Positions 1 through 43,912 of a stretch of 43,912 bases of DNA are shown piece by piece. The stretch spans positions 1 to 43,912 of IMG/VR virus record IMGVR_UViG_3300047284_000023; one strand, given 5' to 3'. The position numbers and the translations under genes are program-made. How positions within the stretch are numbered: position 1 is the stretch's first letter; every line of letters begins with the position of its first letter. This DNA is from a virus. The notes under the pieces are model-generated. The model did not search any database. It saw only the letters and a list, made by a program, of their open reading frames with translations, and was not told the DNA's origin.

Positions 1-68
1 TCAGCGCGTACAGCCGAACCACTGCCGTTTGGAATTATGTCCGTGCCCGTCCAGTCGTATGTGGCCAT
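1..68 (-). CDS. Tail fibre protein, first 22 codons (gene continues at 43912)
   Basis: An ATG on the minus strand at 66-68 opens a frame that runs off the left edge. The two bases left at positions 2-1 pair in frame with base 43912, so the reading frame continues without a stop into the minus-strand frame at the right end. The joined gene is 1365 nt, exactly 455 codons including the stop at 42616-42618. The start lies 3 bp downstream of the stop of the J-like gene, as expected for the next gene in the tail operon. See the entry at 42616-43912 for the body of the protein. Confidence 0.85.
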   Translation of the reverse strand, partial: MATYDWTGTDIIPNGSGSAVRA

Positions 69-71
69 GGA

Positions 72-3000
72 TTATGCGCCTTTACCGTATCCTACCGCTG
101 ACCACGAGAAAAGGCGATCAACTGCGGTGCCGCTGCTATTGCGGAAGGTCACATCAAAACCGCTGCCGCTGACGTTGATCACATTGAAGTAGTCACCAGA
201 TTGCAAATTCTGAGCGGTGATGCCGATGGACGGCAAGATGCTATTGACGCCTCCGAGCACCGCCGAGCCAGTCCAGAACGGATTGGCAAACGTGACGCTC
301 TTGGTGCCGGCGCCGCTTTGCTCGGCTACGACTGAACTTTCAATGCGCCGCTGGAACGATGCCTTGTAGCCCAGCTCATAACAGGCAAACGCCTGCGACA
401 ACGTAAAGGCTGAGGCATCCAGCTTGAACTGGAAGGCTCGTGCGGTGAAGGTGCCGTTGCCAAACTCTTGGTAGTCGCTCCACGTTGGCGATCCGGCAGG
501 ATTGTCGTCAGTGGTACGCACGCAGACCTTGGAATTGACTTGATCAGCCACTGCACCTTCAAAGTCAACCCATGTATCAATTAAGTCTGTGCGTTCGTCG
601 ATCAGATCAGATGGGTAGAAACCACCAGCAACAAGATGACGTCGTAGATCTAGCGAATACTTAGCGCCTAGATCTAGCACTTCATTGAACACGTATGTAC
701 CTGTCTCCGCAATGTCGCCGTAATAGTCGAGATCCAGCAGCAGATCAAAGTCTGCGATGGTGTCAAACAGTGCTGAGCCGCCGAGCGTAATGGCGTCGTA
801 CTCAGCGCTGTAAAACAAATTTGTGAACTCGCCTTGGAATGGCGGATCCGTTGTGTCTTCGCGTTTGTCCAGCACCAAGAAGGCGCTAAGTGGATCGGGT
901 AGGTCAACGACAACACTGGCTTCAGCGATGCTTTGTTTGCCGCTGCTGTCTTCAAACTTGACGAGGTATTCACCCTCGACCATTGGCACAATCGCCTCGG
1001 TGCTATAACCAGGCACTGCAGGGATAAGATCCTGCGAATTAGTCCATGTGCCAGTGCCGTCTGTGATGCTGGTGTGGCGGATGTGAACGCGACCGCCGAT
1101 CTTCACGTCAAGATCAGTCGAGGCATCCCAACGCAAACGTGCAGAGTTGGCGCTGATCTGTTCGATCGTCAGATTCTGCACATTGGCAGGTTCGGCTAAC
1201 TTGCCGCGTGCTGATACATCTAGACGTGCTGGTTGCGCTGATGGCCGCAAGCCCGCATTAACGCCATAGATCAATACTTCGTAGTCGCCAGGTGTGGTGT
1301 CATAGATGACGTATTCCTGTGTTGTGACGTAATTCTGTGCCCAGTTTCCATCTACTCTTCGCCATTGCACCAGGTACTGCACAGCATTGGTGCGCCCGTC
1401 TTCGTCAACGGATGCGAGCCAGTTGATGATGAGCTTGGACAGCACTTGTCCAGCTTCCTCGTACAACACTTCTTGGAAGGTCGGCGCACGTGGTGCACTG
1501 GCCGGCTTGTTGAGATCAGTGATGTCGCGCTGCTCTAGCGCTGTGCCGCGCTCGATGTAGTTGTACTTGCTGGCGTTATAGGCAATAGCGCTGATGGCGT
1601 AGTTGCTGCCGTCTTGCTCTTGAACGGTAAGCACACGCCACGTTGATGTTTGGATGTTGCTGGTCTGATAAATCCAGACGCTGTTGGTGTTAGGCGCTGT
1701 AGAGAACGCCGTTGCGACAGTGATCACCTCACCGGCAATAGTTGCGATGGCGCGAGTCTGAACGCTGCCATCGGGCATGATGACCGACAACTCAGCGCCT
1801 GCTGCTGTTAGTCCAGTGGCATCATCCACCGTGATGGCCGTGGTCGTTGCAGCAGAGATGCGACCGCCGCGACGTGCGCCAGTCCGCACAGGATCGGCCA
1901 CCTCGATGATTTGCCCAGGGCGTACCAGCACGCCAGCATCAATCGAGGCAGTGAAGCTGATGATTTCGCTCTCGTAGCGCTCCGAGTACAACAGCCATTC
2001 ACCGATGCGATACGCCTGTCCACGACTGGTGCAAGCGAAGGCGCTGATTTCAGTTTTGACGACGCCGTATTTCTGGATGGCTTCTGCGTCTTCTACGACT
2101 TCGTAGGCAATGTCGCGGCTGTTGAGATTGAGGTAGCTAACAACGCAAACCGTGGGGCGGGTCTTGCGGCTGCCGCCTTGATAGCTGAAACCTTCTTCTG
2201 TGACATTTGCCAGCGTGAACAGATAGGCGGTATCAGCGGGCTTGTCTTGGCTGATCGTGAGTGCTCCAGTGCTCCAGTACGGCATCACCCGCATTACTGA
2301 GCACATGTCGTTGATCAGCTTGTACGCATCTTCTGCGGTTTGGATGTTGACATTGCAAGAGAAGCGCGGCTCTTGCCCGCCGAAGCCATCGGGCACCAGT
2401 TCGGAGCAATACTGACTGGCGGCGTAGAAAGCGAACTTATCAAGCTGCGCGGCTTCAATGTGATCACCAAAGCCATAGCGCGTTGATGTGAGCAAATCCC
2501 ACAGGATCCACGCTGGATCGCTGCACCATTGCGCTGCGCCGAATGTGCCGTTCCAGATGCCGGCGTAAATCAGCCTGCCGGTGACGCTATCAACGGTGGC
2601 ATTGCTTGGAATTTGTACCTTGATGCCACGAATCAGATAGGACCGTGATGGGATGCGGTTGAACTGCTCGGCATCAACACGCAACCACGCCAATGCACTA
2701 TTTGGGTAGCGCAGTTTGGCGTAGATGATCTCGGTATAGCTTGTCCAGTTGAAGGCGTTGACTACTTTGGGGTCAGTGCTATCTGGCCGGTCGCGTTCAA
2801 CCTTGATGTCGATTGGGTAGACGCTGGCAAGGTTGATCAAGTAATCGCGCTGATAAGCATCACCAGTGCGTCCGCTGATGGTGTCGGTAACAGCCAAGTT
2901 GTAGCCGCCGCCGTTGTACTGCACGTAAATGCGCAGCCCCACTTGTGACCCGAGCACATCGCCTTCGTTGGTGAAGGTTTGCAGTTGCGGCACCGTGATC

Positions 3001-3392
3001 GTGATGCGTGCAGCATTAACGTTTGTATCCGTAATGGATCGAACGACGGGCGACGCATATTGCACCTCAACGCCTACAGCCTTCTCATCCTCTACGTCAG
3101 ATGTGCCAGGGATATAGGTCTGATTTTGCGTGCCATTGCGCGTGGCAATGGAGACGTTCTGAAAGTTGTATGTACCGTCCGCATTTTGCAGCGGCGTGTT
3201 ATCAATGAAGATGGACTGATAGCCGTTCTTCAGTCCTTCAATCTCGCCTTCGCTAATCAGATCGAGGACTTGCGCATATTGCTTGGAATTAAGGCTGTCG
3301 GTTTCAGTTGTAGGCGTACGCGGCGCGGACCGCAGAACTGCACCACCAAGACCTTTGCCACCGCCACCACCAGCGCCATAGATGCGTGCCAT
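72..3392 (-). CDS. J: Tail tip / host-specificity protein, lambda J-like
   Basis: This 1106-residue protein has the hallmarks of the central tail-tip protein (lambda gpJ family), which closes the distal end of the tail tube and carries receptor-contacting parts. The N-terminus is glycine-rich and is followed by the typical YAQVLDLISEGEIEGL segment (about residues 39-54). A long beta-rich hub domain follows, then two fibronectin-III-like stretches at roughly residues 630-720 and 735-840, then a C-terminal region likely to contact fibres. It is the last gene of an M-L-K-I-J series in the canonical order, and its start overlaps the stop of the I-like gene by one base. The family call is secure; receptor specificity cannot be read from sequence. 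Confidence 0.9.
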   Translation of the reverse strand: MARIYGAGGGGGKGLGGAVLRSAPRTPTTETDSLNSKQYAQVLDLISEGEIEGLKNGYQSIFIDNTPLQNADGTYNFQNVSIATRNGTQNQTYIPGTSDVEDEKAVGVEVQYASPVVRSITDTNVNAARITITVPQLQTFTNEGDVLGSQVGLRIYVQYNGGGYNLAVTDTISGRTGDAYQRDYLINLASVYPIDIKVERDRPDSTDPKVVNAFNWTSYTEIIYAKLRYPNSALAWLRVDAEQFNRIPSRSYLIRGIKVQIPSNATVDSVTGRLIYAGIWNGTFGAAQWCSDPAWILWDLLTSTRYGFGDHIEAAQLDKFAFYAASQYCSELVPDGFGGQEPRFSCNVNIQTAEDAYKLINDMCSVMRVMPYWSTGALTISQDKPADTAYLFTLANVTEEGFSYQGGSRKTRPTVCVVSYLNLNSRDIAYEVVEDAEAIQKYGVVKTEISAFACTSRGQAYRIGEWLLYSERYESEIISFTASIDAGVLVRPGQIIEVADPVRTGARRGGRISAATTTAITVDDATGLTAAGAELSVIMPDGSVQTRAIATIAGEVITVATAFSTAPNTNSVWIYQTSNIQTSTWRVLTVQEQDGSNYAISAIAYNASKYNYIERGTALEQRDITDLNKPASAPRAPTFQEVLYEEAGQVLSKLIINWLASVDEDGRTNAVQYLVQWRRVDGNWAQNYVTTQEYVIYDTTPGDYEVLIYGVNAGLRPSAQPARLDVSARGKLAEPANVQNLTIEQISANSARLRWDASTDLDVKIGGRVHIRHTSITDGTGTWTNSQDLIPAVPGYSTEAIVPMVEGEYLVKFEDSSGKQSIAEASVVVDLPDPLSAFLVLDKREDTTDPPFQGEFTNLFYSAEYDAITLGGSALFDTIADFDLLLDLDYYGDIAETGTYVFNEVLDLGAKYSLDLRRHLVAGGFYPSDLIDERTDLIDTWVDFEGAVADQVNSKVCVRTTDDNPAGSPTWSDYQEFGNGTFTARAFQFKLDASAFTLSQAFACYELGYKASFQRRIESSVVAEQSGAGTKSVTFANPFWTGSAVLGGVNSILPSIGITAQNLQSGDYFNVINVSGSGFDVTFRNSSGTAVDRLFSWSAVGYGKGA

Positions 3393-4021
3393 CAGCCGTA
3401 CACCTCTACGGTGTCAATACCAGCCGAGATGGTGACAGAGCCAACCAAGGTCTCGCCATAGACGATTGGCACGGGTGTGCCTTGCCTGCTGGTATTTTGG
3501 ATGCCGCTGAAGCTGTAGCTTTTGCGGGGATCGTTGTTGTCTTGTGGTGTGCCGGGTTGGTTGATTTTTGGCGTGGGAGTTAAGAGCTGAGAGACTCCGC
3601 CGAGAATCAGCGATGCGCCAACAAGGCTTGCAGCAGTGCCAATGCCGGTCAAGATGCCGCCGGCTGTAGCGGCTTGGCCAAAAATACTGAATGTGCCAAA
3701 AGCGCCTGCGCCTGGCAGTAAAAATGACAAGGCAATTAAGCCAATGCCCGCCAAAATCTTACCCGTTGCACCACCAGCTCCCACTAACACCGGAATAACC
3801 TTGATCTCCTGCTGCCCCGCAGGATCGTGCAGCTCATCCATGGTTAGTGCATATTTCCCCACACTGACGCGATAGTGCTGATCCGCCATGTGCTTTTCAA
3901 GTTGCGGAAAGTTCACCACCAGAAAACGCACGGCTTCAGCAGCGCTAGCCACATCAGCCTCGAACACACGCTGGCCGAGAAACTTGGCAAGTCGTCCATA
4001 TACCCGGATCTTCCGCAGCAT
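3392..4021 (-). CDS. I: Tail assembly protein, lambda I-like
   Basis: The protein has 209 residues. The first 80 or so look like the ubiquitin-like N-terminal domain of lambda gpI (start MLRKIRVYGRLAKFLG). A glycine/alanine-rich hydrophobic stretch follows (about residues 82-145), then a polar C-terminus ending near TISAGIDTVEVYG. In lambda-like phages this protein acts in tail-tip assembly together with K and is not abundant in the virion. It sits between the K-like and J-like genes as in lambda, with an 8-bp gap to K and a one-base overlap with J. Size and position both fit the family. Confidence 0.85.
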   Translation of the reverse strand: MLRKIRVYGRLAKFLGQRVFEADVASAAEAVRFLVVNFPQLEKHMADQHYRVSVGKYALTMDELHDPAGQQEIKVIPVLVGAGGATGKILAGIGLIALSFLLPGAGAFGTFSIFGQAATAGGILTGIGTAASLVGASLILGGVSQLLTPTPKINQPGTPQDNNDPRKSYSFSGIQNTSRQGTPVPIVYGETLVGSVTISAGIDTVEVYG

Positions 4022-4029
4022 GATGCAAC

Positions 4030-4755
4030 TCAGCCTCCACCCATGGTAACGAAATCGGGATGGCGCAGCCTACGGCCAGTGCATTTCTGAAGCCAACCGC
4101 CACCGCCGTACAAATCACGACTGCTGAGTCGTCCGCGCAGGTGGTGAAGCACCATTCCGTCGCCGATGTAGATGCCGCAGTGGTTCAAGCCGCTGCCTGA
4201 GATGTTCATCAGCAGGAAGTCGCCTTTTTGCAGCTCTTGCTCCTCTTCCAGCTCGCGAAAGCCAGCCTCGCGCCAGCAGTCATCGAACATTGGTGCCGCT
4301 TCAAACTGCTCTGGTGTTAGCGGGCGCTCCCAATCTGGGAGATGTAATCCGTTCTCGGCGTACCAATCACGAGCTAGTGTCCAGCAGTCGCTGATGCCCC
4401 AGGTCCATTGCCTGCCGATAAGCGGTGCCTGGTAGCCGCTTGGCTGACATTCGCCCCATCCGCCGGTCTTTGGATTCCAGATGTACCACGGCAAACCGCT
4501 GGCCTCGCAGGCCATTAAATCCGGCTGGCTCGGTGTCGGTGGCGTGCTTGGATGCGAGTGGAACACCGCGATGATTTCGCCGGCATCTTCGGCGGCTGCA
4601 TAATCAGCAGGATCAAGGATGAATTGATCGGTGCCGCTGCTGAGGTTGCGACATGGCCAGTAGCGTTCGCGGCCTTTGACCACCACCACAAGCCCGCACG
4701 CCTCACGCGGCACATCACCGCGTGCATGATCCATTGCAGCGTGCTTCCAAGTCAT
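4030..4755 (-). CDS. K: Tail tip assembly protein with JAMM and NlpC/P60 domains, lambda K-like
   Basis: This 241-residue protein has two domains. The N-terminal part is a JAMM/MPN metallopeptidase-like domain: a glutamate at residue 19 and an H-x-H-x7-S-x2-D motif with His66, His68, Ser76 and Asp79. The C-terminal part is an NlpC/P60 cysteine peptidase-like domain with candidate nucleophile Cys124 in [12 protein letters not shown] and candidate His192 in [10 protein letters not shown]. Lambda gpK has the same layout and acts in tail-tip assembly, perhaps also cutting peptidoglycan during entry. The start overlaps the L-like stop by 4 bp (ATGA), which points to translational coupling. Confidence 0.9.
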
Positions 4756-5429
4756 CCGGTGAAGGCTCCGATGCCGGGGTAGCTGCCAAAAGGCAACTCA
4801 GCCGTAGCGCCGAAGTGCGCTTTGCAGTCAGTCAATGTCTTGAGGCAGGTGGGCAAAGCACCGCTGTAGCCGCACTCGGTTGATTTGTACACCCACTGGC
4901 AGATGTTGGCGATGCACTGCCGTTTAGGTGCGCTGACGCCAGCAAGGTCGAAAGCTGCCGCAAGCTCAAACTCGACCACTTCGCGGTTCTCGATGGTCTT
5001 GCGATCGACGTAATAGATCTCACGCGGAAACTCAGCCGTGGGGTCTGGGCTGTACGGACTGACACCACCGGGGAAGTTGGCATCGTCGAGATACCGTGCC
5101 AGCGTGCGGATCCGGGTGAATTTGGCACCCTCCAACCCATCCGGCAACGTCAGCAGCAATGCCGTGATGGTGCTGAGGATGTTGCTGACGCGGATCTTGG
5201 GGCGTGGGAGCTGACCATTGCCGCTGTATTCAAAACCGTCAGCCTCGACGGGAAAACGCTGATAGCTATTGCCGTTCCATACCACCTCGCCATTGTTGTT
5301 AAGGCTGGTGCCAGCGTGGAAGCGGTAGGTGTCGCTTGCGCCATGCTGGGCAGTGTTTAGCTCCAGCTCAAACAGCTCGATGACCGCACCTGGCGCTATC
5401 TCCTGCAGTGCTGAGACGGGTACGGTCAT
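4752..5429 (-). CDS. L: Minor tail protein, lambda L-like
   Basis: The protein has 225 residues and belongs to the gpL family of tail-tip proteins. Its C-terminal third holds a cluster of cysteines (in [27 protein letters not shown]), in the place where lambda gpL carries the cysteines that ligate an iron-sulphur cluster. The N-terminal part is beta-rich, with the family-typical pattern around [20 protein letters not shown]. It overlaps its neighbours on both sides by 4 bp. Cluster binding here is inferred from the family and not shown. Confidence 0.85.
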
Positions 5430-5767
5430 GGCTCAAATACCTGCCGGAATGTTGCCGTGATCGTTGCGCGTCCGGTGTACGGGATGGTCTTCTGCCATGT
5501 TTCGCACACCCATTTAGCGGACGACTCACCCGGTGGTGTCCAGTCAAAACTGGCGCCATCAGCGGCGCGAGCATCCAAGAATGTCTCGATGGTATCGCTG
5601 TTGGCTTCTGTGATGTTCTGCCAAGTCAAATCCCACGTCTTTGGATTCTGGTTCAGGCCAAACGTGATCCGTTGTTCGTAGCCATCGCCAAACTGCGTCT
5701 TGCGCACCTTGGGCGCTGATGACTTGCTGGCGCCATAGGCAGGCGTGATTGCAGGGAATGTAGCCAT
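5426..5767 (-). CDS. M: Minor tail protein, lambda M-like
   Basis: The protein has 113 residues, the usual gpM size. It contains the family pattern of a QFGDGYEQR motif (near residue 25) and a C-terminal beta segment ending in ATFRQVFEP. In lambda-like tails gpM joins L, H and J in the initiator complex that nucleates the tail tube. Its ATG overlaps the stop of the tape measure by one base, and its end overlaps the L start by 4 bp. Confidence 0.85.
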   Translation of the reverse strand: MATFPAITPAYGASKSSAPKVRKTQFGDGYEQRITFGLNQNPKTWDLTWQNITEANSDTIETFLDARAADGASFDWTPPGESSAKWVCETWQKTIPYTGRATITATFRQVFEP

Positions 5768-7899
5768 TACGCGAGGATGCCTCCAGGTCGCTTCTGCTTA
5801 ATCAATTCTGCCTGCACTGCAGCAGCAATGGCGCGACCAAGTGCCTGCCCCTCAGGCTGGTTGCCTTGCACGTTGGTGCCGCCTGCGTCGACGTTGACCA
5901 CGATATTGGCACCACCGCCAAAGCTGCCAGCGCGTGCAATGCCACCACTGCGACCCGGCATGAATAGTTCAGGTCCACGCTCGCCTACAAGGTATGGCTG
6001 CCCAGCCGTGACGGAACCGCCGTTAGCTCGCTGCGGGATGCCAAAGTTCGGGCCGAGCGTGCCAAATTTGCCGACCATGCCACCACCAGCGCCCAGTGGC
6101 GTTGCAGCGCTAAATGGCGTTAGCACTCCTTTCAGTGCATTGATTGCCTGTTCGATCACAAAGATCTGCAGCAGTTGCTTTGCAATGTCAATCAGCACTC
6201 CAGATGCAATCCGCTTGAGACTTGCACCAAATGCTTCTGATCCAGCAATTAGCGCATCAAATGCACCACCGATCCCTTGGCCGAGAGTATTAGAGATGCC
6301 ATCTGCAAGCTTAAGCTGATTCTGGGCTGCTGTATTCAGCTCGTACTGCTGCTCAATGTGTTTTTGAAGCGCCTTGAACCGATCCTGATCAGCTTTTGCT
6401 TGCAGCTCATTTAGATCGCGTTGTGTTTCGCGCTGGCTAGCAACAAGCGCAGTTTGGCGTTCAAAGATGATTGCCTTTTCCGCTTGCTTGTTTGTTTCCT
6501 TTGCCAACTCTTCAGCGTATCTGAATTGCAGGTCAAGCTCGCGCTGTTGACCCTGCAGCCGCACAACAAGCATCGCATCCCCGGCCATTTCGGCTGCGAC
6601 AATCTTGTCTTGAAGTTCGGATTTAGAACGGATAAGACCAGCCTCGGCGGTTCTTGCACGGATAACCTCAGCAACGCGTTCAGCTTCTTTCTTGGCGGCT
6701 TCTGCGGCGCGTTCCGCTTCGCGCTCTGCCGCTGATTTTCCTTTTTTCTTGCCGCCGCCGCCATCGCCGCCGAGCAAAGGCGGTGTAAATAATTTTTGGG
6801 TTTGACTGGCGCTTGCTCCTAGCCGCTTTTGAGCCGCTAAGTTTTCGTTGATTTTGTCTAGGATTGTGCCTTGCAGCTGAACAGCACGGCTTGCGTTTGG
6901 ATCATTTGGCCCAACGCTTTGCAGCAGGCGCTGATACTGCTGTAATGCTTGCAGGTTTTGCTGAATACCTGTCCGATTCGCTTGAGAAGAAATCTGCCCA
7001 ACGCCTTTGGCAATGTTGTCAACGGCTTGACTCGTCGCGCCAATGTTTAGGAATTGACGAGCGCCGGCAACACTGCGCGTAAAGCCGCCACCGCGCCCAG
7101 CGGCAAGTGCTGCATTGATTGCATCTACGACAGCAATGGCCTGATTGAAAATTGCCTTAAGCGCTGGCGTAAGAACTTGCCCGATACGACGAGCTAATGC
7201 CTCAACCCCATCTTGCAGCGTGCTCAAGCGGCCATTGAGAGTATCGCTTTGCGCAATAGCGCCGTTGGCATACTTGCCGCCCGTATCCGTTAGCCGCCGC
7301 AGCGCAACTTCAACGGCTTCTGCGCTGATTTGACCTTTGCTTAGCGCTTTGCTGAACTCTTCGCCGGTCAGTCCGTACATCTTGCGCAGCTCATCTTGCA
7401 GCGCAACACCACGCTCCTGGAACTGCAGCAGCTCCTCGCCTTGCAGCCTGCCCTTGGCAATGACTTGGCCGTAAGCCAGTGACAGCTCGCCTAGGTTTGC
7501 GCCTGTCGCGCCGGCAACATCACCAAGTTGCCGAGTGGTTTCTACCACATCTTTGGCGCTAACGCCAAATGCCGTCAAGCGCTTAGCGCTTTCGATCAGC
7601 TCGGTGCCGGTGAATGGCGTTGCTGCTCCAAGTTGCTGCAGCTCCTGGATAATTTGCTTTGCTTGCTGGACACTGCCAGTCAGCGTCTGAATGCTTCTGG
7701 TTTGAGATTCAAGTTCTGCAGTTTTGGCGAATACGAACTTAGCTGCTTGAATTGCGCCGAATCCTGCCGCTAGCCCGGCGACTGCATTGCGCAGAGTACC
7801 GATGCTTGCCGTAGCAGCTTTTGACGCCGCGTTGACTTGCCGAAGATTGCGTACAGCACCTTGGCTATTTACTTGTACGTCAACAACAGCAACAGCCAC
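5767..7899 (-). CDS. Tail tape measure protein
   Basis: This 710-residue protein starts with GTG; a strong Shine-Dalgarno sequence (GGGAGGAG, minus strand, about 7 bases upstream) supports this start. Residues 60-260 resemble the lambda H / TP901 tape-measure core (for example QLQELGAATPFTGTEL-type sequence and GRLQGEELLQFQERGV). A low-complexity Lys/Gly segment and a long charged coiled coil follow (about residues 375-530), then a glycine-rich C-terminus. The length would scale to a tail of roughly 100 nm, using the usual relation of about 0.15 nm per residue. It lies directly after the frameshifted chaperone, the canonical position. Confidence 0.93.
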   Translation of the reverse strand: MAVAVVDVQVNSQGAVRNLRQVNAASKAATASIGTLRNAVAGLAAGFGAIQAAKFVFAKTAELESQTRSIQTLTGSVQQAKQIIQELQQLGAATPFTGTELIESAKRLTAFGVSAKDVVETTRQLGDVAGATGANLGELSLAYGQVIAKGRLQGEELLQFQERGVALQDELRKMYGLTGEEFSKALSKGQISAEAVEVALRRLTDTGGKYANGAIAQSDTLNGRLSTLQDGVEALARRIGQVLTPALKAIFNQAIAVVDAINAALAAGRGGGFTRSVAGARQFLNIGATSQAVDNIAKGVGQISSQANRTGIQQNLQALQQYQRLLQSVGPNDPNASRAVQLQGTILDKINENLAAQKRLGASASQTQKLFTPPLLGGDGGGGKKKGKSAAEREAERAAEAAKKEAERVAEVIRARTAEAGLIRSKSELQDKIVAAEMAGDAMLVVRLQGQQRELDLQFRYAEELAKETNKQAEKAIIFERQTALVASQRETQRDLNELQAKADQDRFKALQKHIEQQYELNTAAQNQLKLADGISNTLGQGIGGAFDALIAGSEAFGASLKRIASGVLIDIAKQLLQIFVIEQAINALKGVLTPFSAATPLGAGGGMVGKFGTLGPNFGIPQRANGGSVTAGQPYLVGERGPELFMPGRSGGIARAGSFGGGANIVVNVDAGGTNVQGNQPEGQALGRAIAAAVQAELIKQKRPGGILA

Positions 7900-7924
7900 A
7901 GCAGCTCCTCCCTATGCGATCAGT

Positions 7925-8454
7925 CTACCGGTGCCGCGCTTTGTCTATCTCAATCTTCTCGCGCTTGGCTTTTACCTCGTAGTAAGCCGCAAAATGTATG
8001 AACTCAGCATCAGTCAGCTCAGTACGTAAGCGGCTGACTGTCATGCCGAGTTCTGAGGCTAGGAAGAACTCAAAGAATAGCCAAGAGTCTTCCTCTAGTC
8101 TTTTTTTGCTTCTTCAATGCTGGACTCACCGCCGAGGCCAAACAGGAACAGCTCTAGCTCGTTCAACACGCGCTCGGGCAGTTCACGTTGCAGCTTGGCA
8201 GCATCAGCAGCGGCAAATGCCTTAGTACCATCCTCAAGCTCTGCCATCTGGCACAGTATCTGTGTGCTGATCTCTAGCGCTTCATCGGAGCCGGCAAGCG
8301 TGGTTGCCTTTTTGCGATCAGCGCGGGTGATGGGCTTGAAGTAAAGATCCAGCACCGCATCGCCAGCATCGTTGGTGACGCTGAATTTACGGCGCTGGTT
8401 CAGATCAAAAGCGCCGGTGAGTAGATCAACCGGGCGCTGGGTGCTGGCAGGCAT
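7925..8454 (-). CDS. Tail assembly chaperone, long product of a -1 frameshift (GT-like)
   Basis: After lysine 118 of the short product, a one-base backward slip on a run of seven A (minus strand, 8107-8101) avoids the stop at 8095-8097. It opens 58 more codons, ending at a TAG at 7925-7927. The extension begins RLEEDSWLFFEFFLAS and ends KIEIDKARHR. It is a charged, helical sequence of the kind seen in the T part of lambda GT. The long product would have 176 residues. The site, the 0/-1 frame overlap and the place just before the tape measure all match the conserved siphophage arrangement. Confidence 0.85.
8095..8454 (-). CDS. Tail assembly chaperone, short product (G-like)
   Basis: This 119-residue product of the unshifted frame ends EEAKKD. 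Its composition and position between the major tail protein and the tape measure fit the G-like chaperone, which coats the tape measure during tail assembly and is absent from the virion. The start overlaps the stop of the preceding major tail protein gene by one base. Most ribosomes are expected to make this form, as in lambda where the shift occurs at a low percentage. Confidence 0.85.
   Translation of the reverse strand: MPASTQRPVDLLTGAFDLNQRRKFSVTNDAGDAVLDLYFKPITRADRKKATTLAGSDEALEISTQILCQMAELEDGTKAFAAADAAKLQRELPERVLNELELFLFGLGGESSIEEAKKD
8101..8107 (-). promoter_or_regulatory. Slippery heptamer for -1 ribosomal frameshift
   Basis: On the minus strand the zero-frame codons read GCA AAA AAA GAC TAG, so the heptamer A-AAA-AAA has the X-XXY-YYZ phase needed for a tandem -1 slip. 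It is followed by G, then by a stop two codons later. The -1 frame stays open for 59 codons including its stop at 7925. I did not find an obvious strong stem-loop just downstream, but downstream structure is often modest at such sites. Confidence 0.85.
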
Positions 8455-8873
8455 CAGATGCTAAGTGTGAGAGTACCGCTTGAGACGAAGTTGATCGTCA
8501 CAATCTCGATCTCGCCAACGGTAGCACCGTATTCAGAACTGGTCACCACGATCGTGCCCGTGATCTTCTTACCGCCGGTTTCGTCAAGGTACAACTCAAC
8601 AAAAGCATCAGCCTCGTCAGTGGCTTGATTGGCGTCCTTGATCAGATCCAGCTTGTCGCCAGATCCAGGTGCGTCGTACATCACCTCGATGGTGCCGCTG
8701 CCGCTGATTAAGCCGCCGATATTGGCGCGATAGGTGGCACCATGGGAGGTAGCGTCATAGGACTCTTTCTCGACGGTCATGCTCCAAGACCGCACTGCTG
8801 CGATCTCAGAGATGCCACCACTGCCAGCCTTGTCAAAGAAGACTGTGCCTTGTTGCCCGCGATAGAAAGCCAT
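8454..8873 (-). CDS. Major tail protein, copy 2
   Basis: The protein has 139 residues and is paralogous to the 138-residue product just upstream. Both begin MAFYRGQQG, share SW(S)(M/L)TVEKES, GATYRAN(I/V)GGLISGSG and a C-terminal ATVGEIE(I/V) segment, and end in a short beta strand. This is the major tail tube / tail protein type made in many copies. It lies 2 bp downstream of copy 1 and touches the chaperone start. Whether both copies enter the tube is unknown; one could be a decoration or a host-range variant. Confidence 0.75.
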   Translation of the reverse strand: MAFYRGQQGTVFFDKAGSGGISEIAAVRSWSMTVEKESYDATSHGATYRANIGGLISGSGTIEVMYDAPGSGDKLDLIKDANQATDEADAFVELYLDETGGKKITGTIVVTSSEYGATVGEIEIVTINFVSSGTLTLSI

Positions 8874-8875
8874 GA

Positions 8876-9292
8876 TTAGATGTCCAGCGAAATGGTTCCG
8901 TTGGTCACGAAGTTCAAGGTGATGACTTCGATCTCACCTACGGTTGCAGAATACTCAGCAGATGTGATCACACCATCAAAGCTGATCTTCTTGGTGCCGC
9001 TGGTATCAAGGTACAGCTCAAACAGAGCCTCGCCGGCATCATTGGCGGTATTGATGTGCTCGATGAAGACGTTAGTCTCATCGGCACTAGATGCGGTGTA
9101 GAGGATCTCGCAGGTGCCAGATCCGCTGATCAGTCCACCAACATTGGCGCGGTAGGTGGCGCCCAGTGCGGTGGTGTCGAGCGATTCCTTCTCAACGGTC
9201 AGCGACCATGAGCGGGTGCTGGTGATGGTTGCCGCAGTGGTGCCAGCATCATCAAATTTGACGCTGCCTTGCTGCCCTCGGTAAAAAGCCAT
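8876..9292 (-). CDS. Major tail protein, copy 1
   Basis: The protein has 138 residues and is the first of two tandem paralogues. It carries the same N-terminal MAFYRGQQG, the central GATYRANVGGLISGSG and the C-terminal SATVGEIEVITLNF pattern as copy 2, with a more divergent middle (about residues 62-100). Between the tail terminator and the chaperone it occupies the position of the tube protein. It follows the preceding stop after 2 bp. Confidence 0.78.
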   Translation of the reverse strand: MAFYRGQQGSVKFDDAGTTAATITSTRSWSLTVEKESLDTTALGATYRANVGGLISGSGTCEILYTASSADETNVFIEHINTANDAGEALFELYLDTSGTKKISFDGVITSAEYSATVGEIEVITLNFVTNGTISLDI

Positions 9293-9294
9293 GG

Positions 9295-9720
9295 CTAGAG
9301 ATCCTCGAAGGTTTCAAAGGTCATTCTGACCTGAGTTTGGAAGTAACCCTCAGGAGCTGGCGCAGCCACCACCTCTGGGCCAGTTGGCGGGTCAAAATGA
9401 ACACCGCTCACTATGACCCTATTGTAAAGGTCGCGAATGCGTTTGCCGATCGTGTAGTTAGCGCCGGATCCTGCGCCCACTGCAGTAAAGATGTTGACGA
9501 CGATCACACCGATCACGCTATTGCTGCTGCCCGTGGTGCCGCCCATGGTGAGAAAGTTGTTGTTGCCAAAGCTCACGAGGCATTGCACCCACGAGCTGCC
9601 AGGCGTTGGCGTGTAGGGCTGGTTATGAAACACCACTGGCAGCACCGGCGCTTGCGTTAGCTCAGCTGCCAGCCGTGACTCAATGGTTGCGCGGATGGTA
9701 TTGAGGTTGACGGCTGCCAT
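9295..9720 (-). CDS. Tail terminator / tail completion protein
   Basis: The protein has 141 residues. Size, order (between a gp10-like protein and the major tail protein) and the mixed alpha/beta pattern fit the tail terminator family (lambda U-like, DUF4128-type), which caps the tube before it joins the head. A helix at the N-terminus (NLNTIRATIESRLAAELTQ) and a C-terminal MTFETFEDL strand are typical. It overlaps the preceding gene by one base. Confidence 0.65.
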   Translation of the reverse strand: MAAVNLNTIRATIESRLAAELTQAPVLPVVFHNQPYTPTPGSSWVQCLVSFGNNNFLTMGGTTGSSNSVIGVIVVNIFTAVGAGSGANYTIGKRIRDLYNRVIVSGVHFDPPTGPEVVAAPAPEGYFQTQVRMTFETFEDL

Positions 9721-10160
9721 CAGTCCTGCCTTGCAATACGGCTAGCTTGCTGCTGCGCCCAGTTGGTCATCTCGCGGGCGATCACGTCGGGATAGCCTTT
9801 AGTGATCTGATTCTCCTTTGACCGCCACTGCCCATTCCATGACGGTGGCAGGTTATTGCCGTACAGAACAGGCTCGGTGTATGGCAGGCTGTTATGGATG
9901 TGGTAGACATTCCCTGCACGCTCTACTTGGTAGTCAAGCCGGCGCGGTGGCGCGATGCCTGCAACGCTGCTTTGCGGCCCTGGGTCATAGCCAGGTGTGC
10001 CTTGCTCGCTGATAGACCACGCAAGACGCAACCGGCCGGTACCAACCGGGCTGGCTTCTTTCAACTTTCTGTCCGTTTCCAACACCACCACACGCAGCAA
10101 CTGCTCGTATTTCTCGGTTGCGTAATTGCCGATCTGGTCGAGGTTGATGCGGCGTGCCAT
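9720..10160 (-). CDS. HK97 gp10-like / minor tail Z-like neck protein
   Basis: The protein has 146 residues. It contains the family pattern SPVGTGRLRLAWS (about residues 37-49) and YHIHNSLPYTEPVLYG (about 86-101), characteristic of HK97 gp10 / lambda Z-type proteins that act at the head-tail junction. It sits between the stopper-like and terminator-like genes, in the neck module. The start follows the upstream stop after 2 bp. Confidence 0.75.
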   Translation of the reverse strand: MARRINLDQIGNYATEKYEQLLRVVVLETDRKLKEASPVGTGRLRLAWSISEQGTPGYDPGPQSSVAGIAPPRRLDYQVERAGNVYHIHNSLPYTEPVLYGNNLPPSWNGQWRSKENQITKGYPDVIAREMTNWAQQQASRIARQD

Positions 10161-10162
10161 GG

Positions 10163-10519
10163 CTATGCCCTCAGGATCAGCTCGTAGGTGATCGCTGTGT
10201 TGTCCTGCTCGATCGTAGTGACGCGGATCACTTGATGCAGCACACCGCCAATAACCACGCGGTCAGTAGTGGTTGGTGCGGTAGCGACATCAGCAGCGGC
10301 AACCGCAAGCCGCTTATCACCAGCCTGCACTAGCTCGTTGACTTCACGTGCGCTGACATCTTCCAGCACGCCACGCACTACGGTGTCGGTTTCAACTTGG
10401 CTGATGGTGCCCGTCGTTGGGTTGTAGACGCCTGGTGTGACTGTGCGGATCGTGGCTTCACCGCCGAATTTTGCCATCAGCTTGCTGGCAACTGACCGTA
10501 GCGAGTTGGCAAGCGTCAC
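10163..10519 (-). CDS. Head-tail stopper / adaptor protein
   Basis: The protein has 118 residues. An N-terminal helix is followed by a beta-barrel-like region with the RGVLEDVSAREVNELVQ and VIGGVLHQVIRV strands, which resembles phage head-closure (stopper) proteins of the SPP1 gp16/lambda FII type. Its place between the connector and the gp10-like gene supports this. The start overlaps the upstream stop by 4 bp. The assignment rests on fold-like pattern and order, not on a strong motif. Confidence 0.6.
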   Translation of the reverse strand: MTLANSLRSVASKLMAKFGGEATIRTVTPGVYNPTTGTISQVETDTVVRGVLEDVSAREVNELVQAGDKRLAVAAADVATAPTTTDRVVIGGVLHQVIRVTTIEQDNTAITYELILRA

Positions 10520-10743
10520 AGTCGATAGGCGACCACAGTGCCGCTGGTTAGGGTGATGCTCGTAAACACACCGCAGATCTCAGTGCTGGCCTTGAGCGGA
10601 ATGGCACTGAGAGTATTACCAGTCCAGTCCTGAGCGGTCAGGATGGCGATCACCGAATCTTCAAGTGCGACGATCTTGCCAAAGCGGCCGGTATGCGCTG
10701 CGGTGTCGTCGATAAACTCAGCGCCGGGGTATGCGTAGCTCAT
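10516..10743 (-). CDS. Small head/neck-associated protein of unknown function
   Basis: The protein has 75 residues with a beta-rich pattern (TGRFGKIVALEDSVIA, ICGVFTSITLTSGTVVAY). This short type recurs in phage head-tail regions, where it is thought to form part of a spike or decoration. It overlaps both neighbours by 4 bp, so it is translationally coupled to the connector and the stopper. No catalytic motif is visible. Confidence 0.6.
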   Translation of the reverse strand: MSYAYPGAEFIDDTAAHTGRFGKIVALEDSVIAILTAQDWTGNTLSAIPLKASTEICGVFTSITLTSGTVVAYRL

Positions 10744-11303
10744 GATCGCTTAATGGCAAAGTTGCCTGGTCCACTAATTCTAAGCCCGGTCAGGTAGCGC
10801 TCTACCATTGGCGGAATGCGATCAGCGCCTACAGCGCCGAAGCCAAGGTTTGGCGTCACGTCAAGGCTGCCGATCTTGACGTTCTTGTAATCTTCCAGTC
10901 CGCTTAGCCCTAATCCCGATTCATTGTTATGCAAGTAAACAGCAAGTAATGCTTGCGCATACTTGATCTGTTGCGGGATTTCGGTTTCCGTGTAGTAATC
11001 CGTCGTAATGCGGAACGGAAAGCCGACGGCGTAGGTATTGATGTAGGTATCAGGTTTGCGCACACCAGTGCGCGGCCACTGCAATGCTTGTGTGTCTGTA
11101 GCGCGAGCACCTAGAAACCGCTCGCGGTCTAGGCGTTGCGTTGCAGTGAACAACGCGCGGTTACGGCTATCAGTGTTGCCGGTGTTCCAGTGTTGGACAT
11201 CTGGATCCTGCACAAAGCCATCAATGATCGCTTGCGCGTTGTTCAGCGTCAGGTAGCTGTTGGCGTTTGCGCCCCCTACCGTTGCGTCGATTGAGATTGC
11301 CAT
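10740..11303 (-). CDS. Head-tail connector-like protein (DnaT-like fold family)
   Basis: The protein has 187 residues and begins MAISIDATVGGANANSYLTL, a start shared by phage connector proteins that databases often label DnaT-like ssDNA-binding. Such proteins act as the first adaptor below the portal. Internal helices (QIKYAQALLAVYLHNNE) and the VTPNLGFGAVG segment fit. An AGGAG Shine-Dalgarno sequence lies 8 bases upstream of the ATG at 11303, so this start is firm although it lies inside the preceding small gene. Confidence 0.7.
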   Translation of the reverse strand: MAISIDATVGGANANSYLTLNNAQAIIDGFVQDPDVQHWNTGNTDSRNRALFTATQRLDRERFLGARATDTQALQWPRTGVRKPDTYINTYAVGFPFRITTDYYTETEIPQQIKYAQALLAVYLHNNESGLGLSGLEDYKNVKIGSLDVTPNLGFGAVGADRIPPMVERYLTGLRISGPGNFAIKRS

Positions 11304-11418
11304 CGGTAGGTGGCTCCTGTAGGTCTAGTTTAGGTGCAGGCTCTGCAATAGGAAAAGAGGCCACTGCGTTAGCAGCAGCCTCGCGTTCCTGGCGTCGCCT
11401 AAAGGCGAACAATCCCAT
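11221..11418 (-). CDS. Small basic protein overlapping the connector gene
   Basis: The ORF has 65 residues and begins MGLFAFRRRQEREAAANAVA. The ATG at 11416-11418 overlaps the upstream stop in an ATGA arrangement, as at most junctions in this operon. The last 83 bp overlap the connector gene in another frame, so the C-terminal Arg/Gly-rich part may be constrained by that overlap. The N-terminal amphipathic basic segment is the recognisable part. Function unknown. Confidence 0.55.
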   Translation of the reverse strand: MGLFAFRRRQEREAAANAVASFPIAEPAPKLDLQEPPTDGNLNRRNGRGRKRQQLPDAEQRASDH

Positions 11419-11831
11419 CAGCCGTTTTTGCGGTACACAGTGAAGGCAGGAGTGCCCACTGCGGTGCACACAAACACGTAGGTAACGCTGGTAGCGGCAG
11501 CCACGGTTGCCATGCCAGCCACGCCGCCAAGGGTGATACCCGAAGCGGCAGCGGTCAGGGTGATGGCATGAGTGGCGGCGGCCACGTTCACCACGACAAG
11601 CTCAAAAGCAGTGCCGATCTCCAGTGGGCCGCCGAAGAAAGCCTTCAGCTCAGCGCCAGTAGGAGTGGTGAGTGCGCGACCCGTGGAAGGAGTCATAGTC
11701 ACGATGCCGTTCACTGCCTCAGCAGCGGTCAGCGTGGTGGCCTCGTTAGCAGCAGCCTTAACAGGACGCTTGCTAACGGCGATCTCCTGAACGGAAAGGT
11801 CAGAAGTCAGCTCAAAAATAGAGGAAGGCAT
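11418..11831 (-). CDS. Putative head decoration protein
   Basis: The protein has 137 residues, is rich in Ala, Thr and Val, and is predicted beta-rich. It lies right after the major capsid gene. It contains VNVAAATHAITLTAAASG and GMATVAAATSVTYVFVC strands and no charged catalytic cluster. Proteins of this type after the capsid gene are usually decoration or capsid-stabilising proteins. It starts 10 bp downstream of the capsid stop. Confidence 0.55.
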   Translation of the reverse strand: MPSSIFELTSDLSVQEIAVSKRPVKAAANEATTLTAAEAVNGIVTMTPSTGRALTTPTGAELKAFFGGPLEIGTAFELVVVNVAAATHAITLTAAASGITLGGVAGMATVAAATSVTYVFVCTAVGTPAFTVYRKNG

Positions 11832-11841
11832 GGTTAGTTCC

Positions 11842-12870
11842 TCAATCCATGTTGGAGACGTTGGTGGCGCGTACGATGCCGATGTTCTTCAGCTCGTACA
11901 CCTTGGACCAGTTACCAACCGTTTCGAGCTGAGCGCGGGTCGGGTTGACAGTGGTCACGCCCCACTTAGCGCCCACGGGGTGGTAGCAGTAGTGGAGGTC
12001 GATCGACATGGCATCGCTCTTGGCGAGGATGTCACGATCGGTTTCGGTCTGCATGGCCATCTGCTCACCGGATGCGACAGCGCCGCCAGTGAAGAAGAAG
12101 GTTCCGTACTCAGTGCTGGCACCGGATCCGGTGGTAGGCACATCGTCAGACACGATCACGCGCAGGCCCATGTAGGTCGGCACGGTCACATCGCCGCCGT
12201 AGGCGGCAACAAGCGAACCACCGGACTGAGTGGTGGTGGTGCCGCGTGCTTCAGCAGTCGACACGTAGTCGATTGCTTTGCGCTCCACGAGGTCGTAATA
12301 CACCTTGCTGTGCATTGCAACCGCAGTCAGCTTGTCGCCTTGATCGCCAAGGATGGCGCGGGCTTCAGCGACGTGACGGGGGCTCAGCGCAGTCGGGGTA
12401 TCAGCGGACTCGGAATCGATGCAAAGATCGAAGAAAGCCGAGCTGCTGGTGTTGGCGTTCAGGCTGCCGAACACGCCGGTGAGGCAGGACAGCAGATCCT
12501 TTTGGCGCTGGTTAGCGATGTAATCAGCAATCTTGGCGCCGATGGCGGCCATGGGATCAGAGCCAGCAGCAAGGGCTGCAAGGTCACGAGCCTCGAAGGC
12601 ACGGCCACGGTGCAGGATGACGCCAACTTGCTTGTCGGCAGTGATCTTGCCGGGAGTCAGCGAGGAGCTGTCAGTCAGTACCTCGAAGTCGCCAGTGAGG
12701 TTTGCTTTCCAGAAAGGAACGTTGATAAAATCACCACCCTCAGTAGCATTCAGCTCCGCCATGGGCTGCACCACACCGCTAGCCAGAAAGGCGTCGCGGG
12801 CGGTAGTGGCCTCAATAACGTAGGGGGTGAATACTTCTGGGATGATGATGTCAGAGCGAAGAGTCGCCAT
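11842..12870 (-). CDS. Major capsid protein
   Basis: The protein has 342 residues. The start MATLRSDIIIPEVFTPYVIE, the helix around ARDAFLASGVVQPM, the strands INVPFWKANL and the LRVIVSDDVP segment match a family of siphophage coat proteins with an HK97-like fold (fold inferred). It lies directly downstream of a coiled-coil scaffold gene, as expected. A second long open frame on the opposite strand here is a composition artefact. Upstream is an 82-bp gap with two GGCGCAGCC direct repeats (12900-12908, 12922-12930) but no clear promoter. Confidence 0.9.
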   Translation of the reverse strand: MATLRSDIIIPEVFTPYVIEATTARDAFLASGVVQPMAELNATEGGDFINVPFWKANLTGDFEVLTDSSSLTPGKITADKQVGVILHRGRAFEARDLAALAAGSDPMAAIGAKIADYIANQRQKDLLSCLTGVFGSLNANTSSSAFFDLCIDSESADTPTALSPRHVAEARAILGDQGDKLTAVAMHSKVYYDLVERKAIDYVSTAEARGTTTTQSGGSLVAAYGGDVTVPTYMGLRVIVSDDVPTTGSGASTEYGTFFFTGGAVASGEQMAMQTETDRDILAKSDAMSIDLHYCYHPVGAKWGVTTVNPTRAQLETVGNWSKVYELKNIGIVRATNVSNMD

Positions 12871-12952
12871 GATGAATCACCTGGGATGTTTACGGTTTGG
12901 GCGCAGCCCTAGGCTCAATGCGGCGCAGCCATCACGAGCAGACACTGAAATA

Positions 12953-13627
12953 CTAACGGTTAGCTGCTGCCTTCATGCGCTCATAAAGGTCACGGTCTGT
13001 ACGGAACAGGCGTGATTGCTCGGTCAGGTTGAAGGTTTCGCGGCTGAATGGATTGCTCACGCCAGCAGGGATAGCAGCATTGCTGCCGCCGGTTGGTGCA
13101 CCACTACCTTGCGGCTTTGGTTGCTTCTGCATCCAAGCGGGCAGTGTCTTGGCCCACTCCTGTACTGGTGTGCGCTGGTAGCCGTCAACTACCACCACGG
13201 TGCCATCTGCCTCGCGCTGAATTGCATCAGGCGACAGCTTGGTTTTCAGTACAAGATCAGGGTCATGCACGATGTCAGCCAGTGCGGTGACTGCAGGCGT
13301 GACAAGCTCTAGTTCGCGGACTCGGGCTTCAAGCTCTGAGATGCGCTGGTCCTTTTCAACCGTCGCCTCACGGAACTGCTGCTCCAGAGCTTGCCGTGCT
13401 TCTTGATACTTGCCTTGGGATTCAAGCTGCTGTTGCTCGTAGTTGCGCTTGAATTCCAGCAGCTCATCGATGTTGACTCCATCTGGTGCCTTTGACTTCT
13501 TGGCTTGCCGTAGCTCTGCAATCAGCTCTTGATTCTTGCGCTCTAGCGCCTCAACACTGCGCTGCAGTGCCTCGGTATTGCCGCCTTCGGTAGTCGCAGA
13601 CTCCAAGGCTTGTTGCTCTTCAGACAT
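12953..13627 (-). CDS. Capsid scaffold protein
   Basis: The protein has 224 residues. Residues 20-110 form a strongly charged coiled coil (for example ALERKNQELIAELRQAKKS and RISELEARVRELE). A flexible Gly/Pro-rich linker and a short basic C-terminus (RTDRDLYERMKAAANR) follow; the latter is the expected shell-contact region. The position just upstream of the capsid gene is canonical. No protease gene is seen nearby, so the scaffold is probably released whole. A small inverted repeat sits 3 bases before its ATG (13631-13645). Confidence 0.85.
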   Translation of the reverse strand: MSEEQQALESATTEGGNTEALQRSVEALERKNQELIAELRQAKKSKAPDGVNIDELLEFKRNYEQQQLESQGKYQEARQALEQQFREATVEKDQRISELEARVRELELVTPAVTALADIVHDPDLVLKTKLSPDAIQREADGTVVVVDGYQRTPVQEWAKTLPAWMQKQPKPQGSGAPTGGSNAAIPAGVSNPFSRETFNLTEQSRLFRTDRDLYERMKAAANR

Positions 13628-13630
13628 GGA

Positions 13631-13645
13631 TAAGCCGCAGGCTTA
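13631..13645. repeat. Short inverted repeat at the scaffold start
   Basis: TAAGCC and GGCTTA (6-bp arms, 3-base loop GCA) form a perfect stem at 13631-13645. On the minus strand it ends 3 bases before the scaffold ATG, where a Shine-Dalgarno sequence would be expected and none is visible. It may limit scaffold translation or be a minor terminator remnant. It also lies upstream of the plus-strand gene at 13678. Confidence 0.4.
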
Positions 13646-13677
13646 ATTACGCTGCCATCGTACCAGCAGCCAGAACA

Positions 13678-13881
13678 ATGGCCCGCGAGTGGAATACACC
13701 AATCCGCGAACCTTGGAATCCTTTGATTAAGGAACTGCTAAATGCAATCGACCGCCACGAGCGGTTGTATCGCCAAAGCGGAAGCGGTTGGCACGCTGCT
13801 AAAGCGCAAGATCTGCGATGGTATGTAGCGGAATTAAAGGACTGGATCCACTGCCAGGAAGCTACCACTTCTCACGATTAG
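13678..13881 (+). CDS. Small plus-strand gene inside the leftward operon, unknown function
   Basis: The protein has 67 residues and reads like a real protein: MAREWNTPIREPWNPL, a helix LIKELLNAIDRHERLYR and an amphipathic WYVAELKDWIHCQE segment. The competing frame on the minus strand over the same interval has an implausible Ser/Arg/Trp composition. It is the only plus-strand gene among the leftward structural genes, and its last 20 bp overlap the end of the next minus-strand gene tail to tail. It may be a late insertion with its own expression signal, though I see no clear promoter. Confidence 0.6.
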   Translation: MAREWNTPIREPWNPLIKELLNAIDRHERLYRQSGSGWHAAKAQDLRWYVAELKDWIHCQEATTSHD

Positions 13882-14137
13882 CCCAGTAAGCAGCAGACAT
13901 CTTGCCCTTAGCGATGTTGCTTGCGTGCCGCGCCTTGAATGATGCACGCCTTGCCTTTGCAGTAGCTGATTCACCCTCGCGTGCCGGGCTGCCGCTTACG
14001 CCTTGCTGACCGAATCGGATCAGCTTTACCTTGTCGTCTTCCTTGGCGAGCACCGCGTGCGATTTGTTCGGATGCTTTGGCGTCCGCTTGGGTTTGTTGT
14101 AACCCTCAAACTGCTCGCCGCGGTACGTGATGCTCAT
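13862..14137 (-). CDS. Conserved small basic phage protein, unknown function
   Basis: The protein has 91 residues. The pattern of MSITYRGEQFEGYNKPKR, HPNKSHAVLAKE, IRFGQQGV and a C-terminal KGKMSAAYWANREKW marks a conserved phage family of unknown function, typically found near MuF/portal genes. It is rich in Lys and Arg and may bind DNA or be packaged in the head. Its start overlaps the upstream stop by 4 bp (ATGA). Confidence 0.75.
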   Translation of the reverse strand: MSITYRGEQFEGYNKPKRTPKHPNKSHAVLAKEDDKVKLIRFGQQGVSGSPAREGESATAKARRASFKARHASNIAKGKMSAAYWANREKW

Positions 14138-14295
14138 TTGCGCTTTGGTTTCTTCGCAGTCTTCGCAGCAGCCTTGAAGTCAGCCGCACTCGGGCGACCA
14201 GGGTCACCTTTACGAGACATGCGCTCTTTGCTGCCAGCTTCAATACGCTTGCGTTTGGCGTTGATGTTGGCGTAAAGGCCAGGCTTCTTAGGCAC
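14134..14295 (-). CDS. Short Lys-rich phage protein (53 aa, GTG start)
   Basis: A GTG at 14293-14295 opens 53 codons: MPKKPGLYANINAKRKRIEA at the start and ending AAKTAKKPKRK. The MPKKPGLYANI start and the Gly-Asp-Pro-Gly-Arg-Pro middle recur in a widespread phage small-protein family. It overlaps the MuF stop by 8 bp and the next start by 4 bp, so it fills what would otherwise be a gap in a tightly packed operon. Function unknown; the strong positive charge suggests a nucleic acid or scaffold partner. Confidence 0.75.
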   Translation of the reverse strand: MPKKPGLYANINAKRKRIEAGSKERMSRKGDPGRPSAADFKAAAKTAKKPKRK

Positions 14296-15475
14296 CGTAT
14301 CGAGCGCGTAGTTGTTCCAAGGTTAGCTCTGATCCGTCATCGCGAACGAGCTTGGCAATGGCATCAGTCGGGCCGTACTTGTCAGCAAGTCGATTGAAAT
14401 ACGGTACCTTACTAGCGCCCAATGCCTTGGCTTTGGTTGCCAGGTCTTGCTTAGCTAGCCACTGCCCATAGGTCTGGTCCGCCGGCACCATGCCGCCTGC
14501 TGCTGCACGTTTACTCGGTGGTGGTGGATCGAAGCCAAGCTCTTTGTAGTTAATCACCGGGACCGTGGTTGATCGGCAGTTGAAGTGTTGTGGTGGTGTT
14601 GGACCTTTACCGTATTCAAACTCACGGCCATCCAATGCACGGCAAATGCTGCTGGTCCTGGTATCCAGTGTTGCCACATAGCGATACTTTTGAGTGATGT
14701 CTTGATTGGCTTCATACACCTGCTGGCTGGCTGCATTGGCTACTTGGTTAATGCTGGTGCGCACTAGCGTAACGATCTGATTATCGGCTACTGCTGTTGC
14801 TTGACCGCCTGCTGCCACAAGCTGTTTCACGGTCTTTGCCTGCTCGCCAAATTCAAGGTTTCCAATCAGCCGTTTTGCAATGGCCGGCGTCGGTTCACCA
14901 GTTAGCAATCCTTGCCGCACCACTTGCGAGAACCGCTCGGACTGATCCACGGCGATGCCGCGAAATGCCTTGCTGACCACCTCACCATTGGGGAGCGTGA
15001 TCATGGTGCCCTGCGCTGCGGTGAGGCTAAATGTCTGCGGTGCGCCTTGCACTGCAGCGAACAGGTCATCACTGAGCGCCACTACGTTGATCTGCGTCGG
15101 GTCAGTAGTCACCACTGACTGCGCAAATTGCGGGCTGATCTCTACGGTGCGCACTGCGTCGCGGGCACCGACTGGTAATGCACGCCGCAGTTGATCGGTC
15201 ACAAATTCTGATTGCAACTGCGCAATGCCTTGCAGCTCGGTCGCCGTGATTTCTGTTGCGTCGCCTGCCCACGTGCCTAGCGAATCCTTGAGTTGCGCCA
15301 ATATCGCCCGCAGCCGTGCTGCCTTGACTGGTGCCGACAACTCATCAATGGTGCGCAGTTGGTTGACTGCATCAATGATGATGTCGTTGTAGGCATTGAT
15401 CACACGCCGCGCGACGCTATTGCTGTAGCGGTTCAGGTCGATTGCGTTGCGATACAGCGACTCCGGTGTGCTCAT
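14288..15475 (-). CDS. MuF-like minor capsid / head morphogenesis protein
   Basis: The protein has 395 residues. The C-terminal half carries the Mu gpF/SPP1 gp7 pattern: VRTSINQVANAASQQVYEAN, then RYVATLDTRTSSICRALDG and PPQHFNCRSTTVPV, with the conserved Cys/His residues of this domain. Such proteins are packaged in a few copies with the portal and act in head assembly or DNA ejection. The gene follows the portal and one small gene, as usual. The start overlaps the previous stop by 4 bp. Confidence 0.88.
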   Translation of the reverse strand: MSTPESLYRNAIDLNRYSNSVARRVINAYNDIIIDAVNQLRTIDELSAPVKAARLRAILAQLKDSLGTWAGDATEITATELQGIAQLQSEFVTDQLRRALPVGARDAVRTVEISPQFAQSVVTTDPTQINVVALSDDLFAAVQGAPQTFSLTAAQGTMITLPNGEVVSKAFRGIAVDQSERFSQVVRQGLLTGEPTPAIAKRLIGNLEFGEQAKTVKQLVAAGGQATAVADNQIVTLVRTSINQVANAASQQVYEANQDITQKYRYVATLDTRTSSICRALDGREFEYGKGPTPPQHFNCRSTTVPVINYKELGFDPPPPSKRAAAGGMVPADQTYGQWLAKQDLATKAKALGASKVPYFNRLADKYGPTDAIAKLVRDDGSELTLEQLRARYGA

Positions 15476-15726
15476 TGATAGATACCTAAATCCTCCGGTT
15501 GATAGCCGCTGCGGATGCTGACATTAGCGCCTTGCTTCAATGCAGTGCCTACCAATGATGCAAATGCGTCATACCCGTTCTGGCCGTCTTCCATCAGGGT
15601 GACTTGATCCACTTCATCTGCCTTGCCGTCTTTGTACCAAGTGATCCGCACAATGGCTAGAACCTCTTCCGGCAATGCGCTGACGTGATAATCAAGCTCC
15701 TGTCTCCTCGGCTTCCTCGGTTCCAT
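15472..15726 (-). CDS. Small protein between portal and MuF, unknown function
   Basis: I place the start at the ATG at 15726 (84 residues, MEPRKPRRQELDYHVSALPE), which overlaps the portal end by 35 bp. An in-frame ATG at 15735 and others further upstream lie deeper within the portal gene and are less likely. The sequence is acidic and mixed alpha/beta (VLAIVRITWYKDGKADEVDQ). No family is recognised. Its position suggests a head or connector accessory. Confidence 0.6.
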   Translation of the reverse strand: MEPRKPRRQELDYHVSALPEEVLAIVRITWYKDGKADEVDQVTLMEDGQNGYDAFASLVGTALKQGANVSIRSGYQPEDLGIYQ

Positions 15727-17137
15727 CCAGATCATCAGCTCCACTAGTTGATCCGTCACCCAATCCAGCAGGTTGAAGATCAAGCCCCGCATTGGCTGTA
15801 GCCTCAAGCTCTTCGTCTACGTTAAAGTCATCGCCCAGGACATCACCCTCGGCAAGCTCGCGCAATAAAGTCTCCTGCGTGATGGTGCCAGCAGTGTAAA
15901 GCTGCAGTAAAGCTTGGATTTCCTGCGGTTCAAGGCGTGTGCCGAGGAAATCGCGGTTGACATAAGCGCTGCCAGGTGCGGTGTTGTTGCCGATGAACTG
16001 CGCATGAAACTGCAGGCAGTTGTCGATCATGTCTTGCACGTTCTGCGCAATTACCATCATGGTGCTATCGCCTTGGCTGCGGTCGATCCGCTTAGCCTCG
16101 GCGGTTTCAGCTGATAGCTTCTGGCCGAGCACTGCAGATAATCCAAGCTCATTGATCTGCGCTGCTAACTGCTCAAGCCGGCGGAACTGGTAATCAAAGC
16201 TGCGGCCTTGCGGTTCGATGTACTCTGCCCGGCCATCAGCAGGGAATGCAATTGCTTCGCCGGGGCCAGCTGATACTTCCTCCGCAGCAGATGGGAAGCC
16301 GTAAAACGCCAGCATGGGCACTGCTGAGATGTGCAGCTGATTGTCAAGGTCGCTCTGGATCTGGTATGCCTTGAGGTTCAGCTCGGCAATATCCTCCAGC
16401 GGCGGGCGCGATTCCATAAACGCATGCCGCTGCGCATAGGCAACCGAGAAGGGGATCTCAGAAAGACTGGTGCGGCCTTCGTCGACAACTTGGAAGTCTC
16501 CGTTGTCTTGCTTCTGGTGAAGTTGATACTCGCCAGGTGTGAGCACGCGGATCTGCTCCACTGCTTTCTCGCCGTATTCGCCATCGGGCACGGTGACCAT
16601 TTCGGCAAGTCGCAACTGCGTCAACACCTGCCGGCCTTCCTGCTGCTCAGCACGCCATCCAAGGATTTGCCTAGGCGTGTAGGTCACCCAATAGGGTCTA
16701 CCGCCATCAGCAGGTGCATCCACCAGTACACCAACGTGGCCATATCGCACCATCTTGCGGGTGGTTTCATAGGTCCAGACGTTGAGGTCATTGCCTTGAA
16801 GGTCAACATCAAACAACTGCTCGCGGATCACATCAGCGGTGTCATCAAGCCGTACGGGCTTGCGCGTCAACATGCCGGCCAGCATCCGCTCTAGCCGCTG
16901 GTAGAACGGCGGGCATACGCTGCGTGCTAGGCGGTTGTCGTAGGACTCGTCTAGCTCGCGCGGCTCTTGCGGCAGATACCGGCGATGCTTTTTGCGCATC
17001 CCATAGGTGCCTTGCATCAGATCTTCAATCAGGATCCAATGCGGCTCTTGTGCATACCACGCCGTGTTGGCATCCTGCACGCGAGTAACGCGGCGCTGCG
17101 CAATCGGCCGGTCGTATGCGTTATAGCCGGTGAACAT
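15692..17137 (-). CDS. Portal protein (DUF4055 type)
   Basis: The protein has 481 residues. The N-terminal YLPQEPRELDESYDNRLAR, the RLERMLAGMLTRKPVRL helix and the C-terminal helical part around SAETAEAKRIDRSQGDST match the DUF4055 portal family of siphophages. The portal forms the dodecameric ring at the DNA-packaging vertex. The acidic tail (DDLDGTEEAEETGA) is common in portals. It lies downstream of terminase with four small genes in between, which is unusual because portal usually follows terminase directly. Confidence 0.88.
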   Translation of the reverse strand: MFTGYNAYDRPIAQRRVTRVQDANTAWYAQEPHWILIEDLMQGTYGMRKKHRRYLPQEPRELDESYDNRLARSVCPPFYQRLERMLAGMLTRKPVRLDDTADVIREQLFDVDLQGNDLNVWTYETTRKMVRYGHVGVLVDAPADGGRPYWVTYTPRQILGWRAEQQEGRQVLTQLRLAEMVTVPDGEYGEKAVEQIRVLTPGEYQLHQKQDNGDFQVVDEGRTSLSEIPFSVAYAQRHAFMESRPPLEDIAELNLKAYQIQSDLDNQLHISAVPMLAFYGFPSAAEEVSAGPGEAIAFPADGRAEYIEPQGRSFDYQFRRLEQLAAQINELGLSAVLGQKLSAETAEAKRIDRSQGDSTMMVIAQNVQDMIDNCLQFHAQFIGNNTAPGSAYVNRDFLGTRLEPQEIQALLQLYTAGTITQETLLRELAEGDVLGDDFNVDEELEATANAGLDLQPAGLGDGSTSGADDLDGTEEAEETGA

Positions 17138-17163
17138 TACAGCGCCGCAGTCATAGGTGCAGT

Positions 17164-17484
17164 TTACGCAGCAGTCAGCGTGATGCTGTTGCGGCCAAGT
17201 TTGATGTCAAACTCAGCGCCGGGCTCAAAACCCATCTCGCGGATGTAGCTGTCACCAATCTGCAGCTTGCCGTTGAATTGCACCTTGGCCTTGTAGGTCA
17301 AGCCGCGGCCACGCTTTGCAGTCTTTGCGCCGAGGTCAACGCCTTTAGCTTCCAGCAGCGCTTCGTAGAACTGCGTGAATGCCACTCGATCCTTGATCAC
17401 ATAACCGCAGGCACGCACTAGTTCGGACTTAGGCGCATCGCCCAGTTCTTTGACCTTGGCAAGTAGTTCAGCACCCTTGAGCAT
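17164..17484 (-). CDS. Cyanobacterial-type AbrB transcriptional regulator (cyAbrB)
   Basis: The protein has 106 residues and matches the cyanobacterial AbrB family: an N-terminal ELLAKVKELGDAPKSELVRA CGY-type segment, a central FYEALLEAKGVDL helix, and a C-terminal AbrB-like swapped-hairpin pattern (KVQFNGKLQIGDSYIREMG, EPGAEFDIKLGRNSITL). In cyanobacteria cyAbrB proteins bind DNA broadly and affect carbon and nitrogen metabolism genes. The copy here lies between terminase and portal, downstream of a good minus-strand promoter, and its start overlaps a zinc-protein gene by 17 bp. It is the best single clue to the host. Role in infection is inferred. Confidence 0.85.
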   Translation of the reverse strand: MLKGAELLAKVKELGDAPKSELVRACGYVIKDRVAFTQFYEALLEAKGVDLGAKTAKRGRGLTYKAKVQFNGKLQIGDSYIREMGFEPGAEFDIKLGRNSITLTAA

Positions 17485-17647
17485 GGGTAGTGTTAATGGT
17501 TGGACTGGTGGAGCATACCAGCGCTACAAGCTTTTGAGTATCCCTAACGCAACATTGATGGCATACAGTTCTGCCGTCTTCAAGTTGCCATCCGTCAATC
17601 GGCCCTTTGTCTTGGCCAATTGGACCGCTGCAGTCGGCGCATGTCAT
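17468..17647 (-). CDS. Small zinc-ribbon-like protein
   Basis: The protein has 59 residues, starting at the ATG that overlaps the upstream stop as ATGA (17644-17647). It carries two CxxC pairs, MTCADCSGPI and VCHQCCVRD, separated by about 25 residues, which is a likely zinc ribbon. The C-terminus overlaps the cyAbrB start. It may bind nucleic acid or a host protein; no family is recognised with confidence. Confidence 0.6.
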   Translation of the reverse strand: MTCADCSGPIGQDKGPIDGWQLEDGRTVCHQCCVRDTQKLVALVCSTSPTINTTHAQGC

Positions 17648-17970
17648 GCCCATTGCTGGATCAGCAAAGCTGCATCAGCACGGAAGCTGGCCGCCACTTC
17701 ACGGATGATCTCGCGGGTGAGCTTGGTGCCAGCGCGGCGCAGCTCCATCAATTGGTTGCTGGCGCGTCCGTGAGCAGCGTCGCGCTCAGCGCGAATCTCC
17801 TTGGTGATCTGCTGGCTGGTCTTGCCGGTGTTGCGCGCGGCGCAAGTGCGACCGAAGTACACAAGCTCACCCAGATCAGACTGCATCAGCACAGTGGCCT
17901 TGAGGTCGGTGCGGCCGCAGCACTGGCAAGTGGTGATGCTGTCGTCGGTGCAGATTGCGGTGTAGCCCAT
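17644..17970 (-). CDS. Zinc-finger phage protein with CQCCGRTDLK motif
   Basis: I choose the ATG at 17970 (108 residues, MGYTAICTDDSITTCQCCGR); the in-frame ATG further upstream lies inside the promoter. The CxCCGR-T-DLKATV segment followed by VYFGRTCAARN resembles a small phage family with one zinc site, after which a long basic helix follows (SQQITKEIRAERDAAHGRA). It is the first gene after a promoter whose -10 lies 24-29 bases upstream of the ATG. Confidence 0.65.
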   Translation of the reverse strand: MGYTAICTDDSITTCQCCGRTDLKATVLMQSDLGELVYFGRTCAARNTGKTSQQITKEIRAERDAAHGRASNQLMELRRAGTKLTREIIREVAASFRADAALLIQQWA

Positions 17971-17993
17971 GTCTCTCGGTTTGGTGTCCGCAT

Positions 17994-18021
17994 ATTGTAC
18001 ACCATCGGCAGCCCTTGGCAA
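17994..18021 (-). promoter_or_regulatory. Sigma-70-type promoter upstream of the zinc-protein/cyAbrB/head genes
   Basis: On the minus strand, TTGCCA (18021-18016) and TACAAT (17999-17994) are separated by 16 bp; each matches consensus at five of six positions. It lies in the 57-bp gap after the terminase stop. Over 35 positions it matches the plus-strand promoter at 30222-30249 at 26, including an identical ATGGTGTA leading into the -10. It would give the head and tail genes their own transcript. Confidence 0.7.
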
Positions 18022-18027
18022 CCATGC

Positions 18028-19377
18028 TTAATAGAGTCGGATGCCCGTGGATCGCCCAGCCCCGGCGTGCAGTGGATTGAACTCGCGCCACACCAGGTAA
18101 CCCAGCGCATCATTCATGTGATCATGCCCGGCATCCTTGTCTGGGTCACCTTTATCGGTGTAGCACTGCAGCTCTAGACACTCGATCAACCGCTTGCAGC
18201 GTTGGTGGATGGTGAGCCGGACCTGACCCTTGCCGTTCTCCAGCAAAGCTTGAACAGCAGCCACGCGATCACGGACGGGAGGATTTGCCCGTGGTGACTG
18301 GTTGGACATGCCGTAGGACTCCAAGATCTGGATGTCCGTTTGGCTTGCGTTAGTGCTGCGGTTGCCGCCGCTGGCATCCGGGTAGATGTAGATACGCCGC
18401 TGCGGGTAACGCGCTTGAATCTCCTGCGCCAATGCGTCAGTGTCATGGGCGCCGCTGATCTCATCAATCACTAGCAAGCTGCTGCCAGTGCGGACGCCAA
18501 TCACGGCAGACATGTTGCCAACGTTGAAATCAACGCCAATGCGCAGCGGTTCACGGTCTAGGTCCGGCAGCTCGGTGACCACATGCTTCTCGCGGCTGAA
18601 GCGGTCGTAGATGGTGCCCGTGGTGAGGTTGACGAACTCACCATCGAGGTACGCCCGCAGCAGGTTTGGGTCATAGTTGGCCTGCAGTCGCTCGATGAAG
18701 TCCGGCGGCAAGTGCGGGTTATCCGCTGACCGCATCTTGATCAGCTTGCGGTCCGCGCGGCCTTGCGCTTCCTCGCTGCCGAATGTGTTCCACATCCAGC
18801 GAAAACCCTCGGGTGTGCTAGCTGCACCGAACTGGCGGACATTGCCAGCACGCAAGCGGCCAAGGATCTTTGGAAATGCCTTGTTAGCGATGGATGGGGT
18901 CACGGTGTCGATCTCATCGGCAAGTACCCACGCAAGGTTCAACCCGATGATGCGTGACCAGTTTTCAAAACTGCGGCACAGGATCTTGGTGTCACCGCCT
19001 GGCAGGTGCAGCATGTACTCCGGCAGCGGCGATGCCCTGAAGGTGTACGGGATGTCATATGCCTCTAGAAACTGCTCGAAGTCGTTCTGCCAAATGTCGC
19101 GGATTAGTGGCCCAGTCGGCTCCATTACTGCGCCGATAAAGCCTTGATTGGCCGCGGCCAGCATCACAGCCTTAGCGCACAGCGCACGTGTCTTGCCGGC
19201 GCCGTATCCAGCGCTGATGCCAATAATCTCTGTGGTGGCATCATCCACAAACGCAAGCTGCCCAGGGTGCAGGTCAGCGCGGATGCGTTGCAGTAGATCA
19301 CCTGTGTCTTCCTGCGTAGCAACCTCCATGAATCCAAGCAAGCTGCCAGGTTGGCAGATGCCTGCGATCAGGCTCAT
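18028..19377 (-). CDS. terL: Terminase large subunit
   Basis: The protein has 449 residues and is the packaging motor: ATPase plus nuclease. Walker A is GYGAGKT (residues 57-63), Walker B is VLADE (151-155), and motif III is AAST (about 185-188). The RNase H-like nuclease shows its acidic residues in GVDFNVGNMS (Asp283), VIDEIS (Asp305) and a C-terminal DHMNDALGYL. The start overlaps the small subunit stop by 4 bp. The length is normal for the family. Packaging mode (cos or headful) cannot be settled here, but the seamless circular junction is compatible with either. Confidence 0.95.
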   Translation of the reverse strand: MSLIAGICQPGSLLGFMEVATQEDTGDLLQRIRADLHPGQLAFVDDATTEIIGISAGYGAGKTRALCAKAVMLAAANQGFIGAVMEPTGPLIRDIWQNDFEQFLEAYDIPYTFRASPLPEYMLHLPGGDTKILCRSFENWSRIIGLNLAWVLADEIDTVTPSIANKAFPKILGRLRAGNVRQFGAASTPEGFRWMWNTFGSEEAQGRADRKLIKMRSADNPHLPPDFIERLQANYDPNLLRAYLDGEFVNLTTGTIYDRFSREKHVVTELPDLDREPLRIGVDFNVGNMSAVIGVRTGSSLLVIDEISGAHDTDALAQEIQARYPQRRIYIYPDASGGNRSTNASQTDIQILESYGMSNQSPRANPPVRDRVAAVQALLENGKGQVRLTIHQRCKRLIECLELQCYTDKGDPDKDAGHDHMNDALGYLVWREFNPLHAGAGRSTGIRLY

Positions 19378-19697
19378 GACATCTCAAACCGCAGCAACTT
19401 GGCTTGATCCTCTAGAGCTTTGATTGCAATGCTGAGGTTCCCTTTTGCGCGTGCTTCGCGTTCGTAATCCTGCAAACGAGCGACAGCAGCGGCTAACCAT
19501 TGCGGGCGTTCTAGCTCAGCATCCAACTGCATTAGTTGGCGAGCGCGTGCCATATAAGTTTCAGCAGTGCGCTCGCCACAGCCCCATGTATCCGCCGCAT
19601 ATCGCAGAATCTGCGTCCTGCTGTTAGCACGCAAAAGGAGATCGTAAACGGTGTTAATCCGCTCGTCGATTTCCACGTTGGTGCTTTTTTTGGCCAC
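19374..19697 (-). CDS. terS: Terminase small subunit
   Basis: The protein has 107 residues. An N-terminal helix-turn-helix-like region (RINTVYDLLLRANSRTQILR, AADTWGCGERTAETYMARAR) is followed by a charged oligomerisation helix. It recognises viral DNA and hands it to the large subunit. It lies immediately before terL with an ATGA overlap, 4 bp after the clamp gene stop. Confidence 0.85.
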   Translation of the reverse strand: MAKKSTNVEIDERINTVYDLLLRANSRTQILRYAADTWGCGERTAETYMARARQLMQLDAELERPQWLAAAVARLQDYEREARAKGNLSIAIKALEDQAKLLRFEMS

Positions 19698-19701
19698 CTC
19701 T

Positions 19702-20742
19702 TTATGCGCGGATTTGCACAGGCATTACCAGATAAGTTACACCATCCACGCCGGCAGGTGTCAGCACTACGGGTGTGGTTGCCGTATTGGCGTGGAATGT
19801 GATGGCTTCTGCGGGCTTGAACGCCTTGATGCCGTCTAGCAGGTAGTGGACGTTGAACGCCCATGCGCCATTGGCGGTGCCGTCGATCTTTAGCAGCTCC
19901 TTGCCGTTGTTGGCATCAGCTTCAGCGGTGATGGCGATGGTGCCGCCTACTGCCTCGAGCTTGACGATGGAGTTGTGCGCATCAGCGATGATGGCGGCAC
20001 GCTCCAGTGCACGGGTCAGTCGGCGACGATCGGCGGTGATGGTGCTTTTGAACTCAGTGGGCAGCAGTTTAGCCACGTCTGGGTAGGTGCCATCCATGAT
20101 GCGGCTGTAGATGGTGATGCCGTCACCTGCGTCAATCACGGCTTGCCCTTTGGCAACGGCGATGGTCACCACGCGATCCTGCAGCAGGCGCATGGTGCTG
20201 GCGGGTAGCACGAGGTCTAGGCCGTCTGGCAGGTCAATGGCATAACGCATCAGGCGATGCCCGTCAGTGGCTTCCATGTGGCCATTGCCAAGGTGGATGC
20301 CTTGGAGCATCTGCTTGCTGGCGTCGGTGCTGGCAGCTGCCATGCAGGCGCGGATGCCGGCGGATAGGTGCAATTCGCGCGTAGCAGCGTCTACAACCGG
20401 CAGTGCGGGGTAATCCGCCGCATCAGCCGCTGCAAGCCCGTAGGAGCCCGCAGAAGCGGTCAGAGCGCCATCTGCGAGGGTCAGAGCCTCATCACCGTCA
20501 AAACGGCTCACAAGGCCAGCCAGCAGCCGATACGGCAGCGCTACGGCGCCATCGGTCTCCACTGCTGCCGGGATGGTGACGGTGATGCCGAGGTCAAGGT
20601 TGAAGCCGGTGATGGTCATGGCACCACCAGCGGCTTGGATCAGGCAGCAGTCAAGGATCGGATGGCTGCTGCGATGACCAACGGCTGGCGCAATGGTGCG
20701 CAGCGCGTGATCGAGATCGGCTTGGCAGGTAACGGCTTTCAT
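19702..20742 (-). CDS. dnaN: DnaN-like DNA polymerase III sliding clamp
   Basis: The protein has 346 residues, close to the 366 of the E. coli clamp, and is organised as three similar domains. Recognisable marks are ILDCCLIQAAGGAMTITGFN (domain 1), KQMLQGIHLGNGHMEATDGH-RLM (domain 2, where bacterial clamps have a GIxL...ATDGHRL pattern), YPDVAKLLPTEF, and the C-terminal YLVMPVQIRA, which matches the conserved (L/I)MP end. Clamps ring DNA and tether polymerase and other enzymes. No polymerase is encoded in this genome, so it would have to work with host Pol III or with phage enzymes. Confidence 0.9.
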   Translation of the reverse strand: MKAVTCQADLDHALRTIAPAVGHRSSHPILDCCLIQAAGGAMTITGFNLDLGITVTIPAAVETDGAVALPYRLLAGLVSRFDGDEALTLADGALTASAGSYGLAAADAADYPALPVVDAATRELHLSAGIRACMAAASTDASKQMLQGIHLGNGHMEATDGHRLMRYAIDLPDGLDLVLPASTMRLLQDRVVTIAVAKGQAVIDAGDGITIYSRIMDGTYPDVAKLLPTEFKSTITADRRRLTRALERAAIIADAHNSIVKLEAVGGTIAITAEADANNGKELLKIDGTANGAWAFNVHYLLDGIKAFKPAEAITFHANTATTPVVLTPAGVDGVTYLVMPVQIRA

Positions 20743-20948
20743 TTGGCGGTGGCGGCAGTAACGAGGCTGGTGATGATGCGTTCGTAATCAGCGGCAAAGC
20801 TATCCACAAGCTCCATGGGTAGCGGTATGCCGTCATCAATGGCGTTGTCGGCAATGGCTGCGGCATACGCCACTGCCTGGGTCATGGTCTCATGCAGCCG
20901 ATTGATCACCGGTTGCTGCTTGGCTGGGATGTGAATGAGCGATGACAT
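20739..20948 (-). CDS. Small helical protein upstream of the clamp, unknown function
   Basis: The product has 69 residues from the ATG at 20948 (MSSLIHIPAKQQPVINRLHE), and is predicted helical with an Ala-rich C-terminus. It overlaps the clamp start by 4 bp and the preceding gene by 59 bp. No family is recognised. Tight coupling suggests joint expression with the clamp. Confidence 0.6.
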   Translation of the reverse strand: MSSLIHIPAKQQPVINRLHETMTQAVAYAAAIADNAIDDGIPLPMELVDSFAADYERIITSLVTAATAK

Positions 20949-21171
20949 ATGCGACGAGAGTTTCAACGTGTCGGCGGTTCAGATCACCACGCATGAATGC
21001 GCAGGCGTCCGCCACCAGCGCATGGTAAGCCGCCGTGGTCAATCCTGCAACAACCCCACCGCTCAAAGCACGCTGCCGGATCAGGTGCGCACGGGGTATG
21101 CCATGCGCCGCTGCTTCAGCGTTCAACCGCGCCAGGTCATCAGCGGTGACATTGATCTTGATTTCGGGCAT
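20890..21171 (-). CDS. Putative ribbon-helix-helix-type small regulator
   Basis: The product has 93 residues from the ATG at 21171. The N-terminus EIKINVTADDLARLNAEAAA followed by HGIPRAHLIRQRAL has the strand-helix-helix periodicity of CopG/Arc-type DNA-binding proteins. The C-terminal half is unassigned. It is the first gene downstream of the iteron region, so it could control or bind it. Upstream in-frame codons run into the iterons and are not credible as coding. Confidence 0.5.
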   Translation of the reverse strand: MPEIKINVTADDLARLNAEAAAHGIPRAHLIRQRALSGGVVAGLTTAAYHALVADACAFMRGDLNRRHVETLVAYVIAHSHPSQAATGDQSAA

Positions 21172-21213
21172 TTGGATTTGGTGGCTGGTGGCGAATCGTA
21201 GCTGTGGCGCGGT

Positions 21214-21231
21214 TTCTGACGGTTCTGACGG
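21214..21231 (+). repeat. Two tandem iterons, left arm
   Basis: TTCTGACGG occurs twice back to back (21214-21222 and 21223-21231), followed by a related CTCTTACGG at 21233-21241. Confidence 0.85.
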
Positions 21232-21288
21232 TCTCTTACGGCGAGCGTAAGACTCCAAAACCCAGTTGCCGCAAGGGGTTTGCCCCCC

Positions 21289-21306
21289 TTCTTACGTTTC
21301 TAACGG
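21289..21306 (+). repeat. Two tandem iteron variants, middle
   Basis: TTCTTACGT (21289-21297) abuts TTCTAACGG (21298-21306). Both keep the TTCT-ACG frame of the left and right iterons. They directly precede the A-run and AT-rich palindrome. Confidence 0.7.
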
Positions 21307-21321
21307 TAAAAAAGGTATATA

Positions 21322-21351
21322 CGTATAGAGAGAAGCCTCGTACCTGTGCAA
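21322..21351 (-). promoter_or_regulatory. Possible leftward promoter inside the iteron region
   Basis: On the minus strand TTGCAC (21351-21346) and TATACG (21327-21322) are 18 bp apart. The -35-like element extends to TTGCACA, a heptamer also present in the divergent promoter region (24391-24397) and in the promoter at 30232-30238. It would drive the small regulator, clamp and terminase genes and might also supply a primer transcript for the origin. The -10 match is only moderate. Confidence 0.4.
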
Positions 21352-21393
21352 CCTTGCTCTCTGCCTCTCTTATAGGGGATATGTTTCCAGAAA

Positions 21394-21420
21394 CCGTCAG
21401 AAACGTCAGAAACGTCAGAA
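21394..21420 (-). repeat. Three tandem iterons, right arm (inverted)
   Basis: On the plus strand CCGTCAGAA (21394-21402), ACGTCAGAA (21403-21411) and ACGTCAGAA (21412-21420) lie head to tail. They are the reverse complement of the left-arm repeats, giving a converging two-arm layout. Confidence 0.85.
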
Positions 21421-21463
21421 CCCGCTCCACCACTGGGCTGGCGGGTCTTACGCCTTCTTACGG

Positions 21464-23962
21464 TTAGGCGCTTTGGATCGGGATTTTGACCGCTCGACCG
21501 CTCAAGCCAGTGCCGCGGAAGTAAACGGTGCCGGCTTTGGCTGCGCCAGGCAATCGGGCCAGCACGGTGGACCAGCAGTTAGCCCATGCGGTGTCACGGA
21601 GCATGGTGGCGATGGCTTCAGCGGTGTTGGAGATAAACACGTGGCCATCATCTGCCTTGATTCCATTTCTACCTAAAACCGCTTGCGCAATGGTGGATGT
21701 AATATCTGCATCAGCGGCATGATGCGTCGCAATATCTACCAGCTCGCCAATAGTCCTGGTGACCACCTTATCCGCTTCCACGCGGATTTGCTGCTGCAAG
21801 ATACGCTGCAGGCATCGTTTTTCGTCCGGCACCTCTGTGGTTTGAGAGTAAGATTCCCATTCGTTTTGATCAATCAAGGCGAACGCTTGATCGCGTGTCG
21901 GCACCTCGCGCGACTGCAAAGACCATGCTCCAGCCAGCAAGGTGCCGTATTGATCACCAAGCCGCTGGCTATCAAAAGCCTCTGCAGCTGCACGGGTGAA
22001 AACCCTAACCGACTGGCGAATAACGGGAATCAGCGATATGGTTCGCGCCTGCAAGCGTTGCCCGACTTGATCAGTCACGTAGCGGTCAAGATCACGGTCT
22101 AGCGCTTCCCAGTGATCCAACCTTGCTTGCTTGGCGAACTCATTTGGATTGCGCAAGGTAAGCTGCGCAAATCGTGATTTATCGGCGCCTTGTTTCAGCG
22201 CAGTAGCAATGCTGCTCATTAGAAACATTGATCGGATGGTGTAGCGCTGAGCATCGCCTTCGGCGCTGCCCTTAATGGTTTGCGCTCGTGACTCGCTGCT
22301 GGCCACACGTGCTAGCGACAGCACGGCCTGCATCCGCTGCTGATCTGGACGCTCGTTGGACTCCGCCTCGTCAAACACCACCGGCAATGCATCGGCCCGT
22401 AGGGTCTGCCGTAGGCCAGCTTCACTGGTGTTGCCTGCCACGTGAAGGGCAAGGTCGCCGAGCAACGGGGCGATGTAGCGATCAAGGATGGCGGATTTGC
22501 CGGATCCGGCGCCTGCTGTGAGCCAGATATGCGGCCGCCAGTCCAGGGCGCCGCAGATCGGCGCAAGCGCTGCCCATCCAGCAATAAGCAGCCCAGACGC
22601 TGGCACCTCCCATTTGAACCGCCCCGCCAGCTCCAGCAGCAGATATGCATCTTGATCGGCAAGTGGCACTGCCTTGCCGGGACCGCGCAAGCTGCCAAGC
22701 CGCTGGTACAGGTATCGGCTGCCGGCAATGCCGGAGGATATGGACGCCTCTCGATCAGTCAATACAAGCCGATCGCCTAGGTGCAGTACGGATTGCTTTT
22801 GGTCCCACCATGCACCACGGCCGCGGATGCGATCTGGTGAGTAGATGCCGGCAGCGGCTTGACGCTCAAACAGGCTGCTGGCCGCTGCGGTCCAGTTGGC
22901 ACCGGTCTTTGATGGGTAAAGCGACTCCCAATAAGCGAGCGGCGCAATGGCGCAGAGATTGGTGCCGGTATGCGCCGAGCGCGACAACCTGGTTACTTGG
23001 CCAGTGCTGTGCGGCTGGTAATAGAAGGCGTCATGATCAAAGCCAAGGCACGTGAAATAGTCATTGCCATCCGGCAGTGGATCTGGCTCAATGGCTGGCT
23101 CTGGATCGGGTTCTGGCACCAATTCCGGCAACTCAATCGGTGCGGAGCGGTTGTGCTTGAGATATGCAGCGGCCGCGGCCGCGCTCCAGTCGGCATCAGC
23201 CAGATCCCACCCTTCTGGCACGTCTGCTGGCGGATGGACGATGCGCACTTGATCAGCGCCAGCCTTCAAAAGCCTGATCGCCAGCTTTGCCATGGCTTCA
23301 CGTCCGACATCATCAGCGTCAGGCCATAGGACACAACGCCTGCCTGCCAGCGGTGACCAGTCAGCTTTGTCGATAGCCTTGCAGCCGCTGGGCCAGGTGA
23401 CGACCACGGCTGATGGATAGAGAAGTGCTGCTGCATCAGCGGTCTTTTCGCCTTCAACCACCAATACCGGTGCATTGGGCTTAAGCGCTAACTGGCGCTT
23501 GCCATACAGCGGACGTGGCGCCGGCGGCGCTTTCCACTTCCATGCGGAGCCATCCCACCACAAAGGCAGGATGTCTTTGCCGCCATCTGGCTTGTCTTTG
23601 CGGACAACGTAAAACGTACTGCTGTATTGCCAGAACTGCTTGCCGTGCGGCAATGGCGGATCTGGCATCGGCTTGGCAATGCCTAAATGCTGCTCGATAC
23701 GCTGGCAGGCTTCGGCGTAGGTCAAGTTCTGGTGGCGCATGAATAGATCCATGCCGGTGCCACCACCACCTGTTTGATCCTTGCCACCGCATTTGTTGCA
23801 ATACCAAGAGCCGGAGCCGTCTTGATCATCAAAGCGGTAGCGATCCTTGCCGCCGCATAGCGGACAGGGTTGGTGCTTGTCGGATAACTGGTCTGGCGTC
23901 AAGCCACAAAAATGCGCCAGCAGATCGGGCCACCTGCCGTTGGTAAGTTCAGCGATGCTCAT
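21464..23962 (-). CDS. Primase-helicase (zinc, Toprim, ATPase domains)
   Basis: The protein has 832 residues. The zinc domain uses Cys33, Cys36, Cys55 and Cys58 (QPCPLCGG, WYCNKCGG). The Toprim-like primase domain shows VLVVEGEKT (Glu170) and VLWPDADD (Asp215/Asp217). A proline-rich linker is centred at residues 278-298, and the helicase-type ATPase has Walker A LTAGAGSGKS (481-490) and Walker B VVFDEAE (about 528-534). It would unwind DNA and lay down primers at the fork. The gene starts inside the end of the preceding small gene and stops at the last iteron of the candidate origin. Confidence 0.92.
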   Translation of the reverse strand: MSIAELTNGRWPDLLAHFCGLTPDQLSDKHQPCPLCGGKDRYRFDDQDGSGSWYCNKCGGKDQTGGGGTGMDLFMRHQNLTYAEACQRIEQHLGIAKPMPDPPLPHGKQFWQYSSTFYVVRKDKPDGGKDILPLWWDGSAWKWKAPPAPRPLYGKRQLALKPNAPVLVVEGEKTADAAALLYPSAVVVTWPSGCKAIDKADWSPLAGRRCVLWPDADDVGREAMAKLAIRLLKAGADQVRIVHPPADVPEGWDLADADWSAAAAAAYLKHNRSAPIELPELVPEPDPEPAIEPDPLPDGNDYFTCLGFDHDAFYYQPHSTGQVTRLSRSAHTGTNLCAIAPLAYWESLYPSKTGANWTAAASSLFERQAAAGIYSPDRIRGRGAWWDQKQSVLHLGDRLVLTDREASISSGIAGSRYLYQRLGSLRGPGKAVPLADQDAYLLLELAGRFKWEVPASGLLIAGWAALAPICGALDWRPHIWLTAGAGSGKSAILDRYIAPLLGDLALHVAGNTSEAGLRQTLRADALPVVFDEAESNERPDQQRMQAVLSLARVASSESRAQTIKGSAEGDAQRYTIRSMFLMSSIATALKQGADKSRFAQLTLRNPNEFAKQARLDHWEALDRDLDRYVTDQVGQRLQARTISLIPVIRQSVRVFTRAAAEAFDSQRLGDQYGTLLAGAWSLQSREVPTRDQAFALIDQNEWESYSQTTEVPDEKRCLQRILQQQIRVEADKVVTRTIGELVDIATHHAADADITSTIAQAVLGRNGIKADDGHVFISNTAEAIATMLRDTAWANCWSTVLARLPGAAKAGTVYFRGTGLSGRAVKIPIQSA

Positions 23963-24227
23963 CGGACACCTTCAAAACGTATTGATGCACCGCCTTGGTG
24001 CCTTCTTGCTTCTCTTTGCGCCGCGCATCGGCAATGGCATTAAGTCGCTCCGGCCAGAGCCGCTCTACTTTGTCGAGCAAGGACGACTGCAACGCGTGAT
24101 CCAGCTTTGCAATTCGAGCCAACTCGTATGGATCTGATTCGCCCGTGAAAGCGTGATACAGCAGATCTGGCGTTAGCCACGCGTCAAGCTCAGCAAGGAA
24201 TCGCGCCTTAAGCGGGCTTGGTTTCAT
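23949..24227 (-). CDS. Small protein upstream of primase-helicase, unknown function
   Basis: The protein has 92 residues, charged and helical (MKPSPLKARFLAELDAWLTP; LDKVERLWPERLNAIADARR). It is second in the leftward unit and is linked by overlaps to the ribbon-helix-helix gene (4 bp) and the primase-helicase (14 bp). Such placement suggests a replication accessory, but no motif proves this. Confidence 0.65.
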   Translation of the reverse strand: MKPSPLKARFLAELDAWLTPDLLYHAFTGESDPYELARIAKLDHALQSSLLDKVERLWPERLNAIADARRKEKQEGTKAVHQYVLKVSDEHR

Positions 24228-24373
24228 GGCTGAGGATTGGGCACTGAGCGCAGTGCTTGCTCAAGCAGCAACCTGATGGCGGTGGCACGATTCATGCGAT
24301 CACCACGCCAGGAATCAAGCCGTTGCAGCAGATCCGGCGTGAGGCGTATATGGGTTGGATGGGTCAGTCGCAC
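24224..24373 (-). CDS. Ribbon-helix-helix regulator, first gene of the leftward unit (GTG start)
   Basis: A GTG at 24371-24373 opens 49 codons. The strand THIRLTPDLLQRLDSWRG and the helices RMNRATAIRLLLEQALRS give a textbook Arc/MetJ/CopG ribbon-helix-helix pattern. The stop overlaps the next ATG by 4 bp. No ATG is available before an upstream in-frame TAG, so GTG is the likely start. It sits 17 bp from the 24390-24425 dyad, so autoregulation through that dyad is the natural guess. Confidence 0.7.
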   Translation of the reverse strand: MRLTHPTHIRLTPDLLQRLDSWRGDRMNRATAIRLLLEQALRSVPNPQP

Positions 24374-24389
24374 GGGTTCTGGCGGAATG

Positions 24390-24425
24390 CTTGCACAGTG
24401 TAGCCGTGACTGCTACGCTTGCAAG
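24390..24425. promoter_or_regulatory. Divergent promoter region with a 36-bp dyad operator
   Basis: The only space between the two divergent units is 67 bp. Its core is a dyad: CTTGCA (24390-24395) pairs with TGCAAG (24420-24425), and AGTGTAGC (24397-24404) pairs with GCTACGCT (24412-24419) at seven of eight positions. Leftward elements TTGCAA (24424-24419) and TACACT (24402-24397) are 16 bp apart. Weak rightward elements TTGCAC (24391-24396) and TACGCT (24414-24419) are 17 bp apart. The overlap of operator and both promoters suggests coordinate control. Confidence 0.65.
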
Positions 24426-24440
24426 TGGCTGCACACTGCC

Positions 24441-26699
24441 ATGACCTACCAAGAGTTTCTAGCTTCCAAATCCACTGCAGCACCTGTTGCCGGCTTTGAC
24501 CCGGAGACGTTCACAGCGCCGCTGTTCCCGTTTCAGCGGGACATCGTGACCATGGCTTGCCGTGTCGGCAAGTTCTGCATCTGGGCTGACTGCGGCATGG
24601 GCAAAACCGCCATGCAGCTTGAGTGGGCGCATCAGGTGCATCAGCACACTGGCGGCAACGTGCTAGTGCTGGCACCGCTAGCCGTAGCGCATCAGACCGT
24701 GCGGGAAGGCAGCAAGTTCGGCATCCCATGCGCGTTCGCTGCCACGCAAGCTGAGGTCAAACCCGGCATCACGATCACCAACTACGAGAAGCTGAGCCAC
24801 TTCGACCCATCCGCCTTCGATGGCGTGGTGCTCGATGAGAGCAGCATTCTCAAGGCGTACACCGGCAAGATCCGCAACCAGATCATTGAGTCATTCAGCC
24901 TGACGCCATACCGTCTGGCCTGCTCAGCAACGCCAGCACCGAACGACCATATGGAGCTCGGCAACCATGCTGAGTTCATCGGCGTGATGACCCGCACCGA
25001 AATGCTGGCCATGTTCTTTGTGCATGACGGCGGTGACACCGCTAAGTGGAGGCTCAAAGGCCACGCAAAGAGCAAGTTCTGGGAGTGGGTCTGTAGCTGG
25101 GCGGTCACCATCCGCAAGCCATCAGACCTTGGCTATGAGGATGGCAATTTCGTGCTGCCGGCGCTGCAGATCCAAGACTGCACGGTTGAGACGCCGCGTG
25201 AGGCAGTTGCGGGTGATGACGGGCAGATGGCGCTATTTGCCATGGAGGCTCGCACGCTTAATGACCAGCGCAAGGTGCGCAAGGCCAGCCTGCAGCTCCG
25301 CGTTGCAGCTGCCGCCAAGCTGGCCAACAGCAACACTGAGCAGTGGTTGGTGTGGTGTGATCTGAATGATGAGAGCAAAGCGCTCACTGCCGCCATCCAT
25401 GGCGCCGTTGAGGTGTCAGGCAGCGACAGCGACGACCACAAGCGACAGGCTGCTATCGACTTTCAAGATGGCAAGATCCGCGTCCTAGTTAGCAAGCCGA
25501 GCATCTTCGGCTTTGGCCTGAACTTTCAGCGGTGCCACAATGTTGCATTTGTCGGTCTATCGCACAGCTACGAGGCGTTCTATCAAGCCATCCGCCGCTG
25601 CTGGCGGTTTGGGCAAGATCAGCCGGTTAATGCGCACATCATTTACGACGTGGCAGAAGGCCGCGTGATTGACAACATCCGCCGCAAGGAAGCGGACAGC
25701 ATCGCTATGGCCCAATCAATGGTTAAAATCATGAAACAAACCACGATGGAACAACTCAAAAAGATCCAGCGCCAAGTGGCGCCGCATGTCACTGAGCACA
25801 AGTCCGGCGATGGCTGGGACATGTATATGGGTGACTGCGTGGAGAGCATCAAGCAACTGGATGACAACTACATTCACTACAGCATCTTCAGTCCACCATT
25901 CGCATCGCTCTACACCTACAGCAACAGCGACCGCGATATGGGCAACAGCCGCACTGAGCAGGAGTTCTTTGATCACTTTTCTTTCCTAGCCACCGAGCTG
26001 CATCGCGTGATGATGCCGGGTCGGCTGATCAGCTTTCACTGCATGAATCTTCCCAGCAGTAAAGAGCGCGATGGGTTTATCGGTGTGAAGGACTTCCGCG
26101 GCGACATGCTGCGCATCTTCCAAGCTGCTGGCTTTGTGTTCCATAGCGAGGTGTGCATCTGGAAGGATCCAGTGACCGCTATGCAGCGCACTAAAGCAAT
26201 CGGGCTACTCCATAAGCAAGTGCGCAAGGATTCAGCACTTAGCCGCCAAGGCATCCCGGATTATTTGGTGACGGTGCGCAAGCTTGGTGACAACCCAGAA
26301 CCCGTGGCTGGACCGTTCACGGAGTTTACCGGTGAGAATCCACCAGCCAAAAGCGGTGACCCGATCAAGGATTCCATCAACATCTGGCAGCGCTACGCCA
26401 GTCCAGTGTGGATGGATATCAACCCATCGGACACGCTGCAATACCGCAGTGCCCGCGCCAATGAAGATGAGCGCCACATCTGCCCACTACAGCTTGAGGT
26501 GATCCGCCGCGGCCTGCAACTGTGGAGCAATCCAGGCGACGTGGTACTGTCGCCGTTCGCTGGTATTGGCAGCGAGGGTTATTGCAGCATCCAGGCTGGG
26601 CGCCAGTTTGTCGGCTTTGAGCTGAAGCCGTCGTATTTCAACTGTGCAGTCAAGAACCTGACTGAGGTGGCCAGCAACCGTCAAGGAGTGCTGGTGTGA
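24441..26699 (+). CDS. SNF2-type helicase fused to a beta-class DNA methyltransferase
   Basis: The protein has 752 residues from the ATG at 24441; upstream in-frame codons fall in the operator and antisense to the regulator. The N-terminal half is an SNF2-like ATPase: Walker A CGMGKT (51-56), motif II DESS (132-135), SAT (162-164) and motif VI QAIRRCWRFGQ (382-392). The C-terminal part is a DNA methyltransferase with motif IV SPPF (484-487) before the SAM motif PFAGIG (705-710), the beta-class order; an N4-cytosine or N6-adenine product is possible. Residues 262-266 (QMALF) resemble a clamp-binding peptide. First gene of the rightward unit. Confidence 0.9.
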   Translation: MTYQEFLASKSTAAPVAGFDPETFTAPLFPFQRDIVTMACRVGKFCIWADCGMGKTAMQLEWAHQVHQHTGGNVLVLAPLAVAHQTVREGSKFGIPCAFAATQAEVKPGITITNYEKLSHFDPSAFDGVVLDESSILKAYTGKIRNQIIESFSLTPYRLACSATPAPNDHMELGNHAEFIGVMTRTEMLAMFFVHDGGDTAKWRLKGHAKSKFWEWVCSWAVTIRKPSDLGYEDGNFVLPALQIQDCTVETPREAVAGDDGQMALFAMEARTLNDQRKVRKASLQLRVAAAAKLANSNTEQWLVWCDLNDESKALTAAIHGAVEVSGSDSDDHKRQAAIDFQDGKIRVLVSKPSIFGFGLNFQRCHNVAFVGLSHSYEAFYQAIRRCWRFGQDQPVNAHIIYDVAEGRVIDNIRRKEADSIAMAQSMVKIMKQTTMEQLKKIQRQVAPHVTEHKSGDGWDMYMGDCVESIKQLDDNYIHYSIFSPPFASLYTYSNSDRDMGNSRTEQEFFDHFSFLATELHRVMMPGRLISFHCMNLPSSKERDGFIGVKDFRGDMLRIFQAAGFVFHSEVCIWKDPVTAMQRTKAIGLLHKQVRKDSALSRQGIPDYLVTVRKLGDNPEPVAGPFTEFTGENPPAKSGDPIKDSINIWQRYASPVWMDINPSDTLQYRSARANEDERHICPLQLEVIRRGLQLWSNPGDVVLSPFAGIGSEGYCSIQAGRQFVGFELKPSYFNCAVKNLTEVASNRQGVLV

Positions 26700-28261
26700 T
26701 GCAACTCCGCCCCTACCAGCAACAACTAATCAACGACATCCGACTGCAGTATCAGTTAGGGCGTAAGTCAGTCCTAGCAGTGCTCCCCACCGGCGGTGGC
26801 AAGACGGTGTGCTTCAGCTACATCGCCCAACAAGCCAGCATCAAAGGCAACCGCGTGTGCGTGCTGGTGCATCGCGCTGAGCTACTGGATCAAGCCAGCC
26901 GCGCCATGCCAATGCCGCATGGCCGCATCAGTGCTGGCCGTGGCATGGACCTCAGCCACGCGGTGCAGATCGCATCAGTGCAGACACTGGCGCGACGGCT
27001 GCACCTGCTGCCGCGCGATTTCTTCCAGCTGCTGATTGTCGACGAGGCACACCACACCAGCGCCGGCACATGGGCAAAGGTGATCGATCACTTTGCGCAA
27101 GCCAAGCTGCTCGGCGTCACGGCAACCCCAATCCGCAGTGATGGACGTGGGCTTGGTGAGCACTATCAGGCAATGGTGGAAGGCCCATCGGCGCAGCAGT
27201 TAACGGATGCTGGATTCCTAGCTGCCGCCAAGGTGCTGGCACCGCCTGGATTTGACTCCACCGGCATACGCAAGCGCATGGGTGACTTCGACCCTAAGGA
27301 GGCTGAGCAGCGCGTCGGCACGATCATGGGCGATTGCCTTGGCCACTACCGCAAACACCTGCCAGGGCAAACGGCTATTGCGTTCTGCTGCTCTGTGGCA
27401 CACGCGGAGGCAGTGGCAACACTCTTCCAGTCAGCAGGCATCGCCGCGGCCAGTATTGACGGCAGCATGGATACTGCGCAGCGCCGGCAGCTGCTGCAGG
27501 ACTTGGGCACCGGCAAGCTCAAGGTGCTCACCAGTTGCGCGCTGATCGGGGAAGGCGTGGATGTACCAAGCGTCGGCGGCTGCATCCTGCTGCGGCCTAC
27601 GGCAAGCGTGGCGCTGCACCTGCAGATGATCGGCAGATGCCTGCGCCCGCAACCGGGTAAGCGTGCAGTGGTGCTCGACCACGTGGGCAATACGCTCCGG
27701 CTTGGCCACCACTTGGAGCCGCGCGAGTGGACACTAGACGGCATTAAAAAGCGCAACCGCGAGGCAGCGCCATCGGTCAAGGTGTGCCCGCAGTGCTTCG
27801 CCACCAGCGCCAGTGCTGCACAGGTATGCCGCGAATGCGGTCATGTGTTTGCACCGCAAGAACGCCGTGAGTTGCAGCAGGTGGATGGCGAGTTGGTGGA
27901 GGTAAAATCTCTGGATCAATCGTGGCTTAGATATCGAAGCCCCGTAGAAGTTTATTTTGGTTCAGACTACGGGTGGATGAGTGGATTCGAGGTATGTAGA
28001 TATTCCGCTGAAAAAGTTAATGGTCAATGGGTAGAAAAAACTATTACCGTAGAAGCTACCCAGGCTGGATTGATTGGACCCGGAGATAAAATGGATGTCG
28101 ACAGATCACGCGTTAGACCGGACAGCCAAGGAGCAAAACGCCAGCAAGGCAGCGCCCAGTCCCTCGACGATCTCCGCGAGCTAGCGCAGCAACGCGGCTA
28201 CAAGCGAGGATGGGCTGAGAGGGTCTATCAAGCTAGGTTGCTCAAGAGGTATAGGGAATGA
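26699..28261 (+). CDS. SF2 DEAH helicase with C-terminal zinc ribbon
   Basis: The protein has 520 residues from the ATG that overlaps the upstream TGA by one base. Motifs are Walker A PTGGGKT (30-36), DEAH (115-118), VTATP for motif III, and an arginine-finger segment QMIGRCLRPQ. A four-cysteine ribbon follows (VCPQCFA, VCRECGHVF). The C-terminus ends in a short AQQRGYKRGWAERVYQAR domain that is also found as a loose fragment at 28947-29075. A patch at 27901-28080 counts to about 43 percent GC against 57-63 percent in flanking lines, so this segment looks exchanged. Confidence 0.88.
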   Translation: MQLRPYQQQLINDIRLQYQLGRKSVLAVLPTGGGKTVCFSYIAQQASIKGNRVCVLVHRAELLDQASRAMPMPHGRISAGRGMDLSHAVQIASVQTLARRLHLLPRDFFQLLIVDEAHHTSAGTWAKVIDHFAQAKLLGVTATPIRSDGRGLGEHYQAMVEGPSAQQLTDAGFLAAAKVLAPPGFDSTGIRKRMGDFDPKEAEQRVGTIMGDCLGHYRKHLPGQTAIAFCCSVAHAEAVATLFQSAGIAAASIDGSMDTAQRRQLLQDLGTGKLKVLTSCALIGEGVDVPSVGGCILLRPTASVALHLQMIGRCLRPQPGKRAVVLDHVGNTLRLGHHLEPREWTLDGIKKRNREAAPSVKVCPQCFATSASAAQVCRECGHVFAPQERRELQQVDGELVEVKSLDQSWLRYRSPVEVYFGSDYGWMSGFEVCRYSAEKVNGQWVEKTITVEATQAGLIGPGDKMDVDRSRVRPDSQGAKRQQGSAQSLDDLRELAQQRGYKRGWAERVYQARLLKRYRE

Positions 28262-28848
28262 GGGTACTCGTTGCCTGCGAATACAGCGCCCGAGTGCGTG
28301 ATGCGTTCCGCAGTCATGGCCACGACACATGGAGTTGTGACCTACTGCCGTGCGAAGGCGACCCCGAATGGCATCTGCAGCAGCCAGTCGAGGAGGTGCT
28401 AAGCGATGGCTGGGATCTGATGATTGCCCATCCGCCGTGCACGCATTTGGCGGTATCTGGTAGCAGGCATTTTCACCGCAAGCAGCGTGAACAAGCGGAA
28501 GCGCTGGATTTTGTGCGCTTGCTGATGGCAGCGCCTGTCGACCGCTGGTGCATTGAGAACCCTGTCAGCGTGATCAGCTCCGCCATCCGCGTGCCCGATC
28601 AGATCATCCAGCCGTGGCAGTTCGGTCATGGCGAAACCAAGGCCACCTGCTTGTGGCTCAAGAACTTGCCCAAGCTCAAGCCGACTGAGATTGTGCCTGG
28701 TCGAGAGCCGAAGGTGTGGCTCATGAGCGGCAAGGATCGCTGGAAAAACCGCAGCCGCACCTATCAAGGCGTGGCCGATGCCATGGCGCAGCAGTGGGGT
28801 GCCGTTACGCTGCCACCACCGATGCAGCAGTTAGCCATTGGCATCTGA
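28258..28848 (+). CDS. Short cytosine-5 DNA methyltransferase-like protein
   Basis: The protein has 196 residues. It has the SAM-binding start RVLVACEYSARVRDAF, the catalytic-type motif AHPPC (57-61) and ENP (100-102, in place of ENV), which are the core of m5C methyltransferases. It is shorter than active restriction-type enzymes and lacks a clear target-recognition domain and the late motifs. It may use a partner, or may modify loosely or not at all. It is coupled by an ATGA overlap to the helicase. Confidence 0.7.
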   Translation: MRVLVACEYSARVRDAFRSHGHDTWSCDLLPCEGDPEWHLQQPVEEVLSDGWDLMIAHPPCTHLAVSGSRHFHRKQREQAEALDFVRLLMAAPVDRWCIENPVSVISSAIRVPDQIIQPWQFGHGETKATCLWLKNLPKLKPTEIVPGREPKVWLMSGKDRWKNRSRTYQGVADAMAQQWGAVTLPPPMQQLAIGI

Positions 28849-28948
28849 GCAATCCATCCAGCAAGAGATACGCATCGCCTGCAGCAACGGTGACACGCGC
28901 CTGTTCCGCAATAACACCGGCACGCTCAAGGACGCCAACGGCCGCCCA
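28841..28948 (+). pseudogene. VRR-NUC nuclease, N-terminal fragment
   Basis: About 36 codons (ASEQSIQQEIRIAC..., RLFRNNTGTLKDANGRP) align with the first 40 residues of the intact VRR-NUC at 29869 (LQQRIRLALG, LRLFRNQVGQLPDPRTGRP). The similarity stops at 28948, before the catalytic residues. The frame stays open through to the PAPS-reductase-like gene, so a TTG-started fusion (from 28838) is formally possible, but the segment 28949-29071 in that frame is out-of-frame helicase sequence. Confidence 0.65.
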
Positions 28949-29075
28949 GCTCCGTGCCAGCGAGCGCAAGCGTGCCCGAACCTTGCCCGAGCTGCTCGCC
29001 ATCGCCGCACAGCGCGGCTACTCGCCCGGCTGGGCGTATCGCGTCCACAATGCCCGGAGCAACGCAAACCGATGA
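28947..29075 (+). pseudogene. Helicase C-terminal domain fragment
   Basis: In another frame from the nuclease fragment, 42 codons read RTLPELLAIAAQRGYSPGWA and on to a TGA at 29073-29075. They match the C-terminal domain of the intact helicase (SLDDLRELAQQRGYKRGWAE). The TGA overlaps the ATG of the next gene as ATGA. This suggests that a helicase gene once ended here, directly coupled to the PAPS-reductase-like gene, before recombination put other genes in front. Confidence 0.65.
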
Positions 29076-29872
29076 GGCACATCTTCTCCTGTGGTGGCGG
29101 CGTCCAGTCCACTGCCTGCCTGGTGCTCGCGGCGCAAGGGCGTACCCCCTACCGCACCTTCATCTTCGCCAATGTCGGAGACCAGGCCGAAGATCCACGC
29201 ACCATCCGCTACATCAACGAGGTGCTGAAGCCCTACGCGGCGCAGCATGACATCGAGTGGGTGGACGTGCAGCGCCAGCGCCGTGATGGCACCCCGGTGG
29301 ACCTCTACCAAGAACTGCTGCGCCCCATCAGGTCGATCGACATCCCGGTGCGCATGGCAAACGGTGCGCCGGGCAACCGCAACTGCACCGTCCACTTCAA
29401 GATCAAGCCCATCGCCAAGTGGATCCGCAAGCACGCGCCTGGCTGCACCCTTGGCAAGGGCATCAGCACCGATGAACCACACCGTGCCACGCCATCCCGT
29501 GAGGACGATGGCTACACCTCCGCCTACCCGCTGATTGAGCTGGGACTGAGCCGTGGCGATTGCTTGCGAGTGGTGCGCGAAGCCGGACTGCCACAGCCGC
29601 CAAAATCCAGCTGCTGGTTCTGCCCCTACAAGACAACAGACCAGTGGACAGCCATGCGCCGCGAACGGCCAGAGCTGTTCGCAAAAGTCGCGGACATCGA
29701 GCGCCGGCTCAACGTCAAACGCAGCGAGATGGGACGCGATGCCGTCTACATCAGCTCAGTTGGCTCCCGCCGCGAGCTGGCTATCGAACAAGCAGTGCCA
29801 GACCAGTTGGGGCTGTTTCCCGAGTGGATTGAGGAACAAGATGGATGCGAGTCTGGCTACTGCATGACATGA
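29072..29872 (+). CDS. PAPS-reductase-like PP-loop protein
   Basis: The protein has 266 residues. The N-terminal PP-loop-like motif is FSCGGGVQSTA (5-15), in the place of SGGxDS in ATP pyrophosphatases. A paired-cysteine segment SCWFCPYKT (180-188) and further cysteines (105, 125, 164) suggest metal or Fe-S binding. This superfamily includes PAPS reductase, tRNA-modifying enzymes and DndC; in phages its substrate is unknown. Given the adjacent methyltransferases, nucleic acid modification is a fair inference. Residues 245-249 are QLGLF, close to the clamp-binding consensus. Confidence 0.8.
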   Translation: MRHIFSCGGGVQSTACLVLAAQGRTPYRTFIFANVGDQAEDPRTIRYINEVLKPYAAQHDIEWVDVQRQRRDGTPVDLYQELLRPIRSIDIPVRMANGAPGNRNCTVHFKIKPIAKWIRKHAPGCTLGKGISTDEPHRATPSREDDGYTSAYPLIELGLSRGDCLRVVREAGLPQPPKSSCWFCPYKTTDQWTAMRRERPELFAKVADIERRLNVKRSEMGRDAVYISSVGSRRELAIEQAVPDQLGLFPEWIEEQDGCESGYCMT

Positions 29873-30225
29873 ACGCCGAGACCGACCTGCAGCAGCGCAT
29901 CCGCCTGGCGCTCGGCACCCAGCATGACCTGCGCCTGTTCCGCAACCAGGTCGGTCAGCTGCCAGATCCCCGCACCGGCAGACCCGTTCAGTTCGGCCTC
30001 GCACGCGGCTCCGCAGATCTCATCGGCTGGCGCACCGTGACAATCACCCCCGACATGGTTGGCCAGCGCGTGGCCGTGTTCACCTCCATCGAGGTCAAGA
30101 CCACCACCGGCCGCCTCACGCCCGCACAGCACAACTGGCTCGGCGTGGTCCGTGGGGCTGGTGGCATCGCTGGCGTGGCGCGGTCAGTCGAGGATGCGTT
30201 GCGGATTATGACGGCAGAGGGTTGA
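29869..30225 (+). CDS. VRR-NUC nuclease
   Basis: The protein has 118 residues from the ATG that overlaps the upstream TGA as ATGA. It has the PD-(D/E)XK-type core of VRR-NUC proteins: the QQRIRLALG helix, GRPVQFGLARGSADLIG with Asp50, then SIEVK (Glu75, Lys77) and a conserved Gln87. VRR-NUC nucleases cut branched or flap DNA and in phages often travel with SNF2-type helicases. Its stop codon lies within the -35 of the next promoter. Confidence 0.85.
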   Translation: MNAETDLQQRIRLALGTQHDLRLFRNQVGQLPDPRTGRPVQFGLARGSADLIGWRTVTITPDMVGQRVAVFTSIEVKTTTGRLTPAQHNWLGVVRGAGGIAGVARSVEDALRIMTAEG

Positions 30226-30249
30226 CAGGGGTTGCACATGGTGTAGGAT
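30222..30249 (+). promoter_or_regulatory. Sigma-70-type promoter with nearby dyad
   Basis: TTGACA (30222-30227, perfect) and TAGGAT (30244-30249) are 16 bp apart. The spacer contains TTGCACA (30232-30238). The promoter resembles that at 17994-18021 at 26 of 35 positions. Just downstream, GCCGG-ACAA-CCGGC (30258-30271) is a perfect 5-bp-arm hairpin close to the expected start site and could be an operator. The next gene starts at 30289. Confidence 0.7.
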
Positions 30250-30288
30250 ACGCGCAAGCCGGACAACCGGCACCCCAAACCGAGAACC

Positions 30289-30483
30289 ATGATTGCAACC
30301 ACTCTGCTAGTCATCTGGAAATTGCTACTGCCGCTGCTCTTTGTGGTGGCAGTAATTGACCTACTGACAATGACTCCAGATCGCCGCATCCGTTTTTTGC
30401 GCAGCACTGGCCTTAGTCAGCGTCAAATCGCCAATCGCCTCAACCTGTCCACCTATCGCGTCCGTAAGGCGCTGATGGCATGA
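30289..30483 (+). CDS. Membrane-anchored helix-turn-helix protein
   Basis: The protein has 64 residues. A single hydrophobic segment (about residues 2-27, LLVIWKLLLPLLFVVAVIDLL) is followed directly by a LuxR/sigma-4-like helix-turn-helix, RFLRSTGLSQRQIANRLNLS, and TYRVRKALMA. A membrane segment joined to a DNA-binding motif this small is unusual. It might tether DNA to the membrane or respond to membrane state. It is the first gene behind the promoter at 30222. Confidence 0.65.
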   Translation: MIATTLLVIWKLLLPLLFVVAVIDLLTMTPDRRIRFLRSTGLSQRQIANRLNLSTYRVRKALMA

Positions 30484-30605
30484 ACAATCTGAACCGCTTT
30501 GCCGTGCTGGCAATCATCTTCGGTGTCTGGGCAATGGCCTATGACACCGGCCGCCAGCAGCCTGCCTACAGCCATCACGCCTGCCAAGAGCAACTCAAGC
30601 CATGA
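30480..30605 (+). CDS. 41-residue single-span membrane protein
   Basis: The ORF starts at an ATG overlapping the upstream TGA (30480-30483) and ends at a TGA overlapping the next ATG (30602-30605). It begins MNNLNRFAVLAIIFGVWAMA, a short membrane segment, followed by a polar His/Gln-rich tail. The ATGA links on both sides make it credible despite its size. Function unknown. Confidence 0.6.
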   Translation: MNNLNRFAVLAIIFGVWAMAYDTGRQQPAYSHHACQEQLKP

Positions 30606-30802
30606 CAGAAGCAGACATCTACTGGACATTTGCCACCGCCTACCAGCACGGCGGTGGATTCTTCCAAGCCCTAGCCGCTGCTGGCCTTAAGGCTGACCCC
30701 GGCAACAAGCGCCGCCTGCTGGATGCGTTCCCCGAGCTGGTCGCCACCTACGGCACCGCTAGCCGTATGCACCGCAATCTGCGCAGTGGGGCAGCGGTAT
30801 GA
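30602..30802 (+). CDS. Small protein, unknown function
   Basis: The protein has 66 residues (MTEADIYWTFATAYQHGGGF; LLDAFPELVATYGTASRMHR), probably helical. It is coupled on both sides by 4-bp overlaps and lies just before the recombination nuclease. No motif is recognised. Confidence 0.65.
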   Translation: MTEADIYWTFATAYQHGGGFFQALAAAGLKADPGNKRRLLDAFPELVATYGTASRMHRNLRSGAAV

Positions 30803-31590
30803 CCAGCAATGCCGACTACCACGCTGACCCAGCCGTCAGCGCCAGCCACCTGCACGCAGTGGCTAAGTCGCCCTATCACTACTGGAGTCGCTATCTAGAC
30901 CCGCAGCGCGTGTCAGTGGAACCCACTACAGCTATGCGACTTGGCTCGTTGGTGCATTGCGCAGTGCTGGAACCGGAGGAGCTAGCGGGCCGCTATGGGG
31001 TCTGCGGTCCACGCAACACCAAGGCAGGCAAGGAGCAAGCGGAGCGCATGGCAGCCGCTGGCATTGAAGCCGTCACTCAGTCCGACATGGCACTTGCACT
31101 ATCTATGGCGCTGAGTGTGCGTTTGCACCCTGCAGCAGCAGCACTGCTTGCCCAAGGCAAGGCTGAGCAGAGCTTCTGGTGGGATGACGCTGCTACTGGG
31201 CTGCGGTGCAAGTGCCGCCCTGACTGGTACGCCGGCACCACGGTGGTTGACCTGAAGACCACCACGGATGCCAGCCCTGCCGGCTTTGCCCGTAGCGTGG
31301 CCACCTTCCGCTACCATGTGCAAGCGAGCCACTACCTAGCCGGCTTGCACGGTGCTGAGCGGTTTGTGTTCATTGCCGTTGAAAAGACTGCCCCGTACGT
31401 GGTTGCGGTCTACGAGCTTGACGCCGCGGCCATGGCTGCTGGTGATGAGCTACGGCAACGTGATATGCGAGTGATTGCCGATTGCCAAGCCATCTCTGAA
31501 TGGCCCGGCTACGGCAACACCATCCAATCGCTCAGCCTGCCTTCATGGGCATTACGCAACGACACTGCTATTACTTCGGAGGACTTCTAA
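30799..31590 (+). CDS. RecE-like PD-(D/E)XK exonuclease
   Basis: The protein has 263 residues and matches the C-terminal nuclease domain of RecE / exonuclease VIII (DUF3799 type). Visible catalytic marks are GSLVH (His53), CRPDW (Asp142), VVDLKTT (Asp151, Lys153) and QASHY (Gln175-Tyr179). It would resect double-stranded ends to expose 3' single strands for the Bet-type annealase two genes downstream. The start overlaps the upstream stop by 4 bp. Confidence 0.88.
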   Translation: MTSNADYHADPAVSASHLHAVAKSPYHYWSRYLDPQRVSVEPTTAMRLGSLVHCAVLEPEELAGRYGVCGPRNTKAGKEQAERMAAAGIEAVTQSDMALALSMALSVRLHPAAAALLAQGKAEQSFWWDDAATGLRCKCRPDWYAGTTVVDLKTTTDASPAGFARSVATFRYHVQASHYLAGLHGAERFVFIAVEKTAPYVVAVYELDAAAMAAGDELRQRDMRVIADCQAISEWPGYGNTIQSLSLPSWALRNDTAITSEDF

Positions 31591-31886
31591 TGAGCAACCA
31601 TCGCGTGCACCGCATTTGTGTGTATTGCGATTGCGTCTACAGCGTTTCCCGCTCCGCCCCTGGCGATCATTTCCCTGTTCCGATGCGGCACGGCGGCATT
31701 GATGCTGTCAATTGCTGCCGAGAATGCCATTCACTGAAAGACCGCATCAATCTGGACAACTGGAGCACTGCAATGCTTAGCAAAGTTGCGGCTGATTTTC
31801 CAAAGCTCAGCCGAGAAACCAGAATCTTTTTAGCTAAAGCGATCACTTTATTTCAAGACGCAAAAGCATTAACTGAAGCACAATGA
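31590..31886 (+). CDS. Small HNH-like zinc protein
   Basis: The protein has 98 residues from an ATG overlapping the upstream TAA by one base. Cys10/Cys13 (ICVYCDC), Asp26-His27 (GDHFPVP), Gly35-Gly36, Asn41 and Cys43/Cys46-His47 (CCRECHSLK) match the HNH endonuclease frame with two zinc-knuckle pairs. The C-terminal part is a helix (KLSRETRIFLAKAITLFQ). It is wedged between the exonuclease and the annealase, so it may nick recombination or replication intermediates. Activity is not certain. Confidence 0.6.
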   Translation: MSNHRVHRICVYCDCVYSVSRSAPGDHFPVPMRHGGIDAVNCCRECHSLKDRINLDNWSTAMLSKVAADFPKLSRETRIFLAKAITLFQDAKALTEAQ

Positions 31887-32641
31887 GCACATCAATCACG
31901 CTTTGGACCCCAGAACAAACGCAGCTGATCTCAACCACCATTGCGCCTGGCTGCAGCAATGACGAGTTGCGCCTGTTTGCTTACGCCTGCCAGCGCACTG
32001 GGCTGGATCCGTTCAGCAAGCAGATCTACGCCATCAAGCGTGGCGGCAAGATGACCATCCAGGCCGGCATTGATGGCTTGCGCGCGATTGCCGAGCGCAC
32101 CGGGCAACTGGATGGCAGTGAAACCTACTGGTGTGGTGAAGATGGCGAATGGCAAGACGTATGGCTTGGCAGCAAGCCACCTGCCGCGGCCAAGACCATC
32201 ATCTACCGCAAGGGCAGCCAGCATCCGTTTATTGGCGTCGCACGATTTGCTGACTACAACGCCGGCCAAGGCTTGTGGAGCAAGATGGGCGCCGCGATGA
32301 TCGCCAAATGCTCTGAAGCGCTAGCACTGCGCAAGGCGTTTCCCGCTGACATGTCCGGTGTCTACAGCACTGATGAGATGCAGCAGGCAGAGGTCGAGCC
32401 GGTGACCGTTACCGCTGCACCTGCACCTGCGCTCCCAGCAGGCGACGCCAAGCTGTTCCAAGCCGGCAAAGCTGCCATCGCCAAAGCCGACACGCTCGAC
32501 AAGCTGCAGGAGGTAGTAGCACGCATGGACAAGCGCAAGCCTGATCTCAGCGACGAGCAGAATCAGCAGCTGATGGAGCTAGCGCTGGCCAAAGAGGCTG
32601 AGCTAGCACCTGCCAATGAGGATCCCTTTGCTGATGACTGA
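31883..32641 (+). CDS. bet: Bet/Red-beta-type single-strand annealing protein
   Basis: The protein has 252 residues. It carries the family pattern: TIAPGCSNDELRLFAYACQR, GLDPFSKQIYAIKR, IQAGIDGLRAIAERTG and ALRKAFPADMSGVYS. Red-beta-like proteins anneal complementary strands and promote recombination. The C-terminal 70 residues are variable and rich in Ala, Lys and acidic residues, likely the partner-binding domain. With the RecE-like nuclease and SSB this forms a complete phage recombination set. Confidence 0.93.
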   Translation: MSTSITLWTPEQTQLISTTIAPGCSNDELRLFAYACQRTGLDPFSKQIYAIKRGGKMTIQAGIDGLRAIAERTGQLDGSETYWCGEDGEWQDVWLGSKPPAAAKTIIYRKGSQHPFIGVARFADYNAGQGLWSKMGAAMIAKCSEALALRKAFPADMSGVYSTDEMQQAEVEPVTVTAAPAPALPAGDAKLFQAGKAAIAKADTLDKLQEVVARMDKRKPDLSDEQNQQLMELALAKEAELAPANEDPFADD

Positions 32642-32843
32642 GCCATTCCTAACCACTGATGAACTGGCAGCACGTTGGGGGCTGAAGCCAGCAGCCATCA
32701 AAAACCAACGTGCACGCGGCATTGGCCCTGCCTATGTCACGGCGCCACGCATTGGCTTGCCAGCCGGTACACCACGTGTGCGCTACGCCTTAGCTCAAGT
32801 CTTGGCTTTTGAGGAAGCCAATGGCATTACACCACTGAACTGA
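32634..32843 (+). CDS. Small winged-helix/excisionase-like DNA-binding protein
   Basis: The product has 69 residues from the ATG at 32634, which overlaps the bet stop by 8 bp. FLTTDELAARWGLKPAAIKN followed by RIGLPAGTPRVRYALAQVLA is the MerR/excisionase-type helix-turn-helix and wing. No integrase is found, so a role in excision is unlikely; a regulator or architectural protein is more plausible. Confidence 0.7.
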   Translation: MTEPFLTTDELAARWGLKPAAIKNQRARGIGPAYVTAPRIGLPAGTPRVRYALAQVLAFEEANGITPLN

Positions 32844-32844
32844 C

Positions 32845-33195
32845 ATGAGCCTTTACGCAACAGGCATTGTTCGCATCATCACCGACCCACAACTGCGCGC
32901 CTTTGAATCTGGGACCATGGTCGCCAACTTCGCTGGCGGCATCCAAGAGGGCAAAGACAAGGACGGCAACTGGATCAATAACGCAATCGACTGCGAGATC
33001 TGGGGTAAGTCCGCTGAGCTGATCGTTGATAAGCTCAAAAAAGGCGACAGCATTCTTGTGACCGGTGCCGTACGCCGGCAAGAATGGAACGACAAAGAAA
33101 CCGGTGCCAAGCGCAGCAAGCATGTGCTCAGCATCCAGCGTTTTGAATTCATGCCACGCGGCGCAGCAACCACCAGCGAGGAGCCTGTGTTCTGA
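32845..33195 (+). CDS. ssb: Single-stranded DNA-binding protein
   Basis: The protein has 116 residues and is an OB-fold SSB: MSLYATGIVRIITDPQLRAF, VANFAGGI, IDCEIWGKSAELIVDKLKKG and ILVTGAVRRQEW. It lacks a long linker but ends SEEPVF, a short acidic-hydrophobic tip resembling the DDDIPF tail that recruits partners in bacterial SSB. It would cover single strands for replication and annealing. It starts 1 bp after the upstream stop. Confidence 0.92.
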   Translation: MSLYATGIVRIITDPQLRAFESGTMVANFAGGIQEGKDKDGNWINNAIDCEIWGKSAELIVDKLKKGDSILVTGAVRRQEWNDKETGAKRSKHVLSIQRFEFMPRGAATTSEEPVF

Positions 33196-33350
33196 TGAAT
33201 CAAACCACACTCGACATTGCATTCAAGGAGTGGTGGGAGGCGTCCTACGGGCGCCCTCCCGGCACCCATGCAGTGATGACACACGTGGCATTTGCCGCGC
33301 ATATTCTTGAACTTCTGGAGCTGATGCAAGATGATCAACCACAAAACTGA
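33195..33350 (+). CDS. 51-residue acidic protein, unknown function
   Basis: The ATG at 33195 overlaps the SSB stop (TGATG). The product begins MNQTTLDIAFKEWWEASYGR and ends in an acidic helix (HILELLELMQDDQPQN). The Trp pair and short length resemble small phage proteins found after SSB. The end overlaps the next gene by 20 bp. Confidence 0.55.
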   Translation: MNQTTLDIAFKEWWEASYGRPPGTHAVMTHVAFAAHILELLELMQDDQPQN

Positions 33351-33486
33351 GCAGCGCCGTGACGATTATCTGCAGTGGCTGTATGAGCAAAGTGGCCGCA
33401 CCTGCAGCACCTACACCGGTCTGTACCAGCAGCGCATTGCTGAGCTGATTAAGCGCGACATGGCGGAGGCGTTAGGTAATGAGTGA
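33331..33486 (+). CDS. 51-residue protein, unknown function
   Basis: The frame begins MINHKTEQRRDDYLQWLYEQ and ends LIKRDMAEALGNE. It is helical and charged with one cysteine. It overlaps the previous gene by 20 bp and the DUF3310 gene by 8 bp. The dense packing and plausible composition support a real gene. Confidence 0.55.
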   Translation: MINHKTEQRRDDYLQWLYEQSGRTCSTYTGLYQQRIAELIKRDMAEALGNE

Positions 33487-33700
33487 TCTTGTCAACCATC
33501 CGCCGCATTACAAGCACGGCGACATTGAGTGCATCCAAGCCATTAAGGCAGCACTTGGCGATGACGGCTTCCGCGCTTATTGCAAAGGCAACGTCATCAA
33601 GTACCTATGGCGCGCTGAGCACAAAGGCAATGCCGATCAAGATTACGGCAAAGCAGATTGGTACATGCGTCGTTTGCTGTTGCATCATGAGCAATCGTAA
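33479..33700 (+). CDS. DUF3310 family protein
   Basis: The protein has 73 residues. The pattern VNHPPHYKHGDIECIQAI, YCKGNVIKYLWRAEHKG and a D-x-KA-x-WYM segment is the DUF3310 signature found in many phages. Database names such as nucleotide kinase for this family are not well supported. It probably acts near nucleotide or DNA metabolism given its usual neighbours. Confidence 0.88.
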   Translation: MSDLVNHPPHYKHGDIECIQAIKAALGDDGFRAYCKGNVIKYLWRAEHKGNADQDYGKADWYMRRLLLHHEQS

Positions 33701-34007
33701 GCGCGATGCTTTCGTTTCCAAGGGCATCCGCATTGAAACAAACCTTGATTTTGACGGGCGCTGGTTTGTCTGCTGGAAGCCGGACGTTTCGATCTACTGC
33801 CGCACCCGCAAGGAGGTGCTGAAGTTTACTGCCTGGCCAATCAAGACCCCAACCGGGGACAGCCTCAGGGGATGGCTGGACGGCCTTGAGCAGATGGATC
33901 AAGAACGTGTCAGCAGAAAAGATGGCCTTTCACAAGAGCTGCTGGACACCGGCTTCGGCCCTGAGTGCCATGACGTGGACAACGACAACACTCGGATGAT
34001 CACTTAG
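33687..34007 (+). CDS. Unknown protein, 106 aa
   Basis: The start at the ATG 33687 gives MSNRKRDAFVSKGIRIETNL and overlaps the DUF3310 gene by 14 bp. The body has Trp/Cys-containing strands (GRWFVCWKPDVSIYCRTRKE) and an acidic C-terminus (ECHDVDNDNTRMIT). No family is recognised. Confidence 0.65.
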   Translation: MSNRKRDAFVSKGIRIETNLDFDGRWFVCWKPDVSIYCRTRKEVLKFTAWPIKTPTGDSLRGWLDGLEQMDQERVSRKDGLSQELLDTGFGPECHDVDNDNTRMIT

Positions 34008-34031
34008 ATCTACACATTACGAGGTTCGACA

Positions 34032-34388
34032 ATGACCCAAGAACACCCGATCACCCCACCGCCGGAGCTGGTGCAGCAGTGGGCTGACGAGTTCTACAGC
34101 GCACCTATTGCGCAAGGTGATGCTCTCCTTGATCTCGCCACCCGCGCCGCCCAATACGGAGCCGACCAGGAGCTGGAGGCGTGCCTCAACTGGCTTACTG
34201 ATCGAGAACGCTTCCCCGTTGGGCATGAAGCTATCGAAGATCTCAAAGCAGATCGCCGCCTCAAGCTGCCAAGCTTGAAGGAGCAGGCGCTATTAGCTAT
34301 CGACACCGCTGTTGCTGATTATCGTATAGCAGCAGATGTTGCTGACGTTGTTCGCCGTGCTCTTGAACAACTTTCCGACAACGAGTAG
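34032..34388 (+). CDS. Conserved helical phage protein, 118 aa
   Basis: A GAGGT Shine-Dalgarno sequence precedes the ATG. The pattern ITPPPELVQQWADEFYSA and AAQYGADQELEACLNWLTD recurs in small proteins I associate with cyanophages and marine or freshwater cyanobacterial phage metagenomes. The remainder is helical and charged. Function unknown. Confidence 0.75.
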   Translation: MTQEHPITPPPELVQQWADEFYSAPIAQGDALLDLATRAAQYGADQELEACLNWLTDRERFPVGHEAIEDLKADRRLKLPSLKEQALLAIDTAVADYRIAADVADVVRRALEQLSDNE

Positions 34389-34407
34389 TCGCTTCCACTA
34401 ATCACCA

Positions 34408-34623
34408 ATGCCCGTAACAACAATCAAACGCTGTCAATCTGAATCCGAGTGGTGGTGGACAGTTGAAGACTGCGCTGCCGAGTACGACGTAGAGCCTGGC
34501 TCTGGCCTCACCATAAAGTATCACGACGACAATGATCAAGTGGGTGAGACAAAGCTAAGCCTTAGCAAGGAAGACGCTCTTCTCATTCGTGATGCAATCA
34601 ATCAGCTTTATCCGCCCTCTTAG
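34408..34623 (+). CDS. Small protein, 71 aa, unknown function
   Basis: The sequence has MPVTTIKRCQSESEWWWTVE, then a beta pattern and SKEDALLIRDAINQLYPPS. No family is recognised. The leader before the ATG carries CGCTTCCACT, repeated before the next gene, in place of a Shine-Dalgarno sequence. Confidence 0.6.
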   Translation: MPVTTIKRCQSESEWWWTVEDCAAEYDVEPGSGLTIKYHDDNDQVGETKLSLSKEDALLIRDAINQLYPPS

Positions 34624-34637
34624 CCGCTTCCACTTCT

Positions 34638-34841
34638 ATGTCTGAACTATCGCCTGCCGCACGAGCGGTGTTTAACGCTTACCTCGGTCACTGGACAGCA
34701 GATCCTTACGAAATCAGTCCTGAAGCACTAGCCGCCGCACTGCGAGCTGCTGCGGATCAACTTAAATACAAGCTCCTCAATGTTGAGGTTGTTGATTGCT
34801 CACAACTGCGCTTGCTCGCTGACCAGCTTGAAGCCCAGTAG
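34638..34841 (+). CDS. Small Ala-rich helical protein, 67 aa
   Basis: MSELSPAARAVFNAYLGHW followed by SPEALAAALRAAADQLKYK is a pattern I associate with short cyanophage proteins of unknown role. The C-terminal helix is LRLLADQLEAQ. It begins 14 bp after the previous stop. Confidence 0.65.
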   Translation: MSELSPAARAVFNAYLGHWTADPYEISPEALAAALRAAADQLKYKLLNVEVVDCSQLRLLADQLEAQ

Positions 34842-34865
34842 TCAGACCCACTAACCACTCAACCA

Positions 34866-35396
34866 ATGACCATCCTTTGCGACTACGAGATCAAAGCACT
34901 CTGCACCGACGGCATGGTGCAAAACTATGAAGAGGCATTGATCAATCCCGCCAGCCTTGACCTGCGGCTTGGTGACACGATCATGATTGAATCCGCCGAG
35001 GACTTGGACATGCGCCCGCTCAGTATTGCAGGCGCTACTGCGGGCAATCCTTATTGGCTCAAGCCTGGGCAGTTCATCCTTGCGCAGACAATCGAGGTGT
35101 TCCACATGCCGGAGAACATTGCTGGCCTGTTTTTCCTCAAATCCAGCCGCGCACGGGAAGGGTATGAAAACCTGCACGCTGGTTACGCAGATCCAGGTTG
35201 GCATGGCAGTGCGCTCACCTTGGAGCTGAAGAACTCGCGGCAGATCCTGCCATTGCCGCTATGGCCTGGGTTGAAGATCGGGCAGATGGTGTTCTTTCGC
35301 ATGAGCCAGCAGCCAGAGACTAGCTACAGCGTCACCGGCCATTACAACTCAGACCTCACGACGACGGCTTCGAAGCAACTCCTCAGCGGCATCTAG
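34866..35396 (+). CDS. dcd: dCTP deaminase
   Basis: The protein has 176 residues. The Dcd/dUTPase-fold motifs are clear: INPASLDLRLGD (26-37), FFLKSSRARE (89-98, with the SSxAR of Dcd), AGYADPGWHG (105-114) and LTLELKN (117-123, catalytic-type Glu120). It would convert dCTP to dUTP, feeding dTTP synthesis. Its end overlaps the antisense gene at 35349 by 48 bp. Confidence 0.9.
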   Translation: MTILCDYEIKALCTDGMVQNYEEALINPASLDLRLGDTIMIESAEDLDMRPLSIAGATAGNPYWLKPGQFILAQTIEVFHMPENIAGLFFLKSSRAREGYENLHAGYADPGWHGSALTLELKNSRQILPLPLWPGLKIGQMVFFRMSQQPETSYSVTGHYNSDLTTTASKQLLSGI

Positions 35397-35609
35397 GTGC
35401 CACTGCTCTAGGCCAGTTCGCAGCGCTGCCGACGCTTCCTGTACTAGCCAGTGGATTTGAGACCGCTGGCTTGCTTCTTGCTCAGCAAGTAGCAGCGCAT
35501 ATTCCAACAATCCACCCCAATCTGCTGCAGCATGTAACGCACGCAACTGCGCGGCATTGGCAGCGCCGTGAAATTGTGCTTCCATTGTATGAACTAACGG
35601 ATTTCCCAT
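35349..35609 (-). CDS. Small antisense gene between dcd and sigma, unknown function
   Basis: The product has 86 residues from the ATG at 35609 (MGNPLVHTMEAQFHGAANAA), or 78 from the ATG at 35585. The sequence is a plausible helical protein (QLRALHAAADWGGLLEYALL, QIHWLVQEASAALRTGLEQW) and fills a 211-bp stretch with no plus-strand gene. It runs against the surrounding operon, overlapping dcd tail to tail and the first bases of the sigma gene head to head. Transcripts could interfere with dcd and sigma expression. Confidence 0.55.
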   Translation of the reverse strand: MGNPLVHTMEAQFHGAANAAQLRALHAAADWGGLLEYALLLAEQEASQRSQIHWLVQEASAALRTGLEQWHLDAAEELLRSRRREV

Positions 35610-36561
35610 GTCTGATGCCATTGGCGACTACTTAAACAGTATCGCTCGTTATCCACTTTTGACACCGCAACAAGAGATACAACTTGGCCGCCGCGTCGCA
35701 AAGTGGAAAGAACTAAAGGATCTTGAAAGACCTTTGACCACTCAGGAACGCCGCGAGTTGCGCAGTGGCGAACGCGCCCGCCAGCAATTTATGCAGTCCA
35801 ACCTGCAACTGGTGGTGCATGTTGCCCGTAAATACAGCAAACGCAACAACCAAACACTAGAGATGCTGGATCTCATCCAAGAGGGCAATATCGGCCTCGC
35901 GCGTGCTGTAGAGCTGTTTGACTACAGCCGCGGCTATAAGTTCTCCACCTACGCCTATTGGTGGATTCGTCAGGCGATCGGACGTGCATTGGTGCAGTAT
36001 GACCCGATCATCAGATTGCCGCTTGGCATTCACGAGATGCTGGTCAAGATCAACAAGACTGCACAGTTATTTGCGCAAGAGCATGGCCGCACTGCAACAA
36101 TGGCGGAACTTGCTGCAGTGCTTGATGTGACGCCTGAAGTCATCTCTGACACGCTGAAGCAGGCATATCGCGTTACCAGCCTCGATAAGCCAGCACAGGA
36201 AGACACGTCAAACATCTTGGACCTCATTGCAGATGAGAAGCAATATGACGTTGAATACGACTGGCAGCTTGAGGTATTACGCGATCATTGTGAGCAGTAT
36301 TTAGATGAGCGCACGCGGGAGATCATCTATGCACGCAATAGCCGTAATCCAGTGCCGTGGAATGACCTAGAGAAACGGCTTGGTATTTCACGTAGTCACA
36401 TGTGCCAGCTTCAGTTGCGTGGTATCAACCGCCTTCGTATGCTGATAGGCAATCCCCTGGCAGGCACACCTCTTGGGACCGACCATAAAGAAAATAGGGA
36501 ATACTTGGAGAGTTTGCCTGGCTGGGATGTGCAAGGATCACCAGCAGGAATGGCAGGCTAA
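35608..36561 (+). CDS. Phage-encoded sigma-70-family factor (primary/group 2 type)
   Basis: The protein has 317 residues. Region 1.2 is DAIGDYLNSIARYPLLTPQQ (3-22). Region 2 spans about 62-128, with LDLIQEGNIGLARAVELFDY and KFSTYAYWWIRQAIGRAL close to cyanobacterial sigma factors. Region 3 (about 136-195) includes RLPLGIHEMLVKI. Region 4 (about 232-280) is diverged: the recognition helix reads GISRSHMCQLQ where primary sigmas have VTRERIRQIE. A 37-residue tail follows. It would direct host RNA polymerase to late phage promoters. Last gene of the rightward unit; its stop overlaps the convergent HNH gene. Confidence 0.93.
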   Translation: MSDAIGDYLNSIARYPLLTPQQEIQLGRRVAKWKELKDLERPLTTQERRELRSGERARQQFMQSNLQLVVHVARKYSKRNNQTLEMLDLIQEGNIGLARAVELFDYSRGYKFSTYAYWWIRQAIGRALVQYDPIIRLPLGIHEMLVKINKTAQLFAQEHGRTATMAELAAVLDVTPEVISDTLKQAYRVTSLDKPAQEDTSNILDLIADEKQYDVEYDWQLEVLRDHCEQYLDERTREIIYARNSRNPVPWNDLEKRLGISRSHMCQLQLRGINRLRMLIGNPLAGTPLGTDHKENREYLESLPGWDVQGSPAGMAG

Positions 36562-36875
36562 AGTGTTCTACCATCAGATGCTTGAATCCAGCGCAATACC
36601 GCAAGTTCCCGATCAAGCAGATAGCAATCCTGTCGATTAAACCATTCGCGCCATTCTTCACTGCCTTTGCGGCGGTTGCAATTACGGCAGGCTGGGACAA
36701 GGTTAGTAGCTACTGTTGCGCCACCTTTGTGTCGCGGCCTGACGTGATCCAGTGTGTCCGCTGATTCGCCACAATAGGCGCATTGATGTTGCCAAGCCTC
36801 AAAGATCTCTTGCCTGAATTTGTGTTTTGCACTGCGTTTTGGGACAAGGTTTGCGCCATCAATGCAATGATCCAC
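36558..36875 (-). CDS. HNH endonuclease
   Basis: The protein has 105 residues with a GTG start. Cys32/Cys35 (QCAYCGE), Asp43-His44 (LDHVRP), the GGA-TVATN loop and Cys63/Cys66 (ACRNCNRRKG) give the complete HNH motif with zinc pairs. In many siphophages such a protein assists terminase, but here it lies at the far end of the leftward unit. The end overlaps the sigma stop tail to tail with no room for a terminator. Confidence 0.85.
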   Translation of the reverse strand: MDHCIDGANLVPKRSAKHKFRQEIFEAWQHQCAYCGESADTLDHVRPRHKGGATVATNLVPACRNCNRRKGSEEWREWFNRQDCYLLDRELAVLRWIQASDGRTL

Positions 36876-37748
36876 TTAGACCGTCGGGCGGCACGTAACA
36901 TCAACGCCGCCGCGATGACGTGGTGTTAAATCAAGCCAGATGCCACCTAGTGATTTTGGCATCACGATGCGCTCCACTGCCCAACCACCAGTGCCGCCAA
37001 ATTCTTGCTTATAGGTGCCAGTTTGCAGATGCCAACGCTGCTCAACCCATGCCTTGCCATTGTCGCTGATGCGATAGCAAGGATGCGCCACAATGCTGCG
37101 CTCGTGGTTATGGCCGTTCAGCACGATGTCGGCATCAGGTGCGATCTGCGCATAGCGCCCGCCGCCCATTGTGCCCTTAGTGACAATCCCGCCCCATGCG
37201 CCGTGGTGAAAGAACAGTGTGCAGCGACGCACGCCGCCCCCTTCACGTTCAAATACAAACCGCACAAAACCTTGATAGCCCATGTGCTCAGTCACTGCGC
37301 CATCATTGCGCATGAGCCGGACCACATTTTCTAGCGGGTCAATCTCTTGATTATTGAGGACAGCAGTTTCGTGGTTGCCGTCGCCCATCATCAAAATCAT
37401 GTCACCGTAGGGCTTTAGGAAATCAGCCGACTCACGAAAGACCAGATCAAAATAGTTACCACCTAGGTGTTCCGGCCTGATATCACCCTTGCTGCCGCGG
37501 CGATCTTTCTTGCCTTGCATCAAGCACATCACATCACCGAAAAACAATGCTTTACCACCGATGGCTTTGCATTCTTCAAGATGCTGCTTAAACAACCCGC
37601 GGTTGCATTTTGGGTTGTCTAGGTGGATATCAGATGCCAGCAGGAATGTGACTGGCTCCTTGACGCTGGTGTAGGGTATGCGCACCTCTAGCAGCTCTGG
37701 CGATAATCGCGCGGATGTAATCGCCATGCCGTTGGTAGCGGCGTACAC
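36876..37748 (-). CDS. Calcineurin-like metallophosphoesterase
   Basis: The product has 290 residues from a GTG at 37748; an ATG at 37727 (283 residues) is an equal candidate, as neither has a clear Shine-Dalgarno sequence. The metal-binding motifs are complete: SDIH (39-42), FFGDV (69-73), GDGNHE (122-127), LFFHHG and LNGHNHE. The substrate could be a nucleotide, RNA/DNA end or phosphoprotein. Its place between lysis and HNH genes does not decide this. Confidence 0.85.
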   Translation of the reverse strand: MYAATNGMAITSARLSPELLEVRIPYTSVKEPVTFLLASDIHLDNPKCNRGLFKQHLEECKAIGGKALFFGDVMCLMQGKKDRRGSKGDIRPEHLGGNYFDLVFRESADFLKPYGDMILMMGDGNHETAVLNNQEIDPLENVVRLMRNDGAVTEHMGYQGFVRFVFEREGGGVRRCTLFFHHGAWGGIVTKGTMGGGRYAQIAPDADIVLNGHNHERSIVAHPCYRISDNGKAWVEQRWHLQTGTYKQEFGGTGGWAVERIVMPKSLGGIWLDLTPRHRGGVDVTCRPTV

Positions 37749-37754
37749 TGCAGT

Positions 37755-38816
37755 CTAGGCGTAATCCCAGCGAACCCTTGGCCTGCCGCGTCGCATACCT
37801 AGATGCACAAATCCTTTAGGTGCGCCATAGCCCAGTGAATACGGCCAATGCTCATCGCACCACTCTTGCACGTGGTTGATATTAACCTCGCGGATGTAGA
37901 AATCAACTGCGCCTACATTAGGCGCATCGTATAGATGCTCACTACTGCTAGCGCCGCCTACTGATGCGTTGATGGCACGCGGACGATAGCCGCTGGTAAT
38001 AACCACGGGCTTGCCGCCAAACTTGACGCGGGCACGTTCAAGGAATGCAGCAAGCTCGGCTGCGGTGTCGACTTGATATTGATGGTCAAAGCGGCGTGCC
38101 TCTTGCCATAGCGCAAATTCACCAAGCTGCACATGTGGCGTGATGCGTGCAGTAAACGCACTGCTCGGCAACAGCCTGGCTGGATTCTGCTGTTGCTCGC
38201 CAGCCCACAGCCTGCCTTCAGCACGACGACGACGCAATAGCCCAGCCTCTACTGACGTACCAGGGTTGCGGTACAGCTCCATTGCATCTGGCACTGCAGC
38301 CCAATCCTTATCATGCAGGCACCGGCTGATGGTTTCAAAGCCAGCACTGCCGTAAAAACCAGCGCCCAGGTTGTAGGCAAAGGAAATCAACGCACATTGC
38401 TTGTTGCCGCTCATGGTGCCCCAGTGCGGCACACTACTGCGCAGTTTCTGTGCAATGCGATCTACTTCAATCTCCAGCAGCTCATTAGCGTCGATCACTG
38501 TGATCTTGTCGCCACGCTGCACCTTGCGGCCATCTGGGTAGCGCGTGGTGCCATAGCCGATGGTTGCTATATCCCATCCATGCAGTGGATCAGGGTAGGC
38601 GCTGAGATGCACGCCTTCGAACTCTTTAATGAGCTTTAGGGCTGCGTCATAATTATGCAGCTTGCCGCCAGCCTGCCATGTCTTGTACCACGGTTGATCT
38701 CTATTGAAGACTTGCGGCGCAACCTTTAATAGTTCCGCCTCTAGTTCAGAGATTGCCGCCATTTGATGTGGCGTGCCGTGCTTGTAATACTTGAACAGAT
38801 CAGTCAGTTCAATCAT
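37755..38816 (-). CDS. Two-domain endolysin: GH24 lysozyme plus M15 peptidase
   Basis: The protein has 353 residues. The first domain has the T4-lysozyme-type triad pattern in KEFEGVHLSAYPDP and ATIGYGTT (Glu67, Asp76, Thr85). The C-terminal domain has VVITSGYRPRAIN, GGASSSEHLYD, VGAVDFYI and VHLGM, which is the zinc D-Ala-D-Ala peptidase frame of family M15. It could cut both glycan and peptide bonds of peptidoglycan. No signal peptide is seen, so release depends on a holin; the next genes upstream encode small membrane proteins. The start overlaps the upstream stop by 4 bp. Confidence 0.9.
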   Translation of the reverse strand: MIELTDLFKYYKHGTPHQMAAISELEAELLKVAPQVFNRDQPWYKTWQAGGKLHNYDAALKLIKEFEGVHLSAYPDPLHGWDIATIGYGTTRYPDGRKVQRGDKITVIDANELLEIEVDRIAQKLRSSVPHWGTMSGNKQCALISFAYNLGAGFYGSAGFETISRCLHDKDWAAVPDAMELYRNPGTSVEAGLLRRRRAEGRLWAGEQQQNPARLLPSSAFTARITPHVQLGEFALWQEARRFDHQYQVDTAAELAAFLERARVKFGGKPVVITSGYRPRAINASVGGASSSEHLYDAPNVGAVDFYIREVNINHVQEWCDEHWPYSLGYGAPKGFVHLGMRRGRPRVRWDYA

Positions 38817-38998
38817 CGCTTGACGAATGGAGTGATCACACCGGCAAGGATCTCAATAGCTCTGTAGATCTTGACCACTGCCTTAGATGCAGCAGTCAGC
38901 GCTGCGTCATCTTTTGGCGTAGGCGTCAGGTTGACCACGATCAATGCAACACCGTGGATGGCAACTGCCAAGGCGATGTAATCAGTGATGCGATCCAT
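38813..38998 (-). CDS. Small membrane protein, holin candidate
   Basis: The protein has 61 residues. One clear hydrophobic segment (IALAVAIHGVALIVV) and a second weaker C-terminal one (IEILAGVITPFV) flank a short polar loop, ending in VKR. Size and coupling to the endolysin by an ATGA overlap fit a holin or holin partner. Other small membrane roles cannot be excluded. Confidence 0.6.
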   Translation of the reverse strand: MDRITDYIALAVAIHGVALIVVNLTPTPKDDAALTAASKAVVKIYRAIEILAGVITPFVKR

Positions 38999-39000
38999 GA

Positions 39001-39252
39001 CTAGATGAATGGTGGCCTTGCTTCTAGTTTAGTGACCCTTTGCTCTACGGTATTCAGCCGCGTAAATGTCTCCTTGCGATCTTCTTTGATGTCCGTGTGC
39101 AGCACTTCAAGCTGCGTTGCAATGTGTTCTACGGCGCTGGTTAGACGGATGACGGCATCACGCGCTTCATCATTGCGGCGACTGAAGCCCATCGCGCCCA
39201 TTGCAGCCACGCTGATGGACGCTCCAGCAACAGCAGCGATCAGCTCGATCAT
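39001..39252 (-). CDS. Small membrane protein with coiled coil, possible holin/spanin partner
   Basis: The protein has 83 residues. An N-terminal hydrophobic helix (LIAAVAGASISVAAMGAMGF) is followed by a basic stop and a long coiled coil (SAVEHIATQLEVLHTDIKED, RLNTVEQRVTKLEA). The layout resembles XhlA-type haemolysin/holin partners. It is 2 bp upstream of the holin candidate. Confidence 0.55.
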   Translation of the reverse strand: MIELIAAVAGASISVAAMGAMGFSRRNDEARDAVIRLTSAVEHIATQLEVLHTDIKEDRKETFTRLNTVEQRVTKLEARPPFI

Positions 39253-39273
39253 GCCATCAGTTTACCGGTGCCA

Positions 39274-39549
39274 TCAGCAGTCCACCGCCTCGCTGTATTC
39301 GGGCTGAGTCTTGAGCCAGGTATAGCCAATCGCCAGTGGATTATCACCGGGCTGTAGTTCGCTGGTGGGCGCAAACATGGTGCGATCCCATACCGGGCTT
39401 GCATTCTCGTTGCGGGCATCAGCGTTCGCGTAATGCGAAATCTGAATCAGCGTCTGCTCCTTATCGCAACGCATCAGAGTGATGCGGGCGTAGGTATCGG
39501 CCATGGGGATGCCGATGTTGGTCTGAGCTAGAGAAGTGGATAGTGCCAT
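39274..39549 (-). CDS. Unknown protein downstream of the fibre gene, 91 aa
   Basis: The ATG at 39549 shares its first base with the stop of the fibre gene (TAATG); a longer start inside that gene is unlikely. The product is beta-rich (DTYARITLMRCDKEQTLIQI) and ends TQPEYSEAVDC. Small proteins of this kind often follow fibre genes and may act in fibre attachment. Confidence 0.6.
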   Translation of the reverse strand: MALSTSLAQTNIGIPMADTYARITLMRCDKEQTLIQISHYANADARNENASPVWDRTMFAPTSELQPGDNPLAIGYTWLKTQPEYSEAVDC

Positions 39550-40925
39550 TAGTAGGTCATCTCCGTGGTGTTGATCTTGCAGACCCATCGGATTGTGGTG
39601 GCTGCTGCACCAGTAACTTCAACTTTAATGCCGCCGTTTGTGGTGTCTGCTGTGACGGCAACAGACCACGTTGCAGCACCAACATCGAAGTGGGTCATGG
39701 TGACTGTAGGCGTGCCAACCATGGCGGTTGATGCTGCGTTAGCGCCACGCTTGATAGCACCGTCGATTGTCCAACGTGCGGTGTCACCTGCTGCTGTGAC
39801 GCCTGCGATCACTTCACCGCTGAAGCTGTAGGCACTGTTATTTGGGAGGATGACTTGGTTGGTGGTGTTGGCAGCGCTGCTGTTGCTGGTGAGAACCGTG
39901 GCGGTGGCGTCGGTGGTTTGGCGGGCTAAAAGCAGGAGGGCGGATTGGGTTTTTCCGTAAAGAGTCCCGCCGGAAATAGCATCATAAATTGCGGGAAAAA
40001 CATGATAACCCTGAATAGATCTAGCTGTTCCACGGTAACCACCCGAAATAAATGAGTATGAAGCATTTGCTAAATTCTCTTCGCCGCCGCATACAGTTGA
40101 AGCTAAACCACTAGCTATATTTGATATACCGCCAGCCACTACTGCCCTTGTGCTTGATGCAGTATTGCTCTGCCCACCCCCCACAAACGAATACAGCCCA
40201 CTCGCTGTATTGCTGCTACCCCCACACACCGCAGCGTGCGTGCTGGTTTGGGCGCGGTTAGTTTGACCGCCGCCGACGAAGGAGTAGGAGCTGGAGGCGG
40301 TGTTGCTGCCACCGCCTCCGACAGTGCAATAGGCACTGGAGGCGATATTGGTGTCTCCACCAGTGACAGTTCCGTAACTTGCAGAGGCTTGATTGGTGTA
40401 ACCACCAGCAACAGTGCCATAGCCACCGGATGCAGTATTGCGTTGGCCGCCAGCAATAGTCGAGTAATTACCGCTGGCAACTTGCGCTGCAGTTGAGCGA
40501 ATCTTCTGCCAATCAGTCGCGTAAGCCCCCCGCTTATTTCCCCCAGCCGCCGTCCCATCCGGCACTTGCGCAAGCGTTGTACCTGTGCCCTTAGCAACCA
40601 GCGCCACGTCAATGTTGGTGAAGCTGGCGTCAGTTGCCGTCAGCGCATCGACGGGAACTGTGGCATTAGGGCTGGCAGTTTGCTCGCTTTCGACAAAATG
40701 TGTCAGCCCGCCGCCACCACCTGCTGTTGCCCACGACAGCACACCAGAACCATCAGTGCTGAGCACTTGACCGCTGGTGCCATCAGCAGACGGCAGTGTC
40801 CAGATGCGGTTGGTGGTAATGGTGGCAGGAGCCTTGAAGCCGACATAAGCAGACGAATCCGCATCAGCCAGCCGCAGCTCGCGTTGCGCGTTAAGCGTTA
40901 TGTCAGTTTCAAAGACCCTGCTCAT
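39549..40925 (-). CDS. Tail fibre protein with about ten 14-residue head-type repeats
   Basis: The protein has 458 residues. Residues 1-70 form the attachment region (FETDITLNAQRELRLADA). Residues 153-303 are about ten imperfect repeats of roughly 14 residues, consensus YSxVxGGxxNTAS, like the left-handed parallel beta-roll head of YadA-type adhesins. The C-terminal 150 residues are a beta-rich domain (ALLLLARQTTDATATVL). The repeats differ in base composition from one to another, which suggests unit exchange. It should form trimers and bind the cell surface. Confidence 0.8.
   Translation of the reverse strand: MSRVFETDITLNAQRELRLADADSSAYVGFKAPATITTNRIWTLPSADGTSGQVLSTDGSGVLSWATAGGGGGLTHFVESEQTASPNATVPVDALTATDASFTNIDVALVAKGTGTTLAQVPDGTAAGGNKRGAYATDWQKIRSTAAQVASGNYSTIAGGQRNTASGGYGTVAGGYTNQASASYGTVTGGDTNIASSAYCTVGGGGSNTASSSYSFVGGGQTNRAQTSTHAAVCGGSSNTASGLYSFVGGGQSNTASSTRAVVAGGISNIASGLASTVCGGEENLANASYSFISGGYRGTARSIQGYHVFPAIYDAISGGTLYGKTQSALLLLARQTTDATATVLTSNSSAANTTNQVILPNNSAYSFSGEVIAGVTAAGDTARWTIDGAIKRGANAASTAMVGTPTVTMTHFDVGAATWSVAVTADTTNGGIKVEVTGAAATTIRWVCKINTTEMTY
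40017..40469 (-). repeat. Coding tandem repeats of the fibre gene
   Basis: About ten units of roughly 42 bp encode the YSxVxGGxxNTAS repeats. Units at 40017-40140 are AT-rich by eye, whereas those at 40230-40340 are GC-rich, although they encode the same motif. Confidence 0.75.
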
Positions 40926-41716
40926 CAGCCGATCACCACTACGCGGTAAGCATTAACGCCAGGCGCTGTTGCAAACACCAGCGTGGCAGTGGTTGTACTG
41001 GGGCGATACACATCCACTTCAACGTCGTCGTAGTTGCCGGAGTTGGGGAACACGCGGATGATCACGTCGCGGGTGTTCAAGCTATGCGTGATCGTATAGC
41101 TGGTGGCACTGCCGTCACCGATGTTGGTGCTGTACTTTTTGATCCGCCCAGACCATGTAGCCAGCTTCAGCGGCGTGACGATACGCAGATCATCAGTGCC
41201 AGCATCCACCTCAGCCTGCGTGGCGATCTCAGCAATACCAGGAGTCGTCTCGCTAGCGGCAGGTGCTGCAGCGGCAAACGATGTCCAGACGACATTGCTG
41301 CTGTCGATCGTGCCGTTGACCTGCGTCTGACGCCAAGTGGTGCCAGCGTCGGTGCCTTCCTCGACGGTGATGATTGCCTGCTCAAGCTCAGCAAAGGTGC
41401 TGGCATCCAGCGAGCGGGTCATGGCGACTGCAGCGCCATTCCACACATAGATGCCGTTTTCGCTCTGCGTGGATTGGTTGCGCACCAGCACCCGATCTTG
41501 GGATGCCATGGTCACGCCATCAATCGTGGCACCAGGGCTGCTCAAGTTGATGTTGCTTTGCGTGCCAACGCGAGCACTGTCCTTCCACGCCAGGCCCTCA
41601 ACAGCAGAGTCCACATAGGACTTGGGCACTGCATCGCCCGCTGCGCTCGGCGTCGGGACATTGATGACCTTTGACGTGCTTTGCAGGTCTAGGTCGGTAA
41701 AAAACTTGCGAGCCAT
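40925..41716 (-). CDS. Tail fibre/collar-type protein
   Basis: The protein has 263 residues. It starts MARKFFTDLDLQSTSKVINV with VPKSYVDSAVEG, a pattern shared by phage fibre N-terminal regions, followed by RVLVRNQSTQSENGIYVWNG and AEIATQAEVDAGTDD-type sequence. The C-terminal beta domain is like those of fibre tips (TITHSLNTRDVIIRVFPNSG). It overlaps the next fibre gene by one base and probably forms a segment of the same adsorption apparatus. Confidence 0.75.
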   Translation of the reverse strand: MARKFFTDLDLQSTSKVINVPTPSAAGDAVPKSYVDSAVEGLAWKDSARVGTQSNINLSSPGATIDGVTMASQDRVLVRNQSTQSENGIYVWNGAAVAMTRSLDASTFAELEQAIITVEEGTDAGTTWRQTQVNGTIDSSNVVWTSFAAAAPAASETTPGIAEIATQAEVDAGTDDLRIVTPLKLATWSGRIKKYSTNIGDGSATSYTITHSLNTRDVIIRVFPNSGNYDDVEVDVYRPSTTTATLVFATAPGVNAYRVVVIG

Positions 41717-41717
41717 G

Positions 41718-42044
41718 TCAGATCAGGCGAGCGAGGCCAGCGGATGCTGGATTCAGTGTAACAACGGTCTGGTTATCGCTTGGATGTGCGACATCACCAT
41801 CAATTTCTTGACTGCCGCTGTCAAGTAATTCAACAGACGGTTTATAGCCAAGATTGTGGTTAATTGTCCATGTTGTTGCTGGTGCAACTTGTTGATACAC
41901 AAAGGCAGCAGCTCCCGATGGCCCTTGCGGACCCTGCGTAATTGCAGTGACGGTGCTGGTGACAGGTACGGTGACAACAGTGCTGCTGCCGTTTTCGGTG
42001 ACGGTGACCGTGTTAGTTACAGAGCTGACATTAACGGTCGTCAT
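41718..42044 (-). CDS. Small fibre-associated protein with collagen-like segment
   Basis: The protein has 108 residues: a Val/Thr-rich N-terminus, a short GPQGPSG collagen-like segment (about residues 38-44) and a C-terminal domain with WTINHNLGYKPSVELLDSG. Such short proteins link or extend fibres. It overlaps the upstream gene by 4 bp. Confidence 0.65.
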   Translation of the reverse strand: MTTVNVSSVTNTVTVTENGSSTVVTVPVTSTVTAITQGPQGPSGAAAFVYQQVAPATTWTINHNLGYKPSVELLDSGSQEIDGDVAHPSDNQTVVTLNPASAGLARLI

Positions 42045-42379
42045 GCCGTATATCCCTCGCTGACGTAGATAATGCCTTCGAGGTAGTACTCCTTCAACCC
42101 GCTTGGATTAGTCAGCAATACGTCGTAATACGCCTCATTGGGCAGCGTTGCGGTCTGGTCATCAGTTAGCGCAATGGCAACTGTTCCAGTGCTGCGGTTG
42201 GTGTAGGTGACGGTGAAGTCGGCGTATTTGGTGGTGCGGCCTTGGTTCCAAGCTTGAGCGGCAACGGTCCAGCCGGTCAAGTTGATGGCAGCATCGGTGC
42301 TGTCCTTGAATTGCAGCGTGATGCTGTAATCCGCCCGGCGCTGCAGGCTGATGTTGTAGGTGCCGGGTGAAATGGCCAT
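42041..42379 (-). CDS. Baseplate/fibre-associated beta protein
   Basis: The protein has 112 residues. The N-terminal YNISLQRRADYSITLQFKD and INLTGWTVAAQAW resemble the N-terminal domain of BppU-like baseplate proteins. The rest is beta-rich (FTVTYTNRSTGTVAIALTDD). Position among fibre genes supports an attachment role. Confidence 0.6.
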   Translation of the reverse strand: MAISPGTYNISLQRRADYSITLQFKDSTDAAINLTGWTVAAQAWNQGRTTKYADFTVTYTNRSTGTVAIALTDDQTATLPNEAYYDVLLTNPSGLKEYYLEGIIYVSEGYTA

Positions 42380-42612
42380 CAGTCCAGACCGAGGAGCTGC
42401 TTAAGTTCTTCTACGGTAAGACCGGCAGCGGCCAGCTTTTCAGCAGGCGTCAGCTCGGGAACGGGTTCGGGTTCAGGTGCAGGCTCGGGGGTGTTGCCGG
42501 CTTCCAGCCAAGCCAGGTACGCCTGGTAGTCGGTGTTGGCGGGGTCGGGAGAGATCCATAATTCGTCGGGGAGACGAAGGATCATGCTGCTGTGCGTTAG
42601 CTGGTAGGACAT
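42379..42612 (-). CDS. Small fibre-associated protein with Pro-rich linker
   Basis: The protein has 77 residues. It carries ANTDYQAYLAWLEAGNTPEP, a segment common in small proteins near phage fibres, then a Pro-Glu linker and a C-terminal helix ELTPAEKLAAAGLTVEELKQ. It may be a fibre assembly or attachment factor. It lies 3 bp after the stop of the large fibre gene. Confidence 0.65.
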   Translation of the reverse strand: MSYQLTHSSMILRLPDELWISPDPANTDYQAYLAWLEAGNTPEPAPEPEPVPELTPAEKLAAAGLTVEELKQLLGLD

Positions 42613-42615
42613 GGA

Positions 42616-43912
42616 TCAAAGCTCCGCAGACCAAGTGAGAGATCCTGTAGCAAGAAAATAATAAGCGTCTAGGTTTGCTGTATTGCTTAAACCGATCAGT
42701 GTTAGATGCCGTTTTGTCGTTGTGGAATTTGAAAATGCGCTTGAGTTGACCGCAGTAAAAGTTGCTGCCGCACTTGAAAAATTAGGGGCAATTCTCATAG
42801 TCACGGGAAACTCATGAATGATTGGATGGTACGTTGTTGCTGCCACTGTTCCGGCTCTTCCATAAAAATCATTTGTTGCGCTGGTTTGGTGATAGTACCT
42901 CTGACACAACGCCAGCTCCTGCCCGTAGCTCCTGCGTTCAAACGGGGTAGCGACGGTTCCGGGTTCTAGCTGTACATCAGTGACATAAAGGAAGTCGCCA
43001 AGAGTGGTGTCCGTCACGTCAGACCAGATAAACACAATGATATTGCTTGTGCTAGCCGTATCAATGTTTGCGGACAGCGAATAAGTGGCGTAGCTTGTTG
43101 TGACGCTTAAATTCGCAGGCGTATTCTCGTAGGTGGCATTAGCAATCAGCGTTGGATTGGTGCCTTCCGCACCCCATGCGCTAATGATGTCGCTTGTCAC
43201 TGTATCAGCAGTGCCAGACCATGCAATAATTGCAGCCTTTACGTTGTCCAGCTTGGTGGTAGAGCTAACTTTCGCCTTAAAACTTAGCGTGACATTGCCA
43301 CCGGTTAGCCCAACGCAGTTGACGTTTTCAATAATTTGAGCGATGCCAAACTTCTTGTTTACCGTCTCAACATCAAGCGCAATGGCGTATTTCTGATTGG
43401 TCGGTACTGTTGATGTTTCCTGCGTTACGTCAATAGCGTCGTTGCCATCGCTAAGGATGTACCAGCGGTCGAGCGTATAGGCGTCGTCATTATTGGCACC
43501 GCTTACAAAGCTTGTGCCACGTTGCGCAACGGAAAAGTCACCGTTGATGATGCGATTGCGCGTACCAGCAAGTGGGCCACCGTTAAGGTTCTTGACCTGC
43601 ACTTGATCAGTGCCAGCGTCGATCTTGAACAGGTTTGGCTCGGTGTCGCCTTCAATCCTGAAATCAACGTCAGCACCGCCATCGTTGAACACCACCTCAG
43701 TGGCACCGTTGAAGTTGACACGCTGAACGCCAGCGGTGGCGATGGCTACTTGATCAGCGCCGGGGCTGTAGAGACCGGTATCGGTGCCGCTGTCCTTGAA
43801 ATACAGCGACGGTGCAGCAGCGGTGCCATCTAACAGCTTCAGTGCATCAAACTCACCATTGAGCTTGAACAACTTGTACCAAGTCGCCGAACTCGCGCTG
43901 TCGCGGATTTTT
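42616..43912 (-). CDS. Large tail fibre protein (body; start codon at position 68)
   Basis: Together with the codons at 1-68 this is a 454-residue protein. The N-terminal region has GTDIIPNGSGSAVRA, then DSASSATWYKLFKLNGEF, and repeats rich in Asp-Gly (LYFKDSGTDTGLYSPGADQV, RNRIINGDFSVAQRG). The C-terminal half is a carbohydrate-binding-like beta domain (YTLDRWYILSDGNDAIDVTQ, VTLSFKAKVSS). The RIINGDFxVxQRG segment recurs in fibre proteins of marine phages. The 3' half is more AT-rich by eye than the neighbouring tail genes. Confidence 0.8.
   Translation of the reverse strand, partial: KIRDSASSATWYKLFKLNGEFDALKLLDGTAAAPSLYFKDSGTDTGLYSPGADQVAIATAGVQRVNFNGATEVVFNDGGADVDFRIEGDTEPNLFKIDAGTDQVQVKNLNGGPLAGTRNRIINGDFSVAQRGTSFVSGANNDDAYTLDRWYILSDGNDAIDVTQETSTVPTNQKYAIALDVETVNKKFGIAQIIENVNCVGLTGGNVTLSFKAKVSSTTKLDNVKAAIIAWSGTADTVTSDIISAWGAEGTNPTLIANATYENTPANLSVTTSYATYSLSANIDTASTSNIIVFIWSDVTDTTLGDFLYVTDVQLEPGTVATPFERRSYGQELALCQRYYHQTSATNDFYGRAGTVAATTYHPIIHEFPVTMRIAPNFSSAAATFTAVNSSAFSNSTTTKRHLTLIGLSNTANLDAYYFLATGSLTWSAEL

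Follow-up and report, generated by a model that had tools for sequence, protein, structure and literature searches.

Dyads of an SNF2 protein and a methylase form a known theme of counter-restriction, with the DarB protein of phage P1 as their archetype (PMC5512222). VRR-NUC proteins that stand alone, in phages as in bacteria, form dimers and cleave four-way junctions (PMC4103454), and the helicase RadD of E. coli accelerates strand exchange by RecA (PMC8887467). In the cyanophage isolate S-LBS1, genes for an SNF2 protein, a methylase, a helicase, one unknown protein, a VRR-NUC protein, an annealing protein and an SSB follow one another in this order, and the authors of that genome assign them to a replication module (PMC6157547).

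We analysed a related arrangement in a 43.9-kb cyanosiphophage record (IMGVR_UViG_3300047284_000023), referred to here over its whole length of 43,912 nucleotides as the window. It is kin of S-CBS3, S-H1 and S-LBS1, with the cyanosiphophages S-CBS3 and S-H1 as its nearest named relatives. Family scans of the window identified genes for tail, capsid, portal and terminase, for a polymerase processivity factor, an endolysin and a sigma factor, and for replication and recombination (primase, RecE and RecT). A dCTP deaminase-like gene (34866-35393; phrog_1663, E 1e-49) lies beside the sigma factor gene (35608-36558).

An earlier note had described five adjacent genes of the window as a translationally coupled cassette. 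The five same-strand genes are present in the order and at the coordinates given there (Table 1), and Pfam and PHROG family scans support all five domain calls in outline. Coupling was upheld in part: stop and start codons overlap at three of the four junctions (TGATG at 26697-26701, ATGA at 28258-28261 and ATGA at 29869-29872), and the junction between the m5C-like and PP-loop genes has no overlap. Pairwise comparisons gave dN/dS values of 0.08-0.25, indicating purifying selection on all five genes and hence that the m5C-like and PP-loop families, the two cargo families discussed below, are both functional in these phages.

Table 1. Features of the five-gene region and its flanks, in window coordinates.
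Feature	Position	Strand	Supporting match
Primase/helicase, divergently transcribed (context)	21464..23962	-	phrog_35358 E 6e-139; Zn_Ribbon_Prim
SNF2-like helicase/translocase with C-terminal beta-class N6/N4 DNA methyltransferase, 752 aa	24441..26699	+	Pfam, PHROG
RadD-like SF2 helicase with zinc ribbon	26699..28261	+	ResIII 101 bits
Small cytosine-C5-methyltransferase-like (m5C-like) protein, 196 aa, slot cargo	28258..28848	+	phrog_757 E 2e-68
Recombination scar, no intact gene	28838..29071	+	blastn breakpoints 28923-28943
PP-loop ATP-pyrophosphatase, PAPS-reductase/SspD-like, 266 aa, alternative slot cargo	29072..29872	+	phrog_424 E 7e-38
Stand-alone VRR-NUC nuclease, predicted Holliday-junction resolvase	29869..30225	+	VRR_NUC 42.8 bits (cut-off 23.8)
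RecE-like exonuclease VIII domain (context)	30799..31590	+	DUF3799 111.7 bits; phrog_412 E 2e-90
RecT-like annealing protein (context)	31883..32641	+	phrog_2780 E 6e-65

In order to follow the conservation of this arrangement, 80 loci with close relatives of the SNF2-methyltransferase were fetched, and fractions were counted where the contig was long enough. The SNF2-methyltransferase gene is followed by that of the RadD-like helicase in 75/75 loci and has a VRR-NUC gene no more than 4 kb away in 56/56, usually with RecE/RecT next. The check on conserved co-occurrence that the earlier note had proposed went against its cassette, as the same core loci contain an m5C-like gene in 7/56 and a PP-loop gene in 0/56; a shorter relative in this set (L002) does have a PP-loop gene. 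Further loci were collected with the PP-loop protein (66 loci) and the m5C-like protein (80 loci) as queries. Where both flanks were complete, 19 of 53 PP-loop genes and 9 of 60 m5C-like genes lie between the RadD-like and VRR-NUC genes, and most loci are without the rest of the cassette (50 of 60 for m5C-like, 29 of 53 for PP-loop); most genes of either family outside this interval are near terminase, portal or other genes. Among 111 RadD/VRR-NUC loci, our own record included, the interval is empty in 48, holds an m5C-like gene in 20, a PP-loop gene in 25 and something else in 18, frequencies that are biased by the choice of loci for similarity to window proteins (least so in the SNF2 set) and that include some near-duplicate contigs. 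The other occupants include an HNH endonuclease, a C5 methyltransferase of PF00145 and unknown proteins; an N6/N4 methyltransferase also occurs, next to a PP-loop gene. None of the 110 other loci from the three queries has m5C-like and PP-loop genes together in the interval. The single, co-inherited five-gene system of the earlier note is thus replaced by two genes that mostly occur apart from the rest and substitute for one another. The interval between the RadD-like and VRR-NUC genes is an exchangeable slot, filled with accessory and often putatively DNA-modifying cargo, or with nothing.

The core on either side of the slot points to recombination and replication. The helicase, for which ATG 26699 is the likelier start, has a C-terminal CxxC..CxxC cysteine ribbon and E. 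coli RadD as its best solved relative (E 3.6e-31); as it does not pass the NCBIfam equivalog model of RadD (132.4 vs 720 bits), we call it RadD-like and not RadD. The VRR-NUC gene, with ATG 29869 as the likelier start, encodes a single-domain PF08774 protein that falls in phrog_5702 (Holliday junction resolvase) and whose homologues are annotated likewise; a single VRR-NUC query against PDB chains gave no detectable sequence match. A Pfam scan of the five-gene cassette found no nuclease domain besides VRR-NUC. Together with RecE, RecT and the primase, the RadD-like helicase and the VRR-NUC protein would remodel and resolve branched intermediates during recombination-linked replication; E. coli RadD works with RecA, and coupling of the phage helicase to RecT is an assumption here. 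The resolvase family of the VRR-NUC protein, the role of RadD and the adjacent RecE, RecT and primase genes favor recombination or replication over restriction. A methyltransferase and a restriction endonuclease paired by inheritance, as in a restriction-modification system, were not found: the sole nuclease is VRR-NUC, and a cargo methyltransferase is present in 7/56 core loci. VRR-NUC does accompany the N6/N4 enzyme of the core, but as a member of a resolvase-type family (PMC4103454).

The SNF2-methyltransferase scores 50.2 bits for N6_N4_Mtase (cut-off 26.7) and 33.2 bits for Helicase_C (cut-off 23.5), and also matches DEAD/SNF2-like helicases and phrog_16 (E 3e-78). Its methyltransferase domain (PF01555, residues 480-737) is C-terminal to the helicase, the motifs GMGKTA, DESS, SPPF and FAGIGS are kept among its relatives, and the gene is a patchwork of alleles. 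Most likely the protein would track phage duplex DNA and methylate it against host restriction, and protection of the phage DNA through its own methylation is plausible. The SNF2-methyltransferase pair is also found, fused or split, without nearby RadD or VRR-NUC in phages of Flavobacterium and Gordonia and in a Methanosarcinales virus, and S-CBS3 combines an SNF2-methyltransferase with a RusA resolvase, without RadD or VRR-NUC in the stretch examined. Two independent units have thus been brought together, and a resolvase of another family can substitute. No description of this gene set turned up in the literature searched.

With a probability that we put at about 0.77, the locus is best read as a module for recombination-linked replication, combined with phage self-methylation and accessory modification cargo, and not as a restriction or Dnd system. 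The gene identities, conserved order, slot exchange and mosaic junction behind it come from the present analysis, while the resolvase, RadD and methylase-helicase activities are those of published relatives; we infer modification of phage DNA by the cargo, and protection through that modification.

Which modification the PP-loop cargo might make is the subject of a further reading that is compatible with this account. The PADLOC model of SspD matches 42/42 aligned PP-loop relatives, and the window protein gives a partial match to it (E 1.5e-15 over 115 residues); PAPS_reduct (PF01507) falls just below cut-off (19.7 vs 22.5 bits). The predicted fold is near those of PAPS reductase, TtuA, NcsA and LarE (yeast PAPS reductase, E 3.5e-05). 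Five cysteines are invariant (C105, C181, C184, C259 and C264), of which C105, C181 and C184 could hold an Fe-S cluster and C259 and C264 lie in a flexible tail. A function in sulfur transfer is likely, judging by sequence and structural prediction. The best PDB sequence relative of the family is chain C of 21fy, 'PptA' (E 3e-16), for which our literature searches found no explanatory paper. More specifically, the protein may produce a phosphorothioate or a thio-base on phage DNA in the manner of SspD or DndC, with a host cysteine desulfurase as sulfur donor. The consistent SspD matches, the sulfur-transferase-like fold, the invariant cysteines and the sharing of one slot with DNA methyltransferases all argue for this, as does the finding that IscS can stand in for DndA (PMC10853773); still, no Ssp or Dnd partner was seen, and tRNA or nucleotide thiolation, or sulfate reduction, would fit the PP-loop fold equally well, so that we regard DNA sulfuration as possible and tentative. 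Cysteine desulfurases of the PF00266 type (DndA/SspA) have no match in the record, although the search recovered 14/14 controls; a host enzyme could substitute. There is no DndD, DndE, SspB or SspC among the five cassette proteins (the other window proteins being covered by the PHROG scan alone), and just one of the five, the PP-loop protein, matches a model of an Ssp modification component. A ParB/IbrB-type partner was rejected, there being no ParB_N in the record, and tight linkage of the PP-loop gene to one type of VRR-NUC was not supported, with two types at PP-loop loci (16 and 10). Should the PP-loop cargo sulfurate DNA, the phage itself would carry a sulfur-based DNA modification.

The m5C-like protein belongs to a family annotated 'DNA methyltransferase' (phrog_757), in which C61 of a PPC motif and E100-N101-P102 (ENP) are invariant. 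No Pfam family, PF00145 included, matches it. Its AF2 model (pLDDT 83.6) has DNMT3A and M.HaeIII as nearest folds at modest TM-scores near 0.5; the m5C label is thus a prediction from PHROG, the PPC and ENP motifs and the modelled fold. With its 196 aa the protein has no room for a target-recognition domain of ordinary size. It is 69% identical to a protein of Methanosarcina virus MetMV (L233:6504-7055), in which a PAPS-reductase-like gene lies ~1.2 kb from the m5C-like gene; this likeness to an archaeal-virus protein suggests exchange between viruses of different domains.

The co-presence of both cargo genes in the window coincides with a scar between them. The m5C-like stop codon (28846-28848) is separated by 223 nt from the PP-loop ATG at 29072. 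The left part of this interval is the 5' end of a VRR-NUC gene, its first ~35 codons, extending to about 28942; the right part (28943-29074) comes, out of frame, from the 3' end of another helicase allele. Up to about 28932 the window aligns with relatives ordered helicase, m5C-like, VRR-NUC, and over 28943-30541 it shows 99.94% identity (blastn) with L002, L084 and L085, contigs from other data sets in which a different helicase allele is directly followed by PP-loop and VRR-NUC genes. The PP-loop gene retains its ATG, but the stop/start overlap that such genes usually have with the helicase gene is gone. An open frame of 344 aa (28838-29872) spans the VRR-NUC remnant and the out-of-frame end of the helicase and continues into the PP-loop gene, and could yield an N-terminally extended PP-loop protein. 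Within VRR-NUC, a helicase/m5C-like/VRR-NUC segment would have been linked to the tail end of a helicase/PP-loop/VRR-NUC segment, and the pairing of the two cargo genes in the window is accordingly explained by recombination between two alleles of the region.

As the window is a metagenome contig, the main caveat is that this mosaic is an assembly chimera of co-occurring strains and that no phage has both cargo genes. In agreement with a chimera, the junction 37-mer is absent from all other IMG/VR contigs, and identity among the window, L002 and L006 is about 100% over the primase but patchy over SNF2-RadD. On the other hand, the ~8 bases shared at the junction fall far short of the k-mers commonly used in assembly, so that an error of that kind is less likely, and the flanking allele is found in contigs of other data sets; we therefore consider a chimera unlikely.

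A second mosaic junction lies in the helicase gene, which follows an L002-like allele up to the Walker A codons and an L006-like allele thereafter, with a breakpoint near 26805. Its first ~110 bases are a 98% match to L002, which diverges past the Walker A codons, and L006 is identical to the window over the next 72 bases beyond them. In three other loci (L003:12256-12909, L020:3069-3722 and L021) the opening 35-36 codons of a RadD-like helicase are joined, right at Walker A, to the frame of an HNH_3 endonuclease, with a full helicase gene downstream; the site is that of the window crossover. We infer that HNH endonucleases may drive allele exchange by homing; plain recombination at the codons of highest conservation would leave a similar picture. 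In its strongest form, this proposal makes the interval from RadD to VRR-NUC a plug-in site at which a large population of aquatic cyanophages swaps DNA-modification enzymes, including a new sulfur-based modification, with HNH homing endonucleases cutting the Walker A codons of the helicase and repair exchanging the allele together with the downstream cargo; so complete a chain is doubtful.

Least probable is a true five-part modification/nuclease system, in which the helicases load two modifiers and the nuclease destroys unmodified host or rival DNA: co-directional genes, overlaps at 3/4 junctions, purifying selection and the direct adjacency of PP-loop and m5C-like genes in two other phage groups (L125, and the near-identical L127, L128, L130 and L147) speak for it, but the two cargo genes share the slot in no other locus, each is mostly found elsewhere, they meet at a scar in the window, stand-alone VRR-NUC proteins are junction resolvases (PMC4103454), and no further nuclease domain was found in the cassette. 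In L125 (8001-9376) and L127 (2133-3505) the PP-loop and m5C-like genes overlap by stop and start codons, and no RadD/VRR-NUC core was found there.

An apparently new multi-gene modification-nuclease system can therefore be a product of recombination, and the claim that replaces it, of a conserved recombination core with an exchangeable modification slot, is testable. The new elements here are the exchangeable cargo slot and the HNH endonuclease located at the Walker A codons of the helicase; should the exchange be driven by HNH endonucleases, homing would be linked to rapid switching of modification in widespread aquatic cyanophages.

With the described SspABCD and DndABCDE systems the locus shares the PP-loop match to the SspD model. 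A complete Ssp/Dnd set was rejected, since no desulfurase was found in the record and no second modification component among the five cassette proteins. As in the DarB dyad, one phage protein joins an SNF2 translocase to a DNA methyltransferase, with a probable anti-restriction role (PMC5512222). DarB-type proteins differ in carrying an N-terminal EcoKI/TaqI-like methyltransferase and LPD36, and DarB itself is part of the virion; in the window protein the methyltransferase is C-terminal and belongs to the PF01555 (beta) class. Membership of the DarB type was rejected on domain order and methyltransferase class (PMC5512222). The helicase resembles E. coli RadD as an SF2 helicase with a C-terminal cysteine ribbon, and differs in its pairing with VRR-NUC. 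Like psNUC, stNUC and saNUC (PMC4103454), the VRR-NUC protein, here a predicted resolvase, is a single-domain protein beside phage recombination genes. In enterobacterial Jilinvirus phages a RadD-like helicase, variable genes and VRR-NUC are found next to exonuclease VIII. S-LBS1 (MG271909) and S-H1 (MK105819) share with the locus the order of SNF2-type helicase, N6/N4 methylase, RadD-like helicase, slot, VRR-NUC and annealing protein, and differ in having helicase and methylase as separate genes and no PP-loop gene; their slot is occupied by one unknown gene in S-LBS1 and by a C5 methyltransferase with small ORFs in S-H1.
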